DNA of 64,000 nt, taken from contig NZ_JACORT010000007.1 of the NCBI RefSeq assembly GCF_014297465.1, positions 186,001 through 250,000 of the forward strand. The letters run 5' to 3'. The stretch is from Ramlibacter cellulosilyticus (GTDB lineage: Bacteria; Pseudomonadota; Gammaproteobacteria; Burkholderiales; Burkholderiaceae_C). How positions within the stretch are numbered: position 1 is the first letter of the stretch; the number at the start of each line of letters is the position of its first letter. The notes under the pieces were generated by a model. The model was given only the letters and a program-made list of their open reading frames with translations, did no database searches and was not told the DNA's origin. Below are positions 1 to 64,000 of this stretch, piece after piece. A program made the position numbers and the translations under genes.

Positions 1-8
1 GTGCGGAC

Positions 9-512
9 TCAGATGCAGTAGAAGTCCAGCATCGTGGGGATCACGTCGTTCAGCAGGACGACCTTCTTGCCGGCGATGCGCCACTGGCCATCCACCTCGC
101 GCAGCCGGTGTTCGTAGCGGCCGAAGAAGACGTGCTGGCTGCGGTCCTTCAGGCGCACCTGGTGGCAGCTCCAGCTGGATTCGACGCGCAGCTCGCCCTC
201 GCTTGCCGGGGCGACCACGCAATTGGTGACCTGGTGGCAGGTGCGCGGCAGCACGGTCGACGCCACCGACAGGCCCGAGCGCACGCGCCACACGCGGTCC
301 TCGAGACCGGCGCGCGCGGTGATGTACACCAGCGAGAGTTCGCTCTCCGGCGAGGCGCCCAGCGTGTGTTCGTCGGTCCACGCCGGCACCCAGAACTGCA
401 CGTCGTCGGTGAAGAGCGCCAGCCAGTCGTCCCAGCGCTGCGCGTCGAGGTGCAGTGCCTCCTGGCCGACGACGGCCTGCGCCGCGAGCACGGTGGCGGC
501 GGACAGCTTCAT
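9..512 (-). CDS. Aromatic-ring-hydroxylating dioxygenase, beta (small) subunit
   Basis: A 167-residue protein of the SnoaL-like/ring-hydroxylating beta-subunit fold. Family features visible are the early HLDAQRWDDWLALFTDD stretch, the mid-protein RVWRVRSG, and the C-terminal WRIAGKKVVLLND followed by a short tail. Small subunits carry no metal; they scaffold the alpha3beta3 hexamer and help shape the active site. The ATG at 512 overlaps the stop of the alpha gene by 4 bp, so the two are translationally coupled. No ferredoxin or reductase gene is visible, so electron donors must lie beyond the left edge or elsewhere. Substrate cannot be read from this subunit. Confidence 0.9.
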   Translation of the reverse strand: MKLSAATVLAAQAVVGQEALHLDAQRWDDWLALFTDDVQFWVPAWTDEHTLGASPESELSLVYITARAGLEDRVWRVRSGLSVASTVLPRTCHQVTNCVVAPASEGELRVESSWSCHQVRLKDRSQHVFFGRYEHRLREVDGQWRIAGKKVVLLNDVIPTMLDFYCI

Positions 513-1825
513 GCGGCGGCTTCCATGCGGGAGGCCCAGTGCCGGTACAGGGCGTGGAATACCGTCTCGTCGCTCATCTCGAACGATCCGGAGACGGAGG
601 TGTCGGGCGTGATCCCCAGTTCCGCGGCATGCGCGTCGGCGCCGCGCACCACGCGCTGCATGCCGCGCATGTAGCCCTGCTGCCACTCGATGTCGCCGCT
701 GGCGAAGCCGCGCTGGCAGTCCTCGTAGGTCACCGTGTCGTCGGGCGTGGCGAGCCCGCTCGGGTTGAAGAAGTCCTCGTACTGCCGCAGCCGCTGCCGC
801 CGGCGCTCCGGCGACTCGCCGACGGGCGCGAGGCAGTAGGAGGTGATCTCGGTGCGATCGACCGCCAGCGGCGTGATCACCCGCATCTGCAGCGCCGCGT
901 TGGAGGCGATCTGCAGGTTGGGGAAGATGTTCAGCTGGCGCGTGCGCAGCATCCAGTCGGCGCGCGTGTCGCCCACGCGCGAGCGCAGCTGCGGCAGTTG
1001 CGGGAACAGCGGATGGTTCTGCTGCGGCGTCGTGGTCCACACCAGCGCGTGGCCGTTCGGGAAGCCGAACGAGCCCATCGTCTCCTCCTGCTTCTTCTCC
1101 GCCTGCCAGATGGCTTTCTCGACGTCCGCGCGCCCGGGCATGCGCGCGCGCCGCTCCAGCAGGCGCAGGTAGGACGGGTGCGTGGACGTGAAGTGGTACG
1201 CGTCGGTGGAGTTTTCCAGCTGCAGCTTCCAGTTGCCCTGGTAGCTGTAGGTGACGGAGCCCGGCACCAGCTCCAGGCCCTGCTCCGCCTGGTCGACGGC
1301 CATGTCGATGAAGACGCGGGCGTCGCCGAGGTATTCCTCCAGCGGCGGCACGTCCGCGGACAGGCTGGCGAAGAGGAAGCCGCGGTACTCGGCGAAACGC
1401 GCCACCGGCACCAGGTCGTGGCATTCGGCGCCGAAGGCCGCCGTGTAGCCACCCTGCGCCTCCGCCTTGATCGCGATGTTGGCGCCGTTGCTGCCGTAGC
1501 TCCACCCGTGGTACGCGCAGACGTGGGTGCGCCGGTTGCCGCGGCGGTGGTGCACCACCATCGCGCCCTTGTGCCGGCAGGAGTTGTGCACGCAATGCAG
1601 GCGGCCGGCGCCGTCGCGCATCAGCACCAGCGGCTGGCCGGCGAGGCGCAGCGTCAGGTAGTCATGCGGCGCCGGCACCTGGGAGGCGTGGCCGACGAAC
1701 ACCCAGTGGCCCGCGAAGAACGTGCGCATCTCGCGCTCGAACAGCGCGGCGTCGCGGAAGACGTCGCGATGGACGCGGAAGATGCCTTCGGCGGGGCGGT
1801 CGTCGATGACGGGCGGCAGGGGCAT
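509..1825 (-). CDS. Rieske non-haem iron dioxygenase, alpha (large) subunit
   Basis: A 438-residue catalytic subunit of a benzoate/anthranilate 1,2-dioxygenase-like enzyme (AntA/BenA branch, inferred from general similarity). The N-terminal Rieske 2Fe-2S centre is clear: CRH at about residue 84, and after a 17-residue spacer CAYH. The mononuclear iron site is in ENSTDAYHFTSTH (D-x2-H-x4-H) at about residues 205-217. Reaction expected: NADH-driven cis-dihydroxylation of an aromatic acid in the cytoplasm, with reducing power from a reductase not encoded here. It sits upstream of the beta gene with a 4-bp overlap. The exact substrate is unknown. Confidence 0.9.
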   Translation of the reverse strand: MPLPPVIDDRPAEGIFRVHRDVFRDAALFEREMRTFFAGHWVFVGHASQVPAPHDYLTLRLAGQPLVLMRDGAGRLHCVHNSCRHKGAMVVHHRRGNRRTHVCAYHGWSYGSNGANIAIKAEAQGGYTAAFGAECHDLVPVARFAEYRGFLFASLSADVPPLEEYLGDARVFIDMAVDQAEQGLELVPGSVTYSYQGNWKLQLENSTDAYHFTSTHPSYLRLLERRARMPGRADVEKAIWQAEKKQEETMGSFGFPNGHALVWTTTPQQNHPLFPQLPQLRSRVGDTRADWMLRTRQLNIFPNLQIASNAALQMRVITPLAVDRTEITSYCLAPVGESPERRRQRLRQYEDFFNPSGLATPDDTVTYEDCQRGFASGDIEWQQGYMRGMQRVVRGADAHAAELGITPDTSVSGSFEMSDETVFHALYRHWASRMEAAA

Positions 1826-1862
1826 GGAAAAGCCGCCCGGGGGCGGCAGTGGGATTGCGATT

Positions 1863-1872
1863 TTTGATCAAA
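1863..1872. promoter_or_regulatory. TTTGATCAAA palindrome upstream of dioxygenase genes
   Basis: A perfect 10-bp palindrome in an AT-rich patch about 38 bp before the alpha-subunit ATG, in otherwise very GC-rich DNA. A candidate operator or promoter element; no regulator can be assigned. A short stem-loop (CTGGGG/CCCCAG, 1898-1914) lies between it and the kinase stop, but has no U-tract on the transcript. Confidence 0.3.
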
Positions 1873-1922
1873 GATACAGCAAACCGCCGGGCACCCTCTG
1901 GGGAGTAACCCCAGCCCGCCCC

Positions 1923-3839
1923 TCAACCCCGCTGCAGCAGCCGCGCCAGCTCCCCCAGGTCCGCCGGCTTCACCAGGTAGTGGTCGAACCCCGCCTCGTC
2001 GCCGCGGTGCCTGTCTCCGTCGCTGCCGTAGCCCGTCAGCGCGATGAAGGTCGCATCGTCGCTGGCAAGGGCGCGCAACCTGCGGGCCAGCGCGTAGCCG
2101 TCCATTCCCGGCAAGCCGATGTCCAGCACATAGGCCTCGAACGCATCGTTCCTTGCCACCTCGATGGCGCGTCCGGGGTCGTGCGCCAGGTGCACTTCGT
2201 GGCCCAGCGTCTCCAGCAGCATGCCCAGGGTTTCGGCGGCGTCCTGGTTGTCGTCGACCACCAGGATGCGAAGCTTGCGCGCGGCAGGGGGCAGCGCCAT
2301 CGCGTCGCTCGGCGCGGACCCCGCCCGGCCTTCGGTCTTCAGCAGCGGCAGCCTGACGGTGAACGCAGCGCCCGTTCCCGGCCCTGCACTCTCCGCGGCC
2401 ACGCGCCCGCCATGCAGCTCCACCAGGCTCTTCACGAGCGCGAGCCCCAGGCCCAGGCCGCCCTGCGCCCGGTCCGGCGTGCGCGCGCCCTGCGTGAACA
2501 GCTCGAAGACGTGCGGCAGCAGCTCGCGCTCGATGCCCATCCCGTTGTCCGCCACGCGGATCTCCACGTCGCCGTCGACCGCCATGGTCGCCGACAGGGC
2601 GCCGTCCGGCGGCGTGTACTTGGCGGCGTTGTTCAGGAGGTTGGCCACGACCTGCACCAAGCGCGGCCGGTCACCCAGCACGTGGACGTCTCCCGAAGGC
2701 ATGCGCATCGCCAGCTCGTGTCCGCGCGCCTCGATGAGCGGCCGCACCTGCTCGATCGCATGCGCCAGCACGGCCTTCATCTCCACCGGCTGGCGATCGA
2801 GCTCCACGAGCCCGCGCGTGACGCGCGACACGTCCAGCAGGTCGTCGACCAGCTCCGTCATGTGCCGCACCTGCCGTTCGATGATGTCGGCCGAACGCTG
2901 CACCTTGGCCGGATCGGAAGAGGCCGCCTTCAGCAGGTGCGCGGCGGTGCTGATCGGCGCGAGCGGATTGCGCAGTTCGTGCGCGAGCATCGCCAGGAAA
3001 TCGTCCTTGCGCCGGTTGCTCGCCAGCAGCTCGTCGCGAATGCGCTTCTGCTCGTGGATGTCCGTGCAGGTCCCCATCCAGCGCACGAGCTCGCCCTGCT
3101 CGTTGCGCACCGGCAGCGCGCGACCCAGGACCCACCGGTACTCACCGGAGTGGTGGCGCAAACGGAATTCGACCTCGTAGGGTTCGCCCGTCTCCAGGCT
3201 GAGCCGCCACCGCGCCCATGCGGCGTGCCGGTCGTCCGGGTGCAGGATCTCCGCCCAGCGCTCCCCGTCGATGGACCCCGGCGGCATGCCGGTGAACTCG
3301 TACGTCTGCTGGTTGTAGTAGTCGCTGAAGCCGTCCGGCAGCGTGGACCACACCATCTGCGGCATGGCGTCGGCGATGGTGCGGAACTGCGCCTCGCTCG
3401 CGCGCAGCTGCCGCTCCGCCAGCAGGCGCTCCGTCACGTCCTCGTGGATCAACATGACCTCCGCGACGCGGCCGTCCGGCGCCTTGATGGGCCGCGCGGT
3501 GGCCTCGACCCAGCGCGCGGTACCTGCCTTTCCGATCTCGGCGGGGTCGTAATGGATCGCCGGGATGCGCACGGCCTCTCCCGCGAAGGCGCGGCGCAGG
3601 TAGGGCGTGACGCCCTTCGCCTCGAGCTGCGGGTCGGTGAGCATGTTGTACCCGGACAGCACGTAGGCGAGGAGCGGGTCGCCTGCATGCGTCCCCCAGA
3701 GGTCCTGCCACGCCCGGTTCACCTGCAGCGTCCTGCCGTCCACCGACAGCAGCTGCACGCTGAAGGGGGCCTGCTCGAAGAGGGTCTGGAAGCGCTGCTC
3801 AGTCTGGACGCCGGCTGCGGGCGTGGAGGGGGAGGTCAC
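1923..3839 (-). CDS. Hybrid sensor histidine kinase (PAS-PAS-HisKA-HATPase-REC)
   Basis: A 638-residue soluble hybrid kinase. Two PAS folds (about residues 15-140 and 145-270) precede a HisKA helix with the phospho-acceptor in AMLAHELRNPLAPI. A HATPase domain follows, with its N box (NLLNNAAKYT), G1 box (VADNGMGI) and G2 box (GGLGLGLALV). A C-terminal receiver domain starts ILVVDDNQDAAE, with the phospho-Asp in VLDIGLPGMDG. There are no membrane segments, so the PAS domains should sense a cytoplasmic ligand or redox signal. The GTG at 3839 begins the frame. The output partner is not adjacent; a receiver-only C terminus implies phosphorelay to an Hpt protein or control of kinase activity. Confidence 0.9.
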   Translation of the reverse strand: MTSPSTPAAGVQTEQRFQTLFEQAPFSVQLLSVDGRTLQVNRAWQDLWGTHAGDPLLAYVLSGYNMLTDPQLEAKGVTPYLRRAFAGEAVRIPAIHYDPAEIGKAGTARWVEATARPIKAPDGRVAEVMLIHEDVTERLLAERQLRASEAQFRTIADAMPQMVWSTLPDGFSDYYNQQTYEFTGMPPGSIDGERWAEILHPDDRHAAWARWRLSLETGEPYEVEFRLRHHSGEYRWVLGRALPVRNEQGELVRWMGTCTDIHEQKRIRDELLASNRRKDDFLAMLAHELRNPLAPISTAAHLLKAASSDPAKVQRSADIIERQVRHMTELVDDLLDVSRVTRGLVELDRQPVEMKAVLAHAIEQVRPLIEARGHELAMRMPSGDVHVLGDRPRLVQVVANLLNNAAKYTPPDGALSATMAVDGDVEIRVADNGMGIERELLPHVFELFTQGARTPDRAQGGLGLGLALVKSLVELHGGRVAAESAGPGTGAAFTVRLPLLKTEGRAGSAPSDAMALPPAARKLRILVVDDNQDAAETLGMLLETLGHEVHLAHDPGRAIEVARNDAFEAYVLDIGLPGMDGYALARRLRALASDDATFIALTGYGSDGDRHRGDEAGFDHYLVKPADLGELARLLQRG

Positions 3840-3878
3840 CCCGGCATTGTGCCCACCCCCGCCCCTCCACGCGGCCGT

Positions 3879-5606
3879 TCAGTTCACGCAGGTGAACGAC
3901 GCCGCCGCATTCACGTCGCCCGATCCGTTGTAGCGCGCCCACTTCGGGTAGTCGCACATCGGCCGCGTGCGCCCGGGCACGCCCACCGTGTCGCGGGTGA
4001 CCTGCGCCGCCGGCGCGGTGCCCTGCTCCACCCACCGCTCCAGCGCGGTCAGCGAATCCCAGGTCGCGTTGAACTGGCTGCTGACGGCGTGGCCGAAGCC
4101 GGGCACCTCGTAGTAGCGGACGAAGGTGTCCGCCTTGGGCTGGCCGAACTTCCGCACCAGGCGGCCGTAGTAATCGGCGGTCGCGCGCGAGCTCACCAGC
4201 ACGTCATGCACGCCGTGGGCCAGCAGCAGCTTGCCGCCGCGATCGGCGAAGCCGGAGAGGTCGCTCGACTGGTCGATCATCTTGCTCAGGTCGCCCCAGC
4301 GCGAGGCCCACGGCGTCGGCCCCGTCGGGTCGAAGGTGAGCGGGTTGAAGCTGCCGTCGCGCGTGATGATGTTCTTCAACACCTGTTCCAGCTGCTGGCT
4401 GATGTAGGGCGCCGTGGTCGGCATCGGGTTGGCCGGCGCGCTGGTGCCGAAGTTCAGGAAGGTCACCGTCGGCTGCACGGGCGACGCGGAGGTCATGCCC
4501 AGGTCCGCCGCCCACACGTTGTAGCCCGGGTAGCCGGTCTCGCCGCTGGCCAGCGCGAAGCCGAAGGTGACCGGCGCGTTGATCGCCTTGAGCGCGGCGA
4601 TCTGCGCGTCGGACAGGCACGTGTCGCCCGTGTCCGCGCCACCGGCGCAGCGCAGCGGCGCGCCATTGAGCGTCGCCGTCGCCGGATCGAAGCTGGCGTT
4701 GCACGCGGCCTGGTTGCTCACCAGGCCGTCGGTGACGCCATCGAGCCCGTCGCAGGCCTGCATGGCAGCGGTGAAGAGCGCCAGGCGCTTGTTCTGGTTC
4801 GGATACGCGCCCGGCTTGGCCAGCTGCAGCGAGCCCGCCTGCCCGCCGAGCATGGCGGAGGCCTGGTTCCATGCCGGGTACCAGGCGATGGCGCCGTCCC
4901 AGTCGGCGGGCCAGCGCTGGATGCTCTGGATCGCTTCCCGTCCACCGGTCGAGCCGCCGGCGAAGTAAGCCTTGCCCGCCGCCTCCGCATAGCGCGACTT
5001 GATCAGGAACATGGCCGTGTCGCGCGTCTTCTTCAGCGCCTCGCCGCCCCAGTTGCGCAGCGATTCGTCGTTGAAGCCGAAGCTGCCATCCAGCGAGCCG
5101 CGCGCGTTGGCCTGGTGGCCGGAGTCGCTGGCGAACACCGCATAGCCGCGCGCCAGGGGCAGCGGCTGGTCGGTCGCGCCCTGCGGCACGTTGCCCACCA
5201 CGTTGGGAATGCTGCCGTCGAAGCCGCCGCCGCCGTACATCAGGGCCTTGCCGTTCCAGATGGTCGGCAGCGCGACGCGCATCATGATCTTCGGCGCGGC
5301 GGTGTCGACGGCGGTGATGCTGGCGTTGACCAGGCAGTGCTCCGGCACGCTGGCCGCGCCGGTGCCGCTCGCCGGGACGACGGTGGCGGAGGTCACCGTG
5401 CCGCCCGAGGTCGGCAGGCCGATGGCGCTGGCCGGGATGGCCATGCCGGCCAGCGCGCCGCAGGCCATAGGCTGCGCCGGCGCGGGTGCGGGTGCGGGTG
5501 CGGGGCCCACGGCGGTGCCGCCACCACCACCGCAGGCCGCCAGCGTCATCGCGGCCAGGAAGCCGAGCGAGAGCCGGCTGCGCTTGAGGACGAATGTGCG
5601 ATCCAT
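3879..5606 (-). CDS. Tannase/feruloyl esterase family lipoprotein
   Basis: A 575-residue secreted esterase. The N terminus is a lipoprotein signal with lipobox LAAC (Cys25), followed by a Gly run and an Ala-Pro linker. The alpha/beta-hydrolase core has the nucleophile elbow GGSTGG (Ser219), an acid candidate in AHGVHDVLVSS and the histidine in PGFGHAVSS, which is the catalytic layout of the tannase/feruloyl esterase family. It likely cleaves aromatic acid esters (galloyl, feruloyl or similar) in the periplasm or at the outer membrane, supplying aromatic acids. That fits a neighbouring ring-hydroxylating dioxygenase, though the link is inference. Three TGTGGCCGG repeats lie upstream. Confidence 0.85.
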   Translation of the reverse strand: MDRTFVLKRSRLSLGFLAAMTLAACGGGGGTAVGPAPAPAPAPAQPMACGALAGMAIPASAIGLPTSGGTVTSATVVPASGTGAASVPEHCLVNASITAVDTAAPKIMMRVALPTIWNGKALMYGGGGFDGSIPNVVGNVPQGATDQPLPLARGYAVFASDSGHQANARGSLDGSFGFNDESLRNWGGEALKKTRDTAMFLIKSRYAEAAGKAYFAGGSTGGREAIQSIQRWPADWDGAIAWYPAWNQASAMLGGQAGSLQLAKPGAYPNQNKRLALFTAAMQACDGLDGVTDGLVSNQAACNASFDPATATLNGAPLRCAGGADTGDTCLSDAQIAALKAINAPVTFGFALASGETGYPGYNVWAADLGMTSASPVQPTVTFLNFGTSAPANPMPTTAPYISQQLEQVLKNIITRDGSFNPLTFDPTGPTPWASRWGDLSKMIDQSSDLSGFADRGGKLLLAHGVHDVLVSSRATADYYGRLVRKFGQPKADTFVRYYEVPGFGHAVSSQFNATWDSLTALERWVEQGTAPAAQVTRDTVGVPGRTRPMCDYPKWARYNGSGDVNAAASFTCVN

Positions 5607-5667
5607 GTTGTCTCCGGGTTGTAGGAAGGATGGGCCGGCGCACGGGCGGACCCGGCGCCGAGTCTGG

Positions 5668-5731
5668 TGTGGCCGGTCGGCCGGGCCAATGTGGCCGGGC
5701 GACACCTGCGCGCATTGGCAGGTGTGGCCGG
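5668..5731. promoter_or_regulatory. Three direct TGTGGCCGG repeats upstream of the tannase gene
   Basis: TGTGGCCGG occurs at 5668-5676, 5690-5698 and 5723-5731, with start-to-start spacings of 22 and 33 bp, i.e. multiples of 11 and thus roughly the same face of the helix. The middle copy lies in a partial inverted repeat (ATGTGGC, 3 bp, GCGACAC). The region between the SDR stop and the tannase start is only 149 bp, so this is a plausible activator binding array. A related ATGTGAC...GCCACAT palindrome lies in front of the liv/SDR operon. Confidence 0.4.
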
Positions 5732-5755
5732 TGCACGGCGCCCGGCCCCGCGGCG

Positions 5756-6664
5756 TCACTCGGTGGCGGCCAGCTCCATCGCGAACCCGGCCTTGGCGAG
5801 CTCGAGCTTGTATTGCTCCCAGCCGGAGCCGGGCACCGTCTCGCCGTTGCGGGCGCGGATCTCGTGCAGCCGGGCCCGCACCTGCGCCGCGGCGTCGGGC
5901 GCGTCGCCGACGAAGACGCCATGCGTCAGGGTGACGTGCGCGCATTCGAAGCTGCCGGCGCCGGCCAGCAGGATCATGCGGGTGGGCGCGTCGTCGCCGA
6001 CCAGCGCGACCAGGCCGGGGCTCACCTTTTCCGGCGCCAGGCCCGCCAGCGCATCCTCGGGCAGGACGCCCGCCGTCATGCCGGTGGCGGCGCTCGGCGC
6101 CAGGCAGTTCACGCGGATGCCGTGCTTCTCGCCTTCCAGCGCCAGCGTCTGCATCAGGCCGACCAGCGCCATCTTGGCGGCGCCGTAGTTGGCCTGGCCG
6201 AAGTTGCCGTACAGCCCGGAGGACGAGGTCGTCATCACGATGCGGCCGTGCTTCTGCGCGCGCATGCGTTCCCACACCGCCTTGGTGCAGTTCACCGCGC
6301 CCATCACGTGCACGTCCAGCACCAGGCGGAAGTCGTCCAGCGTCATCTTGCCGAAGGACTTGTCGCGCAGGATGCCGGCGTTGTTCACCAGGATGTCGAC
6401 GCGGCCCCAGCGGGCGGCCGCGCCCTCCACCATCGCTTCCATGCGCGCGAAGTCGCGCACGTCGCCGCCGTCCACCAGCGCCTCGCCGCCCAGGCGGCGG
6501 ATCGCCTCGGCGACCTGCTGCGCGGAGGAGCCTTCCCTGTCGCCTCCCAGGTCGTTCACCACCACGCGCGCGCCGTGCCGCGCCAGCTCCAGCGCGTGCG
6601 CGCGGCCGAGGCCGCCACCCGCTCCCGTGACGATCGCCACCCTGTCCTGCAGGTCCTTCTTCAT
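5756..6664 (-). CDS. SDR-family 3-hydroxyacyl dehydrogenase-like oxidoreductase
   Basis: A 302-residue short-chain dehydrogenase resembling the dehydrogenase module of type-2 multifunctional beta-oxidation enzymes. The NAD site is TGAGGGLGRAHALELA near residue 13, followed by VVVNDLGG, and the NNAG motif is present. The catalytic serine lies in TSSSGLYG, with YGAAK as the Tyr/Lys pair. The C terminus extends about 60 residues beyond a minimal SDR, as in that group. The ATG at 6664 overlaps the stop of the BKACE gene by 4 bp; it is the last gene of the liv operon. Oxidation of a beta-hydroxy acid or its CoA ester to the beta-keto form would provide the substrate for BKACE (inference). Confidence 0.85.
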   Translation of the reverse strand: MKKDLQDRVAIVTGAGGGLGRAHALELARHGARVVVNDLGGDREGSSAQQVAEAIRRLGGEALVDGGDVRDFARMEAMVEGAAARWGRVDILVNNAGILRDKSFGKMTLDDFRLVLDVHVMGAVNCTKAVWERMRAQKHGRIVMTTSSSGLYGNFGQANYGAAKMALVGLMQTLALEGEKHGIRVNCLAPSAATGMTAGVLPEDALAGLAPEKVSPGLVALVGDDAPTRMILLAGAGSFECAHVTLTHGVFVGDAPDAAAQVRARLHEIRARNGETVPGSGWEQYKLELAKAGFAMELAATE

Positions 6665-7593
6665 GCGTTCCTTCCTTTCAAATGCAGCATCGCGCGCGCC
6701 TCGTCGGGCGTGGCGATCTCCAGCGACAGTTCCTCCAGGATCCGGCGGATCTTGCGGACCTGCTCCGCGCACGACTTCGCCAGCTGGCCGCGGCCGAGAT
6801 AGAGGCTGTCCTCGAGACCCACGCGCACGTTGCCGCCCAGCACGGCGCCCACGGTGAGCAGCGGCATCTGGTGGCGGCCGGCGCCGAGCACCGAGAAGCG
6901 GTAGCGGTCGCCGAACAGGCGATCGGCCGTCGCCTTCATGAACACCAGGTTCTCGGGATCCGGGCCGATGCCGCCGAGGATGCCGCCGATCATCTGGATG
7001 AACAGCGGCCCCGGCGGCAGCAGTCCTTCGTCGAGGAAGTGCGCCAGGTTGTAGAGGTGGCCGACGTCGTAGCACTCGAACTCGAACCGCGTGCCGCAGT
7101 CCTCGCCCAGCAACTTCAGGATGCGCTTGATGTCGCCGAAGGTGTTGCGGAAGATCAGGTCCTCCATCCCCTCGATGTACGGCTTCTCCCAGTCGTACCG
7201 CCACTCCTGGATCCTGCGCGCGGCCGGGTGGATCGAGAAGTTCATCGACCCCATGTTCAGCGAGCACATCTCCGGCCGGGCCTGCAGGGGATAGGCGAGC
7301 CGCTCCTCCAGCGTCATGCGCGTGCTGCCGCCCGTGGTGATGTTGATGACGGCGTCGGTGGCCTCGCGGATGCGCGGCACGAACTGGTCGAACACCTTCG
7401 GGTCCGCGCTCGGGCGCCCATCGCCCGGATCGCGCGCGTGCAGGTGCAGGATGGCCGCACCGGCCTGCGCCGCCTCGATCGCCTGGTCGGCGATCTGCTG
7501 CGGCGTCAGCGGCAGCCAGCGCGACATCGCCGGGGTGTGCACGGAGCCGGTGACCGCGCACGAGATGATGACCTTGTCCTGGGTTCTTGCCAT
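6661..7593 (-). CDS. Beta-keto acid cleavage enzyme (BKACE, DUF849)
   Basis: A 310-residue TIM-barrel protein of the 3-keto-5-aminohexanoate cleavage enzyme family. Visible marks are the zinc motif LHLHARD at about residues 49-55, NITTGGS at about 84, and late GAGRHQMPLLT and GGNVRVGLEDSLYL. The family condenses a beta-keto acid with acetyl-CoA, yielding acetoacetate and a shortened acyl-CoA; specificity differs widely between members. It is 12 bp downstream of livF and overlaps the following SDR gene, so uptake, oxidation and cleavage are probably co-expressed. The particular beta-keto acid is not deducible. Confidence 0.9.
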   Translation of the reverse strand: MARTQDKVIISCAVTGSVHTPAMSRWLPLTPQQIADQAIEAAQAGAAILHLHARDPGDGRPSADPKVFDQFVPRIREATDAVINITTGGSTRMTLEERLAYPLQARPEMCSLNMGSMNFSIHPAARRIQEWRYDWEKPYIEGMEDLIFRNTFGDIKRILKLLGEDCGTRFEFECYDVGHLYNLAHFLDEGLLPPGPLFIQMIGGILGGIGPDPENLVFMKATADRLFGDRYRFSVLGAGRHQMPLLTVGAVLGGNVRVGLEDSLYLGRGQLAKSCAEQVRKIRRILEELSLEIATPDEARAMLHLKGRNA

Positions 7594-7605
7594 GGGTTCC
7601 TCGGG

Positions 7606-8322
7606 TCAGACGGCCAGCCAGTCGGCCAGCAGCTTGTCGTCCGCGGCGAGCTGCTGCGGGCTTCCTTCGAAGACGATCTGGCCATGGCCCATCACGCACA
7701 CGCGCGTGGAGACCTTCAGCGCGATCGCCAGCTTCTGCTCGACCAGCACCACCGACACGCCCTTGCGGTGCATGTCGCGGATGCATTCGCCGACGGCGGC
7801 GACGATCTTCGGCGCGAGTCCTTCGGTGGGCTCGTCGACCAGGATCACCTGCGGGTTGCCCAGGAGCGAGCGGCAGATGGTCAGCATCTGCTGCTCGCCG
7901 CCGGAGAGGCTGCCCGCCTTGGTGTTGCGCCGTTCCTTCAGGCGCGGGAAGTAGGCGAACATGTCGTCGACGGTCCAGCGCGTCACGCCTTCGGCGGCGC
8001 GCTGCTCGCCCATGCGCAGGTTCTCGTCGACGGTGAGGTTGGCGAACACCTCGCGCTCTTCGGGCACGTAGGCCACGCCGGCACGGCAGATCGCATGCGG
8101 CCGCGCGCCGGTGATGTCCCGGCCGCGCAGGGTGATCTGGCCGCCGGTGGGCGGCACCAGCCCCATGATCGCCTTCATCGTCGTGGACCGGCCCGAGCCG
8201 TTGCGCCCGAGCAGGCTCACCACTTCGTTGGCGCGGACCTCGAAGCTCACGCCGTGCAGGATGTGGCTCTTGCCGTAGTGGGCGTGGACGCCGTCGAGGG
8301 CCAGCAACGGGGCGGCGTTCAT
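7606..8322 (-). CDS. livF: Branched-chain-type ABC transporter ATPase LivF, with variant Walker A
   Basis: A 238-residue LivF-type ATPase for the inner-membrane LivHM channel. Walker B with its glutamate (VILVDEPTEG), the signature LSGGEQQ and a Q-loop are normal. The Walker A P-loop reads GRNGSGRST: the invariant lysine is arginine (Arg45, codon at 8188-8190). LivG in the same operon has a normal GPNGAGKST. Either LivF hydrolyses ATP poorly and LivG drives transport, or this lineage tolerates Arg. It overlaps livG by 4 bp and precedes BKACE. The ligand is likely an organic or keto acid rather than leucine, given the neighbours (inference). Confidence 0.92.
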   Translation of the reverse strand: MNAAPLLALDGVHAHYGKSHILHGVSFEVRANEVVSLLGRNGSGRSTTMKAIMGLVPPTGGQITLRGRDITGARPHAICRAGVAYVPEEREVFANLTVDENLRMGEQRAAEGVTRWTVDDMFAYFPRLKERRNTKAGSLSGGEQQMLTICRSLLGNPQVILVDEPTEGLAPKIVAAVGECIRDMHRKGVSVVLVEQKLAIALKVSTRVCVMGHGQIVFEGSPQQLAADDKLLADWLAV

Positions 8323-9074
8323 GCGGCCACCTCCTCGCCGAGGTACGCTTCCCTCACCGCCGGATTGGCGCGGATCTCCGCCGGCGTGCCGGTGGCGATC
8401 ACCTGGCCGTACACCAGCACGCTGATGCGGTCGCTGAGCGCGAAGACCACCTGCATGTCGTGTTCCACGATCAGCAGCGCGCGGCCGCGGCTCACCTCGC
8501 GGATCAGTCCGGCGGTGTAGGCCGTCTCCTCGTTGGACATGCCCGCCATCGGTTCGTCCAGCAGGATCACCTTGGGATCGGCGGCGAGCGTCATCGCGAT
8601 CTCCAGCGAGCGCTGCTCGGAATACGAGAGTTCACCGGCGACCGCGTCGGCGCGGCCCTGCAGCCGCACCTGCTCCAGCAGCCGCTCGGTGTGTTCGCGC
8701 ACGCTGGCGTCGCGGCTCACCAGCGTCCAGGGCTTGCGGTGCAGGCCGTGCGGCCGCATGACCGCCAGCCGCAGGTTCTCGAACACCGTCAGGCGGGGGA
8801 AGATGTTGGTGATCTGGAACGAGCGCGAGAGGCCGAGCCGGTTGATCTCCTGCGGCGGCCGGCCCTCGATGTGCCGGCCGTCGAACACGATCTCGCCGGC
8901 GCTCGGCTGGAGCATGCCGGACACCAGGTGGAACACCGTGGACTTGCCGGCGCCGTTGGGGCCGATGAGCGCATGGCGCTCGTGCGGCAGCAGCTCCAGG
9001 TCGACGCCGCGGATGATCTCCGTCTCGCCGAAGGACTTGCGCAGGCCGCGCAGGGTGAGGATGGCGTCGCTCAT
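8319..9074 (-). CDS. livG: Branched-chain-type ABC transporter ATPase LivG
   Basis: A 251-residue ATPase. Walker A GPNGAGKST lies at about residues 39-47 and Walker B ends in ILLDEPMAGMS. The ABC signature is ELSYSEQRSLEIA rather than LSGGQ, a form common in LivG. The C terminus (TGTPAEIRANPAVREAYLGEE) is the typical LivG tail. The ATG at 9074 overlaps the livM stop by 4 bp. It pairs with LivF as the nucleotide-binding dimer. Confidence 0.93.
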   Translation of the reverse strand: MSDAILTLRGLRKSFGETEIIRGVDLELLPHERHALIGPNGAGKSTVFHLVSGMLQPSAGEIVFDGRHIEGRPPQEINRLGLSRSFQITNIFPRLTVFENLRLAVMRPHGLHRKPWTLVSRDASVREHTERLLEQVRLQGRADAVAGELSYSEQRSLEIAMTLAADPKVILLDEPMAGMSNEETAYTAGLIREVSRGRALLIVEHDMQVVFALSDRISVLVYGQVIATGTPAEIRANPAVREAYLGEEVAA

Positions 9075-10333
9075 GCCGCGCTCCCGCTCGGTTGTGCGAT
9101 GGTCGTGGCCACCGGCGCGGCGCTGCCGTCGTCGTCCGCCAGCCGGCGCAACATGCGCCGCACGGCGAGGATGCCTCCTGCGCCGGCCGCCAGCAGCAGC
9201 ACGGGAACGGCCCACGTGCCGGCCTCCAGCGGCGCCCAGGTGCGTCCGAACAGCGGCACGAGCGCGCCGGCGCGGTAGTCCTGCGAGAACACGCGCTGCA
9301 GCAGTTCGACGGTGAAGGCGGTCGCGGCCGCCAGCAGCAGCGCAGCCACGAGGCAGCCCAGCACCACCGGCAGCATCCGCACCACGCCGACCCGCCGGCG
9401 CAGGCGGCCCGCCGCGCCGAACAGGCCCGCGAGGCCTTCCGGCATGAACATCATCACCAGCACGAACAGGATGCCCTGGTACAGCAGCCAGGAGCGCGTG
9501 AGGTCCGAGACCGCGTAGCCGAAGAAGGTCATGATCGAGGCGCCGAGCGCCGGGCCGAGGAACACCTTGACGCCGCCGATGTACGTGTTGAGCACCACCG
9601 CGGCGGACAGGTGCGCGTCGAAGACCACGTAGTTGGCGGCCTCGTTGTTGATCACCTGCAGGCTGCCCGCGACACCCGAGAACATCGCCGAGACCGCGAA
9701 CACCATCACCCCGAGGCGATGCACGTCGTACCCCAGGAAAGCCAGGCGGTGGCTGTTCTCGCGCAGGCCCAGCGACAGCCGTCCCAGCGGCGTGAAGGTG
9801 AAGAAGTACAGCAGGCCGAGGCAGGCCAGCACCCACGCGAGCGTCAGGTAGTAGACGTGCACGGTCGACCCGAAGCTCAGGCCGAGCGAAGGCATGCGCA
9901 TCGCGGACACGCCCGCTTCGCCGCCGAACAGGCCTTTCAGGTGCGGGGCCAGCGCGTGCAGCAGCTCCGCGATGGCCAGCGTGATCATGGCGAAGTAGGT
10001 GCCGGTGCGCTTCGTCGCGAACCAGCCGGCCGCGGCGCCGACCAGGAGGCCCGCGAGCGCGCCGGCCAGCGGCAGCAGCGGCGTCGGCAGCAGGCCGGTG
10101 CCGCCGACCGCGTTCATCGCGTGCACGGTGGCGAAGGCGCCGACGCCGAAGTAGGCGGCATGGCCGAAGGACAGCATGCCGGCCTGGCCGCACAGCACGT
10201 TGTAGGCGCTGGCGAAGAGCGCCGCGATCAGCATCTGGATCGCCGCGTTCACCAGGCCCTGCGACAGCAGCAGGGGCAAGGCGGCGAGCAGCAGCACGGC
10301 GGCGGCGACGCCCGCCACGAAGGATCGGGACAT
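9071..10333 (-). CDS. livM: Branched-chain-type ABC permease LivM with C-terminal extension
   Basis: A 420-residue inner-membrane permease. The core, about residues 1-325, matches LivM: NVLCGQAGMLSFGHAAYFGVGA near the N terminus and GRLSLGLRENSHRLAFLGYDV in the cytoplasmic coupling loop. A further 95 or so residues follow. They contain two more hydrophobic segments (VVLGCLVAALLLAAATA and VPVLLLAAGAGGILAV) around a loop with FSQDYRAGALVPLFG, then an Ala/Ser-rich tail. LivM proteins are normally 300-350 residues. The extension could be an interaction surface or extra helices. It starts 4 bp after livH. Confidence 0.92.
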   Translation of the reverse strand: MSRSFVAGVAAAVLLLAALPLLLSQGLVNAAIQMLIAALFASAYNVLCGQAGMLSFGHAAYFGVGAFATVHAMNAVGGTGLLPTPLLPLAGALAGLLVGAAAGWFATKRTGTYFAMITLAIAELLHALAPHLKGLFGGEAGVSAMRMPSLGLSFGSTVHVYYLTLAWVLACLGLLYFFTFTPLGRLSLGLRENSHRLAFLGYDVHRLGVMVFAVSAMFSGVAGSLQVINNEAANYVVFDAHLSAAVVLNTYIGGVKVFLGPALGASIMTFFGYAVSDLTRSWLLYQGILFVLVMMFMPEGLAGLFGAAGRLRRRVGVVRMLPVVLGCLVAALLLAAATAFTVELLQRVFSQDYRAGALVPLFGRTWAPLEAGTWAVPVLLLAAGAGGILAVRRMLRRLADDDGSAAPVATTIAQPSGSAA

Positions 10334-10337
10334 GGTC

Positions 10338-11279
10338 TCAGCCTTTCTCGCCGAGCAGGCCGCCGGGCCGCACCAGCAGCACGAGCAGCATCAATGCGAA
10401 CGGGATGGTCGCGGCGAGGCTGGACACCTTCAGCGTGAGCAGGCCGCCGACCGACTGCGCCCAGTCCCGCGCGCCGACCAGGGCCAGCGCATCGGCCGCG
10501 GTCGCATCGACCGCGACGGCCAGCGAGGTGATGACGCCGATCAGCAGCGAGGCCAGCATCGCGCCCTCCAGCGAGCCGAGGCCGCCGACCACCACCACCA
10601 CGAACACCATCACGCCGAGTTCCAGCGCCATGTTCGGGTTGGTGGTGTAGAACGCGCCGGCCACCGCGCCGGCGAGGCCGGCGAGCGCCGCGCCGACGCC
10701 GAACACGCCCATGAAGACCAGCGGCACGTTGTGGCCCAGCGCCTCCGCCATCCGCGGCCGGTAGATCGCCGAGCGCACCACGATGCCGACGCGGGTGCGC
10801 GTGAGCAGCAGGTAGATCACGACGAACATCGCCACCGCCACGCCTCCCATCAGCAGCCGGTAGGCCGGATAGTCCGCGCTGCCCACCGTGAAGGCGGCGA
10901 AGTCGAGCGCCTTCGGGATCCGGTAGTTGACCGGGTAGTTGCCGAAGAACAGCTTGACCAGCTCCGCGATGATGAAGGACAGCCCGAAGGTCAGGAGCAG
11001 TTCGTGCGCATGTCCGTGGTGGTGCACCCGCCGCAGGAAGAAGCGCTCGACGACCGTGCCGACGAAGCCCACCAGCAGCGGGGACACCACCAGCGCGACC
11101 CAGAAGCCCAGCACCGGCTGCAGCGCGTACGCGAAGTACGCGCCCAGCATGTAGAAGGAGGCGTGGGCGAAATTGAGCACGCCCATCATCCCGAAGATCA
11201 GGGTGAGCCCGGCGGAGACCATGAACAGCAGCAAGCCGTAGATGACCCCGTTGAGCAGCGAGACGACGAGCGTGTCCAT
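10338..11279 (-). CDS. livH: Branched-chain-type ABC permease LivH
   Basis: A 313-residue permease with about eight transmembrane helices. Family motifs are LNGVIYGLLLFMVSAGLTLIFGMMGVLNFAHASFYMLGAY (compare SLNFAHG in relatives) and the coupling-loop stretch RTRVGIVVRSAIYRPRMAEALG. It pairs with LivM to form the channel. It starts 3 bp after the livK stop and ends 4 bp before livM. Confidence 0.93.
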   Translation of the reverse strand: MDTLVVSLLNGVIYGLLLFMVSAGLTLIFGMMGVLNFAHASFYMLGAYFAYALQPVLGFWVALVVSPLLVGFVGTVVERFFLRRVHHHGHAHELLLTFGLSFIIAELVKLFFGNYPVNYRIPKALDFAAFTVGSADYPAYRLLMGGVAVAMFVVIYLLLTRTRVGIVVRSAIYRPRMAEALGHNVPLVFMGVFGVGAALAGLAGAVAGAFYTTNPNMALELGVMVFVVVVVGGLGSLEGAMLASLLIGVITSLAVAVDATAADALALVGARDWAQSVGGLLTLKVSSLAATIPFALMLLVLLVRPGGLLGEKG

Positions 11280-11282
11280 GGG

Positions 11283-12530
11283 TCAGGAGGGCCTTTGCAT
11301 CTTGCAGCTGGCCTGCGCCGGCGTGGACGCTTCGGCGGCGGTGAACACCTTGACCGGCTTGAAGCCCATGTCGGTGTCGTCCACCTTGTAGCGCGCGTCC
11401 TTGGTCACCGTGGACACCACCATCGGCAGCAGCGCCTGGTGGTCGGCGGCCCGCATGCTCATCTCGCCGACCGGCGTCTGGACCTTCGCGGTCTCGATCG
11501 CGCGCGCCAGCGCGTTGACGTTCAGCTTGCCGCCCTCGGGCTTCACGCGTTTCAGAGCGTCGGCCACCATCGCCAGGCCCAGCACCGTCTGCGGCTCGAT
11601 GAACACGGGCGCGTGGCCGGCCTTCGCCTTGTAGTCGGCGACGAAGCGCTCGCCTTCCGCGCCGCCCGCCTCGGCGTTGAAGGTGTGGGCGATGAAGTGG
11701 CCGAGGGTGAGCTCGCCGCCGTTGGCGATGTTGCCCGGCTGGTCCAGGAACACGGTGCCGAAGCGCGCCTTGAGGCCGGCGGCCTTGGTGGCCTTCATCA
11801 GCAGCAGCAGGTCGTTGGACCAGTTGCCGGTGATCACGGTGTCGGCCCTGGCGGCGCCGATCTTGGCGACGTAGGGCGCGAAGTCCTGGATCTTGTTGAC
11901 GTCGTGCAGCGTCTTTTCCACCACCTGGTAGCCACCGAGCTGGGCGCTCTCGGCGATCGCCTTCTCCATGTCCTGGCCCCAGGAGTAGTTCTGGTTGATC
12001 GCGTAGACGCGCGCGCCCAGCGCATTGGCCTGCTTCATCGCCAGCACCAGGACCTTGGTGCGCACTTCGGCGTTGCCGCTGAAGCGGAAGTGGTGGAAGT
12101 GGCACTTCTCGCCGGTGAGCTCCAGCGCCTCGGCGCCGACGTTCACGTAGATGATTTCCTTGCCGGGGTTGCGCAGGTTGTGCTTGCGCACGTCCTCGGT
12201 GATCTGTCCGCCCACGGCGGACGAAGCGCCCTGCACCACCAGGTGCACGCCATCGGCGATGGCCGCCTTCATCTTGTCGGCCGCGCCGGCGGGGCCGCCC
12301 TGGTTGTCGTACTCCAGCAGCTGCACCGGCTGGCCGTTCCAGCCGCCCTCGGCGTTCATGCGCTCGATCGCGTAGCGCGCGGCGGCGCGGTACATCAGGC
12401 CGGATGCGGCCTGCGGGCCGGAGAGCGTCTCGATCAGGCCGATCTTGACCGGGTCGGCCAGCGCACCGCCGCAGGCCAGGACGGCAGCGGCGGCGAACGT
12501 GGCCAGGCGCAGGGAGCGGATGCGTTTCAT
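11283..12530 (-). CDS. livK: Branched-chain-type ABC substrate-binding protein
   Basis: A 415-residue periplasmic binding protein. It has a Sec signal (MKRIRSLRLATFAAAAVLA, cleavage likely after GGALA) and then the type I periplasmic-binding fold starting VKIGLIETLSGPQAASG. In this family the N-terminal strand and the GYQVVEKTLHDVNKIQDF region form the two lobes. Length is slightly greater than E. coli LivK (about 370). A GAAGGAGA ribosome site precedes the ATG. The ligand is unknown; co-transcription with SDRs and BKACE favours a hydroxy or keto acid. Confidence 0.9.
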   Translation of the reverse strand: MKRIRSLRLATFAAAAVLACGGALADPVKIGLIETLSGPQAASGLMYRAAARYAIERMNAEGGWNGQPVQLLEYDNQGGPAGAADKMKAAIADGVHLVVQGASSAVGGQITEDVRKHNLRNPGKEIIYVNVGAEALELTGEKCHFHHFRFSGNAEVRTKVLVLAMKQANALGARVYAINQNYSWGQDMEKAIAESAQLGGYQVVEKTLHDVNKIQDFAPYVAKIGAARADTVITGNWSNDLLLLMKATKAAGLKARFGTVFLDQPGNIANGGELTLGHFIAHTFNAEAGGAEGERFVADYKAKAGHAPVFIEPQTVLGLAMVADALKRVKPEGGKLNVNALARAIETAKVQTPVGEMSMRAADHQALLPMVVSTVTKDARYKVDDTDMGFKPVKVFTAAEASTPAQASCKMQRPS

Positions 12531-12555
12531 CGTGATGTCTCCTTCGTGGTTGGAA

Positions 12556-13347
12556 TCAGAGGTACTCGGTGTTGGCGTCCACGCTCACGGCCTGTCCGCT
12601 CACGTTGCGGGCGGCGGGCGAGCACAGGAACAGCGTCATGGCCGCCACGTCCTCGGCGGTGACCATGCGGCGCAGCGAGGTCTTGCGGATGTATTCCTCG
12701 CGCATCGCCTCGGGGGTGACGCCGGTGGCGGCGGCTCGCGCGGCGATGACGCCGTTGATGCGCTCGCCTTCCACCGTGCCGGGCAGGATGGCGTTGACGC
12801 GCACGCCGTGCGGGCCGAGCTCGATCGCCAGCGACTTCATCAAGCCGATCACCGCCCACTTGGTGGCCGCGTACGGCGTGCGGAAGGCATAGCCCAGGCG
12901 GCCGGCCACCGAGCTCATGGCGACGATGCAGGGGTCCGCGCGCGAGTCCTTCAGCATCGGCACGGCGCGGCGCGCGAACAGGAACTGGCTGTTCAGGTTG
13001 ACGGCGACGGTGCGCTCCCACAGGCCCGGGTCCAGCGCCTGCACCGTGCCGGTCGGCCCGGCGATGCCGGCGTTGTTCACCAGGACGTCGAGGCCACCCA
13101 GCGTGCCCTGGACGTCGTCGAACACCAGGTCGACGTCGTCGGCGATCGAGGCGTCGGCGGCGCTGCTGCTGATGCCGGGGGCGTCGGCGGCGAGGCGATC
13201 GAGCGCGGCCCGGTCGACGTCGCAGACGTGCACGTGGGCGCCGGCTTCCTGGAAGGCGCGCGCGATCACGGCGCCGATCCCGCTCGCGCCGGCGGTCACG
13301 AGGACCCTGAGGCCGGGCCGGGGCCGAAGCGAGTCGAGGATGGTCAT
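12556..13347 (-). CDS. SDR-family NAD(P)-dependent oxidoreductase
   Basis: A 263-residue classical SDR. TAGASGIGAVIARAF is the dinucleotide site, with an acidic residue (HVCDVDRAA) that favours NAD. NNAG, MSSVAGRLG and YAATK supply the catalytic Ser-Tyr-Lys. The C terminus ends GQAVSVDANTEYL, typical of the family. It is the first gene of the operon running to the SDR at 5.76 kb. The start was placed at the ATG at 13347 because the upstream in-frame extension has no SDR similarity. Substrate unknown; it probably oxidises a hydroxyl on the imported compound. Confidence 0.88.
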   Translation of the reverse strand: MTILDSLRPRPGLRVLVTAGASGIGAVIARAFQEAGAHVHVCDVDRAALDRLAADAPGISSSAADASIADDVDLVFDDVQGTLGGLDVLVNNAGIAGPTGTVQALDPGLWERTVAVNLNSQFLFARRAVPMLKDSRADPCIVAMSSVAGRLGYAFRTPYAATKWAVIGLMKSLAIELGPHGVRVNAILPGTVEGERINGVIAARAAATGVTPEAMREEYIRKTSLRRMVTAEDVAAMTLFLCSPAARNVSGQAVSVDANTEYL

Positions 13348-13411
13348 GCGGTCGGTTCCTGCGGTGCGTCTTGCGTTGGCAGGACTGTCGCGGAGCCGTC
13401 GGCCTGAACCA

Positions 13412-13428
13412 ATGTGACGCGGCCACAT
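13412..13428. promoter_or_regulatory. ATGTGAC-GCG-GCCACAT inverted repeat between operon and PucR regulator
   Basis: A 7-3-7 near-perfect inverted repeat (one mismatch pair) in the 181-bp divergent region between the SDR/liv operon and the PucR-type regulator. Its half-site resembles the TGTGGCC repeats in front of the tannase gene. It is a candidate operator for the adjacent regulator, which would then control both transcription units. Confidence 0.4.
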
Positions 13429-13528
13429 CGGTCACACCTTGGCGATGTAGACGCCTCACTCCGGAGAAACCCTAGGAGGTGCGCGCGCGCGACCCGTCTA
13501 GCCTCGCGACCCACGAAGGAGACAAGGC

Positions 13529-15490
13529 ATGGACATCGAACTCCAGGAAGGCGCCGCGCAGGCGATCGCCTGGGACCTGATCCGGCTGCTGCACCAGGGC
13601 GCGCCCGCGGAGGAGTTCGCCGCGCGGCTGGCCGAAGTGGAAGCCCTGCCGGAACAGGAGCGCGCCAAGCCGGGCCTGGTGGAACTGGTGCGCATGGCGA
13701 TGGCGCTGCGCAACCGGCTCGATCTTTCGCAGCAGCGCGAGAGCGGCATGCTGGCCGTGATCGAGTCGGCGCGCGACCTCTCCAGCCGGCTGCACCTGCA
13801 GGAGCTGCTGCGCGCCATCGTCACCCGCGCGCGCAACATGCTGGGCTCGCAGGTGGCGTGGATCTCCTCCTTCGACGAGTCGCTGGGCGCCTTCCACGTG
13901 ATGGCCACCGACGGCGCGCTGGCGCGCAGCACCGGCAACATGACCGCGGCGCGCGATCTCGGCATCGTCAGCGTGGTGGTGCGCACGCGGCTGCCCTTCA
14001 CCACCGCGGACTACCTGAGCGACACGCGCTTCGCCCACGACGCGGCGCTGGACCAGACCTTCCGCGACGAGGGCATCGCCGCCGTCGTCGGCGTGCCGCT
14101 GCTGTGGGAGGACGAGGTGATCGGCCTGCTGTTCGTGGCGGACCGGTACCACCGCACGCACACCGCACAGAACATCTCCATCCTGTCCACGCTGGCCACG
14201 CACGCGGCCGTCGCCATCAAGAATGCGATGGCCTTCGAGCAGGCCGGTGCGGCGCTGGCCAGCGCCGAGGCGGCGCGCGCCGAGCTGGAGCACCACGCGC
14301 GCAAGGTGCAGGCCGCCGCCGAGGCGCACGAGGAAATGACGTCACTGCTGGCGCGCGGTGCTTCGCTGGCGACGCTGTGCGAAGCGGTCGCGCGGCTGAT
14401 GGAAGGCGACGTGCTGGTGCTGGACGAAGCCGCGCAGGTGATCGCGCGCGCCACCGCGCCCGGCGGCGGCGGCCGTGCCGCGCAGCATTACGAAGCCAAC
14501 GGCAACCACAGCAGCGCGCTGGCCGCCGCCCTGCGGCAAAGCCGGCAGGTGGGCCGCTCGGTCGTCGCGTACGAGGCGCACGGCGAGGCGTGCCGCGTGA
14601 GCGCGGTGATCGCCGGCGACGACGTGCTGGGCGCCGTGCTGCTGTTCCGGCGCGGGACGCTGGACCAGATGTCGGTGCGCACCTTCGAGCGCGCCACCAG
14701 CGTCGTGGGCATCGTGCTGCTGGCGCGCGAGCGCATGGAAGCCAGCCAGAGCCGCGACCAGTCGGCGCTGCTGCGCGCGCTGGTGTCGCCGCGCCAGGAC
14801 GACCTGGCCGTGCTGTGCGAACGCGCAGGCCGCTTCGGCCTGGAGCTGGCGCAGCCCTGCTCCTTCCTGCTGCTGGACCTGGGCGATCCGCACGCCGGCC
14901 AGGCGGTGCGGCGGCTGCGTGCCGCCAGGCTGTTGCCGGGAACGGTGTTCGACGAGATGGACGGCGTGCTGACGGTGTTGTGCGCCACGTCCCAGGCCGA
15001 CGAGGTGCGCAAGCTGGCGACGGAACTCGCGCGCGCCGAGACCGGCAGCGATTACCGCGGCGTGCTTTCACGCCCCCTGGCCGGGCCGGCCAGCTTGCCC
15101 GCCGCCTACGTCACGCTGCGGCGCGCGCTGCCGGTGCTGCGCCGCATCGGCGTGAACGGGCACGTCGTCAACCAGAACGAGATGGCGCTGTATTCCACGC
15201 TCTTCGAGACGCACGACCAGACCAGCCTGGCGGCCTTCCTGGAGGCGACCATCGGCGCCCTCACGGGGCACGATGCCAGGCGCGGCTCGGAACTGGCGCC
15301 GACCTTGCTGAGTTACTTCGACTGCAACCAGAACGCCAAGCTCGCGGCGCAGCGCCTGGGCATCCACGTCAACACGGTGCGACAGAGGCTCGACACCATC
15401 GAGGACCTGATCGGCCACCTCGGGAACGCAACGCGCGCGCTGGAGATCCACATGGCCTTGCGGCTATGGAACCTGACGCGGCCGTCCTGA
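13529..15490 (+). CDS. GAF-domain transcriptional regulator with PucR-type C-terminal HTH
   Basis: A 653-residue regulator. A GAF sensor domain spans about residues 75-240 (LQELLRAIVTRARNMLGSQ through TLATHAAVAIKNAMAFE), followed by a coiled linker and a GGDEF-like/CdaR central region. The last 70 residues are a PucR/CdaR helix-turn-helix (SYFDCNQNAKLAAQRLGI followed by HVNTVRQRL). Family members are ligand-responsive activators of adjacent catabolic genes. It is transcribed divergently from the SDR-liv-BKACE operon with a shared 181-bp promoter region, and is preceded by AAGGAGAC. A 234-bp fragment of its 3' end is repeated at 16766-16999. Confidence 0.88.
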   Translation: MDIELQEGAAQAIAWDLIRLLHQGAPAEEFAARLAEVEALPEQERAKPGLVELVRMAMALRNRLDLSQQRESGMLAVIESARDLSSRLHLQELLRAIVTRARNMLGSQVAWISSFDESLGAFHVMATDGALARSTGNMTAARDLGIVSVVVRTRLPFTTADYLSDTRFAHDAALDQTFRDEGIAAVVGVPLLWEDEVIGLLFVADRYHRTHTAQNISILSTLATHAAVAIKNAMAFEQAGAALASAEAARAELEHHARKVQAAAEAHEEMTSLLARGASLATLCEAVARLMEGDVLVLDEAAQVIARATAPGGGGRAAQHYEANGNHSSALAAALRQSRQVGRSVVAYEAHGEACRVSAVIAGDDVLGAVLLFRRGTLDQMSVRTFERATSVVGIVLLARERMEASQSRDQSALLRALVSPRQDDLAVLCERAGRFGLELAQPCSFLLLDLGDPHAGQAVRRLRAARLLPGTVFDEMDGVLTVLCATSQADEVRKLATELARAETGSDYRGVLSRPLAGPASLPAAYVTLRRALPVLRRIGVNGHVVNQNEMALYSTLFETHDQTSLAAFLEATIGALTGHDARRGSELAPTLLSYFDCNQNAKLAAQRLGIHVNTVRQRLDTIEDLIGHLGNATRALEIHMALRLWNLTRPS

Positions 15491-15602
15491 GGGCACGAAG
15501 GCGCGCGCGAGATCTCCCGCAAGGGCCTGACGTTTCGATCGCGCCTCGCAGCAGGCATTCGCCCCTGTCACATGGAACACCGGGTCGGACGCCTGGCCGG
15601 GT

Positions 15603-16442
15603 TCAGCGTCGTCTGCCGTCCCCGTGTGGACCAGCTGCCCTCAAAGGGCTCGTACGCATGTCGAGCGCGGACCGGAGAAGGTGCAAGTCGAGGATGCGCA
15701 CGTGCTTCTTGTCCACGTGCAGGAGCCTTTGCCGCACGAGGGACGTGAAGGTGCGGCTCACCGTTTCCAGCTTCAAACCGAGAAAGCTGCCGATGTCCGC
15801 CCGCGACATGCGCAGATGGAACTCGATGGGCGAGAAGCCGCGCACCTTCATGCGCGTGGAGAGGCTCAGGAGGAACGCGGCGAGGCGCTCCTCCGCGCTC
15901 ATGCTGCCGAGCATCAGCATCAGGCTGTGCTCTCGCACGATCTCTCGGCTCATGAGGCGTGCAATGGCGCCTTGCAGCTCCAGGTCCGCGGACGAAGTGG
16001 TGCGCAAGTCCGCATAGGGAATGGCGCAGATCTCGCTGTCCTCGAGCGCGGTGGCGCTGCTGGCATACCTTCCTGTGGCCACTCCGTCCAGGCCCAGCAA
16101 CTCGCCAGGCAGGTGGAAGCCGGTCACCTGCTGCCGGCCATCTTCCAGGGTGACGCAGGACTTGAACATGCCGTTCCGCACGGCGTAGAGGCACTTGAAC
16201 ACATCGCCAGGTTCATAGAGCGTCCCGCCGAGTTGCACGCGCCTGCGCGAGAACGGCAGGCGATCGAGGCCTTCCACCTGCGCAGGGGACAGACCGGCCG
16301 GGACGCAGCAATGGCGCAGGTGGCAGGTGGAACAGGGTGCGCGTGGAAGCGCATGCGGCCTTGCAAGCCGATCGACCCCTGCGACAAACACGCTTGCGCT
16401 GCGGCCCGGCTCGCGGATTGCTGCGGTGTCGGCAGTCATCAC
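15603..16442 (-). CDS. Fnr-type regulator with complete 4Fe-4S ligand set
   Basis: A 279-residue Crp/Fnr protein. The N-terminal cysteines are Cys37, Cys40 and Cys46 in CSTCHLRHCC (x2 and x5 spacing, as in E. coli Fnr Cys20, 23 and 29). A fourth, Cys139 in DSEICAIPY, aligns with Fnr Cys122. It should therefore carry an oxygen- or NO-sensitive 4Fe-4S cluster. The cNMP-like barrel and the recognition helix RADIGSFLGLKLETVSRTF (compare Fnr ETISR) follow. It lies between the PucR-type gene and the PucR fragment, with no evident operon partner. A paralogue at 52.9 kb lacks the cluster ligands. Confidence 0.92.
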   Translation of the reverse strand: MMTADTAAIREPGRSASVFVAGVDRLARPHALPRAPCSTCHLRHCCVPAGLSPAQVEGLDRLPFSRRRVQLGGTLYEPGDVFKCLYAVRNGMFKSCVTLEDGRQQVTGFHLPGELLGLDGVATGRYASSATALEDSEICAIPYADLRTTSSADLELQGAIARLMSREIVREHSLMLMLGSMSAEERLAAFLLSLSTRMKVRGFSPIEFHLRMSRADIGSFLGLKLETVSRTFTSLVRQRLLHVDKKHVRILDLHLLRSALDMRTSPLRAAGPHGDGRRR

Positions 16443-16765
16443 ATCCCCCTCACCACCCAGGAGTCGGGCACCTTCGGCGAGAAGGTAGCGGCCGCATGGC
16501 CAGGGGGGTATTGGACCTTGGGCTTAGGCACGGCGCCGTCGCTCAGGGCTGGTGAGCCAGCTCGCGTGCGCGAATTGTGGATCGCCTGATTCCGCGAAGG
16601 TGGGGACGTCGAGATTCGGCTCGCCTCATCGCCGCTGCTCGCGCTCGTGTGACGCTCTTTCGCTCTTTTCCCCGAACATTAGGGCATGGAGCCTTGGCCC
16701 GCCGAGAGCCCTGACCAGCTCTCGATACCGTGTTCATCATGTTCGTGCTGACCCCGTTTTCGCGT
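16443..16765. other. Intergenic stretch, nothing recognised
   Basis: About 320 bp between the Fnr-type gene and the PucR fragment. I see no credible reading frame, RNA or repeat here. A mildly AT-richer patch near 16650-16680 could be part of a promoter, but no convincing -35/-10 pair was found. Confidence 0.4.
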
Positions 16766-16999
16766 GCCCTCATGGGGCACGACGCCAGGCGCGGCTCGGA
16801 ACTGGCGCCGAGCTTTCTGAGTTACTTCGACTGCAACCAGAACGCCAAGCTCGCCGCGCAGCGCCTGGGCATCCACGTGAACACGGGGCGACAGAGGCTG
16901 GACACGATCGAGGACCTGATCGGCCACCTCGGCAACGCGACGCGCGCGCTGGAGGTCCACATGACCTTGCGGCTGTGGAACCTGACGCGGGCTTCCTGA
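16766..16999 (+). pseudogene. Orphan copy of the PucR regulator C-terminal HTH
   Basis: A 234-bp segment that aligns without gaps to 15257-15490, the 3' end of the GAF/PucR regulator, with about 16 mismatches by eye (about 93% identity). It encodes 77 residues with 7 changes, including Val to Gly in the recognition region (HVNTGRQRL versus HVNTVRQRL), and stops at the same position. The sequence upstream is unrelated, so only the HTH is left. A frame with an ATG at 16739 would give an 89-residue protein, but no good ribosome site is seen. More than half of the differences are silent, so this is more likely the stump of a deleted paralogue than a recent copy. Confidence 0.75.
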
Positions 17000-17109
17000 G
17001 AGCAGGCCTGCGCGCGGCGGTCCCGAGTGCCGGTCGGCGCGCAGCTTTCGCGCTCCAGAGTTTGCTCCCTCGCAAGAAGCTCTGCCGGAGGTGGTATCAG
17101 AGGATCGCC

Positions 17110-17776
17110 TCACAACGACCATTCTTCCGCCCCCAAGGTCGATTGTTGAAGTTCCTTCCTGCGCTCGCGCCAGTCGGGGAGGTGGGCGTCCAGCAGCTTC
17201 GTGAACTGATCGGTGAGCAGTTGCTGCATCGCAGCCTGTTTGAGGTCGCGCTTCTTAGCAATCAAGGCGTCCAGCGATCCTGTGAGGCCTGCAATGTCAC
17301 GCAACGCTGCCGCAATTGCTCGCTGCTCATTCATCGGCGGAATAGCGATCGGGAACCCCCGAACGTCCGCGGCTGTGATGTTGGGATCCTTGCGGCTACT
17401 GCTTGCCACCCATTTCCAGTGATGCACACTGAGATTCAGTACGGCCAGCAGGTAATCTGGCCAAAGTTTGGTTGGCGAAACCTGAATTGCGCTGATCGCT
17501 TGATTCACGGCCGCAGGCTTTCGGAGGAGCCCGGTGCGGCCGATCTGATTGAAGCCACCATACATCGCGACGAGCACGGTGCCCGCCGGATACAGTCTCA
17601 GCGAGGTCTCTTCGGGCGCGGCTGGCGTGACCCTCTCGTCAGTATCTTCGATCTCGGCACAGTGCAAGTCCAGCGTCTTCGCCCGTGCTCGCAATGTCGC
17701 CGATCGTGGCAACGGCCCAATCTTTAGGTACAGGACCTACGGGGGTTCGCTTTTGGCCTTTCGCAATCTTGGTCAC
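17110..17776 (-). pseudogene. hsdS: Type I restriction specificity subunit HsdS, truncated and frameshifted
   Basis: A GTG at 17776, one base after the fic stop, starts a frame reading VTKIAKGQKRTPVGPVPKDW and then AVATIGDIASTGE, a typical target-recognition-domain opening. That frame soon stops. The rest continues in a shifted frame from about 17712 (GTVLVAMYGG, VNQAISAI, then IPPMNEQRAIAAALRDIA and a coiled-coil end). About 40-50 residues of the recognition domain appear missing at the junction, and only one of the usual two domains is present (about 220 codons against the usual 400-450). GC content is visibly lower than the flanks. It is the last gene of hsdM-fic-hsdS. Probably non-functional. 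Confidence 0.75.
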
Positions 17777-17777
17777 C

Positions 17778-18947
17778 TCACGCCTCCCCACCCTCGTTCA
17801 ACACCTGCAAATACGCGTCATACACGAACACCCGATTCCTCCTTTGCCCCGTCAATTCCCGCGCGATCCCGATGTCCACCAGCGCCAGCATGGCCTTGCT
17901 CGCGGTCGGGAAGGTGATCCCCGTGCTCGCACTGATCTGCCGCAGGCTGCACATCGGCCGGTGCCGCAGCGCATCCAGCACGCGCAGCACGTTGGCCGCG
18001 TTGCGCCCGCCCGCCTCCTGCACCCGCTGCGTGTCGGCCTGGAACAGGGCCACCAGTCGCCGCGCCGTGTCCACGGCGCCCTGCGCCGTCTGCTCCACGC
18101 CTTCCAGGAAGAAGTCGACCCACGCCTCCCAGTCGCCGCCGGCGCGCACGCCGTCCAGCCGCTCGTAGTACACGGCGCGGTGCTGCTTGAAGTAGAGACT
18201 CAGATAGAGCAGCGGCTGCCGCAGCACGCCGCCGTCATGCAGCAGCAGCGCGATCAGCAGGCGCCCGAGGCGGCCGTTGCCGTCGAGGAAAGGGTGGATG
18301 GTCTCGAACTGCACGTGCGCCAGCGCCGCCTTCAGCAACACGGGCAGCGCGCCACCGTCCTGGCCTCCGTGGATGAAGCCTTCAAGCGCTCCCATGCAGG
18401 CTTCCACCTCGCCCGGCGGCGGCGGCACGAAGTGCGCGTTGCCCGGCCGCGTGCCGCCGATCCAGTTCTGGCTGCGGCGGAACTCGCCCGGCAGCTTCTC
18501 GCTGCCGCGGCCCCGCTCCATGAGGCGGGCGTGCATCTCGCGCAGCAGCCGGTTGCAGAGGGGAAAGCCCTCGCGCAGCCGCGCCATGCCATGCTCCAGG
18601 GCGGCGACGTAGTTGGAGACTTCCACCACGTCGTCGAAAGGCACGCCGGGCTGCTCGTCCAGCTCGAACAGCAGCAGGTCCGACAGCGACGACTGGGTTC
18701 CCTCGATCTGCGACGACAGCACGGCCTCTCGCCGCACGTAGGCGTACAGGAACAGTTGGGGATCCGGCAGCAGCAGCGCGATGCTGTCCAGCCGACCGAG
18801 GGCCAGCGTGGCCCGCTCCAGCAGGCCCTGGCGCTCGCCCGTTAGTTGCAGGGGCGGCGCGGGCGGCAGCGGAAAGGGCACGAAGGCCCGCACGGTTTCA
18901 CCACCCACCACGCTGCTGGCGTGGCGACCCGAGGCCTCACGGCGCAT
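17778..18947 (-). CDS. Fic family protein with N-terminal inhibitory motif
   Basis: A 389-residue Fic protein. The core motif HPFLDGNGRLGR is intact, so nucleotidyl (usually AMP) transfer to a target hydroxyl is expected. Upstream, SSQIEGT matches the [S/T]xxxE[G/N] inhibitory helix of class II Fic enzymes, whose glutamate blocks ATP binding. The C terminus, about residues 320-389, looks like a winged helix (SLRQISASTGITFPTASKAM). It lies between hsdM and the hsdS remnant, an arrangement seen in some type I loci, and may act as an accessory or toxin-like gene. Start taken at 18947; a more downstream start is possible. Confidence 0.87.
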   Translation of the reverse strand: MRREASGRHASSVVGGETVRAFVPFPLPPAPPLQLTGERQGLLERATLALGRLDSIALLLPDPQLFLYAYVRREAVLSSQIEGTQSSLSDLLLFELDEQPGVPFDDVVEVSNYVAALEHGMARLREGFPLCNRLLREMHARLMERGRGSEKLPGEFRRSQNWIGGTRPGNAHFVPPPPGEVEACMGALEGFIHGGQDGGALPVLLKAALAHVQFETIHPFLDGNGRLGRLLIALLLHDGGVLRQPLLYLSLYFKQHRAVYYERLDGVRAGGDWEAWVDFFLEGVEQTAQGAVDTARRLVALFQADTQRVQEAGGRNAANVLRVLDALRHRPMCSLRQISASTGITFPTASKAMLALVDIGIARELTGQRRNRVFVYDAYLQVLNEGGEA

Positions 18948-19042
18948 GGGCGACGGTGCCGACGAGGCTTGAATAAGAAAAGCGGTTATTCAACACAGGG
19001 CGACTTTACTTTAATAAGCCGCCTGACTCAACGGCTGACGAC

Positions 19043-21448
19043 CTACCAGGCGAACCCCATCTTCCGCAGGTGCTCGTCGACCTTGGCCGAGAGCACCGCG
19101 ACCTCCTCCGCCAGTTGCGGCAAGGGCCTAGCGTAGCGCTCGGCCAGTTGCTTCACGCGCCCCGCCAGCGCCTGGCTCACGCGATCCAGCTCGCCGTCCA
19201 CCCGCGTGCGCAGCGCGGCGAGCCACTTGTCGTGCACCACGAGTTGCTGGATGTCGGCGGGCGCCAGCTGCTTGTAGCGCGCCGCCACCTTGGCGTCCAG
19301 CGCCTTGCCGGCGTCCTTCACCTTGCGTGCCGCCGCAGCCTCCTGCTCGATCAGCTCGAGGTACTCCCGCAGCATGTCGATCTCGCCGGGCACGGCCACA
19401 TCCGCTCCGCCCTCCTGCGCCGCCGCCAGCCTGGCCTTGACGCTGCCGCGGGTCAGCTTGCCCTTGTCCGTCTGCGCCTCGAACAGCAGGCCGCCCTCGC
19501 CGCCGTGCTCATCTTCCAGTTCCTCCAGCTGGCGCGCGATCGCTTCGCGCTGCGCCTCCAATTCGTCGATCGCCTTGCGGTCGGCAGCGAAGTAGCGCGC
19601 CACCACTAGGTGCGGCGGGATCAGGTCCACGTTCGGCTTGCCGTCCTGCAGCGTCTGCCAGCCGTCGGCGGAGATCATCCAGGCGTCGTCGTGCAGCGTC
19701 TCGTCCCAGTAGTCCATGAGGTGCTGGTACACACCATAGGGGTCCACGAGGGAAGCCACCGCTGCATCGGAGCGGAAGGTTGACAGCAGCCGCTCCGACA
19801 GGTCTTCGATCAGGGCGTTCGGACGCAGTCCCTGCTGCAGGCCGGTCAGCACCGGTGCGGCCCATTCCTGCCAGAGGTCGAACAGCGCCGTCACGCTCGC
19901 CTGAAAAGCCTTGAACTCCGCGTGACCGAAGATCGCCGGCTTCACCTGCGCGGCGTCCACCCGGGTCTGCCAGTAGCCAGGCCGGTTCGCCGTCGCGAAG
20001 AGTTCCGCGCGCACGCCCGGCAGAACCTTCCAGTAAGGCGCCAGTCCATCGATGTCGGCCTCGGGAATGCCTCCCAGCAGGTGGGCCTCGATGTCCTGCA
20101 AGTCCTCGGGCTCGCTGCTGTCGATGTAGCGCGGCAGGTTCAGGTTGAAATCGTTGCCCTCGATTTCGGCGAGGGGCACCATGCGCGCGTACTTGGGCAC
20201 CTCCTGCTGCCGCACGAAGGTGTCCACGATGCGGTGGATGTCCTGCGCGCGCAGCCGGTTCTTGTTGCCGTCCTTGATGAAGCCCTTGCTGGCATCGATC
20301 ATGAAGATGCCCTTGCGTCCCGCGGCGCCGGCCTTGTCCATGACGATGATGCAGGCCGGAATGCCGGTGCCGTAGAACAGGTTGGCCGGCAGGCCGATGA
20401 TGCCCTTGAGGTAGCCCTGCTTCACCAGCCGCGTGCGGATCGCGGCTTCGGCGCCGCCGCGGAACAGCACGCCGTGCGGCAGGATCACCGCCGCGCGGCC
20501 GGTGCTCTTCAGGCTCTTGAGGATGTGCAGCAGGAAGGCGTAATCGCCGTTCTTCGCCGGCGGAATGCCGTACTCGAAACGCTCGTAGGGATCCTCCGCC
20601 GGGTTCAGCCCGCTGGTCCAGGCCTTGTTCGAAAACGGCGGGTTCGCGAGCACGAAGTCGAAGGTGCGCAGCCCGCCCTCCTTGTTCGTGAAGTGCGGAT
20701 TGGCCAGGGTGTTCGCCTGCCAGATTTCCGCCGTCGGGCAGTCGTGCAGCACCATGTTCATGCGCGCCAGCGCGGACGTGGCGTTGTCCATCTCCTGGCC
20801 GTAGATCGCCAGGTCGAGGCCGGTGCGGTGCTTTGCTTCGTCGTGCGCCTTGAGCAGCAGCGACCCGGAGCCACAGGTCGGGTCGTAGATGCTCTGGCCC
20901 GCGTTGCTCGCCTTGCCCATCTCCAGCACCAGCGCCATCGTGCGGGAGACCTCGGCCGGCGTATAGAACTGCCCCTTGCTCTTGCCCGAGTCCGTGGCGA
21001 AGTGCCGCATCAGGTATTCGTAGGCGTCCCCCAGCAGGTCGTCACCGCCGGCACGGTTGCCGCCGAAGTCCAGGCCTTCGAAGATGCCCACCAGCTTGGT
21101 CAGCCGGTCCACCATCTCCTGGCCCTTGCCCAGCTTCTCCTCGTCGTTGAAGTCGGCGACGTTGATGGCGCCTTTCAGGCTCTCGTTGGCGTCCGCGAGC
21201 CGGCCGATCAGCTTGTTGATCTTGTCGCCGATCTCCTTGTCGTTCTTCAGCTTCACCATGTCGGCGAAGCTGCCGCCAGGCGGCACTTCGAGCAGCGCGT
21301 TCGGGTCGCCGGCGTACTTGTCCGAAACGTACTTCACGAACAGCAGCACGAGGACGTAGTCCTTGTACTGGCTGGCGTCCATGCCGCCGCGCAGCTCGTC
21401 GCAGGATTTCCAGAGGGAGGAATAGAGTTCGGACTTCTTCAGGGCCAT
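19043..21448 (-). CDS. hsdM: Type I DNA methyltransferase subunit HsdM
   Basis: An 801-residue N6-adenine methyltransferase subunit. It has an N-terminal helical domain (MALKKSELYSSLWKSCDELRG onward), the SAM motif DPTCGSGSLLLKA at about residues 190-202 and catalytic NPPFSNKAW. A long C-terminal region, about residues 480-801, includes coiled-coil stretches rich in Glu, Gln and Ala. That is longer than the roughly 500-residue EcoKI HsdM but matches a known long subgroup. The ATG at 21448 is preferred to an in-frame TTG at 21466; neither has a clear ribosome site. No hsdR is found on either side, and the partner hsdS is broken, so modification is probably inactive or orphaned. Confidence 0.9.
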   Translation of the reverse strand: MALKKSELYSSLWKSCDELRGGMDASQYKDYVLVLLFVKYVSDKYAGDPNALLEVPPGGSFADMVKLKNDKEIGDKINKLIGRLADANESLKGAINVADFNDEEKLGKGQEMVDRLTKLVGIFEGLDFGGNRAGGDDLLGDAYEYLMRHFATDSGKSKGQFYTPAEVSRTMALVLEMGKASNAGQSIYDPTCGSGSLLLKAHDEAKHRTGLDLAIYGQEMDNATSALARMNMVLHDCPTAEIWQANTLANPHFTNKEGGLRTFDFVLANPPFSNKAWTSGLNPAEDPYERFEYGIPPAKNGDYAFLLHILKSLKSTGRAAVILPHGVLFRGGAEAAIRTRLVKQGYLKGIIGLPANLFYGTGIPACIIVMDKAGAAGRKGIFMIDASKGFIKDGNKNRLRAQDIHRIVDTFVRQQEVPKYARMVPLAEIEGNDFNLNLPRYIDSSEPEDLQDIEAHLLGGIPEADIDGLAPYWKVLPGVRAELFATANRPGYWQTRVDAAQVKPAIFGHAEFKAFQASVTALFDLWQEWAAPVLTGLQQGLRPNALIEDLSERLLSTFRSDAAVASLVDPYGVYQHLMDYWDETLHDDAWMISADGWQTLQDGKPNVDLIPPHLVVARYFAADRKAIDELEAQREAIARQLEELEDEHGGEGGLLFEAQTDKGKLTRGSVKARLAAAQEGGADVAVPGEIDMLREYLELIEQEAAAARKVKDAGKALDAKVAARYKQLAPADIQQLVVHDKWLAALRTRVDGELDRVSQALAGRVKQLAERYARPLPQLAEEVAVLSAKVDEHLRKMGFAW

Positions 21449-21623
21449 GGACGGCGACGGCTGCAACGAAAAGGAAGGATGGTAGCGGGACCTACCGGCA
21501 CGGATTCAGCAGCATCAGCAGGCAGCCGTCAGAAACGGCCGGGGCAACAGCCTGTTTCCTCGGCGACCCAAGAGCGCGGCACGGGCAGAAACTGGGGGTC
21601 TCGACACCCCCAAGGAGAGCCTC

Positions 21624-21809
21624 ATGACCAGCAAGCAGTCGCAAGATCAAAGTGCGAACGACCGCAATCCGAACAACCCAGGTCACCAAGCGAGCGTCGA
21701 GAATCGGCGCGACCAGCTCAACCCCGACCATGTCGCGTACGACCAATCCCGCCAGGGTAACCAGACGCCGGCAGCGAGTGAAAAGTCGGACAAGAAAGGC
21801 GGATCCTGA
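21624..21809 (+). CDS. Small hydrophilic hypothetical protein
   Basis: A 61-residue, very polar protein (rich in Gln, Asn, Asp, Ser, Lys; no hydrophobic segment). It starts at an ATG 6 bp after AAGGAGAG, which is a strong ribosome site and the main reason to accept it. Composition suggests an unstructured, possibly stress-related small protein. GC content is well below the neighbours. It lies between hsdM and the glmS 3' remnant, divergent from hsdM. I do not recognise a family. Confidence 0.6.
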   Translation: MTSKQSQDQSANDRNPNNPGHQASVENRRDQLNPDHVAYDQSRQGNQTPAASEKSDKKGGS

Positions 21810-21902
21810 ACTCCGGCGAGGCGGTGGCCTCGCCTTAGCGCAGTTACCGACTTCGGGTACGCAGCTCTGCTTCGTGCCCTAGGGAAGCACGCAGCCGCCC
21901 GC

Positions 21903-21944
21903 TCACTCCACCGTCGCCGACTTCCCCAGGTTCCGTGGCTTGTG
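21903..21944 (-). pseudogene. Second copy of the glmS 3' end
   Basis: On the minus strand this encodes KPRNLGKSATVE and stop, against [12 protein letters not shown] and stop at the end of intact glmS 107 bp away. Amino acids match at 10 of 12 positions while several codons differ, so this came from a different glmS allele. It is the tail of an open 36-codon frame that begins overlapping the glmS stop. The glmS C-terminal coding region is the recognition site of Tn7-like targeting proteins and a known island attachment region, so this may be an integration scar. Confidence 0.65.
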
Positions 21945-21946
21945 GT

Positions 21947-21979
21947 GTTCACTCACATCGCTGCGCGATATGAGTGAAC
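21947..21979. terminator. 15-bp-arm stem-loop downstream of glmS
   Basis: GTTCACTCACATCGC, loop TGC, then GCGATATGAGTGAAC: arms pair at 14 of 15 positions. It lies about 30 bp beyond the glmS stop on the transcript. There is no U-tract, so it may be a weak terminator, an RNA-stabilising hairpin or a recombination-related palindrome between the two glmS tails. Confidence 0.5.
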
Positions 21980-22009
21980 CCCCAAACCACTCATGTGGCG
22001 AAGCGTTCG

Positions 22010-23854
<1,845 letters not shown>

Positions 23855-23983
23855 GGTGGACTGCCTTGGTGAGTGCCTGGGATGGACGGACTGTAGGCTT
23901 GGGGTTGTGCAATATGTTTGCTAGTTTGCTTGGTCTACGGAATTTTCTTTCGTGTAAAGCAGTTGATGCAATAAGATTCCGAA

Positions 23984-24481
23984 ATGGACGAAATTCCGGA
24001 ACTGGATTCCACCGACCTGGCCCTGCTCGCCCAGCTGCAGGACGACAGCTCGCTGAGCAACCAGGACCTGGCGGCGCGCGTGCACATCTCGCCGGCCACC
24101 TGCCTGCGGCGCGTGAAGCGGCTGTGGGACGCAGGCGTGATCGAGCGCGAGATGGCCATCCTGAACCCGGAGCGCGTGGCAGCCACGCTGGGTCATGGGA
24201 TGGAAGCAGTCGTCGAGGTCTCGCTGGACCGGCAGGGCAACGAGGCGCAGGAGGCCTTCGAGGAACGCGTGATCGCGGACGATGCCGTGCAGCAGTGCTA
24301 CCGCGTGTCGCCGGGGCCGGACTTCATCCTCGTGGTGCATGCGCGGGACATGCAGGATTACCTCGCGCTGGCGCAGCGCCTGTTCACGAGCGATGCGAAC
24401 GTGCGCAACGTGAAGGCGTTCTTTTCGGTGAAGCGGGGGAAGTTCCGGCCGCGGATTCCGGTGCCGGGGAGGGGGGCCTAG
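23984..24481 (+). CDS. Lrp/AsnC-family transcriptional regulator
   Basis: A 165-residue protein. The N-terminal HTH (LDSTDLALLAQLQDDSSLSN followed by QDLAARVHISPATCLRRVKRL) is typical Lrp/AsnC. It is followed by the RAM effector-binding domain (VIADDAVQQCYRVSPGPDFILVVHARD). Members sense amino acids or related ligands and often control the adjacent gene. Its partner promoter is that of glmS, divergent across 129 bp, so control of amino-sugar synthesis is possible. It ends directly at a cluster of family A repeats. Confidence 0.92.
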   Translation: MDEIPELDSTDLALLAQLQDDSSLSNQDLAARVHISPATCLRRVKRLWDAGVIEREMAILNPERVAATLGHGMEAVVEVSLDRQGNEAQEAFEERVIADDAVQQCYRVSPGPDFILVVHARDMQDYLALAQRLFTSDANVRNVKAFFSVKRGKFRPRIPVPGRGA

Positions 24482-24605
24482 CTGGGGTTCGCCTGCGGCG
24501 AAACCCAGCCTACCTGCCGCAAACGTAGGCTGGGTTGCGCGAAGCGCACGTAGGCTGGGTTGCGCGAAGCGCACGTAGGCTGGGTTGCGCGAAGCGCACC
24601 CCAGC
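24482..24605. repeat. Family A palindromic repeat, three tandem units
   Basis: Contains three tandem copies of a 25-bp unit beginning GTAGGCTGGGTTGCGCGAAG and one inverted, diverged copy (GGGTTCGCCTGCGGCGAAACCC). Each unit is an imperfect palindrome around TGCGCGAAGCGCA. The element sits between the AsnC stop and the glmU stop, i.e. between convergent genes. Related elements lie near 28.1, 37.9 and 45.2 kb. Confidence 0.85.
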
Positions 24606-24618
24606 GATCGCCCGCCCC

Positions 24619-26022
24619 TTACTTCTTCGCCGCCTTCTTCGGCCGCGTCCAGCTCGTGATGCTCACCTGCTTGCCGCGCGCCACGGTCAGCACGCCGGGG
24701 TCCGTGTCCCTGGTCACCACGCTGCCCGCACCGACCGTCCCGCCCTGCGCCACCTTCACCGGCGCCACCAGCACGCAGTTGCTGCCCACGTGCACGTCGG
24801 CCTCGATCACGGTGCGGTGCTTGTTCGCGCCGTCGTAGTTCGCCGTGATGCTGCCCGCGCCGTAGTTCACGCGCTCGCCGACCGCGGCGTCGCCGAGGTA
24901 GGCGAGGTGGTTCGCCTTCGCGCCGCGCGCCATCGTCGAATTCTTCACCTCGACGAAGTTGCCGATGTGCACCTCGGGGCCGAGGCTCGCACCCGGGCGC
25001 AGCCGCGCGAACGGGCCGATGAGCGCGCCTTCGCCGATCTCCACGCCCACGTTCTCGCCTTCGATGTGCGTGTACGCCTGCAGCACCACGTTCGCGGCAA
25101 TCTTCGCGTTGGCGATCACGCAGTTCGGTCCGATGCGCACGTTGTCGCCCAGCACCACCTCGCCCTCGAACACGCAGTTCACGTCGATCTCGACGTCCTG
25201 CCCGCACGTGAGCTTGCCGCGCACGTCGAAGCGCGCGGGGTCGGCGAGGCGCACGCCCTGCTCCATCAGCGCGCGTGCCCGGCGGCGCTGGTACGCGCGC
25301 TCCAGGTCCGCGAGCTGCACGGGGCTGTTCACGCCGTCGACTTCCACCTGTTCCAGCGCTGGCGAGGCCACGACCTCGCACCCGTCCTGCACCGCGAACT
25401 GCACGATGTCGGTCAGGTAGTACTCCTTCTGCGCGTTGTCGTTGGTCAGGCGCGCGAGCCAGGCCTTCAGCTTCTTCGCGGGCACGGCCATGAAGCCCGT
25501 GTAGACCTCGCGGATGGCGCGCTGCGCGTGCGTGGCGTCCTTGTGCTCCACGATCGCCTGCACCGCCTCGCCCTGGCGCACGATGCGGCCATAGCCGGTG
25601 GGGTCCGCCATTTCGATCGTCAGCAGCGCCAGGCGCTCGCCCGCGCACTTGTCGACGAGGGCCTGCAAGGTCTCGGGCCGCACCAGGGGCACGTCGCCAT
25701 TGAGGATCAGCGCGATGCCGTCGTCCGGCAGCACCGGCACCACCTGCTGCACCGCGTGTCCGGTGCCCAGCTGCGGCTCCTGGCGCACGAAGTCGGGAGC
25801 GTTGTGGCCCGCGGCCTGCTCCGACTGGCGCACCCAGGCCTCGACCTCCTCGGCGCCATGGCCCGTGATCACGATCGTGCGCCGCGCGTGCAGCGCCTGC
25901 GCCGTGTCCATCACATGCCCGACCAGCGGCTTGCCGCCCAGCCGGTGCAGCACCTTGGCCGTCCGGCTTTTCATGCGCGTGCCCTTGCCGGCCGCCATCA
26001 CCACCACATCGACTGCTGTCAT
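24619..26022 (-). CDS. glmU: Bifunctional UDP-GlcNAc pyrophosphorylase / GlcN-1-P acetyltransferase
   Basis: A 467-residue bifunctional enzyme. The N-terminal uridyltransferase domain has MAAGKGTRMKS and then QLGTGHAVQQ and NGDVPL. From about residue 265 a left-handed beta-helix of hexapeptide repeats (IGPNCVIANAKIAANVVL) forms the acetyltransferase, with RLRPGASLG and NHLAYLGDAAVG near its active site. It completes UDP-GlcNAc synthesis begun by GlmS. The ATG at 26022 is preferred: the longer upstream frame has no GlmU similarity. The C-terminal tail ends in KKAAKK. Confidence 0.96.
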   Translation of the reverse strand: MTAVDVVVMAAGKGTRMKSRTAKVLHRLGGKPLVGHVMDTAQALHARRTIVITGHGAEEVEAWVRQSEQAAGHNAPDFVRQEPQLGTGHAVQQVVPVLPDDGIALILNGDVPLVRPETLQALVDKCAGERLALLTIEMADPTGYGRIVRQGEAVQAIVEHKDATHAQRAIREVYTGFMAVPAKKLKAWLARLTNDNAQKEYYLTDIVQFAVQDGCEVVASPALEQVEVDGVNSPVQLADLERAYQRRRARALMEQGVRLADPARFDVRGKLTCGQDVEIDVNCVFEGEVVLGDNVRIGPNCVIANAKIAANVVLQAYTHIEGENVGVEIGEGALIGPFARLRPGASLGPEVHIGNFVEVKNSTMARGAKANHLAYLGDAAVGERVNYGAGSITANYDGANKHRTVIEADVHVGSNCVLVAPVKVAQGGTVGAGSVVTRDTDPGVLTVARGKQVSITSWTRPKKAAKK

Positions 26023-26040
26023 TCCCGTACCCTTACATCC

Positions 26041-26922
26041 ATGAAGCCGAACCGCTCCGTCCGCATGCCGGCGATTATCCTTGCGCTCGGCCTCGCGCTG
26101 GCGCTTTCCGGCTGCAGCGCGATCAAGCTGGGCTATGCCAACCTGCCGGAGCTGCTGTACTGGTGGCTCGACGGTTACGCCGACTTCAGCGACGCGCAGG
26201 CGCCCCGCATGCGCGACGAGCTCGCCCGCCTGCACCGCTGGCACCGCCAGCAGGAGCTGCCGCCGGTCGTCGACGTCCTGGCCCGCATGGAAGCGCTGGC
26301 GCCCGGGGACATCACGCCCCAGCAAGCCTGCGGCGTCGTGGCCGATGCGCAGGCGCGGCTGCGTGCGGCGGCCCACGGCGCGGGCCCCGCGGCGGGCGCC
26401 ATCGCGGCCAGCTTCAGCGACGCGCAGCTGCGGCACATCGAGCGCCGGTTCCGCCGCAGCAACGACAAGTTCCGCAAGGAGAGCGTCGACGTGCCGCCCG
26501 CGGAGGCGCACGAGAAACGGTACGAGCAGATGCTGGACCGGCTGGAGACGGTCTACGGCCGCCTGGGCGATGCGCAGCGGCAGGTGCTGCGGGACGGCGT
26601 CGCGCAGTCCGCCTACGACGCGGCGCGCATCCTCGCGGACCGGCAGCGCCGCCAGCAGGACCTCCTGCAGACGCTGCGCCACGTCTCGCGCGCGCGCATG
26701 GCGCCGGAGGAAGCGCGCGGCCAGCTCCTCGCCTGGCTCGATCGCGCCATGCACTCGCCCGACGCCGCCTACCGCACATGGCAGGAAGGCCTGGTGCAGG
26801 AGGGTTGCCGCATGTTCGCCGCCGTGCACCGCAGCACCACGGCAGCGCAGCGCGAGCACGCCGTGCGCCGCCTGCAGGCGTACCAGCGCGACCTGCGCGA
26901 GCTGTCGGCGCAGCCCCAGTGA
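26041..26922 (+). CDS. DUF6279-type lipoprotein
   Basis: A 293-residue predicted lipoprotein with signal ILALGLALALSGC (lipobox LSGC), followed by KLGYANLPELLYWWLDGYADFS, the conserved opening of this uncharacterised family. The remainder is helical and charged with many Arg and Gln. The function is unknown. It overlaps the following MFS gene by 4 bp (GTGA), so they are coupled. It starts only 19 bp from the glmU start, divergently. Confidence 0.85.
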   Translation: MKPNRSVRMPAIILALGLALALSGCSAIKLGYANLPELLYWWLDGYADFSDAQAPRMRDELARLHRWHRQQELPPVVDVLARMEALAPGDITPQQACGVVADAQARLRAAAHGAGPAAGAIAASFSDAQLRHIERRFRRSNDKFRKESVDVPPAEAHEKRYEQMLDRLETVYGRLGDAQRQVLRDGVAQSAYDAARILADRQRRQQDLLQTLRHVSRARMAPEEARGQLLAWLDRAMHSPDAAYRTWQEGLVQEGCRMFAAVHRSTTAAQREHAVRRLQAYQRDLRELSAQPQ

Positions 26923-28052
26923 CGGAAGGCCCGCACCGCCTCGCCCTCGTCTGGCGCCTCGGCACGGCCACGACGCTGATCGTGATGGCTTTCTCCATGG
27001 CGGGGCCCGTGCTCGCCGTGCTGCTGCAGCAGGCCGGCCACGGCACGACCTTCGTCGGCGCGTTTTCCATGATCCAGTTCCTCATGGTGGGCCTGTTGAT
27101 CCCGCTGATGCCGCGTGTACTGAAGCGCTGGGGCACGGTGCGCACCTACCGCGCCGGCGCGGTGCTGCAGCTCACGGGTGTGACCGGTTATGCGGTCTCC
27201 AGCCATGTGGGCGTCTGGGTGCTGGGCTCGATCGTCACCGGCTGCGGCGCCGCCGCGCTGTGGAACACGACCGAAGCGTTGCTGGCCGAGGAGGCTCCGC
27301 CGGAGATCCGGGGCCGGGTGATGGGCCTGTACCAGACCGCCCTGGGCGCGGCGCTGGCACTGGGCCCTTTCGTTCCCGGCCTGCTGCAACTGGAGGGCGG
27401 CACGGTGCTGTGGCTGGCCGTGGGGATGGTCGCGGGCTGCCTGCTGCTGGCCGTCACGGCGCGCCCGCACCTGCCGCGGGTGCAGGCCGCGACGCACACG
27501 GGGACCTGGCAGGCCATGCGGATGGTGCCCTGGCTCGGGTTGATCGCGTTCTGCGGCGGTGCGTTCGAGGCGGGGCTGGGTGCCGTCGGCGCCGCGCATG
27601 CATCGGAGACGGGATCGAGCCTGCGGGCGGCGGCAAGCGTCGCGGGTGCGATCGGGGTCGGCAGTTTCCTCTGCCAGTACCCGGCGGGCTGGGCGGCGGA
27701 CCGCTGGCCCTTGCGCAACGTGTTCGTCACCGCGGCCGGCGCGCTGCTGCTCACGAGCCTGGCGATGGCGTTCGTCACGCGCGCGCCGTGGCTGCTGTGG
27801 GTGTGCGGGATCGTGTGGGGCGGCATGGGCGGCGCGCTCTACACCTTGAGCATGGTGCAGGTGGCGCACGCGTTCGCGGGCCGCGCCACGGCGGGCGGCA
27901 CCGCCGCAATGATCACGGGCTATACATGGGGCGGGACGCTGGGGCCGCTGGCGAGCGGCGCGGCGCTGGAGGGTGGCGGGGCGCTGGGGCTCGCGGTGGC
28001 GTTGTCGGTGCTGGCGGCCGCGGGACTGGTGGCGGCGCGCCGGGCGGCGTGA
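26919..28052 (+). CDS. MFS transporter
   Basis: A 377-residue, roughly 12-helix major facilitator protein. The loop motif between helices 2 and 3 is RVLKRWGTVRTYRAG, and there is a second cytoplasmic motif GWAADRWPLRNVF. It is shorter than the usual 400 residues. The GTG at 26919 overlaps the DUF6279 stop (GTGA). Substrate unknown; the small size and Ala/Gly-rich helices suit small solute or drug efflux. Confidence 0.85.
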   Translation: MTEGPHRLALVWRLGTATTLIVMAFSMAGPVLAVLLQQAGHGTTFVGAFSMIQFLMVGLLIPLMPRVLKRWGTVRTYRAGAVLQLTGVTGYAVSSHVGVWVLGSIVTGCGAAALWNTTEALLAEEAPPEIRGRVMGLYQTALGAALALGPFVPGLLQLEGGTVLWLAVGMVAGCLLLAVTARPHLPRVQAATHTGTWQAMRMVPWLGLIAFCGGAFEAGLGAVGAAHASETGSSLRAAASVAGAIGVGSFLCQYPAGWAADRWPLRNVFVTAAGALLLTSLAMAFVTRAPWLLWVCGIVWGGMGGALYTLSMVQVAHAFAGRATAGGTAAMITGYTWGGTLGPLASGAALEGGGALGLAVALSVLAAAGLVAARRAA

Positions 28053-28067
28053 GGGTGCGAGAGCCTT

Positions 28068-28211
28068 GCTGGGGTCGGCTTCGCCGAACCCAGCCTACGA
28101 TGCTGGATGGCGTGCAGCCGCCGTAGGCTGGGTTGCGCGAAGCGCACCCCAGCAGCGGTGCTGGATGCAGCGCAGCCGCCGTAGGCTGGGTTGCGCGAAG
28201 CGCACCCCAGC
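28068..28211. repeat. Family A palindromic repeats
   Basis: Two direct units GTAGGCTGGGTTGCGCGAAG followed by CGCACCCCAGC (28123-28152 and 28180-28211), separated by a short spacer (GCTGGATG-CAGC type), plus an inverted upstream unit (GGGGTCGGCTTCGCCGAACCC). It lies between the MFS stop and the convergent small hydrophilic gene. Confidence 0.85.
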
Positions 28212-28223
28212 AAGCGCCGCAGC

Positions 28224-28526
28224 CTACTTCTCGCCCTTCGAATGCGACTTGCCTTCGCGCTCGGCTTCTTCCATCTCGCGCGCTTCCGATTCCGAACGCG
28301 GCTTCGACGCCTCGGCGTCCGACTTCACGTCGGCCTTGTCGAGGTAGTCCTTGATGTTCTTCTGGTAGTCGCGCGTGGCGGTGTAGCTGCCTTCGCCTTC
28401 CACCTGGCTGCCCTGCGCATCGGGGCGCGACTGGAAGTCGGTCGCGCCGGAGCGCTGCTGCTGCGGGTCGCTCTCGCGCTGGGGCTGCTGCTGCAGGGAG
28501 CGTTGGCTCTTGTCTTCGTTCGCCAT
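28224..28526 (-). CDS. Small hydrophilic hypothetical protein
   Basis: A 100-residue, highly charged protein rich in Gln, Glu, Ser, Lys and Arg, with no hydrophobic core. The middle has YTATRDYQKNIKDYLDKADV, and the C terminus is a run of acidic and basic residues. A GAGGAGAA ribosome site lies 8 bp before the ATG, which supports it. Probably an intrinsically disordered stress protein, by composition only. Not recognised further. Confidence 0.7.
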   Translation of the reverse strand: MANEDKSQRSLQQQPQRESDPQQQRSGATDFQSRPDAQGSQVEGEGSYTATRDYQKNIKDYLDKADVKSDAEASKPRSESEAREMEEAEREGKSHSKGEK

Positions 28527-28651
28527 GGGGTCGTTCTCCTCGAGGTGGATGGCGCGGCCGTCGCGGCACGCGCCTGTCCAGCTTAGGAAGCGAGCTGGCG
28601 GGAAGATGTCGTCCGGTGCGGGAGCGGCGTGTCGGCGCGGGCTTACGTTGC

Positions 28652-28778
28652 GGTGGGGTTCGCTTCGCTCACCTTCGCCGCCTTACGGCGGCCCACCCTA
28701 CAAGGCGGGCGCGGCGAATGCGGACTTCGTAGGGTGGCGGCGCGCCAGCGCCGGCAGGTGAACGAAGTGAACCCCACC
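28652..28778. repeat. Family B palindromic repeat
   Basis: An inverted element opening GGTGGGGTTCGCTTCGCTCA and closing GTGAACGAAGTGAACCCCACC, with inner CACCCTAC/GTAGGGTGG arms. It is located between two minus-strand genes, so could be transcribed as a large hairpin. A related element is at about 40.1-40.3 kb. Confidence 0.8.
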
Positions 28779-28786
28779 GATGGGCG

Positions 28787-29776
28787 TCAATCCTGCAGCG
28801 ACGCCCACATCTCCTTGTCCCGCTCCGCCGTCCACACCCGCGGGATCGCCATGCCGCGGGCTTCGTCGTAGGCACGGCTCACGTCGAAGGGCAGGCAGTG
28901 CTCGTAGATGAACACGTTGCCGAAGATCGGGTCCATCGACTTGCGCGTGTGCGCCATCGCGGCCTTGAGGTCCATGTTCTGCGCGGCGGCTTCCTTGGCG
29001 CAGCGGAACAGCGTCTCCACCCAGCGCTGGGTGTACGCGATGCCGGCGGCGACCTGGTCGCGGCCCTTCAGCGCCTCGCCGCGCCCGGGCACCAGCGCCT
29101 GCGCATTCAGCTTGCGCAGCTGCTCCAGCGTCGCCGGCCACTCGGCCAGGTGCGCGTCGCCCGTGTAGACGCCCGCGTTGTATTCGACCAGGTCGCCGGA
29201 GAAGAGCACGCCCTCCTCCTCCACCCAGGCGATGGTGTCGCCGCGGGTATGGCCGTTGCCGGGCGACCAGATCTGCACGCGCACGCCACCGAGGTCGACG
29301 GTCAGGCGGCCGGGGGCTTCGCCCTTGCCGGGGACGCCGCCGCCGATCACCAGCGTGGGCCACGTCAGGCCCGGGATCTCCTCGGCGTTGCGGAACAGGC
29401 GCGGGAAGCGGTCCATCTCGGACTGCATGTCTTCCTTGCCGCGCTCGGCGATCAGCTCGTACGTGCCCTGGCTGGCGATGATCTCGCTCGCGCCTTCCTT
29501 GAAGTACGCGCTCGCGCCCAGCACGCGCACGGCGTGGTAGTGCGTGAGCAGCACGTACTTGATCGGCTTGTCGCTCACCGTGCGGATGCGCGCGATCAGG
29601 TCGCGCGCCATCGACGGCGTGGCCGTGCAGTCGCTGACCATGACGTACTTGTCGCCGATGATCACGCCGGAATTGGGGTCACCTTCGGCGGTGTACGCCC
29701 AGCAATGCGGGGACAGCTGCTCGAAGGTGATCTTCTTGTCGGCCAGGTCGGCCTGGCTCGCGAAGGCTTTGCTCAT
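28787..29776 (-). CDS. MBL-fold metallo-hydrolase, degenerate metal motif
   Basis: A 329-residue metallo-beta-lactamase-fold protein. The opening FEQLSPHCWAYTAEGDPNSGVIIGDK and the LLTHYHAVRVLG stretch place it in the family. The usual HxHxDH is HYHAVR here: the two first histidines are kept and the Asp-His pair is lost. Later ligand candidates SPGNGHTRGD and FSGDLVEYN are present. A single-metal or altered activity is possible. An AGGAG ribosome site precedes the ATG, with a perfect 16-bp palindrome about 43 bp upstream. Substrate unknown. Confidence 0.85.
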   Translation of the reverse strand: MSKAFASQADLADKKITFEQLSPHCWAYTAEGDPNSGVIIGDKYVMVSDCTATPSMARDLIARIRTVSDKPIKYVLLTHYHAVRVLGASAYFKEGASEIIASQGTYELIAERGKEDMQSEMDRFPRLFRNAEEIPGLTWPTLVIGGGVPGKGEAPGRLTVDLGGVRVQIWSPGNGHTRGDTIAWVEEEGVLFSGDLVEYNAGVYTGDAHLAEWPATLEQLRKLNAQALVPGRGEALKGRDQVAAGIAYTQRWVETLFRCAKEAAAQNMDLKAAMAHTRKSMDPIFGNVFIYEHCLPFDVSRAYDEARGMAIPRVWTAERDKEMWASLQD

Positions 29777-29818
29777 GGGTCTCCTGCTACACGCGGTGGA
29801 TTCCCGGCATTCTACTTA

Positions 29819-29834
29819 GCGTAACGCGTTACGC
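29819..29834. promoter_or_regulatory. Perfect palindrome GCGTAACGCGTTACGC
   Basis: A 16-bp perfect palindrome 43 bp upstream of the MBL-fold gene, in its likely promoter. The form GTAACGCGTTAC is typical of TetR-family operators. No TetR gene occurs in this window, so the cognate regulator would be encoded elsewhere. Confidence 0.5.
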
Positions 29835-29855
29835 ATTGTTGAACGCGAGAAGCCC

Positions 29856-30350
29856 TCACCCGTACGCGCGCCGCCCGCGAGCGGGAGGCACCGCGCGGCC
29901 AGGGCGCACCACTTGCCACGCGAGGCGCACGAGCCCCGTCGCCAGCTGCCCCAGCGCGCGGAAGCCGATCGCCGCCGCCATGCGCAGGTCCGCCAGCGGC
30001 TGCAGCACGCCGGAGAAATTGAGGCGCGGGCGCACCACCCGCACGGTCGCGAGCACGGGGTCCCAGGCGAAATAGGACGCGCCAGCCTGGTTCCAGGCTT
30101 CCAGCACCACGCGCTGGCCGGCCTTCACGTACATCGAGCGGCCCACTTCGAGCACGTGGTCGCCGGAGTCGTCGGGGGTGACGCCATGCGGCCCGTCCAC
30201 GGTCGCCCACACGCGGCCGTGCGCGACGCGGACGATGCCGTCCGTGGCGGGGCGCAGGGTGATCGCGCGGCCGCGGGCCAGCTTCCACGTGCCGGGCAGG
30301 GCGGAAGTGGGGGCGGAGGCGAGCAGGCGGGTGGCGGACAGGTCGAACAT
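29856..30350 (-). CDS. DUF2917 domain protein
   Basis: A 164-residue protein of the DUF2917 family, with the cupin-like opening TWKLARGRAITLRPATDGIV, then RVAHGRVWATVDGP and DHVLEVGRSMYVKAGQRVVLEAW. The rest is helical. Function unknown. It is divergent from a LysR regulator with a shared 115-bp region, an arrangement suggesting control by that regulator. Confidence 0.75.
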   Translation of the reverse strand: MFDLSATRLLASAPTSALPGTWKLARGRAITLRPATDGIVRVAHGRVWATVDGPHGVTPDDSGDHVLEVGRSMYVKAGQRVVLEAWNQAGASYFAWDPVLATVRVVRPRLNFSGVLQPLADLRMAAAIGFRALGQLATGLVRLAWQVVRPGRAVPPARGRRAYG

Positions 30351-30429
30351 GGTGTTCTCCAGCGATCGTTTTTCGGAATCGAATGATGGTTCACGCCCCC
30401 TTGGCGGTCCAATGAAATCCGGCTAACCT

Positions 30430-30452
30430 ATTGATTCCCGAATCGCATCAAT
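30430..30452. promoter_or_regulatory. LysR-type inverted repeat ATTGAT-N11-ATCAAT
   Basis: A perfect 6-11-6 inverted repeat just before the LysR gene and in the region shared with the DUF2917 gene; it contains an inner GATTC-CC-GAATC. This matches the T-N11-A pattern expected of LysR regulators and suggests autoregulation with control of the divergent gene. Confidence 0.55.
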
Positions 30453-30465
30453 CGCCGAACGCGCC

Positions 30466-31449
30466 ATGCAGCATTCGCAGACCCATTTGCGCACCCGCCC
30501 GATCGCCGCCGGCCACCTGCGCGCCTTCGAGGCGGTGGCGCGCCACCTCAACTTCCGCGCCGCCGCCGAGGAGATGGCGCTGACGCAGTCCGCGGTGAGC
30601 CGGCAGATCCAGTCGCTGGAGGAAGAGGTGGGCGTGAGCCTGTTCCTGCGCCACACGCGGGCGGTGGAACTGACCAGCGCCGGCGCGCAACTGCTGATGG
30701 CCGTGTCGCAGTCGCTGCCGCGCATCGACAACGCGGTGCGGCAGATCCGCCAGAGCGCCGGACGGCGCTCGGTGGCGATCACCACCTTCGCGTCCTTCGC
30801 CTCGATGTGGCTGATCCCGCGCATGGAGCAGTTCCAGCGCGACCACCCCGACATCGACATCCGCATCGACGCGAGCGACGCCACGCTGGACCTGGAGGTC
30901 GCCGACGTCGACCTCGCCCTGCGCTACGGCCCCACGGCCAGCATGCCGTCGCAGGCGATCCGCCTGTTCGGCGAGCAGCTCACGCCGGTGGCGAGCCCCT
31001 GGCTCCTGAAAGGCAGTCCCGCCCTGGCGAAACCCGCGGACGTCGCGCAATTCACGCTGATCGAGGCCGGCGATGCGCACCAGACGCACCTGGAGTGGCT
31101 GACGTGGCGCCGCTGGTTCGACGAGCACGGCCTCACCAAGCTGCAGCCCAAGCGCTGGCTTTACTTCAACTATGCGTACCAGATGGTGCAGGCGGCGCTG
31201 ACCGGCCAGGGCATCGTGCTGGCGCGCCTGCCGCTCGTGGCGGAGAGCCTGGCCAATGGCGACCTGATCGAGCCGCTGCCCAGGCTGCGCATGGATTCCC
31301 CCATGGCCTACTGGCTGATCGTGGGCCCGCGCAGCCCGCAGCGGCCGGAGATCCGGGCCTTCTGCGAATGGCTGATGGTCCAGAGCCGGATCACAAGGCA
31401 GACGATCGGGGAAGTGCCCGATCCGGATACGGTGGACAACATCGACTGA
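30466..31449 (+). CDS. LysR-family regulator, GcvA-like
   Basis: A 327-residue LysR regulator. The HTH opening is HLRAFEAVARHLNFRAAAEEM followed by ALTQSAVSRQIQSLEE. The effector domain has the GcvA-type stretch DLALRYGPT and a late NYAYQMVQAALTGQGIVLARLP. This branch resembles activators of glycine cleavage and regulators such as TrpI. Divergent from DUF2917; see the operator at 30430. The effector is unknown. Confidence 0.9.
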   Translation: MQHSQTHLRTRPIAAGHLRAFEAVARHLNFRAAAEEMALTQSAVSRQIQSLEEEVGVSLFLRHTRAVELTSAGAQLLMAVSQSLPRIDNAVRQIRQSAGRRSVAITTFASFASMWLIPRMEQFQRDHPDIDIRIDASDATLDLEVADVDLALRYGPTASMPSQAIRLFGEQLTPVASPWLLKGSPALAKPADVAQFTLIEAGDAHQTHLEWLTWRRWFDEHGLTKLQPKRWLYFNYAYQMVQAALTGQGIVLARLPLVAESLANGDLIEPLPRLRMDSPMAYWLIVGPRSPQRPEIRAFCEWLMVQSRITRQTIGEVPDPDTVDNID

Positions 31450-31468
31450 AAAGCGGACATCCTGAAAG

Positions 31469-31595
31469 CGGACATCCGAACGCAAAGGGCGCAAAAACTA
31501 CGCAAAGGACGCAAAAGAATCCAAGAAGAAGCTTCTTGAAGTTTTCCTTTTGCGTCCTTTGCGAAACCTTTGCGCCCTTTGCGTTCGGATGTCCG
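31469..31595. repeat. Long imperfect inverted repeat (about 127 bp)
   Basis: The left arm (31469-31519) begins CGGACATCCGAACGC; the right arm (31544-31595) is nearly its reverse complement, ending GCGTTCGGATGTCCG. The internal AACTA/GGTTT segment is the main mismatch. The arms repeat CGCAAAGGRCGCAAA units, and the centre is the palindrome AAGAAGCTTCTT. It lies between convergent genes (LysR and cyclo-ligase), so a bidirectional terminator is possible, but its size exceeds any normal terminator. Confidence 0.85.
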
Positions 31596-31605
31596 TTCCC
31601 GCCTT

Positions 31606-32202
31606 TCAGTCACCCAAAGAAATCGGCCAAACCACCCCCAGCTCGTTCAATATCGCGTCCAGCGGCACGTCGTGCGCCTCCGGCTCGAATTCCGGCAGGA
31701 AGCCCGCGGCGAAGCCGAGCCCGGCCGTGAAGGGCCGGGGTTGCAGCTGAGCCAGGGTGCGGTCGTAGAAACCGCCGCCGTAGCCCAGTCGGTAGCCGCC
31801 CACCGCGTAACCGACGCAAGGCACGAACAGCAGCGTGGGGACCACGATTTCGGTGTCCTTGGGTTTCGGGATGCCGAAGGCGTCTTCTTCCATCGGGCAG
31901 CCGGGGAACCATGCGTGGAATTTCAGCGTCTGATGAACCTTGTCGATCACGGGCAGTGCGATCCGGCGCAGCTGCGGTTCGTCCAGCAGCTCGCCATCCT
32001 CCTTCCAGCGGTGCAGCGCCGGCAGCGGATCGAATTCGCCCTTGATCGGCCAATAGGCGCCAATGACGGTGTCGGAACGGCCCACCAGCCAGATGCGCAT
32101 GACCTGCTGCAACAGGTCGGCGCGGCGTAGGCGATCCGGCATCTTCAGGCGTTGTTCCACCAGCCGCTGGCGCAAAGCCCTCTTTTCTTCCGACCTGTCC
32201 AT
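31606..32202 (-). CDS. 5-formyltetrahydrofolate cyclo-ligase
   Basis: A 198-residue enzyme converting 5-formyl-THF plus ATP to 5,10-methenyl-THF. The family signature is YGGGFYDRTL near residue 145, with VPCVGYAVGGYRLGYG before it and basic N-terminal residues for ATP. The start was set at the ATG at 32202. Its start lies only 9 bp from the start of the divergent slt gene, so each promoter must lie within the other's coding region. In many proteobacteria this gene sits near folate or cell-division genes; here it is alone. Confidence 0.93.
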   Translation of the reverse strand: MDRSEEKRALRQRLVEQRLKMPDRLRRADLLQQVMRIWLVGRSDTVIGAYWPIKGEFDPLPALHRWKEDGELLDEPQLRRIALPVIDKVHQTLKFHAWFPGCPMEEDAFGIPKPKDTEIVVPTLLFVPCVGYAVGGYRLGYGGGFYDRTLAQLQPRPFTAGLGFAAGFLPEFEPEAHDVPLDAILNELGVVWPISLGD

Positions 32203-32211
32203 AATTCCCCG

Positions 32212-34209
32212 ATGAAGTTGAGAACGATTCTGGCATCCCTGGCGGTCGTCCTCGGCGCCTGTTCCCACGCGCAGCAGACCACGCAGCCCCGCGACGACGT
32301 GATCCTGGAGATGCAGAAGGCCTTCGCCGCCGGCAACAAGGCCCGCCTGGCGCAGCTCCTGCCCCTCGCCCAGGGCCATGCCCTGGAGCCCTGGGCGGCC
32401 TACTGGGAGCTGCGCGCCCGCCTGGACACGGCGTCGGCCGGCGAGCTGCAGCAGTTCTTCGCGCGCTTTCCCGGCACGTACCAGGAGGATCGCCTGCGCA
32501 ACGACTGGCTGCAAGTGCTCGGCCAGCGCCGCGACTGGGACACCTTCGCGCAGGAATACCCGAAGTTCCGGATGAAGGACGACCGCGAGGTGCGCTGCTA
32601 CGCGCTGCTCGTGACGGCCCTGAAGGACCCGAACACGTTGCCCGCCGTCTCGGAGGACGTCCGCCGCAACTGGCTCGCCCAGCGCGAAGCCGACGACGGC
32701 TGCACGCTGGCGGCCGCCAGTGTCCTCGGCAAGCCGGGTTCGAAACTGACCGCCGGCGACGGCTGGCGCAAGGCGCGCCAGGCGGTCGAAGCCAACCGCC
32801 CGCGCGCCGCCTCCGACGCGCTGCAGATCGTCAAGCCCGAAGCCGAGCCCCTGCTGAAGGAGCTGATGGCGCAGCCGAGCAAGTTCCTCTCCAGCAAGGT
32901 GTTCGCCGCTTCGCGCACCCGGCGCGAGGTGGTGGGGCTGGCGTTGATCAAGATGGCCACTTCGGACATCGAGAACGCCGCCTCGCAGCTCGAAAACAAG
33001 TGGGGCCCGCAGCTGCACCCCGAGGAACGGGACTGGATCTGGGGCGTGATCGGCCGCCAGGCCGCCCAGCGCATGCAACCCGACGCCAACGCGTACTTCT
33101 CCAAGGTCGAGCGCGACCGCTACCTCAGCGACGAACTGCTCGGCTGGAAGGTGCGCGCCGCCCTGCGCGCGCCCCGGGGCACGGACTGGAAGAACGTGCT
33201 CGAAGCGATCAACGCGATGAGCGACGAGGCCCAGGCCGACCCCACCTGGGTGTACTGGAAGGCGCGCGCCCTGCTCGCCTCGCCCCACCCCACCGAGGCG
33301 CACCGCGCCGAGGCGGAGAAGCTGCTGCAGTCCATCGCTTCGGCCAAGGGCTTCTACGAGCAGCTCGCGCTGGAGGAGCTGGGGCAGAAGATCGGCGTGC
33401 CGGCCAAGCCGCAGCCGATCACGGACGAGGAAAAGAAATCGGCCCGCCAGGAGCCCGGCCTCAACCGCGCGCTGTACGCCATCGCGCTGGGCCTGCGCGG
33501 CGAAGGCAACCGCGAGTGGAACTACACCACCAACCTGCACCGCCCCGGCGGCTTCAACGATCGCGAGCTGCTGGCCGCCGCGCAATACGCCTGCGACCGC
33601 GAGGTCTGGGACCGCTGCATCAACACCAGCGAGCGGACCAAGGTGGAGTTCGACTTCGAGCAGCGCTATCCGACGCCTTTCCGGGAATCGGTGGTGCGCC
33701 GCGCAAAGGAGATCAACCTCGACCCCGCCTACGTCTACGGCCTGATCCGGCAGGAAAGCCGCTTCGTGATGGACGCGCGCTCCAGCGTCGGCGCCTCGGG
33801 CCTGATGCAGGTGATGCCCGCCACGGCCCGCTGGACGGCCCGCAAGATCGGCATGGACAACTTCAAGGCCGACCAGCTGCACGACCGCGACACCAACATC
33901 GCCATCGGCACGGGCTACCTGAAGCTGGTGCTGGACGACTTCGGCGGCTCCATGCCGATGGCCGCCGCGGCGTACAACGCCGGCCCCAGCCGGCCGCGCG
34001 CGTGGCGCAACGGGCCCTTGATGGAAGGCGCGGCCTGGGCCGAGAACGTGCCGTTCACCGAGACGCGCGACTACGTGAAGAAGGTGCTGGCCAACACCAC
34101 CTTCTACGCCGCCATGCTCACGGGCCAGCCGCAGTCGCTGAAGGCGCGCCTGGGCATGATCGGCCCGCGCGACACCGCGCAGCCCGCGCCCAACGGGGAC
34201 CTGCCTTAA
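32212..34209 (+). CDS. slt: Soluble lytic murein transglycosylase
   Basis: A 665-residue muramidase with a lipoprotein-like signal (VVLGACS). A long alpha-superhelical domain, residues about 40-480, is followed by the SLT catalytic fold: RQESRFVMDARSSVGASGLM with the catalytic Glu, and then YNAGPSRPRAWRNG. It cleaves peptidoglycan glycan strands with anhydro-MurNAc formation, in the periplasm. The start used is the ATG just before the signal; an in-frame extension upstream is not needed. Confidence 0.93.
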   Translation: MKLRTILASLAVVLGACSHAQQTTQPRDDVILEMQKAFAAGNKARLAQLLPLAQGHALEPWAAYWELRARLDTASAGELQQFFARFPGTYQEDRLRNDWLQVLGQRRDWDTFAQEYPKFRMKDDREVRCYALLVTALKDPNTLPAVSEDVRRNWLAQREADDGCTLAAASVLGKPGSKLTAGDGWRKARQAVEANRPRAASDALQIVKPEAEPLLKELMAQPSKFLSSKVFAASRTRREVVGLALIKMATSDIENAASQLENKWGPQLHPEERDWIWGVIGRQAAQRMQPDANAYFSKVERDRYLSDELLGWKVRAALRAPRGTDWKNVLEAINAMSDEAQADPTWVYWKARALLASPHPTEAHRAEAEKLLQSIASAKGFYEQLALEELGQKIGVPAKPQPITDEEKKSARQEPGLNRALYAIALGLRGEGNREWNYTTNLHRPGGFNDRELLAAAQYACDREVWDRCINTSERTKVEFDFEQRYPTPFRESVVRRAKEINLDPAYVYGLIRQESRFVMDARSSVGASGLMQVMPATARWTARKIGMDNFKADQLHDRDTNIAIGTGYLKLVLDDFGGSMPMAAAAYNAGPSRPRAWRNGPLMEGAAWAENVPFTETRDYVKKVLANTTFYAAMLTGQPQSLKARLGMIGPRDTAQPAPNGDLP

Positions 34210-34212
34210 TCG

Positions 34213-34713
34213 ATGACGGTCTGGCAACAGGTCGCCGACACCATTGTCGCCGAGTTCTCGGACCTCGGCGACGTCCGCGACGTGACGCAGCTGGTCGTGC
34301 GCCTGCTGCTCGCGGCCCTGCTCGGGGGCATCCTCGGCTACGAACGCGAGCGCCAGGGCAAGCCCGCGGGCGTGCGCACCCACATGCTCGTGGCCGCGAG
34401 TTCGGCGCTGGTGGTGCTGGTCGCGACGCAGAGCGGCATGGACAAGGAGGCCCTGAGCCGCGTGCTGCAGGGCCTGCTGTCCGGCGTGGGCTTCGTCTGC
34501 GCCGGGGCCATCCTGAAGCTGGAAAAGGAGGAGCAGGTCCACGGCCTCACCACCGCCGCCGGCGTGTGGATGACGGCGGCGATCGGCATCGCCGCGGGCC
34601 TGGGGCGGGAGATGACCGCCGCCCTCAGCACGCTGATCGTGCTGGGCATCCTGCTCCTGGAAGGGCCGATCCGACGCCGCATGGGTGCCCGGCCCCAGTC
34701 GCCCGACGATTGA
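34213..34713 (+). CDS. MgtC/SapB family membrane protein
   Basis: A 166-residue protein with about four membrane helices. The signature stretch is LGGILGYERERQGKPAGVRTHMLV, and the C-terminal helices end in ILLLEGPIRRRMG. It lacks the C-terminal cytoplasmic domain of Salmonella MgtC. Role in Mg starvation or envelope homeostasis is inferred from the family. It starts 3 bp after the slt stop. Confidence 0.85.
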   Translation: MTVWQQVADTIVAEFSDLGDVRDVTQLVVRLLLAALLGGILGYERERQGKPAGVRTHMLVAASSALVVLVATQSGMDKEALSRVLQGLLSGVGFVCAGAILKLEKEEQVHGLTTAAGVWMTAAIGIAAGLGREMTAALSTLIVLGILLLEGPIRRRMGARPQSPDD

Positions 34714-34795
34714 GTCATCAATGGCGGCGGCTTTTTGCATCAATGCCGCCGCCGTCCCCGTTAGCATCGCGCGCAGAACTTCCAAGGAGACCGCG

Positions 34796-35482
34796 ATGGC
34801 CACGCTCTACATCGGCAACAAGAACTATTCGTCCTGGTCCATGCGGCCGTGGGTGGCGCTGAAACAGGCCGGCATCCCCTTCCAGGAGCAGCTGGTGCGC
34901 TTCGACTCCTTCGACGGCGACTCGCACTTCAAGGAAGAAGTGCTGAAGGTGAACCCCGCGGGACGCGTGCCGGTGCTGGTGGACGACGGCCTCGCGGTGT
35001 GGGACTCGCTGGCCATCGTCGAATACGCCGCCGAGAAGCACCCGGACCGCGGCGTGTGGCCGCGCGACGCGCGCGCCCGCGCGCGGGCCCGCAGCGTCTG
35101 CGCCGAGATGCACTCCGGCTTCGCCGCGCTGCGCACCCACTGCCCGATGAACATCGAGGCTTCGCTGCCGCACATCGGCGCGCTCGTGTGGCGCGACCAG
35201 GCCGGCGTGCGCGCGGACATGGAACGCATCGTCGGCATGTGGACCTCGCTGCTGGAGGAGCACAAGGGCCCCATGCTGTTCGGCGAGTTCAGCGCCGCGG
35301 ACGCGTTCTATGCGCCCGTGTGCACGCGCATCCTCACCTACGCGCTGCCGGTGCCGGGCCACATCACCGACTACATCCGCCGGGTCTGCGCGCTGCCGGG
35401 CGTGAAGGCGTGGTTGGATGCCGCGCTGGAAGAGAAGGACTTCGTCGCGTTCGACGAGCCTTATCGGACGTCGAGGGGTTAG
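34796..35482 (+). CDS. Glutathione S-transferase
   Basis: A 228-residue GST. The N-terminal thioredoxin-like domain has NKNYSSWSMRPWVALKQAG with a Ser-rich active site, followed by the cis-Pro region GRVPVLVDDG and the glutathione-binding DSLAIVEYAAEKHP. The C-terminal helical domain is complete. An AAGGAGA ribosome site precedes the ATG. Substrate unknown; the YSSWSMRPW opening resembles a proteobacterial branch of small GSTs. Confidence 0.9.
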   Translation: MATLYIGNKNYSSWSMRPWVALKQAGIPFQEQLVRFDSFDGDSHFKEEVLKVNPAGRVPVLVDDGLAVWDSLAIVEYAAEKHPDRGVWPRDARARARARSVCAEMHSGFAALRTHCPMNIEASLPHIGALVWRDQAGVRADMERIVGMWTSLLEEHKGPMLFGEFSAADAFYAPVCTRILTYALPVPGHITDYIRRVCALPGVKAWLDAALEEKDFVAFDEPYRTSRG

Positions 35483-35547
35483 GGAGTAGGGGCTAGGGGC
35501 TAGGGAGCAGAGCGCCCTAACCCCTAGCCCCTAACCCCTAGCCCCTT
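35475..35547. repeat. Inverted GGGGCTAGGGG repeat between GST and cca
   Basis: The left half is built of GGGGTTAGGGAGTAGGGGCT-type units and the right half of CCCTAACCCCTAGCCCC units, so the whole can fold as one hairpin. It covers the GST stop and the region before cca. The motif recalls telomere repeats but the context is purely bacterial. A terminator or a mobile palindrome is likely. Confidence 0.7.
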
Positions 35548-35559
35548 AAACTGCGCCCC

Positions 35560-36690
35560 ATGCGCACCTTCCGCGTCGGCGGCGCCGTCCGCGATGCCCT
35601 CCTCGGCCTGCCCGTCAACGACACCGACTGGGTGGTCGTCGGCGCGACGCCGGAGGAGATGATCCAGGCGGGCTACCTGCCCGTCGGCAAGGACTTCCCC
35701 GTCTTCCTGCATCCCGATACGCGCGAGGAGCACGCCCTCGCGCGCACCGAGCGCAAGACGGGCCGCGGCTACCGCGGCTTCAGCTTCCACACCTCTGCGG
35801 AAGTCACGCTGGAGGAGGACCTCGCGCGGCGCGACCTCACCATCAATGCCATCGCGCAGGCCGACGACGGCTCGCTGATCGATCCCTTCGGCGGCCAGCA
35901 GGACCTGCGGCGCAAGGTGCTGCGCCACGTCACCGAGTCCTTCCGCGAAGACCCGGTGCGCATCCTGCGCGTGGCGCGCTTCGGGGCGCGCTTCCACGAC
36001 TTCGCGCTCGCGCCGGAAACCCTGGACCTGATGCGCGCGATGGTGGCCGAAGGCGAAGCCGACCACCTCGTGCCCGAACGCGTGTGGCAGGAACTCGCGC
36101 GCGGGCTGATGGAGCCCCGCCCCGCGCGCATGCTGGAGATCCTGCAGGCCTGCGGTGCCCTGGCGCGCATCGTCCCCGAGGTCGCAGCCAGTGAGGCGAT
36201 CCTGCGCGTGGTGGACCGGGCGGCGAGCGTGGACGCGCCGCTTCCCGTCCGCTTCGCATGCCTGACGGCGGGGCTCGAGGCGGCGCAAGTCAAGCAACTG
36301 TGCGAGCGCCTGCGCGTGCCCAACGAATGCCGCGAACTCGCGGAGGTGGTTGCACGCGAACGCGCTGCGATCGACTCCACGCCGCCCGCCGATGCGGAAG
36401 CGATGGTGCGCCTGCTGGAGCGCTGCGATGCCTTCCGCAAGCCGCAGCGCTTCGAGGACGTGCTGCTGGCCTGCGAGTGCATCGCGCGCAGCGCGTCGGG
36501 GGAACGGCCTTATCCGCAGCGCCCGCAGCTCTCGGCTGCGCTGCGGGCGGCGCGGTCGGTGGATACGTCAGTCATCGCCGCCAGGGCGCGGGACGAAGGC
36601 CTGGCCGGCGACGCGATCGGCCAGCGCATCCAGCAGGCGCGGGTGCAGGTCGTGCGCGACGCTCAGACCAGCAGGGCGAGCGCGGCGTAG
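35560..36690 (+). CDS. cca: CCA tRNA nucleotidyltransferase, HD domain degenerate
   Basis: A 376-residue CCA-adding enzyme. The head domain has RVGGAVRDALLG, the metal-binding DTDWVVVG, and ARRDLTINAIA. E. coli Cca, 412 residues, continues with an HD phosphohydrolase whose motif sits in LTHDLGKG. Here the equivalent stretch reads FACLTAGLEAAQ, so both HD residues are lost and the region is shortened. It should add CCA but lack 2',3'-phosphohydrolase/phosphatase activity. Its 3' end overlaps the convergent ROK gene by 28 bp. Confidence 0.9.
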   Translation: MRTFRVGGAVRDALLGLPVNDTDWVVVGATPEEMIQAGYLPVGKDFPVFLHPDTREEHALARTERKTGRGYRGFSFHTSAEVTLEEDLARRDLTINAIAQADDGSLIDPFGGQQDLRRKVLRHVTESFREDPVRILRVARFGARFHDFALAPETLDLMRAMVAEGEADHLVPERVWQELARGLMEPRPARMLEILQACGALARIVPEVAASEAILRVVDRAASVDAPLPVRFACLTAGLEAAQVKQLCERLRVPNECRELAEVVARERAAIDSTPPADAEAMVRLLERCDAFRKPQRFEDVLLACECIARSASGERPYPQRPQLSAALRAARSVDTSVIAARARDEGLAGDAIGQRIQQARVQVVRDAQTSRASAA

Positions 36691-37589
36691 TCGCCGACCT
36701 TCTCGCCGAGGCCCGCCGGCACGAGTTCCAGCCCGCTGGTCAGGGCCGGCAGCTTGCCGGCGACCTGCGCGCGCAGGCGCGGCAACAGCAGCTGCTGGTT
36801 GTGCAGGAACACGCTGCCGCCCAGGCTGATGCGCTGCAGGTCCAGCAGCACCGTGGCGTTGTAGAGGGCGCGGCCCATCACGCGGCACAGTTCGTCGACG
36901 ACGTCCACCGCCGCCACGTCGCCGCCGCTCGCCCGCTGCATCAGCGTGGCCGCATCCGCACCGAAGCGCCGCGCCACCGCATTGCCCGCGACCAGCGCCT
37001 CGAGGTCGCCCACGTTGCCGCAGCCGCACAGCGCGTCGTCGTTGTCGCTCACGAACATGTGGCCGCCGTGGCCCGCATTGCCGTTCTTGCCGCGCAGCAC
37101 CCGCCCGTCGACGCACAGGCCCATGCCGACGCCCGTGCTCCAGGTGACGTAAGCGCAGTGCTCGAAGCCTTGCAGCGCGCCCCAGCGGCGTTCGGCTTCC
37201 AGCGCGGACACGGCGTCGTTCTCCACGCGCACGCCTTCGGTGAAGCGGCGGCGCAGGGGCGCTTCCATCGTCGCCGTCATCCAGTCGTTCGGAAGGCCGC
37301 GGGCCGGGCCCGCCATGCCGCCGCAGATGTTGGGCGAGGCCAGTTCCACGAGGCCGGCGTTCAGCACGAAAGGGCCCGCGGACGAGACGCCGCAGCGCTG
37401 CACGCGCGAAGGGTCGACGCCGACCTCGGCACAGGCTTCGTCCACCATGCGGATCACCTGCTGCGCGACGGCGTCGTTGCTGCCGGTCTTGGCGGTGGGT
37501 TCGCTGCGGCGGCCGACCAGGTCGAGGCCGGCGCCGGTGTTGAGGCTGACGGCGACCTTGGTGCCGCCGATGTCGATGCAGGCTTTCAT
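36663..37589 (-). CDS. ROK family sugar kinase
   Basis: A 308-residue ROK protein without an N-terminal DNA-binding domain, so a kinase. The phosphate loop is DIGGTKVAVSL at the N terminus. The zinc motif region reads GHMFVSDN...CGCGNVGDLEAL: family members have a third Cys where Asp is found here (GCGNxGCLE). A histidine (GHGGHM) supplies the other ligand. It likely phosphorylates a hexose or related sugar. A 64-residue DUF2905 gene precedes it. It could serve the sugar module at 38-45 kb (inference). Confidence 0.85.
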   Translation of the reverse strand: MKACIDIGGTKVAVSLNTGAGLDLVGRRSEPTAKTGSNDAVAQQVIRMVDEACAEVGVDPSRVQRCGVSSAGPFVLNAGLVELASPNICGGMAGPARGLPNDWMTATMEAPLRRRFTEGVRVENDAVSALEAERRWGALQGFEHCAYVTWSTGVGMGLCVDGRVLRGKNGNAGHGGHMFVSDNDDALCGCGNVGDLEALVAGNAVARRFGADAATLMQRASGGDVAAVDVVDELCRVMGRALYNATVLLDLQRISLGGSVFLHNQQLLLPRLRAQVAGKLPALTSGLELVPAGLGEKVGDYAALALLV

Positions 37590-37593
37590 GGGA

Positions 37594-37788
37594 CTACAGG
37601 AACTTGGCGATCGCGGCCGCGGCCATGCTGAGGAGGATGGTCGACGTGAGGGGAATGAACATCTCCCGCCCGAAGAGCTTGAAGCGCAGGTCGCCCGGCA
37701 GCCGGCCGAAGCCCAGCTTCTGCAGCACGGGCGAGAACCAGCTGATCAGCACCAGCGCGAGGAAGACGACGATCATCCAGCGGATCAT
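37594..37788 (-). CDS. DUF2905 membrane protein
   Basis: A 64-residue protein with two hydrophobic segments (IVVFLALVLISWF and IPLTSTILLSMAAAAIAKFL) and an interior LGFGRLPGDLRF motif that is diagnostic of DUF2905. Function unknown. It lies 4 bp upstream of the ROK gene, so they are probably co-transcribed. Confidence 0.85.
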   Translation of the reverse strand: MIRWMIVVFLALVLISWFSPVLQKLGFGRLPGDLRFKLFGREMFIPLTSTILLSMAAAAIAKFL

Positions 37789-37860
37789 CGCCAGAGTGTA
37801 GGGGCTGGGCGGGGGCCGCGGTTGTCGCCCGCCTTTTCGCGCCGGGTTGCTTCGCGGGCC

Positions 37861-37949
37861 TGTAGGCTGGGTTGCGCCGCAGGCGCACCCCAGCTTGTTC
37901 GCGCTTCGCCGGATCGCTGGGGTGCGCCTGCGGCGCAACCCAGCCTACG
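37861..37949. repeat. Family A inverted pair
   Basis: TGTAGGCTGGGTTGCGCCGC followed by AGGCGCACCCCAGC, and about 25 bp later the same element in reverse (GCTGGGGTGCGCCTGCGGCG and CAACCCAGCCTACG). The two copies form a large palindrome between the DUF2905 start and the dehydrogenase stop. Confidence 0.85.
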
Positions 37950-37958
37950 AACGCGCGA

Positions 37959-39101
37959 TCACGCAACCACCCGTGTCCACTTCTCGCTGCCCTTCGCCGA
38001 CCGCAGCACCGCCTCGATGAAGCGCACGCCGCGCGCCCCCGCTTCCACATCCGGGTAATCCGCCTCGCCCTCCCCCCGGATCGCCGCCGCCACGCCGAGG
38101 TACACGTTCGCGAACGCCTCGATGAACCCCTCCGGATGTCCCGGCGGAATGCGCGACGCGCGCTGTGCCGCCGCGTGCAGCCAGGGCGAACCGCGCGTGA
38201 GCACCCGCGCCGGCCCGTCGATGGGGAAATGCGTGAGCCGGTTCGGCTCTTCCTGCCACCACTCGATCGTGCCCAGCGTTCCCGACACGCGCAGCCGCAG
38301 GCCGTTCTCGATGCCGGTGTTGATCTGCGAGGCCACGAGCACGCCGCGCGCGCCGCCGCGGAAGCGCAGCAGCATGTTGGCGTCGTCGTCCAGCGCGCGC
38401 CCGGGCACGAGCGAGCCGAGGTCGGCGCACAGGCTCTCGATCTCCAGCCCCGTCACCGTGGCGACGAGGTTCTCCGCGTGCGAGCCGATGTCGCCCAGCG
38501 CGCCGGCGCCGCCGGATTGCGCCGGGTCGTTGCGCCAGGCCGCCTGCTTGTTGCCTTCGGCCTCCAGCCGCGTGGCGAGCCAGCCCTGGTTGTATTCGAC
38601 GACGACCTTGCGGATCGTCCCGAGCTCGCCGGCGCGCACCATCTCGCGCGCCTGCCGCACGAGCGGGTAGCCGCCATAGTTGTAGGTCACGCCGAAGACG
38701 GTGCCGCGCTGGCGCACCGCCGCGACCAGTTCCTCCGCCTGCGCCGCGGTGTGCACCAGCGGCTTGTCGCACACGACGTGGAAGCCGGCGTCCACGAAAG
38801 CCTTGGCGACCGGGAAGTGCACGTGGTTGGGCGTGACGATCACCACGACGTCGGCACGATCGGAGGAGTCGCGCCGCTGTTCGTCCGCGAGCAGCGCCTG
38901 CCAGTCGGCGTGGTTGCGGTCGTCCGCGACGCCCAGTTCGCGGCCGGAAGCTTTCGCCTTCTCCGGCGTGGACGAGAACGCGCCAGCGACCAGTTCGTAC
39001 TGCCCGTCCAGCGCCATCGCCTTGCGGTGCACGGCGCCGATGAAGGCGCCCTGCCCGCCGCCGACCATGGCATAGCGCAGCCTGCGCGGAACTTCGTTCA
39101 C
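37959..39101 (-). CDS. Gfo/Idh/MocA-family oxidoreductase
   Basis: A 380-residue NAD(P)-dependent sugar dehydrogenase of the Gfo/Idh/MocA family. The Rossmann start is [15 protein letters not shown], followed by [13 protein letters not shown] and the signature CDKPLVH with catalytic Lys. The catalytic-domain motif [14 protein letters not shown] is present. The GTG at 39101 overlaps the isomerase stop by 4 bp (GTGA). It likely oxidises an inositol or sugar-type substrate supplied by the ABC transporter upstream. Confidence 0.9.
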
Positions 39102-40108
39102 TGGTTCTCCCTGGCGAAGGCCGCGTCGAACGCGCCGCTCGCGGCAGCCGGAAAGTCCAGGCGCCGGCAGAAGGCGGCGCTTTCGGTGGCGCCGTGCACG
39201 CGGTCCATGCGGCTGTCTTCCCACTCTACCGAGAGCGGGCCGGCGTAGCCGATGTCGTTGAGCGCCACGATGATGGATTCGAAGTCCACCATGCCCCGGC
39301 CGACGCTGCGGAAGTCCCAGAAGCGGCGCGCGTCGCCGAAGCTGGTGTGGCCGCCGAACACGCCCACGGTGCCGTCGCCACGGCCCCACCACACGTCCTT
39401 CATGTGGGCGTTGTAGATGCGGTCGGGGAAGGTGCGGATGAACTTGACGTAGTCCACGCCCTGGTAGGCGAGGTGGCTCGGGTCGAAGTTGAAGCCGAAG
39501 CGCTTGTGGCCCTGCACGGCTGCGATCGCGCGCTGCGTCGATGCGATGTCGAAGGCGATCTCGGTGGGATGCACTTCGAGGGCGAAGTCGACGTCCTCGC
39601 GCTCGAAGGTGTCGAGGATGGGCGTGAAGCGCTTGCCGAAATCGGCGAAGCCCGCGTCCCAGTAGGCCTGGGTGGTGGGCGGGAAAGCGTAGGTGGCGTG
39701 CCAGATGGAGGAGCCGGTGAAGCCGGTGACGGTCCGGACGCCGAACTTCTTCGCGGCACGTGCCGTGTCGGCAAGCTCCTTCGCGGCGCGCTGGCGCACG
39801 CCTTCGGGGTCGCCGTCGCCCCAGACGTGCTCGGGGAGGATCGACTTGTGGCGTTCGTCGATCAGGTCGCAGACCGCCTGGCCGACCAGGTGGTTGCCGA
39901 TCGCGAGCGAGGTGAGGCCGTGCTTCTTCAGGAGCGCCCATTTGTCGCGCACGTAGGCATCGCTCCTGAGCGCTTCCTGCACGTTGAAGTGGTCGCCCCA
40001 GCAGGCGAGCTCCAGGCCGTCGTAGCCCATCTGCTTGGCGAGGGGCGCGAGCTCGGAAAGGGAGAGGTCGGCCCATTGGCCGGTGAAGAGGGTGATGGGG
40101 CGGGGCAT
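39098..40108 (-). CDS. Sugar phosphate isomerase/epimerase-like TIM-barrel protein
   Basis: A 336-residue xylose-isomerase-like TIM-barrel. It begins [20 protein letters not shown], with [14 protein letters not shown]. Metal-ligand candidates are [27 protein letters not shown], and HMKDVWWG, with a final [11 protein letters not shown]. The ATG at 40108 is preferred to an upstream in-frame ATG because it follows GAAGGAGT at proper spacing. It works with the following dehydrogenase on a shared sugar-derived substrate. Confidence 0.9.
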
Positions 40109-40123
40109 GGTGACTCCTTCTTC

Positions 40124-40293
40124 GGTGGGGTTCGCTTCGCTCACCTTCCGCGGCTTCGCCGCGCCACCCTACGAGGCGCGGCGTTCGCGGTCACGGGCGC
40201 GGCGTTCGCGTTCGCGGTCACGGGCGCGGCGTTCGCGGTTGTGTAGGGCGGGGCAGCGACAGCTGCCGAAGGTGAGCGTCAGCGAACCCCACC
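40124..40293. repeat. Family B palindromic repeat with internal tandem copies
   Basis: Opens GGTGGGGTTCGCTTCGCTCA and closes GGTGAGCGTCAGCGAACCCC, as at 28.65 kb. The middle carries about two and a half tandem copies of GGCGTTCGCGGTCACGGGCG. It occupies nearly all the gap between the binding-protein stop and the isomerase start. Confidence 0.85.
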
Positions 40294-40301
40294 GATCGGC
40301 C

Positions 40302-41270
40302 TCAGAACGGCGAGTTCGGGAAGTAGAACTCCTTCGCGTTCTGCTTCGTGATCAGCACCGACGGCACGATGTTGTTCGCCGGCAGCTTCTGGCCCTTCAG
40401 GCGCGCCTCGCCCGTCATCTTGATGGCGTCGTACATGAACTTGGGCGAATAGGACACGTTGGCCTGGATCAGCGGGTCGCTGCCGTCCATCAGCGTCTTG
40501 ATCGCGCCCTTGGCACCGGCACCGCCGAACACCAGCTTGATGTCCTTGCGCTTGGCCTGCTCGATCGCCTTCAGCACGCCCACGGCCATGTCGTCGTCGG
40601 CAGCCCAGACGGCGTCGATCTCCTTGAAGCGCGTCAGGTAGTCCTGCATCACCTTGAAGGCGTCGTCGCGGTTCCAGTTGCCGTGCTTGGCATCCAGCAG
40701 CTTGATGTTGGGATGGTTCTTCATCACCGCGTTGAAGGCATCCATGCGCTCGTTGTCGAGCGTGGTCGGGATGCCGCGCAATGCCACGATGTTGCCCTTG
40801 CCGTTCAGCGCCTTGGCGATGTACTCCGCGGGGATGCGGCCGAAGGCGGTGTTGTCGCCGGACACGTAGGCGTCCTGCGCGCTGGTGTCGGTCAGGCCGC
40901 GGTCGACCACCGTCACGTAGATGCCCTTGGCCTTCACCTGCGCGACCGGCTTGGTCAGCGCGGCGGACTCGAAGGGGAACACGACCAGCGAAGTGATCTT
41001 GTTGACCGTCACCAGGTCCTGCAGCTGGTTGGCCTGCTCGGACGCGTTGGCGGCCGTCTTCACGATCACCTGGATGTTCGGGTTCGCCTTCTCCAGGTCC
41101 TTCTTCGCCTCGTTGGCCCAGTACACGGCGCCGGCCATGAAGCTGTGGGTGGCGGCGGGCATGGACACGCCCAGGATCTCCTTCTTCTGCTGCGCCATCG
41201 CGGGCGCCATGGCCAGCGCCGCTGCCAGGGCCGCGGCGCCCAGCGCCAGCCTGCGGGTCACGTTCTTCAT
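40302..41270 (-). CDS. Sugar ABC transporter substrate-binding protein (RbsB-like)
   Basis: A 322-residue periplasmic protein: signal [19 protein letters not shown], and the mature part begins [16 protein letters not shown]. Ribose/xylose-type lobe motifs are [20 protein letters not shown] and [18 protein letters not shown]. It delivers a sugar or polyol to the permease below. It starts 54 bp after the permease stop, with a GGAGACGAGC ribosome site. Confidence 0.9.
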
Positions 41271-41323
41271 GCTCGTCTCCTTGGGATGAAAGCCGCCCTC
41301 GCGGCCGGGGTTGGAAAAGGGGT

Positions 41324-42328
41324 TCATCGCCGGCCCCGCTGCAGGAAGGCGACGATGATGATCACGAAGCCCTGCACCGCCGCGTTCAGGTACACGCTGA
41401 TGATGCTGGTGAGGTTGAGGATGTTGCTGATCACGGACAGCAGGATCGCGCCGACCACCGTGCCGGCGACGCTGCCCGCGCCGCCCTTGAGCGCCGTGCC
41501 GCCGACGATCACCGCGGCGATCGCTTCCAGCTCCCACAGGATGCCGGTGGTGGGCGAGGCAGAGCCCAGGCGCGGCACGTACAGCAGCGTCGCGATGCCC
41601 ACGCACAGCCCGAGCAGCATGTACGTGAGCACCTTGACCTTGTCGACGTCCACGGCCGCATAGCGTGCCACCTGCTCGTTGGAGCCGATCGCCTGCACGT
41701 AACGCCCGTACGCGGTGCGGTTCAGGATGAAGCCGCCGGCCAGGGCGACCAGCGCGAACACCCAGACGGGGAACGGCACGCCCAGCAGGCTGCCGTAGTA
41801 GACGGGGCTGTAGACGTCGGCCAGCGCGTTGTCCAGCGTGATCGCGCCGCCGTCGGCGAAGTAGGTGAGGTAGGCGCGGAAGATGCCCAGCGTGCCGAGC
41901 GTGACAATGAAGGGCTCGATGCGGCCCTTGGTGATCAGCAGGCCGTGGACCAGGCCGAACACCGCGCCGAGCACGAGCGACAGCAGCATGCCCAGCACGA
42001 TGACCAGCACCGGCGAGCCCAGGCTGCCGGCCGCCTTGTTCATCACCAGGATCATGCAGCCCGCGATGAGCGCCGCCATCGAGCCCACCGACAGGTCGAT
42101 GCCGCCGCTGATGATCACGAAGCACATGCCCACGGCGATGATGCCGATGAAGGCGGTGCGGGTCAGCACGTTCAGCAGGTTGTCGACGGTGGCGAACTCG
42201 CCATTGAGCAGCGTGCCGGCGATGCACAGGAGCACCAGGCCCACGACGGGGCCGAAGCCGTGCAGCTGCCCCCACAGTGCGGCGGCGCGGGCGGAGGCGG
42301 GCCGCGTTTCAGCGAGTTCCGGTGGCAT
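41324..42328 (-). CDS. Sugar ABC transporter permease (RbsC-like)
   Basis: A 334-residue inner-membrane permease with about ten helices. Family marks are [48 protein letters not shown] and [23 protein letters not shown]. Its 5' end overlaps the ATPase gene by 20 bp. Confidence 0.92.
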
Positions 42329-43793
42329 GGGCGATGAGTTCCTCTTCGGTGAGGTGTTCGTCGTGCACCGTGGCGGTGAGCCGGCCGCCGCGCATCACCG
42401 CGACGCGGTGGCACAGGCCGATCAGCTCCAGCAGCTCGGACGAAATGACGATGACGGCCCGGCCTTCGCGCGCCAGGCGCTGGACCAGGAAATAGATGTC
42501 GCGCTTCGCGCCGACGTCGACGCCGCGCGTGGGCTCGTCGAGCACCACGACGCGCGGCTTCGGCTGCAGCACCTTGGCGAGCGCCAGCTTCTGCTGGTTG
42601 CCGCCCGACAGGGCCGAGGCGCGCTGGCGCAGGTCGCCGGTGCGGATGCCGTAGGCGCGCACGGCCTCTTCCAGCGCCTGCTGTTCGCGCGCGGGGGCCA
42701 GCACGGGCTGCGCGTAGGCGCGCAGGTTCATGAGGGTGAGGTTCTCGCGCAGGCCGAAGTCCACGAGCAGGCCCTTGCCCTTGCGGTCTTCGCTCAGGTA
42801 GGTGATGCCTTCGTTGGCGGCGTCGCGGGGGTTGCGCAGCCGCACTTCGCGGCCATCCAGGCGCACTTCGCCGGCGCTCGCTTCGCGCAGGCCGAGCAGC
42901 CCTTCGAACAGCTCGGTGCGTCCCGCGCCGACGAGACCCGCGAAGCCGAGGATCTCGCCCGGGCGGACCTCGAAGCTCACGTCCTGCGCCCAGCCCGGCA
43001 CGCTGAAGCCCCGCACCTGCAGCAGCGGCGCGCCCTCCGGCGCGGCGTCCTTGGCCGGGAACAGGTCCGAGATCTCGCGGCCCACCATCAGGTTGGCCAT
43101 CGCGTGGCGCGTGAGCTCGCGCGTGGGCTGGCGCGTGACGAAGCGTCCGTCGCGCATCACGACCACTTCGTCGGTCACCTTCTCCACCTCGTCGAGCTTG
43201 TGCGAGATGTAGACGAGCGTCACGCCTTCGGCCTTCAGCTGCGCCATCAGCGCGAACAGGCGCTGCGTCTCGCCGGGCGTGAGGGTCGCGGTGGGCTCGT
43301 CCATGACCAGCAGGCGCGCCTTGCGGGCCAGTGCCTTGGCGATCTCCACCAGCTGCTTCTCGGCGACGATCAGGTTGCGCACGCGGGTGTCGGGGTCGGC
43401 TTGCAGTCCCACCTGCCGCAGCACCTCGCGCGTGGCTTCGCGCATGGCGGCGTCGTCCAGCACCCAGCCGCGCGTCTTCTCGTGGCCGAGGAAGATGTTC
43501 TGCGCGATCGTCAGGTCCTCGGCCAGGTTGAACTCCTGGTGGATCAGCACGATGCCCTGCGCTTCCGCCTCGCGCGAGCTGCGGAAGTGCACGGGCTTGC
43601 CGTCCACCAGCAGCTCGCCGCTGGTGGGTTCCAGGTAGCCGGAGAGGATCTTCATCAGCGTGGACTTGCCCGCGCCGTTTTCGCCGAGCAGGCCGACGAC
43701 GTGCCCCGGCGCGAGCGAGAAGCTCACGCCGTGCAGCACCTGCACGGGGCCGAAATTGCGGGTGATCTCCCGGAATTCGACGGAAAGAGTCAC
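42309..43793 (-). CDS. Sugar ABC transporter ATP-binding protein (RbsA-like)
   Basis: A 494-residue duplicated ATPase. The first half has [16 protein letters not shown], Walker [12 protein letters not shown] and a [15 protein letters not shown] signature region. The second half has a degenerate Walker A ([12 protein letters not shown]), as in family members, with [15 protein letters not shown] and [13 protein letters not shown]. The GTG at 43793 follows GGAGGTG. Energises uptake of the same sugar. Confidence 0.93.
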
Positions 43794-43851
43794 AGGAACA
43801 CCTCCGTGCTGCGCACTGCGGTGCGAGCGCCTTCGGGCGGCCGGGCGGCGC

Positions 43852-45054
43852 TCATGCCTTGCTCCCGTGCAGCCGCAGCGACTCCTGCATCGCCAGCGCA
43901 CCGGCGCCGACCAAGCCGGCCTGGCCACCCAGCGGCGTGTACTGGATGTCGAGATGCCGCGTCGACAGCGCCAGCGAGCGGTGGTACACGCTCTGCCGCA
44001 CCGAGGCCAGGAACAGCGGGCCGATCTGCGTGACGCCGCCGCCGATGAACACGTGCGACGGGTTGAAGAAGTTCACCACCGAGGCGAGCATCTGGCCGAT
44101 GAGGCTGCCGGCCTTCTGGATGATGGCGTTGGCGGCTGCATCGCCCGCGCGGCTGGCCTGCCCCACGTCCACTGCGGTCAGCCGGCCGTTCGCCTGCAGC
44201 ACCGCGGCGAGCGCGGGACTCTCGCCGGCTTGCGCCGCATCGACGGCCATGCGCGTGATCGCGGGCGCGGCCGCCATCGCCTCCACGCAGCCGAAGTTGC
44301 CGCAGTGGCAGCGCGGGCCGGCCTGGTCGACGCAGATGTGCCCCACGTCGCCGGCGGAGCCGTTGGCGCCGCGGTACACCTCGCCGTGGCACACGATGCC
44401 GCAGCCGATGCCGGTGCCGACCTTGATCACCAGGAAGTTCTGCAGGCTGCGCTGCAGCCGCCACAGCTCGCCCAGCGCCATGAGGTTCACGTCGTTGTCG
44501 ACGAACACGGGCGCGGTGAAGGCTTCGCCCAGGTACTCGCGGATGGAGAAGCTGTCCCACTCGGGCATCAGCGGCGGCTCGACCAACTGCGCGCTCGCGA
44601 AGTCCACCGGGCCGGGCACGCCCATGCCGATGCCGATCACCTTCTTCGCGGGGATGCCGCAGCGCGCCAGCAGCTCGCGCATGGTGTCGCGCACGCGGGC
44701 CAGCACGACGCCGGGGCCGTCGCGCACGTCGGCGTCTTCCGAATGGCGGGCCAGCACGCCCAGGTCGGGGCGCATCACGGCGACGTCGAGGCTGGTCGCG
44801 CCGAGGTCGACGCCGACCACCACGCCGAGGCCACTGGCGAGCTGGAGGGTCTCCGGGCGGCGGCCGCCGGAGGAGGCCTGCAGGCCCGTCTCTTCGAGGA
44901 GCCCTTGTTCGATGAGGCCGGCCGCGAGGGCGTTGGCCTTGCTCCTGGAACAGTCGAGGCGGCTGGCGAGCACATGGCGCGAGCTCCCCAGCGACCAGAA
45001 AACGGTCTGGAGCACGTCCATCTCGGCGGGCGTCAATTCGTCCCAGCGGGTCAC
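43852..45054 (-). CDS. ROK-family transcriptional repressor
   Basis: A 400-residue NagC/XylR-type protein. N-terminal winged helix (MTRWDELTPAEMDVLQTVFW then SRLDCSRSKANALAAGLIE) is followed by a ROK sugar-binding domain (VGVDLGATSLDVAV, NDVNLMALGELW). The zinc motif is complete: GHICVDQAGPRCHCGNFGCVEA. The complete C-x-C-x4-C contrasts with the ROK kinase at 36.7 kb. It heads the sugar module operon and is expected to repress it until the sugar binds; a candidate operator lies at 45136. Confidence 0.9.
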   Translation of the reverse strand: MTRWDELTPAEMDVLQTVFWSLGSSRHVLASRLDCSRSKANALAAGLIEQGLLEETGLQASSGGRRPETLQLASGLGVVVGVDLGATSLDVAVMRPDLGVLARHSEDADVRDGPGVVLARVRDTMRELLARCGIPAKKVIGIGMGVPGPVDFASAQLVEPPLMPEWDSFSIREYLGEAFTAPVFVDNDVNLMALGELWRLQRSLQNFLVIKVGTGIGCGIVCHGEVYRGANGSAGDVGHICVDQAGPRCHCGNFGCVEAMAAAPAITRMAVDAAQAGESPALAAVLQANGRLTAVDVGQASRAGDAAANAIIQKAGSLIGQMLASVVNFFNPSHVFIGGGVTQIGPLFLASVRQSVYHRSLALSTRHLDIQYTPLGGQAGLVGAGALAMQESLRLHGSKA

Positions 45055-45135
45055 GCTGTCTGTCTCCTGCTCCCGGCTGTGCTTGCCGGGTGGGTCTGGA
45101 TGCTAGGACGGTGACTTTAGCCGGGCAAGACTGAT

Positions 45136-45158
45136 CTTCGGCCAGATTTAGGCCGAAG
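45136..45158. promoter_or_regulatory. Perfect inverted repeat CTTCGGCC-N7-GGCCGAAG
   Basis: An 8-7-8 perfect inverted repeat 82 bp upstream of the ROK repressor gene, inside the otherwise repeat-filled 301-bp gap. It lies where an autoregulatory operator would be expected and does not match the family A repeats beside it. Confidence 0.55.
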
Positions 45159-45179
45159 TGGGGAAAGTGTGCGGGATGC

Positions 45180-45340
45180 TGGGGTTCGCTGCGCGAAACC
45201 CAGCCTACGAACGGGCCATGCCGGCTGGCGGGCTCGCGGGCTGGGTGGCGCGGGTGCGTAGGCTGCGTTGCGCGCAGCGCGCCGGAGGCTGGGTTGCGCG
45301 AAGCGCACCGTAGGCTGGGTTGCGCGCAGCGCACCCCAGC
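45180..45340. repeat. Family A repeats, at least three units
   Basis: One inverted unit (GGGGTTCGCTGCGCGAAACC) followed by several direct units of the form GTAGGCTGGGTTGCGCGCAG, partly decayed (GTAGGCTGCGTTGCGCGCAG in the first). They fill the space between the ROK promoter and the MidA stop. Confidence 0.85.
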
Positions 45341-45355
45341 AATACCCCAACTCAC

Positions 45356-46450
45356 TCAAAGCGCATGCGTCCGATCCCCATACCGGAACCCGATCGCGTT
45401 CCAGAAGGCCCCGCGCTGGAAGCCGATCACCTTGAACAGCTCCCCCATCTCGTGCTCCGCCACGAGACGCTGCGCCGCCGCCTGCTGCGGGACGGACAGC
45501 GACGCCATGCGTTCGACGATGCCGCAGTTCACCAGGAAGCGCCCTTGCGAGGCATAGCCCAGCGTGGGCAGCCCAGCCTCCTGCGCGGCCACGGCGATGC
45601 CGGTGAAATCGACGTGGCTGGTGATGTCCTTCTCGCCCGGCGAATCCAGCGGGTCCGGGTCGGCCATGTGCCCGCGGTGGCACATCAGCGTGCCCATGTG
45701 CCGCTGCGCGTGGTAGTACTCCGCCTCGGGAAAACCGTAGTCGATGAAGAAGGCCGCGCCCGCGTCGAGGCGCTCCGCGAGCGTGCGCAGGAAGGCCTGC
45801 GCCTGGTGGTGCAGTTCGGTGAGGTAGTCGTGGGTGCCGGGCGGCTCGTGCGGCGGCCGCAGGTGCGTGAGCACGTCGGACCAGGCCAGCTTGCCGTCCT
45901 GCACCGTCACGCCGCGTTCGTGCCACAGCAGGTTCTTGCGCACGACCAGCTTCACCGGCATGGCGTCGAGCACCTCGTTGCCGACCACCACGCCGCGGAT
46001 CTTCTCCGGCAGCTCGCTCACCCACTCCACCTGGTCGGCGAAGGGCGCGAGCGCCTGCTGCTGCCGCTCACGCAGCGCGGCCGAGAGTTCCACGATCGTG
46101 TAGCGGCGCACCCGCGGGTGCAGCACCTGCAGCAGTTCGCGGGCCAGCGCGCCGGAGCCGGCGCCGAACTCCCAGATCTCGCTGGTGTCCGTCTTCTGCA
46201 GCGCCTCGTCGACCTGCACCGCGAGGCACTGGCCGAAGAGGGGGCTCATCTCGGGCGCGGTGGCGAAGTCGCTGCCGGAGCCCGGCATGGTGCCGAACTT
46301 GCGCGAGGTGTTCGCGTAATAGCCGAGCCCGGGCGCGTACAGCGCGAGGGCCATGTAGCGGTCGAACGGCAGCCACCCGCCGCTGCGCGCGACCTGGCCG
46401 GCGATCAGCCGGTGCAGTGCGCTGGTTACACTGTTCGCATGGGATTCCAC
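45356..46450 (-). CDS. MidA/NDUFAF7-type class I SAM methyltransferase
   Basis: A 364-residue protein. GGWLPFDRYMALALYAPGLGYY is the family opening; DFATAPEMSPLFGQCLA follows, then the SAM motif IWEFGAGSGALARELL, and VVGNEVLDAMPV downstream. The mitochondrial relative methylates an Arg of complex I subunit NDUFS2; bacterial targets are not established. The start is a GTG at 46450, only 17 bp from the divergent SDR start. Confidence 0.88.
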   Translation of the reverse strand: MESHANSVTSALHRLIAGQVARSGGWLPFDRYMALALYAPGLGYYANTSRKFGTMPGSGSDFATAPEMSPLFGQCLAVQVDEALQKTDTSEIWEFGAGSGALARELLQVLHPRVRRYTIVELSAALRERQQQALAPFADQVEWVSELPEKIRGVVVGNEVLDAMPVKLVVRKNLLWHERGVTVQDGKLAWSDVLTHLRPPHEPPGTHDYLTELHHQAQAFLRTLAERLDAGAAFFIDYGFPEAEYYHAQRHMGTLMCHRGHMADPDPLDSPGEKDITSHVDFTGIAVAAQEAGLPTLGYASQGRFLVNCGIVERMASLSVPQQAAAQRLVAEHEMGELFKVIGFQRGAFWNAIGFRYGDRTHAL

Positions 46451-46467
46451 CGGGCGATTGTCCGCGA

Positions 46468-47232
46468 ATGAAGGGCGCCGCAGGCCGCACCGTGCTCGTC
46501 ACCGGCGCCGCGCGTCGGCTCGGCCGCGCGATCGCGCTCGACCTGGCCGCGGCCGGCTGGCAGGTCGCGGTGCATTACCGCGGTTCGGAAGACGAGGCCC
46601 GGCAGACCGCGGGCGAGTGCAACGTCCATGCACCGTCCGATGTCTTCCACGCCGAGCTGGCCGACGAAGCCGAGGTGCGCTCGCTCGTGCCCGCCGTCGT
46701 GCAGCGCTTCGGCCGGATCGACGCCGTCGTCAACAACGCTTCCCGCTTCGAGCACGACGATGCGCGCAGCTTCACCGCCGCGGGGCTCGCCGCGCATGTC
46801 GCCTCCAACACGGCCGCGCCCGTCCTGCTGGCGCAGGCCCTGGCCGCGCACCTGGAGCAGCGCGATGCGACCGGCGCCGTCGTGAACCTGCTGGACCAGA
46901 AGCTGTGGAACCCGAATCCGGACTTCCTGAGCTACACCCTGTCGAAGGCGGCGCTGGAAGCCGCGACGACGCTGCTCGCGCAAGGCCTGGCGCCGCGCGT
47001 GCGCGTGGTCGGCGTCGCGCCCGGCCTCACGCTCACGAGCCACCTGCTGCCACAGGAGAAGTTCGAGGAGCTGCACAAGCTGTCGCCGCTGGGGCGGTCC
47101 TCCACGCCGGAAGACGTGGCGCATGCGGTGCGCTTCGCGCTGGAGAACGGGTCCGTCACCGGCACCACGCTGCTGGTGGATGGCGGACAGCACCTGATGA
47201 AGTTCGACCGCGACTTTTCGATGATGTCATGA
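46468..47232 (+). CDS. SDR oxidoreductase, FolM/pteridine-reductase-like
   Basis: A 254-residue SDR. The cofactor site TGAARRLGRAIALDLA is the pteridine-reductase-like form (two Arg in the loop, NADPH preference), with NNASRFE and YTLSKAAL as Tyr-Lys. It overlaps folB by 4 bp (ATGA), so a role as dihydromonapterin or dihydrofolate reductase beside a folate gene is well supported by context. It ends at a DGGQHLMKFDRDF sequence typical of the group. Confidence 0.85.
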   Translation: MKGAAGRTVLVTGAARRLGRAIALDLAAAGWQVAVHYRGSEDEARQTAGECNVHAPSDVFHAELADEAEVRSLVPAVVQRFGRIDAVVNNASRFEHDDARSFTAAGLAAHVASNTAAPVLLAQALAAHLEQRDATGAVVNLLDQKLWNPNPDFLSYTLSKAALEAATTLLAQGLAPRVRVVGVAPGLTLTSHLLPQEKFEELHKLSPLGRSSTPEDVAHAVRFALENGSVTGTTLLVDGGQHLMKFDRDFSMMS

Positions 47233-47597
47233 GCAAGGCCGGCACCCAGATCCTCACCCTCGAAGGCCTGCGCTTCGACGCGAACCTCGGCATCCTCGAC
47301 CACGAGAAGACCGCGCCGCAGCCGATCCGCGTCGACGCGGAGCTGAACCTGGGCACGCAGCCGCTGCTCCCGAGCGACGACGACATCACGCACGTGCTCG
47401 ACTACCGCAAGGTGCGCCGCATCATCATCGAGGAGTGCACGGCCACGCACGTGAACCTGCTCGAGACGCTGATCGGCAAGCTCGCGCATCGCCTGATGCA
47501 GCTGCCCGGCGTGCTGGGCGTGCGCGTGCGCATCGCGAAGCTGGAGATCTTCGACGACTGCGAAGTGGCGATCCGGGTCGAGACCGGGCTCTGGTGA
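47229..47597 (+). CDS. folB: Dihydroneopterin aldolase
   Basis: A 122-residue FolB. LEGLRFDANLGILDHEK opens the fold; DYRKVRRIIIEECTATHVNLLETL holds the Glu of the active site, and ends LGVRVRIAKLEIF. It converts dihydroneopterin to 6-hydroxymethyl-dihydropterin and glycolaldehyde in folate synthesis. Coupled to the preceding SDR by a 4-bp overlap. Confidence 0.93.
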   Translation: MSKAGTQILTLEGLRFDANLGILDHEKTAPQPIRVDAELNLGTQPLLPSDDDITHVLDYRKVRRIIIEECTATHVNLLETLIGKLAHRLMQLPGVLGVRVRIAKLEIFDDCEVAIRVETGLW

Positions 47598-47660
47598 TCT
47601 TCAGACCTGCGTGCAGTTCATGATCGTGCGACAGGCTCTCGCCAGGGGAGACGAACGCAT

Positions 47661-48263
47661 TCACGACGACTCCTTCGGCAACAGCTGGCTGCTGTTCGAC
47701 ATGGACATGCGGCGGAACAATGCGCCGATCCAGGCCACTCCGAAGAGCACCGCCAGGACCACCAGGGAGAGCCCGAGGCGCGTCTGGTCGCCCAGCAGGT
47801 AGGCGTTGCACAGGCGCACCGGCGAATCCTGGTACAGCTGGCCGACGGCCGCCGTCATGGGCAGCACGTTCCCCAGGAAGAAGCCTTGCACGAGATGTCC
47901 CGCCCGGTGCCACGACAGCTGCAGTGCCGAGCCGCAGCCAACAAGCAGGACGAACTTCGCGAATTCCACGCGGGAATCCACCAGCGCGAGGTCCAGCACG
48001 CGGGGAACCATCGAGATCGCCAGGACCAGCGCGACTGCCAGCAGTCCCGGAATGCCGTGGTTGTTCCAGCGATCCGCCTGATGCCGGCATCGGGCGGGAA
48101 GTGCGCGCGCGAGCAGCCAACCGGCCAGGACCAATAGCGGAAACTGGAGCAGCATCTGCACGCTCATCGCCTGCTCCAGGGTCCGGCGCGCCACCGGCAG
48201 TGCCAGCAGCAACACGCCAACGCTCGCGGCGACCGCTCCCAGGCGTGGGGACGGCGTGTTCAT
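47661..48263 (-). CDS. Multi-pass membrane protein of the oxidase cluster
   Basis: A 200-residue protein with about five hydrophobic segments (for example AVAASVGVLLLALPVA, MLLQFPLLVLAGWLLA, GLLAVALVLAISMV and LGLSLVVLAVLFGVAWIG), and a conserved-looking LSWHRAGHLVQGF. I do not recognise the family. It overlaps the SCO1 gene by 4 bp and is last in the truncated-globin/CcoN/CcoO operon, so a role in oxidase assembly or copper handling is possible. Confidence 0.75.
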   Translation of the reverse strand: MNTPSPRLGAVAASVGVLLLALPVARRTLEQAMSVQMLLQFPLLVLAGWLLARALPARCRHQADRWNNHGIPGLLAVALVLAISMVPRVLDLALVDSRVEFAKFVLLVGCGSALQLSWHRAGHLVQGFFLGNVLPMTAAVGQLYQDSPVRLCNAYLLGDQTRLGLSLVVLAVLFGVAWIGALFRRMSMSNSSQLLPKESS

Positions 48264-48895
48264 CTTCCGCCTTCGGCCAGGTCCACGGCGTAGTCAAGCG
48301 CCATCTGCTGCTGCGCGATGTCGAACACGCGCATGAGGCGTCCGTCCGGAGCCACGACCAGCAGGGCGGCGTTGTGCTCGAAGTCCCCCTGCCCGAACGG
48401 AACCACCACGACCCGGAATGCGTCCAGCAGCCGTCGCGTGTCGGCCGTGCCGGGCACCCGTGCGAAGCGCCATGTGCGCGGATCGGCGCCCATGCGGGAC
48501 GCGTACGCCGCCAGGACGTCCGGCGTGTCCCGTTCGGGGTCGAAGCTGATCGACAGCAACTTCACCCGGTCCGCGGCGCTTCCCGCGGGCGCCTGCTGCA
48601 GCGTCGCCTGCATCTGCTGGAACACCGTGCCGAGCGACAGGCAGAGCGTCTCGCAATGCGTGTAGACGAAGTCCACGATCGTGACGTCGCGCCCGTTCGC
48701 CAGCACTTCCTGCAATCCGTCGTGCGGGACTCCCGTCCCTTGCAGCGACACGGGGGGCGCTGGCACCGGCACGCGAGCCACCTCGAGCCGGCGCGCGCCT
48801 TCCGCAGTCCAGGCCTGGAAGTCGTGCGTGACCCAGGCTGCGGCTGCATAGGCAGCATAGAGCAAGGCGGTGCAGGACAGCAGCGTGCGCAACAT
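48260..48895 (-). CDS. SCO1/SenC copper chaperone
   Basis: A 211-residue, membrane-anchored thioredoxin-fold protein. One N-terminal helix, then VDFVYTHCETLCLSL containing the Cu-binding CxxxC; the histidine ligand candidate is in GDFEHNAALLV. It delivers Cu to terminal oxidases (Cu-A or Cu-B sites). It follows the Rrf2 gene with the stop and start overlapping by 1 bp. Confidence 0.92.
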   Translation of the reverse strand: MLRTLLSCTALLYAAYAAAAWVTHDFQAWTAEGARRLEVARVPVPAPPVSLQGTGVPHDGLQEVLANGRDVTIVDFVYTHCETLCLSLGTVFQQMQATLQQAPAGSAADRVKLLSISFDPERDTPDVLAAYASRMGADPRTWRFARVPGTADTRRLLDAFRVVVVPFGQGDFEHNAALLVVAPDGRLMRVFDIAQQQMALDYAVDLAEGGR

Positions 48896-49356
48896 CAGCG
48901 CGCCAGTGTCTTGCTGCGTGCCTGGAAGCGCAGCGGCTTGGGGCGACCGGCAATCGCCCTTGCGGGCAGCACGTCGGCCAGGGTGATGCCGTCCAGATGG
49001 TCCATGAAGCTGCGCAAGGCGCCGTCCATCGCACCGGTCAGCGCGCAGCTGCCGTGCAGCATGCAGCTGTGGCCCGTGGCGAAGCATTCGACGATGAAGA
49101 AGTCGGGCTCCATGGTGCGCACGACTTCGCCGATCCGGATCTCCGTGGCGGGCCGCGCGAGCCGCATGCCGCCGCCCTTGCCACGGGTGGTTTCCAGCCA
49201 GCCGTCCAGGGCCAGCTGGTGCGTGATCTTCATCAGGTGCGCCTCGGAGATGTCATAGGCCGCCGCCACTTCGGCGATGGTGCACAGCCGGTCCGGATGC
49301 TGCGCGACGTACATCAACAGCCGGATGGCGTAATCGGTCATGCGTGCGAGCCGCAT
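48895..49356 (-). CDS. nsrR: Rrf2-family regulator, NsrR-like
   Basis: A 153-residue Rrf2 protein. The wing opening MRLARMTDYAIRLLMYVA matches NsrR better than IscR. Three cysteines (Cys91, Cys98, Cys104, in ECFATGHSCMLHGSC) are positioned to hold a Fe-S cluster with NsrR-like spacing (E. coli NsrR: 91, 96, 102). NsrR binds NO at its cluster and then releases DNA, derepressing NO-defence genes. It lies inside the oxidase operon and two NsrR-type inverted repeats precede that operon, so autogenous control is likely. The 17-bp gap to the cytochrome gene holds the ribosome site. Confidence 0.8.
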   Translation of the reverse strand: MRLARMTDYAIRLLMYVAQHPDRLCTIAEVAAAYDISEAHLMKITHQLALDGWLETTRGKGGGMRLARPATEIRIGEVVRTMEPDFFIVECFATGHSCMLHGSCALTGAMDGALRSFMDHLDGITLADVLPARAIAGRPKPLRFQARSKTLAR

Positions 49357-49372
49357 CTGGAAGTCCTCGTGC

Positions 49373-49975
49373 TCAGGGGGAACGGGCGGACAGCGCCTCG
49401 AGCTCGGCGCCCCCGTCGAATGGCTTGCTGCGCGGATTCTGCTTGCGTTCGGCCGCGAACAGCTGCGCGTCGAGGGGTGCCGCCTTGTTGGACCAGCTTG
49501 TGCGCACGTAGCTCGCCACTGCCGCCAGTTCCGCGTCCCCAAGCTGGGAAAACGACGGCATCGCGCCCTTGTACGCCACGCCCCTCACGGAGATGTCTCC
49601 CGCGACGCCGTGCAGCAGGATGTTGGCCAGCACGCGCGGGTTGCCGGTCGCCCACTCGGAGCCATCCAGGGGCGGAAACACGCCCGCCACGCCAGTGCCG
49701 CCCGCCTGGTGGCAGGCTACGCAGTTCGCGGTGTAGACCCGCTTGCCGTCGACCGCGCCGACGGTGGCGGGAGCCGGCCGCAGGTCGGCCACCGTGCGCT
49801 GGTCGCCCAGGCCGGGCACACCGAAGGGCTCCGACAGCAGGATATAGCCCGCTCCGGCCAGCACCATGGCGACGGTGATGCCGGCCACCAGCAGGGGGAT
49901 GGGCTGGCTGCGCTCGGTGGGATCCGCCTGCTCGCGGATCTGGGCGGGCGTCGGGGCGGGGGCATGGCTCGGCAT
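49373..49975 (-). CDS. Membrane-anchored mono-haem cytochrome c
   Basis: A 200-residue protein: cytoplasmic N-terminal 27 residues, one membrane helix (LLVAGITVAMVLAGAGYIL), and a periplasmic cytochrome c domain with haem motif CVACH (Cys85, Cys88, His89) and axial Met in KGAMPSF. It occupies the place of the diheme CcoP in a cbb3 operon but has one haem only. It may be the electron-entry subunit. Lies 16 bp after ccoO. Confidence 0.88.
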   Translation of the reverse strand: MPSHAPAPTPAQIREQADPTERSQPIPLLVAGITVAMVLAGAGYILLSEPFGVPGLGDQRTVADLRPAPATVGAVDGKRVYTANCVACHQAGGTGVAGVFPPLDGSEWATGNPRVLANILLHGVAGDISVRGVAYKGAMPSFSQLGDAELAAVASYVRTSWSNKAAPLDAQLFAAERKQNPRSKPFDGGAELEALSARSP

Positions 49976-49991
49976 GGGCCTTCCTTCTCGA

Positions 49992-50594
49992 TCAGGGTTT
50001 CGCGGGTGCGGGCAGCACCGGATAGGTTCGGTCCAGGGCCTGCAGGTACTTGACGAGATCCAGCGCCTCCGGCGTGGGCACCACCACCCGACCGACCGCG
50101 GGGCCGTAGCCGGGGGGCAGCTTCAACGGCTGCTCGCCTTCGCGCTGCGCCTCGGCTTCGTCCTTCACGGAGAACAGGAACGGGTACGAGGGCATGATCG
50201 ACTCCTTCACGTACGCGCGCGGCTGGTACAGGTGGCCGAGGTGCCAGTCCTTGCTGGGTTGCCGGGCGCCGATGTTCAGCAGGTCGGGGCCGGTGCGCAT
50301 GCTGCCCAGGAGGTGCGGCTTGTCGTGGACGTAGTCGCCGGGAACGGAGGCCCGGCCCCAGCCACGTTCGAGGTCCGGACCGAGGCTGCGGTCGCGCGGC
50401 TGCTGGCTGTGGCAGTAGACGCAGCCATTAGCAATGTAGACCTGCCGGCCGCGCAGCTGCGCATCGGTATAGGGCTGCAGCCTGGCGGGCGCCGGAACGT
50501 CGCGGACCTGCAGGTACGGCATCACGACCAGGGCGGCCGTCGCGACGCCCAGCGCCACCATCGCCCCCGATGCCAGCTTGATTTCATTTTCCAT
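49992..50594 (-). CDS. ccoO: cbb3-type oxidase subunit II (CcoO)
   Basis: A 200-residue mono-haem subunit. One N-terminal membrane helix (GAMVALGVATAALVVMPYL) is followed by YTDAQLRGRQVYIANGCVYCHSQ, with Cys58, Cys61 and His62 as the haem site, and GPDLLNIGAR and ESIMPSYPFL with the axial Met. These are standard CcoO features. Its start overlaps the ccoN stop by 11 bp. Confidence 0.92.
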   Translation of the reverse strand: MENEIKLASGAMVALGVATAALVVMPYLQVRDVPAPARLQPYTDAQLRGRQVYIANGCVYCHSQQPRDRSLGPDLERGWGRASVPGDYVHDKPHLLGSMRTGPDLLNIGARQPSKDWHLGHLYQPRAYVKESIMPSYPFLFSVKDEAEAQREGEQPLKLPPGYGPAVGRVVVPTPEALDLVKYLQALDRTYPVLPAPAKP

Positions 50595-52230
50595 ACGAGA
50601 GCTCCAGGTCCCTGGCGGGCGCGAACAGGGCCGCGCCGGTGCGCACCGGTCCGAACCGCAGCGCCATGGCCAGGAAGTGGCCGACGAAAACCAGGTGGCT
50701 CGCGACCATCAGGCTGCCCCCGACCGAGCGCCATTTCAGGTAGGGGAGCGTCACCGTCACCGACTCGATGAAGGCGCGCGCAGGATCCAGCATGGCCAGG
50801 CCCTGCAGCCAGCCGCCGACCGTGAGTGCCACGAAGTAGATCGAGATGCCGGCGGCCGCCAGCCAGAAATGCAGCGTGATGAGCCGCGGATAGGGCCACT
50901 CCCAGTTCAGCACGCGCGGCAGCATGAAGTAGATGGCGCCGAACAGCACCATGCTGACGAAGCCGTAGGCGCCGAGGTGCGCGTGGCCGACCGTGTAGTG
51001 GGTGAAGTGGGTGACGGCGTTGACGCTGCGCAGTGCCTCCATCGAGCCCTGCAGCGAGGATGCCAGGTAGACCAGGCCGCCGAACATCATGAAACGCAGG
51101 GTCGGCGACCAGCGTGCCAGGTGCATGCGCCCCTGCAGGGTGCCGCCCATGTTGATGGTGAAAGCGATCACGGGAATGACCATCATCAGGCTCTGCACGA
51201 TGGAGAGCGTGACGAGCCAGCCGGGAACGGGGCCGCCGATCAGGTGGTGTCCGCCGACCTGGCCATAGAAGAAGGCCAGGGTCCAGAAGCCCAGGATCGA
51301 GAGGTTGTACGAGCGCACCGGCCGCCCGATGATCTTGGGCAGGAAGTAGTAGATCGCGCCCACGCTCACCGGCGTGAACCACAGGCCCAGCACGTTGTGG
51401 CCGTACCACCAGTTGGTGGTGGCCTGCTGCACGCCGGTGTGCACGCCGGGCATCTTGGCGACGACGAACAGCAGCGTGACCCACAGCAGCCCCGCCACGC
51501 AATACCAGACGCTCACGTAGAGGTGCTCGGCGCGGCGGTTCACCAGGGTGAACAGCACCGGCAGGATGATCATGGCGAGGCCGGCGGCCATGAAGAGGCC
51601 GATCTGCCACGGGATCTCCAGGTACTCCATGCCGTCGCTCCAGCCGGCCGAAATGGCGCCGATGCCTGCGGCAATGCCCGTGTTCACCAGCGCGCCTCCC
51701 AGGAGGGTCCACGCGGCGCCGCGCAGTTCGGTGCGCAGCAGCCGCGGCAGCAGCCAGAGGATCAGGCCCAGGGCGGCGTTGGTGATCCACCCGTACAGCA
51801 CCGCCGTCAGGTGCACCGTGCGGATCCGCCCGAAGGTGAGCCAGCCCTGCTCCACCAGCCAGTCGGGCGCGTGCAGCTTGATCGAGGAGGTCAGGCCGGC
51901 CACCGACCCGAGCAGCAGCCAGAAGCAGGCGAAGGCCACGAACATGAAGACCGGGAGCGCGCTCGAGCGGTCGGCCAGCACGCGCGCCTGCAGGTCCGAT
52001 GGGTCGGCGACAGGGCCGTCCGCGCCGGCGGCGGCGCGCTGCAGGGAACGATGGTCTTCCGCATGCAGCGCGGGGTCGTCGACGCGGCCGACTTCGCCAC
52101 GCGCGAAGATCACCGAAGCCGCGGCCGGGTTTTCGACCAGCAAGCCCTTGCGCAGCGACCAGATGAATGCGAAGAGGCCGATGATGGACAGCAGGAACGC
52201 GGCCAGCAGGCTGAGGACGGCGCTGTCCAT
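50584..52230 (-). CDS. ccoN: CcoS-CcoN fusion: cbb3-type oxidase catalytic subunit
   Basis: A 548-residue protein. Residues 1-55 look like the assembly protein CcoS: one helix then FIWSLRKGLLVENPAAASVI and a DD tail. The CcoN core begins near residue 95, with the haem b ligand His140, Cu-B ligand His278 (WWYGHN), Tyr322 at the place of the cross-linked Tyr, His328 and His329, and His416/His418 (VGHAHLG). The Glu that lies two helical turns before the haem b3 His in classical CcoN (EGPMM) is Gln394 here. No ccoP follows. The ATG at 52230 overlaps the globin stop by 1 bp. Confidence 0.88.
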   Translation of the reverse strand: MDSAVLSLLAAFLLSIIGLFAFIWSLRKGLLVENPAAASVIFARGEVGRVDDPALHAEDHRSLQRAAAGADGPVADPSDLQARVLADRSSALPVFMFVAFACFWLLLGSVAGLTSSIKLHAPDWLVEQGWLTFGRIRTVHLTAVLYGWITNAALGLILWLLPRLLRTELRGAAWTLLGGALVNTGIAAGIGAISAGWSDGMEYLEIPWQIGLFMAAGLAMIILPVLFTLVNRRAEHLYVSVWYCVAGLLWVTLLFVVAKMPGVHTGVQQATTNWWYGHNVLGLWFTPVSVGAIYYFLPKIIGRPVRSYNLSILGFWTLAFFYGQVGGHHLIGGPVPGWLVTLSIVQSLMMVIPVIAFTINMGGTLQGRMHLARWSPTLRFMMFGGLVYLASSLQGSMEALRSVNAVTHFTHYTVGHAHLGAYGFVSMVLFGAIYFMLPRVLNWEWPYPRLITLHFWLAAAGISIYFVALTVGGWLQGLAMLDPARAFIESVTVTLPYLKWRSVGGSLMVASHLVFVGHFLAMALRFGPVRTGAALFAPARDLELSYGK

Positions 52231-52622
52231 CACGCCGCTCCCTGCTGCTCGCGCGCTTGATTCACCTGGTAGCCGTACCAGAGGCTCTCCGCGATGCGCA
52301 CGGCCAGGGCCCTGGCGCGCGAGGCCATCTCCTGGTTGCCGAGGCGGGCCGTCGTCTCCCCGAACAACGTCAGCCAGCGCTGGAACAACTCCGCGCTCAG
52401 CCCGGGCAGCGCTGCGTGCTTCGGCATCGGTGCGCCGCGAAAGCGCGCGGTGCCACGCAGTGCCGAAGACCAGAAGTCCACCATGGTGGCGAGGTGGCGG
52501 TCCCAATCCGTGATGTGCGCATCGAAGACGGGGCCGAGCACGGGATCGCGTCGCACGTCGGCATAGAAGCCGTGAACCAGTTGATGGACGTCTTCTTCCG
52601 TGCAGAGATCTGCAGTGGGCAT
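52230..52622 (-). CDS. Group III truncated haemoglobin
   Basis: A 130-residue globin (family length about 130). The N-terminal LVHGFYADVRRDPVLGPVF carries the B10 Tyr region. The proximal His is in PKHAALPGLSAELFQRWL, followed by the WYGYQVNQ end. Group III members bind O2 and NO and are linked to NO or oxidative defence. It leads the CcoN operon, downstream of an NsrR-type site at 52660, which implies NO-induced expression. Confidence 0.9.
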   Translation of the reverse strand: MPTADLCTEEDVHQLVHGFYADVRRDPVLGPVFDAHITDWDRHLATMVDFWSSALRGTARFRGAPMPKHAALPGLSAELFQRWLTLFGETTARLGNQEMASRARALAVRIAESLWYGYQVNQAREQQGAA

Positions 52623-52659
52623 GTCGGGTGTTCTCCAGAGTGCGCTTGCGCGGCATTTT

Positions 52660-52682
52660 AAGATGCATCAACGATAGATCTT
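52660..52682. promoter_or_regulatory. NsrR-type inverted repeat before the globin/CcoN operon
   Basis: AAGATGCATCA, one base, CGATAGATCTT: an 11-1-11 inverted repeat with 8 of 11 positions paired, matching the AAGATGCAT half-site of known NsrR operators. It lies about 38-60 bp upstream of the globin ATG, over the expected promoter. The Rrf2 protein encoded in this operon is the obvious binder. Confidence 0.65.
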
Positions 52683-52782
52683 CATATTTCCGGTACCGCG
52701 CAAGGGACATCGGGAGAATTGAACACAGCACCTGTACTGGCGGCATGGTCACTGTCGCCATGCAACGGTTGCGAGCCTAGAA

Positions 52783-52805
52783 TAGATTCATCTTCTATGC
52801 ATCTT
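52783..52805. promoter_or_regulatory. NsrR-type inverted repeat before the Fnr/suf operon
   Basis: TAGATTCATCT, one base, CTATGCATCTT; the right half reads AAGATGCATAG on the other strand, an excellent NsrR half-site, the left being weaker (7 of 11 positions paired). A candidate -10 TAGAAT (52778-52783) abuts it, so binding would block the promoter. The whole 303-bp region 52623-52925 holds no other gene. Confidence 0.6.
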
Positions 52806-52925
52806 TAACTTGCCGACCATGAAGCGCGCCGCCGAACTCCAGCCGCTCTCGACGACCATCAGGGGATCCGGCTCGCCGGCATTCCTCGCGCAGGCCGCGT
52901 CTGCTGCGCAGGATGGAGGCACGGC

Positions 52926-53694
52926 ATGAACCCCGCCTCCAGCCAGCCCGTGGACAAGGGCCTCGCGGCCTCGATCGCCAGTGCCTGCCAAGCCTGGCAG
53001 AGCGGGGATCCCTGCGTTCCCTGCGCGCTCGCGGCCGGCGCCGATCCATCCGGCCTGCCGCAGGTCGCGTCCAGGCGCGTGAAGCGGCGGCAGCCGCTCT
53101 ACCTCGAGGGCGACCCGTTCGTGTCCATCTACGCGGTTCGGACCGGGACGTTCAAGTCCGCGTTCTGTACCCTGGACGCGCACGAGCAGGTCACCGGCTT
53201 CCAGGTGGCGGGCGAGGTCCTGGGCCTCGATGGCCTCGGACACGGCCGCCACGCCACGTCGGCCATCGCACTGGAAGACTCGGAAGTCGTCGCCCTCCCC
53301 TACGCGGTCTCCGCGCAGGGGCGGCCGGGAGAACTGCAACGGATCCTGCCGGGGCTGCTCGGTCGCGAACTGGTGCGCAGCCAGAAGCTCGCCGTGCTGC
53401 TTTCGGCCATGGGTGCCGAACAACGGCTGGCCTCCTTTCTCCTGAACCTGTCGCGCCGGATGGAGACGCGCGGCTATTCGGCCAGCCAGTTCAACCTGCG
53501 CATGACGCGCAGCGAGATCGGCAGCTACCTGGGCCTGAAGGTCGAAACCGTCAGCCGCGCCTTCTCGGCCATGCAGCGCCGCGGCATGCTGGAGGTGAGC
53601 GGTCGCCACGTGTGGCTGCTGGATCGTCCCGCGCTCCTGCGCTTGTTCGATACGGCGGCCGCCAGGCAGCGCGCCGCACTTCCGGGGGTCCGCC

Positions 53695-53702
<8 letters not shown>
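52926..53702 (+). CDS. Fnr-family regulator lacking complete Fe-S ligands
   Basis: A 258-residue Crp/Fnr protein and paralogue of the one at 15.6 kb (shared [26 protein letters not shown]). N-terminal cysteines are only Cys21, Cys30 and Cys33, in wrong spacing, and the fourth ligand position is Val122 (DSEVVALPY). The recognition helix is [19 protein letters not shown], as in Fnr. It probably binds Fnr-type DNA without an Fe-S sensor or with a different one. It heads the suf operon, overlapping sufB by 8 bp. Confidence 0.87.
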
Positions 53703-55149
<1,447 letters not shown>

Positions 55150-55172
55150 AACGGAACACAAGGAAGCCATCG

Positions 55173-55943
55173 ATGGATACGAACCAACCCGTGCTGCAGG
55201 TGCAGGACCTGCGCGTGGATGTCGCCGGCCGCACCGTGCTGCAGTCGGTCTCTCTGCAGGTGCAGCCAGGCGCCGTGGTGGTGCTCATGGGCGCCAACGG
55301 CAGCGGCAAGAGCACGCTGGGGCTGGCGCTGGCCGGCCACCCGCGCTACCCGGTGGTCGAGGGCAGTGCCACCTTCGCCGGGCAGGACCTGCTGGCCATG
55401 AGCGTGGAAGCGCGCGCGCGCGCCGGGCTTTTCCTGTCCTTCCAGTCGCCGCCGGACATCCCCGGCGTCAAGAACAACCTGTTCGTGCGCACGGCCGTCA
55501 ACGCCGTGCGCGAAGCGCGCGGCGAAACGCCGCTGGACGCGTTCGACTTCCTCGGCGAGGCGCGCGGCGCGGCCCGGCGCCTGGGCCTGCAGGAGGCGAT
55601 GTTGAACCGCCCCGTCAACGAAGGCTTCTCCGGGGGCGAACGCAAGCGCAACGAACTGCTGCAGCTGGCGATGCTGCGGCCGCGCCTGGCCCTCCTGGAC
55701 GAGATCGATTCCGGCATGGACGTCGACGGCGTCCGTGCCACGGTGGAACTGGTAGGCGCGCTGCGCGCGCAGGGCACGGCCTTCCTGGTCGTGTCGCATT
55801 ACCAGCAGATGATCGAGATGCTTGCGCCGGATGCGGTGCTGCGCCTCGCGCAGGGCCGCATCGCGCAGACCGGCGGCCTGGAACTGGTGCACGAGATCGC
55901 GCGCACGGGCTATGCGCCCGTGCCCGAGGCGCTGGAGGCCTGA
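55173..55943 (+). CDS. sufC: SufC ATPase
   Basis: A 256-residue ATPase. GANGSGKSTLGLALAG is Walker A, SFQSPPDIPGVKN the Q-loop, FSGGERKRNELLQ the signature, LLDEIDSGMDVDG the Walker B end. It drives structural change in SufBC2D. Starts 23 bp after sufB. Confidence 0.95.
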   Translation: MDTNQPVLQVQDLRVDVAGRTVLQSVSLQVQPGAVVVLMGANGSGKSTLGLALAGHPRYPVVEGSATFAGQDLLAMSVEARARAGLFLSFQSPPDIPGVKNNLFVRTAVNAVREARGETPLDAFDFLGEARGAARRLGLQEAMLNRPVNEGFSGGERKRNELLQLAMLRPRLALLDEIDSGMDVDGVRATVELVGALRAQGTAFLVVSHYQQMIEMLAPDAVLRLAQGRIAQTGGLELVHEIARTGYAPVPEALEA

Positions 55944-57158
55944 ATGACGGACCTGGCCCGCGCCGATTCGCATGCCGCACGCGACCGTCTGGCCGACCGG
56001 GGCTGGATCGCCCCGAAGGCGGAATTGTTCCGCCACCTCCCACCGCCGCCGGCCGCCGTCTGGCTCGGTGGCGACGCGCCGCCGTTTTCCGGGGGAGCGC
56101 TCGACGACGGGTGGTCGCTGCGCACGCTGCCCGGCGCACCGGCCGGCCGGGTGGACCTGCGCTGGTACGACGCCGCGGATCCAGGGCAGCGCATCGCGCT
56201 GTTCTCGGGGCTGCCGCCGCCCGGGGAAGACGATGCGGCCCCGTTCGCCTGGGCGCATCGCGCGCTGGTGCGGCAAGGACTCCGGGTGCGCATTGCCGCG
56301 GCCGGCGGGCCCACGCTGCTGCAACTGGATCACCGCGTGTCGCAGCCCGTGGAAGCGCCGCTGCTGGTGGTGGACCTGCTGCCGGGCGCCCGCTGCGTCC
56401 TGCTGGAAGCGCACGAGCGCCAGCCGGGGCCGCCCACGGTGCAGAACCTGCACGTGTACGTGCGGCTGGCCGAAGGCGCGAGTCTGCAGCACCTGCGCGT
56501 GGCCGCTCCGCTGGCTGCCGACCGCTGGGCGCACCACGTGCACGTGCAGGTGCAGCGCCAGGCGAGCTACGCCCAGTGCCTGCTCGCCACGGGCGGCGAC
56601 TACCACCTGCAGCGCACCCTCCTCGAACTGGATGGCGAGGGCGCCTCGGCCCGTGCGGCGGGGGTGCTGCTCGCCGTCGAGGGCGGGCTCGAGCAACAGG
56701 TTCTGACGCGGCATGCCGCGGCCCGCACGCGCAGCGCGGTGGAGATGCTCGCCCTGCCGGGCGCTGCGGCCCGCGTGGTGGCCAGCGCGCACACCCGCAT
56801 CGCAGCCGGCTGCGACGAGGCCCAGGCGCGCCAGCGCCTGGGCGGCATCCCGACTTCGGGGCAGCCGCGCATCGTGCTGCGCCCGCACCTGGAGATCCAC
56901 CACGACCAGGTGCAGGCGGCGCACGGCGCGACCTGGGGCGCCCTGCCGGAAGAGGCGCTGTTCCATGCGCGCCAGAGGGGACTGGAGGAAACCGCGGCCA
57001 AGTCGATGATCCTGGCTGGCCTCGCGCGTTCGGTGCTGTCGCGCGCGATCGCGGACGACGATCTGCCCGAAGCGCTTCGCCTGGAGCTTGCGCTGGCCGC
57101 CGCCCTGGCGCGCCATCTCGGCACCACCGCACCTTCGACGGAGGCCTCCCATGGGTGA
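55944..57158 (+). CDS. sufD: SufD subunit
   Basis: A 404-residue SufD. The C-terminal beta-helix has GQPRIVLRPHLEIHHDQVQA and the His that, with SufB Cys, forms the cluster site. The N terminus is diverged and Pro-rich, and typical SufD similarity starts near residue 130 (VEAPLLVVDLLPGARCVLLE). Its end overlaps sufS by 8 bp. Confidence 0.92.
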   Translation: MTDLARADSHAARDRLADRGWIAPKAELFRHLPPPPAAVWLGGDAPPFSGGALDDGWSLRTLPGAPAGRVDLRWYDAADPGQRIALFSGLPPPGEDDAAPFAWAHRALVRQGLRVRIAAAGGPTLLQLDHRVSQPVEAPLLVVDLLPGARCVLLEAHERQPGPPTVQNLHVYVRLAEGASLQHLRVAAPLAADRWAHHVHVQVQRQASYAQCLLATGGDYHLQRTLLELDGEGASARAAGVLLAVEGGLEQQVLTRHAAARTRSAVEMLALPGAAARVVASAHTRIAAGCDEAQARQRLGGIPTSGQPRIVLRPHLEIHHDQVQAAHGATWGALPEEALFHARQRGLEETAAKSMILAGLARSVLSRAIADDDLPEALRLELALAAALARHLGTTAPSTEASHG

Positions 57159-58392
57159 CATGATGTCCGCAGCCATGCTGGCCGGCGGCTTCCACGGACT
57201 GGACCAGCGCGTGAACGACGCGCCGCTCGCCTACCTGGACAACGCCGCGACCACGCACATGCCGCTGTCCGTGCGGCAGGCCATGGACGCGTTCGAGGCG
57301 CACAGCCGCGCCAACATCCATCGTGGCGTCCACACGCTCAGCCAGCGGGCCACCGACGCGTTCGAGCAGGCACGCACCACGCTGAAGCGATTCGTCGGCG
57401 CCGGCGATGCGCACGAGCTGGTATTCACCTCCGGAGCGACCGACGCCCTCAACCTGGTTGCGTCCGGCCTGTCCGATGCCGCACATGCGGTGCCCGTGCT
57501 GCGGCCCGGCGACGAGATCATCACCACCGCGCTGGAGCACCACGCGAACCTCGTGCCGTGGCAGCTGGCGGCGCGTCGCAGCGGCGCGGAGCTGCTGGTG
57601 CTGCGGCCCGATGCGGGCGGCCGGTTGCATCCCGACGACCTGGCGCGGCTCGTGGGCCCGCGCACGCGGGTGTTCGCCGTCACCGCCTGCGCGAATGCGA
57701 CAGGCGAGCGCCCGCCTTACGAGGAGCTGCTGGCGCTGGCGGCCGAGGCCGGCGCCCTGACGGTGCTCGACGCCGCCCAGGCCGTCGCGCACGACGTCCC
57801 GGATGTTTCACGGCTCGATTGCGACTTCATGGCCTTCTCGGGCCACAAGATGTACGGGCCCATGGGCACCGGCGCGCTGGTCGGCCGGCGTGCCGCGCTG
57901 GAAGCGCTGACGCCGCTGCGCTTCGGCGGCGACATGGTGGAATGGGTGAGCGAGGCGGACGCCGGCTTCGCCGGGCTGCCGATGCGCCTGGAAGGCGGCA
58001 CGCCCAACGTGGCGGGGGCGGTCGGCCTGGCTGCCGCCGCCGACTTCATCGACGTGACGGGACGCGACCGGATCGATGCGCATGTGCGCGCCTTGCGCTC
58101 CCACGCGGTGCAGCGACTGTCGGCGCTTCCGGGCGTCACCGTGCTGGCCCCCGACGCGACGCGTTCGGCGATCGTCTCCTTCGTGGCCCGGGGCGTGCAT
58201 CCGCACGACATCGGCACGCTGCTGGACCAGCGAGGCATCGCCGTGCGCACCGGACACCACTGCGCCCAGCCGCTGCTGGCCTGCCTGGGCGTCGGTCCGA
58301 CCACGCGCGCGTCCTTCGCCATCTACAACACGCACGCCGAGGTCGAGCGCCTCGCCGACGCCGTCGCGCAGGCACTGGAGGTGCTGCAATGA
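57151..58392 (+). CDS. sufS: Cysteine desulfurase SufS
   Basis: A 413-residue PLP enzyme. YLDNAATTHMPLSVRQAM near the N terminus, HHANLVPWQ, FSGHKMYGPMGTG with the PLP-lysine, and RTGHHCAQPLL with the persulfide Cys. It supplies sulfur to SufU. Overlaps sufU by 4 bp. Confidence 0.95.
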   Translation: MGDMMSAAMLAGGFHGLDQRVNDAPLAYLDNAATTHMPLSVRQAMDAFEAHSRANIHRGVHTLSQRATDAFEQARTTLKRFVGAGDAHELVFTSGATDALNLVASGLSDAAHAVPVLRPGDEIITTALEHHANLVPWQLAARRSGAELLVLRPDAGGRLHPDDLARLVGPRTRVFAVTACANATGERPPYEELLALAAEAGALTVLDAAQAVAHDVPDVSRLDCDFMAFSGHKMYGPMGTGALVGRRAALEALTPLRFGGDMVEWVSEADAGFAGLPMRLEGGTPNVAGAVGLAAAADFIDVTGRDRIDAHVRALRSHAVQRLSALPGVTVLAPDATRSAIVSFVARGVHPHDIGTLLDQRGIAVRTGHHCAQPLLACLGVGPTTRASFAIYNTHAEVERLADAVAQALEVLQ

Positions 58393-58853
58393 GCCTTGTA
58401 CCGGACGATCTGTACCAGGACCTGGTCCTGGAGCACAAGCGCGCGCCGCGGCACTTCGGCGAACTGGCGGCGCCCACGCACGAAGCGCAGGGGCGCAATC
58501 CGCAATGCGGCGACGAGGTGCGCGTGCAGTTGCGGATCGAGGACGACCGCGTGCGCGACATCGGCTTCAGCGGACAGGGTTGCGCCATCTGCGTTGCTTC
58601 GACCTCGATGATGACCGAGGTCATGCTGGGCAAGGAGGTGGAGGCCGCCCGCGCACTGCAGGAGCGCTTCCGCGCCGTGCTGACGGGGCAGGCCGAGCCC
58701 GGGGAGATGCCGGCGGGCAAGCTGGAGAGCCTCGCTGGCGTGCGCAACTACCCCTCGCGCGTCAAATGCGCGCTGCTGGGCTGGCACGCACTGATGCACG
58801 CTCTGGCGCAGCCGGTCGCGCCGTCTCCTGCCGTGCAGGAGCGGGAGCCATGA
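58389..58853 (+). CDS. sufU: SufU sulfur acceptor
   Basis: A 154-residue IscU-type protein. Three cysteines typical of SufU are present: NPQCGDEV, GQGCAICVAST and RVKCALLGW. It takes persulfide sulfur from SufS and passes it to SufBCD. The next gene overlaps it by 4 bp. Confidence 0.93.
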   Translation: MSLVPDDLYQDLVLEHKRAPRHFGELAAPTHEAQGRNPQCGDEVRVQLRIEDDRVRDIGFSGQGCAICVASTSMMTEVMLGKEVEAARALQERFRAVLTGQAEPGEMPAGKLESLAGVRNYPSRVKCALLGWHALMHALAQPVAPSPAVQEREP

Positions 58854-59392
58854 GGCCGCGTCGCGAAAAGGTCATCTTCCGCCGGCTGGCCGAAGTCCAG
58901 CGCATTCCCGACGGGGAAACGTTCGAAGTGGATCCCGGCACGGTCGCCGAGATCGCGCAGGCGCTCGGCTCGCATTTCACGCTCGTGATCCACGGCCAGC
59001 TCGCGCGACTGACCGGCAGCGATGCCGACGCGATCGGCAAGCCGGTGCCCGCGCCCCACCCGCTCGCCGAGGACGTTGCCTCGGACCTGACGACTCGCGT
59101 CTGGCGCACGCTCGCCACCTGCTACGACCCCGAGATTCCGGTCGACATCGTCGACCTCGGCCTCGTCTACGCCTGCGACGTTGCTCCCATGGACGACGGC
59201 CGTGCGCGGGTGGCCATCCGGATGACACTGACGGCGCCGGGCTGCGGCATGGGTGACCTGCTCGCCAACGAGGTCGCGGACAAAGTGCTTGGCCTGGACG
59301 GTGTCGGCGAGGTGAAGGTCGACATGGTGTTCGACCCGCCCTGGGACCGCTCCCGCATGTCCGAAGCGGCGCAGCTCGCCCTCGGACTCTGA
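58850..59392 (+). CDS. sufT: SufT (DUF59) Fe-S maturation factor
   Basis: A 180-residue protein with DUF59 in the C-terminal half: CYDPEIPVDIVDLGLVY and LTAPGCGMGDLLANEV. Known SufT proteins help mature Fe-S enzymes. The N-terminal 80 residues are less conserved. It closes the suf operon; a 19-bp gap leads to serA. Confidence 0.88.
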   Translation: MRPRREKVIFRRLAEVQRIPDGETFEVDPGTVAEIAQALGSHFTLVIHGQLARLTGSDADAIGKPVPAPHPLAEDVASDLTTRVWRTLATCYDPEIPVDIVDLGLVYACDVAPMDDGRARVAIRMTLTAPGCGMGDLLANEVADKVLGLDGVGEVKVDMVFDPPWDRSRMSEAAQLALGL

Positions 59393-59410
59393 ACCTCCGA
59401 AGAAAGAACG

Positions 59411-60631
59411 ATGCCCCTGAACATTCTCCTGCTCGAAGAAGTCCATCCCAGTGCGGACGCCGTGCTGCAAGCCCTGCCCACTGCGCAGATCCGGCGCCTG
59501 CGCCATGCTCCCGACGCCACCGAACTGGCGCGGCTGCTGGACGACGTCGACGTGCTCGGCGTGCGTTCGCGCACGCAACTGACCGCCGCCGTGATCGAAG
59601 CGGCACCGCGCCTGCGCGCGGTGGGCGCGTTCTGCACCGGCACCAACAACATCGACCTCGACGCCGCGGCCCGTCGGGGAATCGCCGTGTTCAACGGCCC
59701 GTTCTCCAACACCCGATCGGTGGCCGAACTGGTGATCGGCCACGCCATCCACCTGCTGCGGCGCGTGCCGGAGCGGCAGGCCGCGGCGCGCCGCGGCGAA
59801 TGGATGAAGGATGCCAGGCGGTCCAATGAAATCCGCGGCAAGACCCTCGGCATCGTCGGCTACGGCAAGATCGGCACCCAGACGGGCCTGCTCGCGGAGG
59901 CCATCGGCATGCGAGTGGTGTTCCACGACGTCGAAGCCAGGCTGCCGCTCGGAAATGCCGTGGCCGCGACTAGCCTGGACAGCCTGCTGGAGGAAGCCGA
60001 CGTCGTCACCTTGCACGTGCCGCAGACTCCGCAAACACGCCACCTGATCGGCGGCGCCCAACTCGCCCGGATGCGGGAAGACGCCGTCCTCATCAACCTG
60101 GCGCGAGGGCACGCGGTCGACATCGATGCCCTGCATGGCGCACTTTCGAGCGGGCGGTTGCGCGGCGCCGCGATCGACGTGTTCCCGGTGGAGCCGGCTT
60201 CCGCCGCTCATTCCTTTGAATCACCTCTTCGCGCGTTGGACAACGTGATCCTCACGCCACATGTCGGCGGCTCGACCGTCGAGGCCCAACGCAACCTGGG
60301 CGTGGAGGTTTCGGAAAAGTTGCGCGACTACCTTGTCCTGGGTGCCGTGCGCGGCAGCGTCAATCTTCCGGAGCTGGGGGTGGGCGCGCTGCGCGGCCCG
60401 GCGCGCCTGGTCCACCTGCACCAAGACCGCCCTGGCGTGATGTCACGGATCAACGGCGTTCTCGCCGCCGCTGGCCTGAACGTGGCGCAACTGCATCTGG
60501 AGACCGGCCGCGGCATCGGGGTGGCTGCAGTGGACCTGAGCGACCGCCCGACCGCCAGGATGCTGCAGGAGCTGACGCGGATCGAAGGCACCCTCCGGAG
60601 CTTCGTCGTGGGCCAGGAGCACCCCGCTTGA
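59411..60631 (+). CDS. serA: D-3-phosphoglycerate dehydrogenase
   Basis: A 406-residue enzyme, the first step of serine synthesis. GIVGYGKIGTQTGLLAEAIGM is the NAD loop, with the catalytic Arg, Glu and His in LINLARGHAVD, FPVEP and LTPHVGGSTVEAQ. A C-terminal ACT domain (about residues 335-406; HQDRPGVMSRINGVLAAAGL) probably gives serine feedback. It follows sufT by 19 bp; serine to cysteine supply for Fe-S assembly is a reasonable link (inference). Confidence 0.93.
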   Translation: MPLNILLLEEVHPSADAVLQALPTAQIRRLRHAPDATELARLLDDVDVLGVRSRTQLTAAVIEAAPRLRAVGAFCTGTNNIDLDAAARRGIAVFNGPFSNTRSVAELVIGHAIHLLRRVPERQAAARRGEWMKDARRSNEIRGKTLGIVGYGKIGTQTGLLAEAIGMRVVFHDVEARLPLGNAVAATSLDSLLEEADVVTLHVPQTPQTRHLIGGAQLARMREDAVLINLARGHAVDIDALHGALSSGRLRGAAIDVFPVEPASAAHSFESPLRALDNVILTPHVGGSTVEAQRNLGVEVSEKLRDYLVLGAVRGSVNLPELGVGALRGPARLVHLHQDRPGVMSRINGVLAAAGLNVAQLHLETGRGIGVAAVDLSDRPTARMLQELTRIEGTLRSFVVGQEHPA

Positions 60632-60666
60632 GCCCGGACTTGCGTTCCTGACCGCAACCTCCCGCT

Positions 60667-61935
<1,269 letters not shown>

Positions 61936-61979
61936 GGGATTTCATCCTATGGGCGCTCCCACGCACGGACAAACGAATC

Positions 61980-62870
61980 TTATTGGTGCGATCCAGCAAT
62001 GCCGTTGAAGCTCCCTGCGTCCGCGGCTTCCACGCCTGCCGCATGACGCAAGCCGCGCAAGGCGCGCGCCACCACCGCCTCGTCGGCACCTTCCGAGTAG
62101 ACGGCGTACGCGGGGTAAGGGAACTCGGGCGCGCCGGGAACGCGCCTGAGCCGGCCCGACTCCAGGTGCGAGCGCACGACGCCGAGCCGGAAGTAGCCGG
62201 CCCCTCCCACGGACAGCAGGTGTTCGCGGACGAGGGGCCCGAAGTCCGAGGAGAGCGAGGGGCGCGACCATTCGGGGTACAGCAGCCGGTGCTGTTCGCC
62301 GAACTCCGGCCCCCAGTCCACGTACACGTACTCGTGCGGCTCCGGCGGTGACGCGGCCTCGTCCGTGGTCACCAGCACCAGCCGTTCCTCGATCAACAGT
62401 TCCACGCGCAGTCCGGGCCGGTGGTGCGGCGCGTAGACGATCGCGATGTCCAGCGTGCCGCTCGCGATCTGCTCCAGCAGCTTGCCGGACGAGCTGATTT
62501 CCGCGCGCACGGCCAGCTCCGGCGCTTCCTTCTTCATCCAGCCCAGCCAGTCGCGCAGGAGCGGGTCCCACAGGCTCGGTTCGCACCCGAGCACGACCAC
62601 CGCATCGCGCCCCGAGGGCAGCGCGACCTGGTGGCGCGCGCGTTCCCAGACCTGGAGCAGCGCGGACGCGTAGGGCAGGAAGCGTTCACCGGCCGCGGTC
62701 AGCACGGTGCCCGCCTTGTGCCGCCGGAACAGCGGCGTGCCGAGCTGCTCCTCCAGGCTCTTGACCCTGGCACTCACCGCCGTCTGCGTGAGGTGCAGCC
62801 GCTGGGCGGCCGCGACGAAGCTGCCTTGGGCGACGATTTCCAGGAAGGTCCTGGCGAGCGCGATGTCCAC
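61980..62870 (-). CDS. LysR-family regulator
   Basis: A 296-residue LysR protein: ARTFLEIVAQGSFVAAAQRL and then HLTQTAVSARVKSLEEQLG. The GTG at 62870 is preferred since GGAGG lies 6 bp before it and the longer frame has no LysR similarity. The effector domain is complete. It is divergent from the CBS-domain gene with a 98-bp shared region. Confidence 0.9.
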   Translation of the reverse strand: MDIALARTFLEIVAQGSFVAAAQRLHLTQTAVSARVKSLEEQLGTPLFRRHKAGTVLTAAGERFLPYASALLQVWERARHQVALPSGRDAVVVLGCEPSLWDPLLRDWLGWMKKEAPELAVRAEISSSGKLLEQIASGTLDIAIVYAPHHRPGLRVELLIEERLVLVTTDEAASPPEPHEYVYVDWGPEFGEQHRLLYPEWSRPSLSSDFGPLVREHLLSVGGAGYFRLGVVRSHLESGRLRRVPGAPEFPYPAYAVYSEGADEAVVARALRGLRHAAGVEAADAGSFNGIAGSHQ

Positions 62871-62968
62871 GGTGTGCCTCCAATTTCCTTGCTGCCTGGC
62901 TGCAAGCGAAGTCGTTTTACCCCGCCGGTGCCGGCTCCTATATTGATGCAAATGGAAAAGGAAATGCG

Positions 62969-63670
62969 ATGAATGCCAGCGACATCATGAGCAGCCCGGT
63001 CCTGTCGGTCGATCCGGCAACCCCGGTCCTGCAGGTCGCCGCCCTGCTGCAGGAAAGGCGCATCGGCGGGGTCCCCGTCCTCGCGGACCGGGAGCTGGTG
63101 GGCATCGTGACCGAAACGGACCTCCTGCACCGGCGGGAACTCGGCACCCAACGCCGGAACCTGTCCTCCGCATGGTGGCGGCGCGTGATGCAGCCACACC
63201 TGGCGCCGGCCTGGTACATCAAGTCGCACGGGCGGTGCGCCCGGCACGTGATGACCCGTGGCGTCGTCGTCGTGGAGCCGCGCACCTCCTTGCCGGAGAT
63301 CACCCGCCTGTTCGACAAGCACGGCATCGGCCGCGTGCCGGTCGTGCAGGACCGCCGCGTGATCGGCATCGTGGCGTCGGCGGATCTCGTGCGGGCGCTG
63401 AGCCGCGGGGCGGGGCTCCCTGCGGCCGCTCCGCACCTGCCGGGTGACGACGGCATCCGCGCCGCCCTGCTCGCGGAGCTTCGCCACCAGCCGTGGTGGA
63501 ACGCCAGCATCGTCGCCGTCGAGGTCAGCGGCGGCGTGGTGCGGTTCACGGGCTTCTACGACAACGACGCCCAGCGGCGCGCTTCGCTGGTCGCCGCGGA
63601 AAACATCCGCGGGGTGCGGGACGTCCAGGACGAGCGCCACCCCATGGCGGAGTTCGCGGGCATGGTCTGA
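62969..63670 (+). CDS. CBS-CBS-BON protein
   Basis: A 233-residue protein: two CBS domains (MSSPVLSVDPATPVLQVAALL and later HVMTRGVVVVEPRTSLPEI) and a C-terminal BON-like domain (VVRFTGFYDNDAQRRASLVAAEN then GVRDVQDE). CBS pairs bind adenine nucleotides and BON binds membranes or partner proteins. Predicted to be a soluble stress or energy sensor. An AAAAGGAAATG sequence with a nearby TATATT gives a plausible promoter and ribosome site. Confidence 0.87.
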   Translation: MNASDIMSSPVLSVDPATPVLQVAALLQERRIGGVPVLADRELVGIVTETDLLHRRELGTQRRNLSSAWWRRVMQPHLAPAWYIKSHGRCARHVMTRGVVVVEPRTSLPEITRLFDKHGIGRVPVVQDRRVIGIVASADLVRALSRGAGLPAAAPHLPGDDGIRAALLAELRHQPWWNASIVAVEVSGGVVRFTGFYDNDAQRRASLVAAENIRGVRDVQDERHPMAEFAGMV

Positions 63671-63804
63671 CGCGCACGCGCTGGTGGGCAACGGGCGGTC
63701 GGACCCGTGCGCCCGTGCCGCCGCGAAGGGCCATTGAAAGCAGCCTGAAAGGCGCGCGCCGCCAAAGTCCCTGCGCTCCGGCACGATGCCGGCCAGAGGA
63801 TCCC

Positions 63805-64000
63805 ATGAACCCGACGAGACGTACCCTCCTCGGCGCCGCCGGCGCCGCCTCCCTTGCCGGCGCGCTGCCGCTGCGGGCCTTCGCGCAGAGCTGGCCCTCC
63901 AAGCCGATCCGCTTCGTGGTGCCGTTCGCGCCGGGCGGCAGCTCCGAGATCATCGCCCGCTCCGCCGCCGCGGAGATGGCGAAGACGCTGGGCCAGAACG
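63805..64000 (+). CDS. Bug-type tripartite tricarboxylate receptor (partial)
   Basis: The first 65 codons of a Bug receptor, cut by the window edge. It has a Tat-like signal (MNPTRRTLLGAAGAAS then AGALPLRAFA) and the family opening WPSKPIRFVVPFAPGGSSEI. Bug receptors bind small organic acids for TctAB-type transporters and are abundant in Comamonadaceae and Bordetella. Confidence 0.88.
   Translation, partial: MNPTRRTLLGAAGAASLAGALPLRAFAQSWPSKPIRFVVPFAPGGSSEIIARSAAAEMAKTLGQN

What the first reader, a model, noticed from the sequence alone, without database searches (positions are those of the whole stretch)
47661..60631. A joint NO-response, low-oxygen respiration and Fe-S assembly locus
Two back-to-back operons share one 303-bp control region with an NsrR-type inverted repeat on each side. 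One encodes a group III truncated globin, a CcoS-CcoN fusion, CcoO, a mono-haem cytochrome c, an NsrR-like regulator, SCO1 and a membrane protein; the other an Fnr-like regulator, sufBCDSUT and serA. NO damages Fe-S clusters and inhibits oxidases, so the set makes sense as one defence and repair unit. The combination, with suf led by a cluster-less Fnr, is not one I know as a described system.
Basis: partly seen in the sequence, partly recalled or inferred. Interest (0 to 1): 0.8.

Follow-up and report, generated by a model that had tools for sequence, protein, structure and literature searches.

The report
NsrR-type NO-stress locus: oxidase plus SUF
This bacterium has put a nitric-oxide scavenger, an unusual oxygen-respiring enzyme and a spare iron-sulphur repair kit back to back behind two predicted switches for a nitric-oxide sensor, and related bacteria carry the same parts in other arrangements near nitric-oxide genes, which suggests a defence-and-repair programme whose parts are known but whose combination is unusual.

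Summary
The 303-bp divergent region (52623-52925) holds two near-perfect NsrR-type sites (52662-52680, 52785-52803), two of only three places in the 5.5-Mb genome matching at one mismatch or less. The minus operon is trHb(III)-CcoSN-CcoO-cyt c-NsrR-SCO1-membrane protein; the plus operon is a Fnr lacking two cluster-ligand Cys, sufBCDSUT and serA. ISC and a second NsrR (beside qNorB) lie elsewhere, so SUF is the extra system and this NsrR looks like a local switch.
Relatives support an NO programme. SUF occurs in 37 of 299 family genomes. Of 36 SUF loci fetched, 23 carry NO-response genes, and 16 of 32 distinct sufB upstream regions hold a strong NsrR-type site. CcoSN and SUF share 24 genomes (p 6e-14; 2e-7 by genus); a serA subclade tracks both (6 of 7).
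Limits: the two-operon order was seen in only two other records. Most CcoSN loci show no NO gene nearby, and many have FNR-like boxes. Nothing was measured. NsrR control of suf (E. coli) and of an alternative oxidase (Vibrio fischeri) is in print. I file it as a new variant of the NsrR regulon with a divergent C-family oxidase branch.

The parts
47661..48263 (-). MP: membrane protein of unknown function with about six long helices, last gene of the oxidase operon
   Evidence: No Pfam or NCBIfam hit; found by tblastn in 44 of 45 CcoSN loci L048-L092; AlphaFold mean pLDDT 94.8; best PDB fold match E 1.3
48260..48895 (-). SCO1/SenC-type copper chaperone
   Evidence: PF02630 51.8 bits, over cut-off; in 45 of 45 loci L048-L092
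48895..49356 (-). NsrR-like Rrf2 regulator inside the oxidase operon
   Evidence: PF02082 119 bits; best PDB hit 5n07 NsrR with three aligned Cys; start Met taken from that alignment
49373..49975 (-). membrane-anchored mono-haem cytochrome c in place of CcoP
   Evidence: PF00034/PF13442 over cut-off; CcoP model 38.6 of 179.95; one CxxCH by reading
49992..50594 (-). CcoO, mono-haem subunit
   Evidence: PF02433 123.4 bits, over cut-off; ccoO equivalog 109.8 of 200.65
50584..52230 (-). CcoSN: CcoS-like N-terminus fused to a divergent CcoN (C-family haem-copper subunit I)
   Evidence: PF00115 277.6 bits; ccoN equivalog 252.7 against cut-off 583; FixS/CcoS sub-cut-off; alignment to 3mk7
52230..52622 (-). 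group III truncated haemoglobin, first gene of the operon
   Evidence: PF01152 22.1 bits, cut-off 21; only PDB hit 2ig3
52662..52680 (.). NsrR-type site, globin/oxidase side, 1 mismatch of 14
   Evidence: suf-trained matrix score 21.3 against 9.7 at the 95th percentile of other genes
52785..52803 (.). NsrR-type site, Fnr/suf side, 1 mismatch of 14
   Evidence: matrix score 33.9; similar element in L169 (reading)
52926..53702 (+). Fnr-like regulator lacking two of the FNR cluster-ligand Cys
   Evidence: PRK11161 Fnr model 168.9 of 228 cut-off; alignment to FNR structures; homologue in L171 lacks them too, by reading
53695..55149 (+). sufB
   Evidence: NF008773 885.9 bits, over cut-off
55173..55943 (+). 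sufC
   Evidence: TIGR01978 310.3 bits, over cut-off
55944..57158 (+). sufD
   Evidence: TIGR01981 164.7, below cut-off 222, but best hit
57151..58392 (+). sufS cysteine desulfurase
   Evidence: TIGR01979 466.2, cut-off 475.1 (run from 57166); start
58389..58853 (+). sufU
   Evidence: TIGR01994 141.2, over cut-off
58850..59392 (+). sufT (DUF59/long SufT)
   Evidence: TIGR03406 217.8, over cut-off
59411..60631 (+). serA, phosphoglycerate dehydrogenase (PRK11790 type)
   Evidence: NF008759 530.1 bits, over cut-off; subclade tracks SUF+CcoSN

Best explanation
A locally controlled NO-stress and low-oxygen locus. Shown: two NsrR-type operator sequences in one divergent region, an nsrR-like gene inside the oxidase operon, and two gene runs with the stated genes. 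Inferred: without NO, [4Fe-4S]-NsrR represses both promoters. NO destroys its cluster and frees both. The globin then removes NO. The C-family oxidase with its own Cu chaperone keeps (micro)aerobic respiration going when other oxidases are inhibited. SUF rebuilds damaged Fe-S clusters beside the housekeeping ISC, and SerA feeds serine, hence cysteine, to SufS. The Fnr-like protein, lacking two FNR cluster-ligand positions, can act when ordinary FNR is knocked out by NO or O2. NsrR is made in its own operon, so the response resets itself. Because a second NsrR sits by qNorB with a different-looking operator, this NsrR is probably dedicated to this locus.
For: Sites: 2 at <=1 mismatch in the window against 0.01 expected; 2 of the 3 genome-wide matches. 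L169, L171, L170 and L048 carry AAGAT-N13-ATCTT elements 5' of the globin, and L169 a similar one on the suf side (reading). SUF operons of relatives: 16 of 32 distinct sufB upstream regions score >=12/14 against 2% of 497 other genes. With duplicates removed, a matrix trained on 25 suf sites puts 24 of 25 nnrS, 16 of 18 trHb, 17 of 20 nsrR and 33 of 98 ccoSN regions above the 95th percentile of 945 other genes. Neighbourhoods: 23 of 36 suf loci have an NO gene, nnrS within 6 kb in 16 of 34 usable ones. Co-occurrence ccoSN x suf: 24 shared of 46 and 37 genomes, OR 20, p 6e-14; p 7e-11 within nnrS-positive genomes; by genus 14 shared of 31 and 19 out of 141, p 2e-7. The serA subclade is in 7 of 299 genomes, 6 with both. 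ISC elsewhere in the genome, by reading.
Against: No expression or binding data. Within-genus co-occurrence is weak (observed 7, expected 4.5, 8 informative genera, from hand-made lists), so shared ancestry may explain part. At genus level two of the 14 shared genera (g91, g95) have the systems in different genomes. 32 of 45 family CcoSN loci and 57 of 80 named loci show no NO gene in the stretch held. FNR-like boxes are also enriched upstream of ccoSN: 34 of 98 at >=8/10 against 90 of 945 others. Own-genus genomes G097 and G198 show neither system at the thresholds used. In the order at large SUF is common (86 of 300 genomes over the cut-off), so SUF is not by nature an NO system. 13 of 36 suf loci show no NO gene. 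The 99th percentile of other genes in the matrix test (34.1) is above both window sites.
Confidence: 0.7

Rival explanations
1. The oxidase is an ordinary FNR-controlled low-oxygen oxidase. Globin, NsrR and suf were placed beside it by rearrangement in this lineage and share a promoter region without a joint job.
For: Most CcoSN loci show no NO gene (57 of 80 named, 32 of 45 family); FNR-like boxes are enriched upstream of ccoSN; the contiguous block was seen in three records, the window included.
Against: NsrR sits between cyt c and SCO1 in the window, L048 and L170, L171, L180, L189, L192, L193, L214 and L238; trHb, NsrR and NnrS recur next to CcoSN in other arrangements in distant members; co-occurrence with SUF.
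Confidence: 0.2
2. The CcoSN complex is mainly a nitric oxide reductase, or a dual O2/NO reductase, rather than an NO-tolerant oxidase.
For: NO gene context in part of the loci; Gln in place of Glu323 and of Trp253 of P. stutzeri CcoN, near-invariant in the family; known cbb3 oxidases reduce NO in vitro (PMC8780969, passages).
Against: Tyr at position 251, whose cross-link to a CuB His marks O2 reductases (recalled), and the haem/CuB His are kept; dedicated norCB lies next to CcoSN in L171, L181, L186, L194 and L201.
Confidence: 0.15
3. The operators are bound by another Rrf2 protein (the second NsrR, or IscR), so the locus answers Fe-S status rather than NO directly.
For: The genome has three Rrf2 proteins over the cut-off, one of them at the head of the isc genes.
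Against: The second NsrR's own operon has a GGTGTATTTCGAATGCACC site, different from the window sites; only the window NsrR is encoded in the controlled operon.
Confidence: 0.15

Closest known systems
NsrR regulon of beta- and gammaproteobacteria (Rodionov et al. 2005, PMC1274295; sections 9 and 12 read, tables not seen)
   Same: Same operator consensus; NO-detox genes (nnrS, norB, hcp, hmp), a globin-type target in Legionella, COG4309 (DUF2249, equated from recall) in betaproteobacteria.
   Different: Sections 9 and 12 name no suf, serA or cbb3-type target; here those are the main load.
NsrR control of the E. coli suf operon (review PMC8593673, passages; it cites Partridge 2009, not read)
   Same: NsrR represses suf; SUF is the stress system beside ISC.
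   Different: The review's passages also name IscR, Fur and OxyR for the stress response; here SUF is sufBCDSUT with SerA and, in relatives, often sits with NO genes.
NsrR-controlled alternative oxidase AOX of Vibrio fischeri (PMC1274295 section 12; Dunn 2010 seen only as a reference)
   Same: An extra terminal oxidase under NsrR.
   Different: AOX is a different enzyme class; here a haem-copper C-family oxidase with a Cu chaperone.
cbb3-type oxidase (P. stutzeri 3mk7)
   Same: CcoN sequence match over 95-517, His ligands, Tyr251 equivalent; CcoO.
   Different: Fused CcoS-like N-terminus, mono-haem cyt c instead of di-haem CcoP, no CcoQ seen, SCO1 and MP in the operon, Gln at positions 253 and 323; well below the ccoN equivalog cut-off.
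Group III truncated haemoglobin 2ig3 (Campylobacter jejuni Ctb, organism recalled)
   Same: Only PDB hit, E 7.8e-16.
   Different: Here first gene of an oxidase operon.

Membership tests
NsrR (Rrf2 family NO sensor) | Rrf2 domain and three conserved Cys | tested here: met
NsrR (Rrf2 family NO sensor) | operator gATGyAT-N5-ATrCATc near target genes | tested here: met
NsrR (Rrf2 family NO sensor) | [4Fe-4S] cluster reacting with NO, derepression | not testable with these tools
   needs protein and expression work
cbb3-type (C-family) oxygen reductase | CcoN His ligands of haems and CuB | tested here: met
   aligned; near-invariant; ligand roles recalled
cbb3-type (C-family) oxygen reductase | active-site Tyr (position 251) | tested here: met
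   Y323 in P0001 numbering, near-invariant in 42 relatives; role recalled
cbb3-type (C-family) oxygen reductase | di-haem CcoP and CcoQ | tested here: not met
   one CxxCH by reading, CcoP model 38.6 of 179.95; no ccoQ seen by reading, not searched by model
cbb3-type (C-family) oxygen reductase | curated ccoN equivalog score | tested here: not met
   252.7 of 583; so a relative, not a canonical cbb3
SUF Fe-S assembly system | sufB, C, D, S with SufU/SufT | tested here: met
   (sufD and sufS below their cut-offs but best hits)
O2-sensing FNR | four cluster-ligand Cys | tested here: not met
   two replaced (Trp, Val); ligand identity recalled
Group III truncated haemoglobin | sequence match to group III | tested here: met
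NsrR regulon member (each operon) | NO-dependent expression lost in nsrR mutant | not testable with these tools
   none

The most novel reading that the evidence does not exclude
A one-sensor, one-locus NO programme. A dedicated NsrR reads little more than the two operators of this region in the whole genome and switches on NO removal, an NO-tolerant (perhaps NO-reducing) branch of C-family oxidases defined by a fused CcoS, a mono-haem donor and Gln at two positions near the active site, and cluster repair with its own SerA-supplied cysteine. A cluster-less Fnr takes over low-oxygen control while ordinary FNR is blinded by NO. The MP would be a new assembly or protection factor of this oxidase branch.
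Probability: 0.3. Interest if true: 0.72.

Novelty: new variant of a known kind. Interest (0 to 1): 0.52.

Why it matters
It predicts that in the Comamonadaceae-type genomes that hold SUF (37 of 299 sampled) the system often serves NO repair, and that a widespread, divergent C-family oxidase can be NO-induced. Both are directly testable and would matter for denitrification and low-oxygen respiration in soil and wastewater bacteria. It also links serine/cysteine supply to Fe-S repair under NO.

Tried and rejected
Fold search of MP against the PDB gave nothing better than E 1.3. FNR box as the explanation of the window region: only a 2-mismatch box overlapping the NsrR-type site. DUF2249 upstream regions did not score in the matrix (2 of 15), nor did SCO1 (0 of 20) or MP (0 of 14). 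A CcoS domain over cut-off was not found. Literature: from their listings, searches showed no paper that I could recognise as describing NsrR-controlled suf in Comamonadaceae, the CcoS-CcoN fusion or a suf-serA link; the library is open-access only. Papers looked into: PMC1274295 (sections 9, 12), and passages only of PMC8593673, PMC8780969, PMC9045102 (iscS/R raised in a norA mutant of Ralstonia solanacearum), PMC6446978 and PMC4940428. The G186 serA was taken as next to sufT because the contig end after sufT begins a serA frame; the two contigs were not joined. First counts of upstream regions held duplicate loci; one search recounts them without.
Full report
What is there. Minus strand: trHb 52622-52230, CcoSN 52230-50584, CcoO, mono-haem cyt c, NsrR-like, SCO1, membrane protein to 47661. 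Plus strand: Fnr-like 52926-53702, sufB, C, D, S, U, T, serA to 60631. Neighbouring frames overlap or lie within 25 bases of each other, so two operons are likely (inference). The 303 bp between them hold two sites matching the published NsrR consensus at 13 of 14 positions. Genome-wide, only three places match this well, two of them here, against none for the reversed pattern; the third lies inside a frame called by my script.

The proteins. The Rrf2 protein's best solved relative is S. coelicolor NsrR, with three Cys aligned. The globin's only solved relative is group III. The Fnr-like protein aligns to FNR with Trp and Val at two positions recalled as cluster ligands; its homologue in L171 lacks them too, by reading. 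Subunit I is a divergent CcoN: 252.7 bits against a 583 cut-off for ccoN. His279, Tyr323, His329 and His330 (P0001 numbering) are kept, while the positions equal to Trp253 and Glu323 of P. stutzeri are Gln, near-invariant in 42 relatives. The N-terminus resembles CcoS below cut-off in 4 of 5 members tested. The membrane protein folds confidently (mean pLDDT 94.8) but no solved fold matches better than E 1.3.

The genome. It has isc genes elsewhere and a second NsrR next to DUF2249, qNorB and NnrS, with nirK nearby, by reading; the Rrf2, COX1-type and NnrS identities are backed by family hits. SUF is therefore the second Fe-S system. The second NsrR's operon has a site GGTGTATTTCGAATGCACC (2 mismatches to the consensus). 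No second close SerA exists (best other 38% identity).

Relatives of the oxidase. In 299 genomes of the family, 46 (own included) carry a CcoSN of about 56% identity or more; this count was made by hand from the listing. I fetched 47 loci (L048-L094), including a second copy in G272 and two 37-38% relatives; one fragment (G101) was not fetched. In the 45 loci L048-L092, CcoO, cyt c and SCO1 are found in all and MP in 44. NsrR lies in 12 and trHb in 8 of the 47. Of 80 named loci (116 stretches confirmed, best 80 kept), 23 have an NO gene in the stretch held; 12 of the 80 overlap the family set, leaving 22 of 68. Many stretches are cut by contig ends. Members include Acidovorax, Polaromonas, Comamonas, Hydrogenophaga and Nitrosomonas eutropha.

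Conservation of the order. L171 (Ramlibacter alkalitolerans) has the pair up to sufT, without serA seen, with an FmdE-like gene (PF02663) between trHb and Fnr, and norCBQD beyond MP. L169 has trHb and CcoSN facing FmdE-like, suf and serA, without Fnr; its contig ends in CcoSN. NsrR between cyt c and SCO1 occurs in L048 and in L170, L171, L180, L189, L192, L193, L214 and L238. G193 (L069, the same locus as L165) has suf convergent with MP, and NsrR-DUF2249 on the other side. L241 has suf genes, NsrR and FmdE-like near CcoSN; L230 had a partial sufB label beside MP only. In three genomes of one genus (L076, L079, L082) hemerythrin, DUF2249, FdxA, NsrR, serA and NnrS surround the oxidase, with trHb in two of the three.

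SUF as an NO system in this family. SUF is in 37 of 299 genomes. Of 36 loci fetched (two too short to call suf, one repeating L069), 23 have at least one NO gene and 13 none; in 34 usable loci NnrS is within 6 kb in 16, DUF2249 in 15, NsrR in 10. In G186 trHb lies directly before sufB; in G272, the same genus as the window, sufT is followed by serA, NnrS and NsrR. 16 of 32 distinct sufB upstream regions score at least 12 of 14 to the NsrR consensus, against 2% of 497 other genes. A matrix trained on 25 of those sites scores the two window sites, not in training, 33.9 and 21.3; the 95th percentile of 945 other genes is 9.7, the 99th 34.1. Some 'other' genes share their upstream region with suf or NO genes, which I think raises that last figure; I did not test this.

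Co-occurrence. CcoSN and SUF share 24 genomes of 46 and 37 (p 6e-14), also within NnrS-positive genomes (p 7e-11), and by genus 14 shared of 31 and 19 out of 141 (p 2e-7; in g91 and g95 the two systems are in different genomes). Within genera the excess is small: 7 observed, 4.5 expected. SUF goes with NnrS in 34 of 37 genomes. A SerA subclade of 68% identity or more is in 7 of 299 genomes, 6 with both systems; the exception is G210.

Reading. I take this as an NsrR-run NO-stress locus whose parts are shuffled among relatives, with SUF as repair, SerA as supplier of serine for cysteine, the globin as scavenger and the oxidase as the respiration that continues. FNR-like boxes lie upstream of 34 of 98 ccoSN regions, so low oxygen is probably its older cue. 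Precedents: NsrR and suf in E. coli (PMC8593673, passages), NsrR and AOX in V. fischeri (PMC1274295, section 12), NO reduction by cbb3 enzymes (PMC8780969, passages).

Host. By CcoSN identity the nearest named records are R. alkalitolerans (91%) and a Comamonadaceae MAG (90%), so a Ramlibacter-like organism is likely (inference).

Noticed in passing
L171:8701-9375 (-), L069:6296-6910 (-), also L139, L169, L241: An FmdE-like gene of about 210 aa recurs beside trHb, suf and NsrR in relatives but is missing from the window region. Pfam FmdE is over cut-off in L171, no hit in L069.
   Followed up: partly
47661-48263: The 200-aa membrane protein travels with this oxidase branch, has a confident model and no solved fold match.
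   Followed up: partly
15603-16277: Second FNR-like gene in the window, 46% identical to the Fnr-like leader, keeping a Cys in EICAIP; its called start may be too late.
   Followed up: no
L095:3293-10660: Own genome: nirK, NnrS, second NsrR, qNorB and DUF2249 cluster with GGTGCA-type palindromes, a possible second NsrR operator class.
   Followed up: partly
L222, L223, L227: Nitrosomonas eutropha carries the CcoSN-CcoO-cyt c-SCO1-MP module, CcoSN 70-72% identical, far from Comamonadaceae; transfer is my guess.
   Followed up: no
L171, L181, L186, L194, L201: cNOR genes lie near the oxidase module in these five named loci.
   Followed up: no
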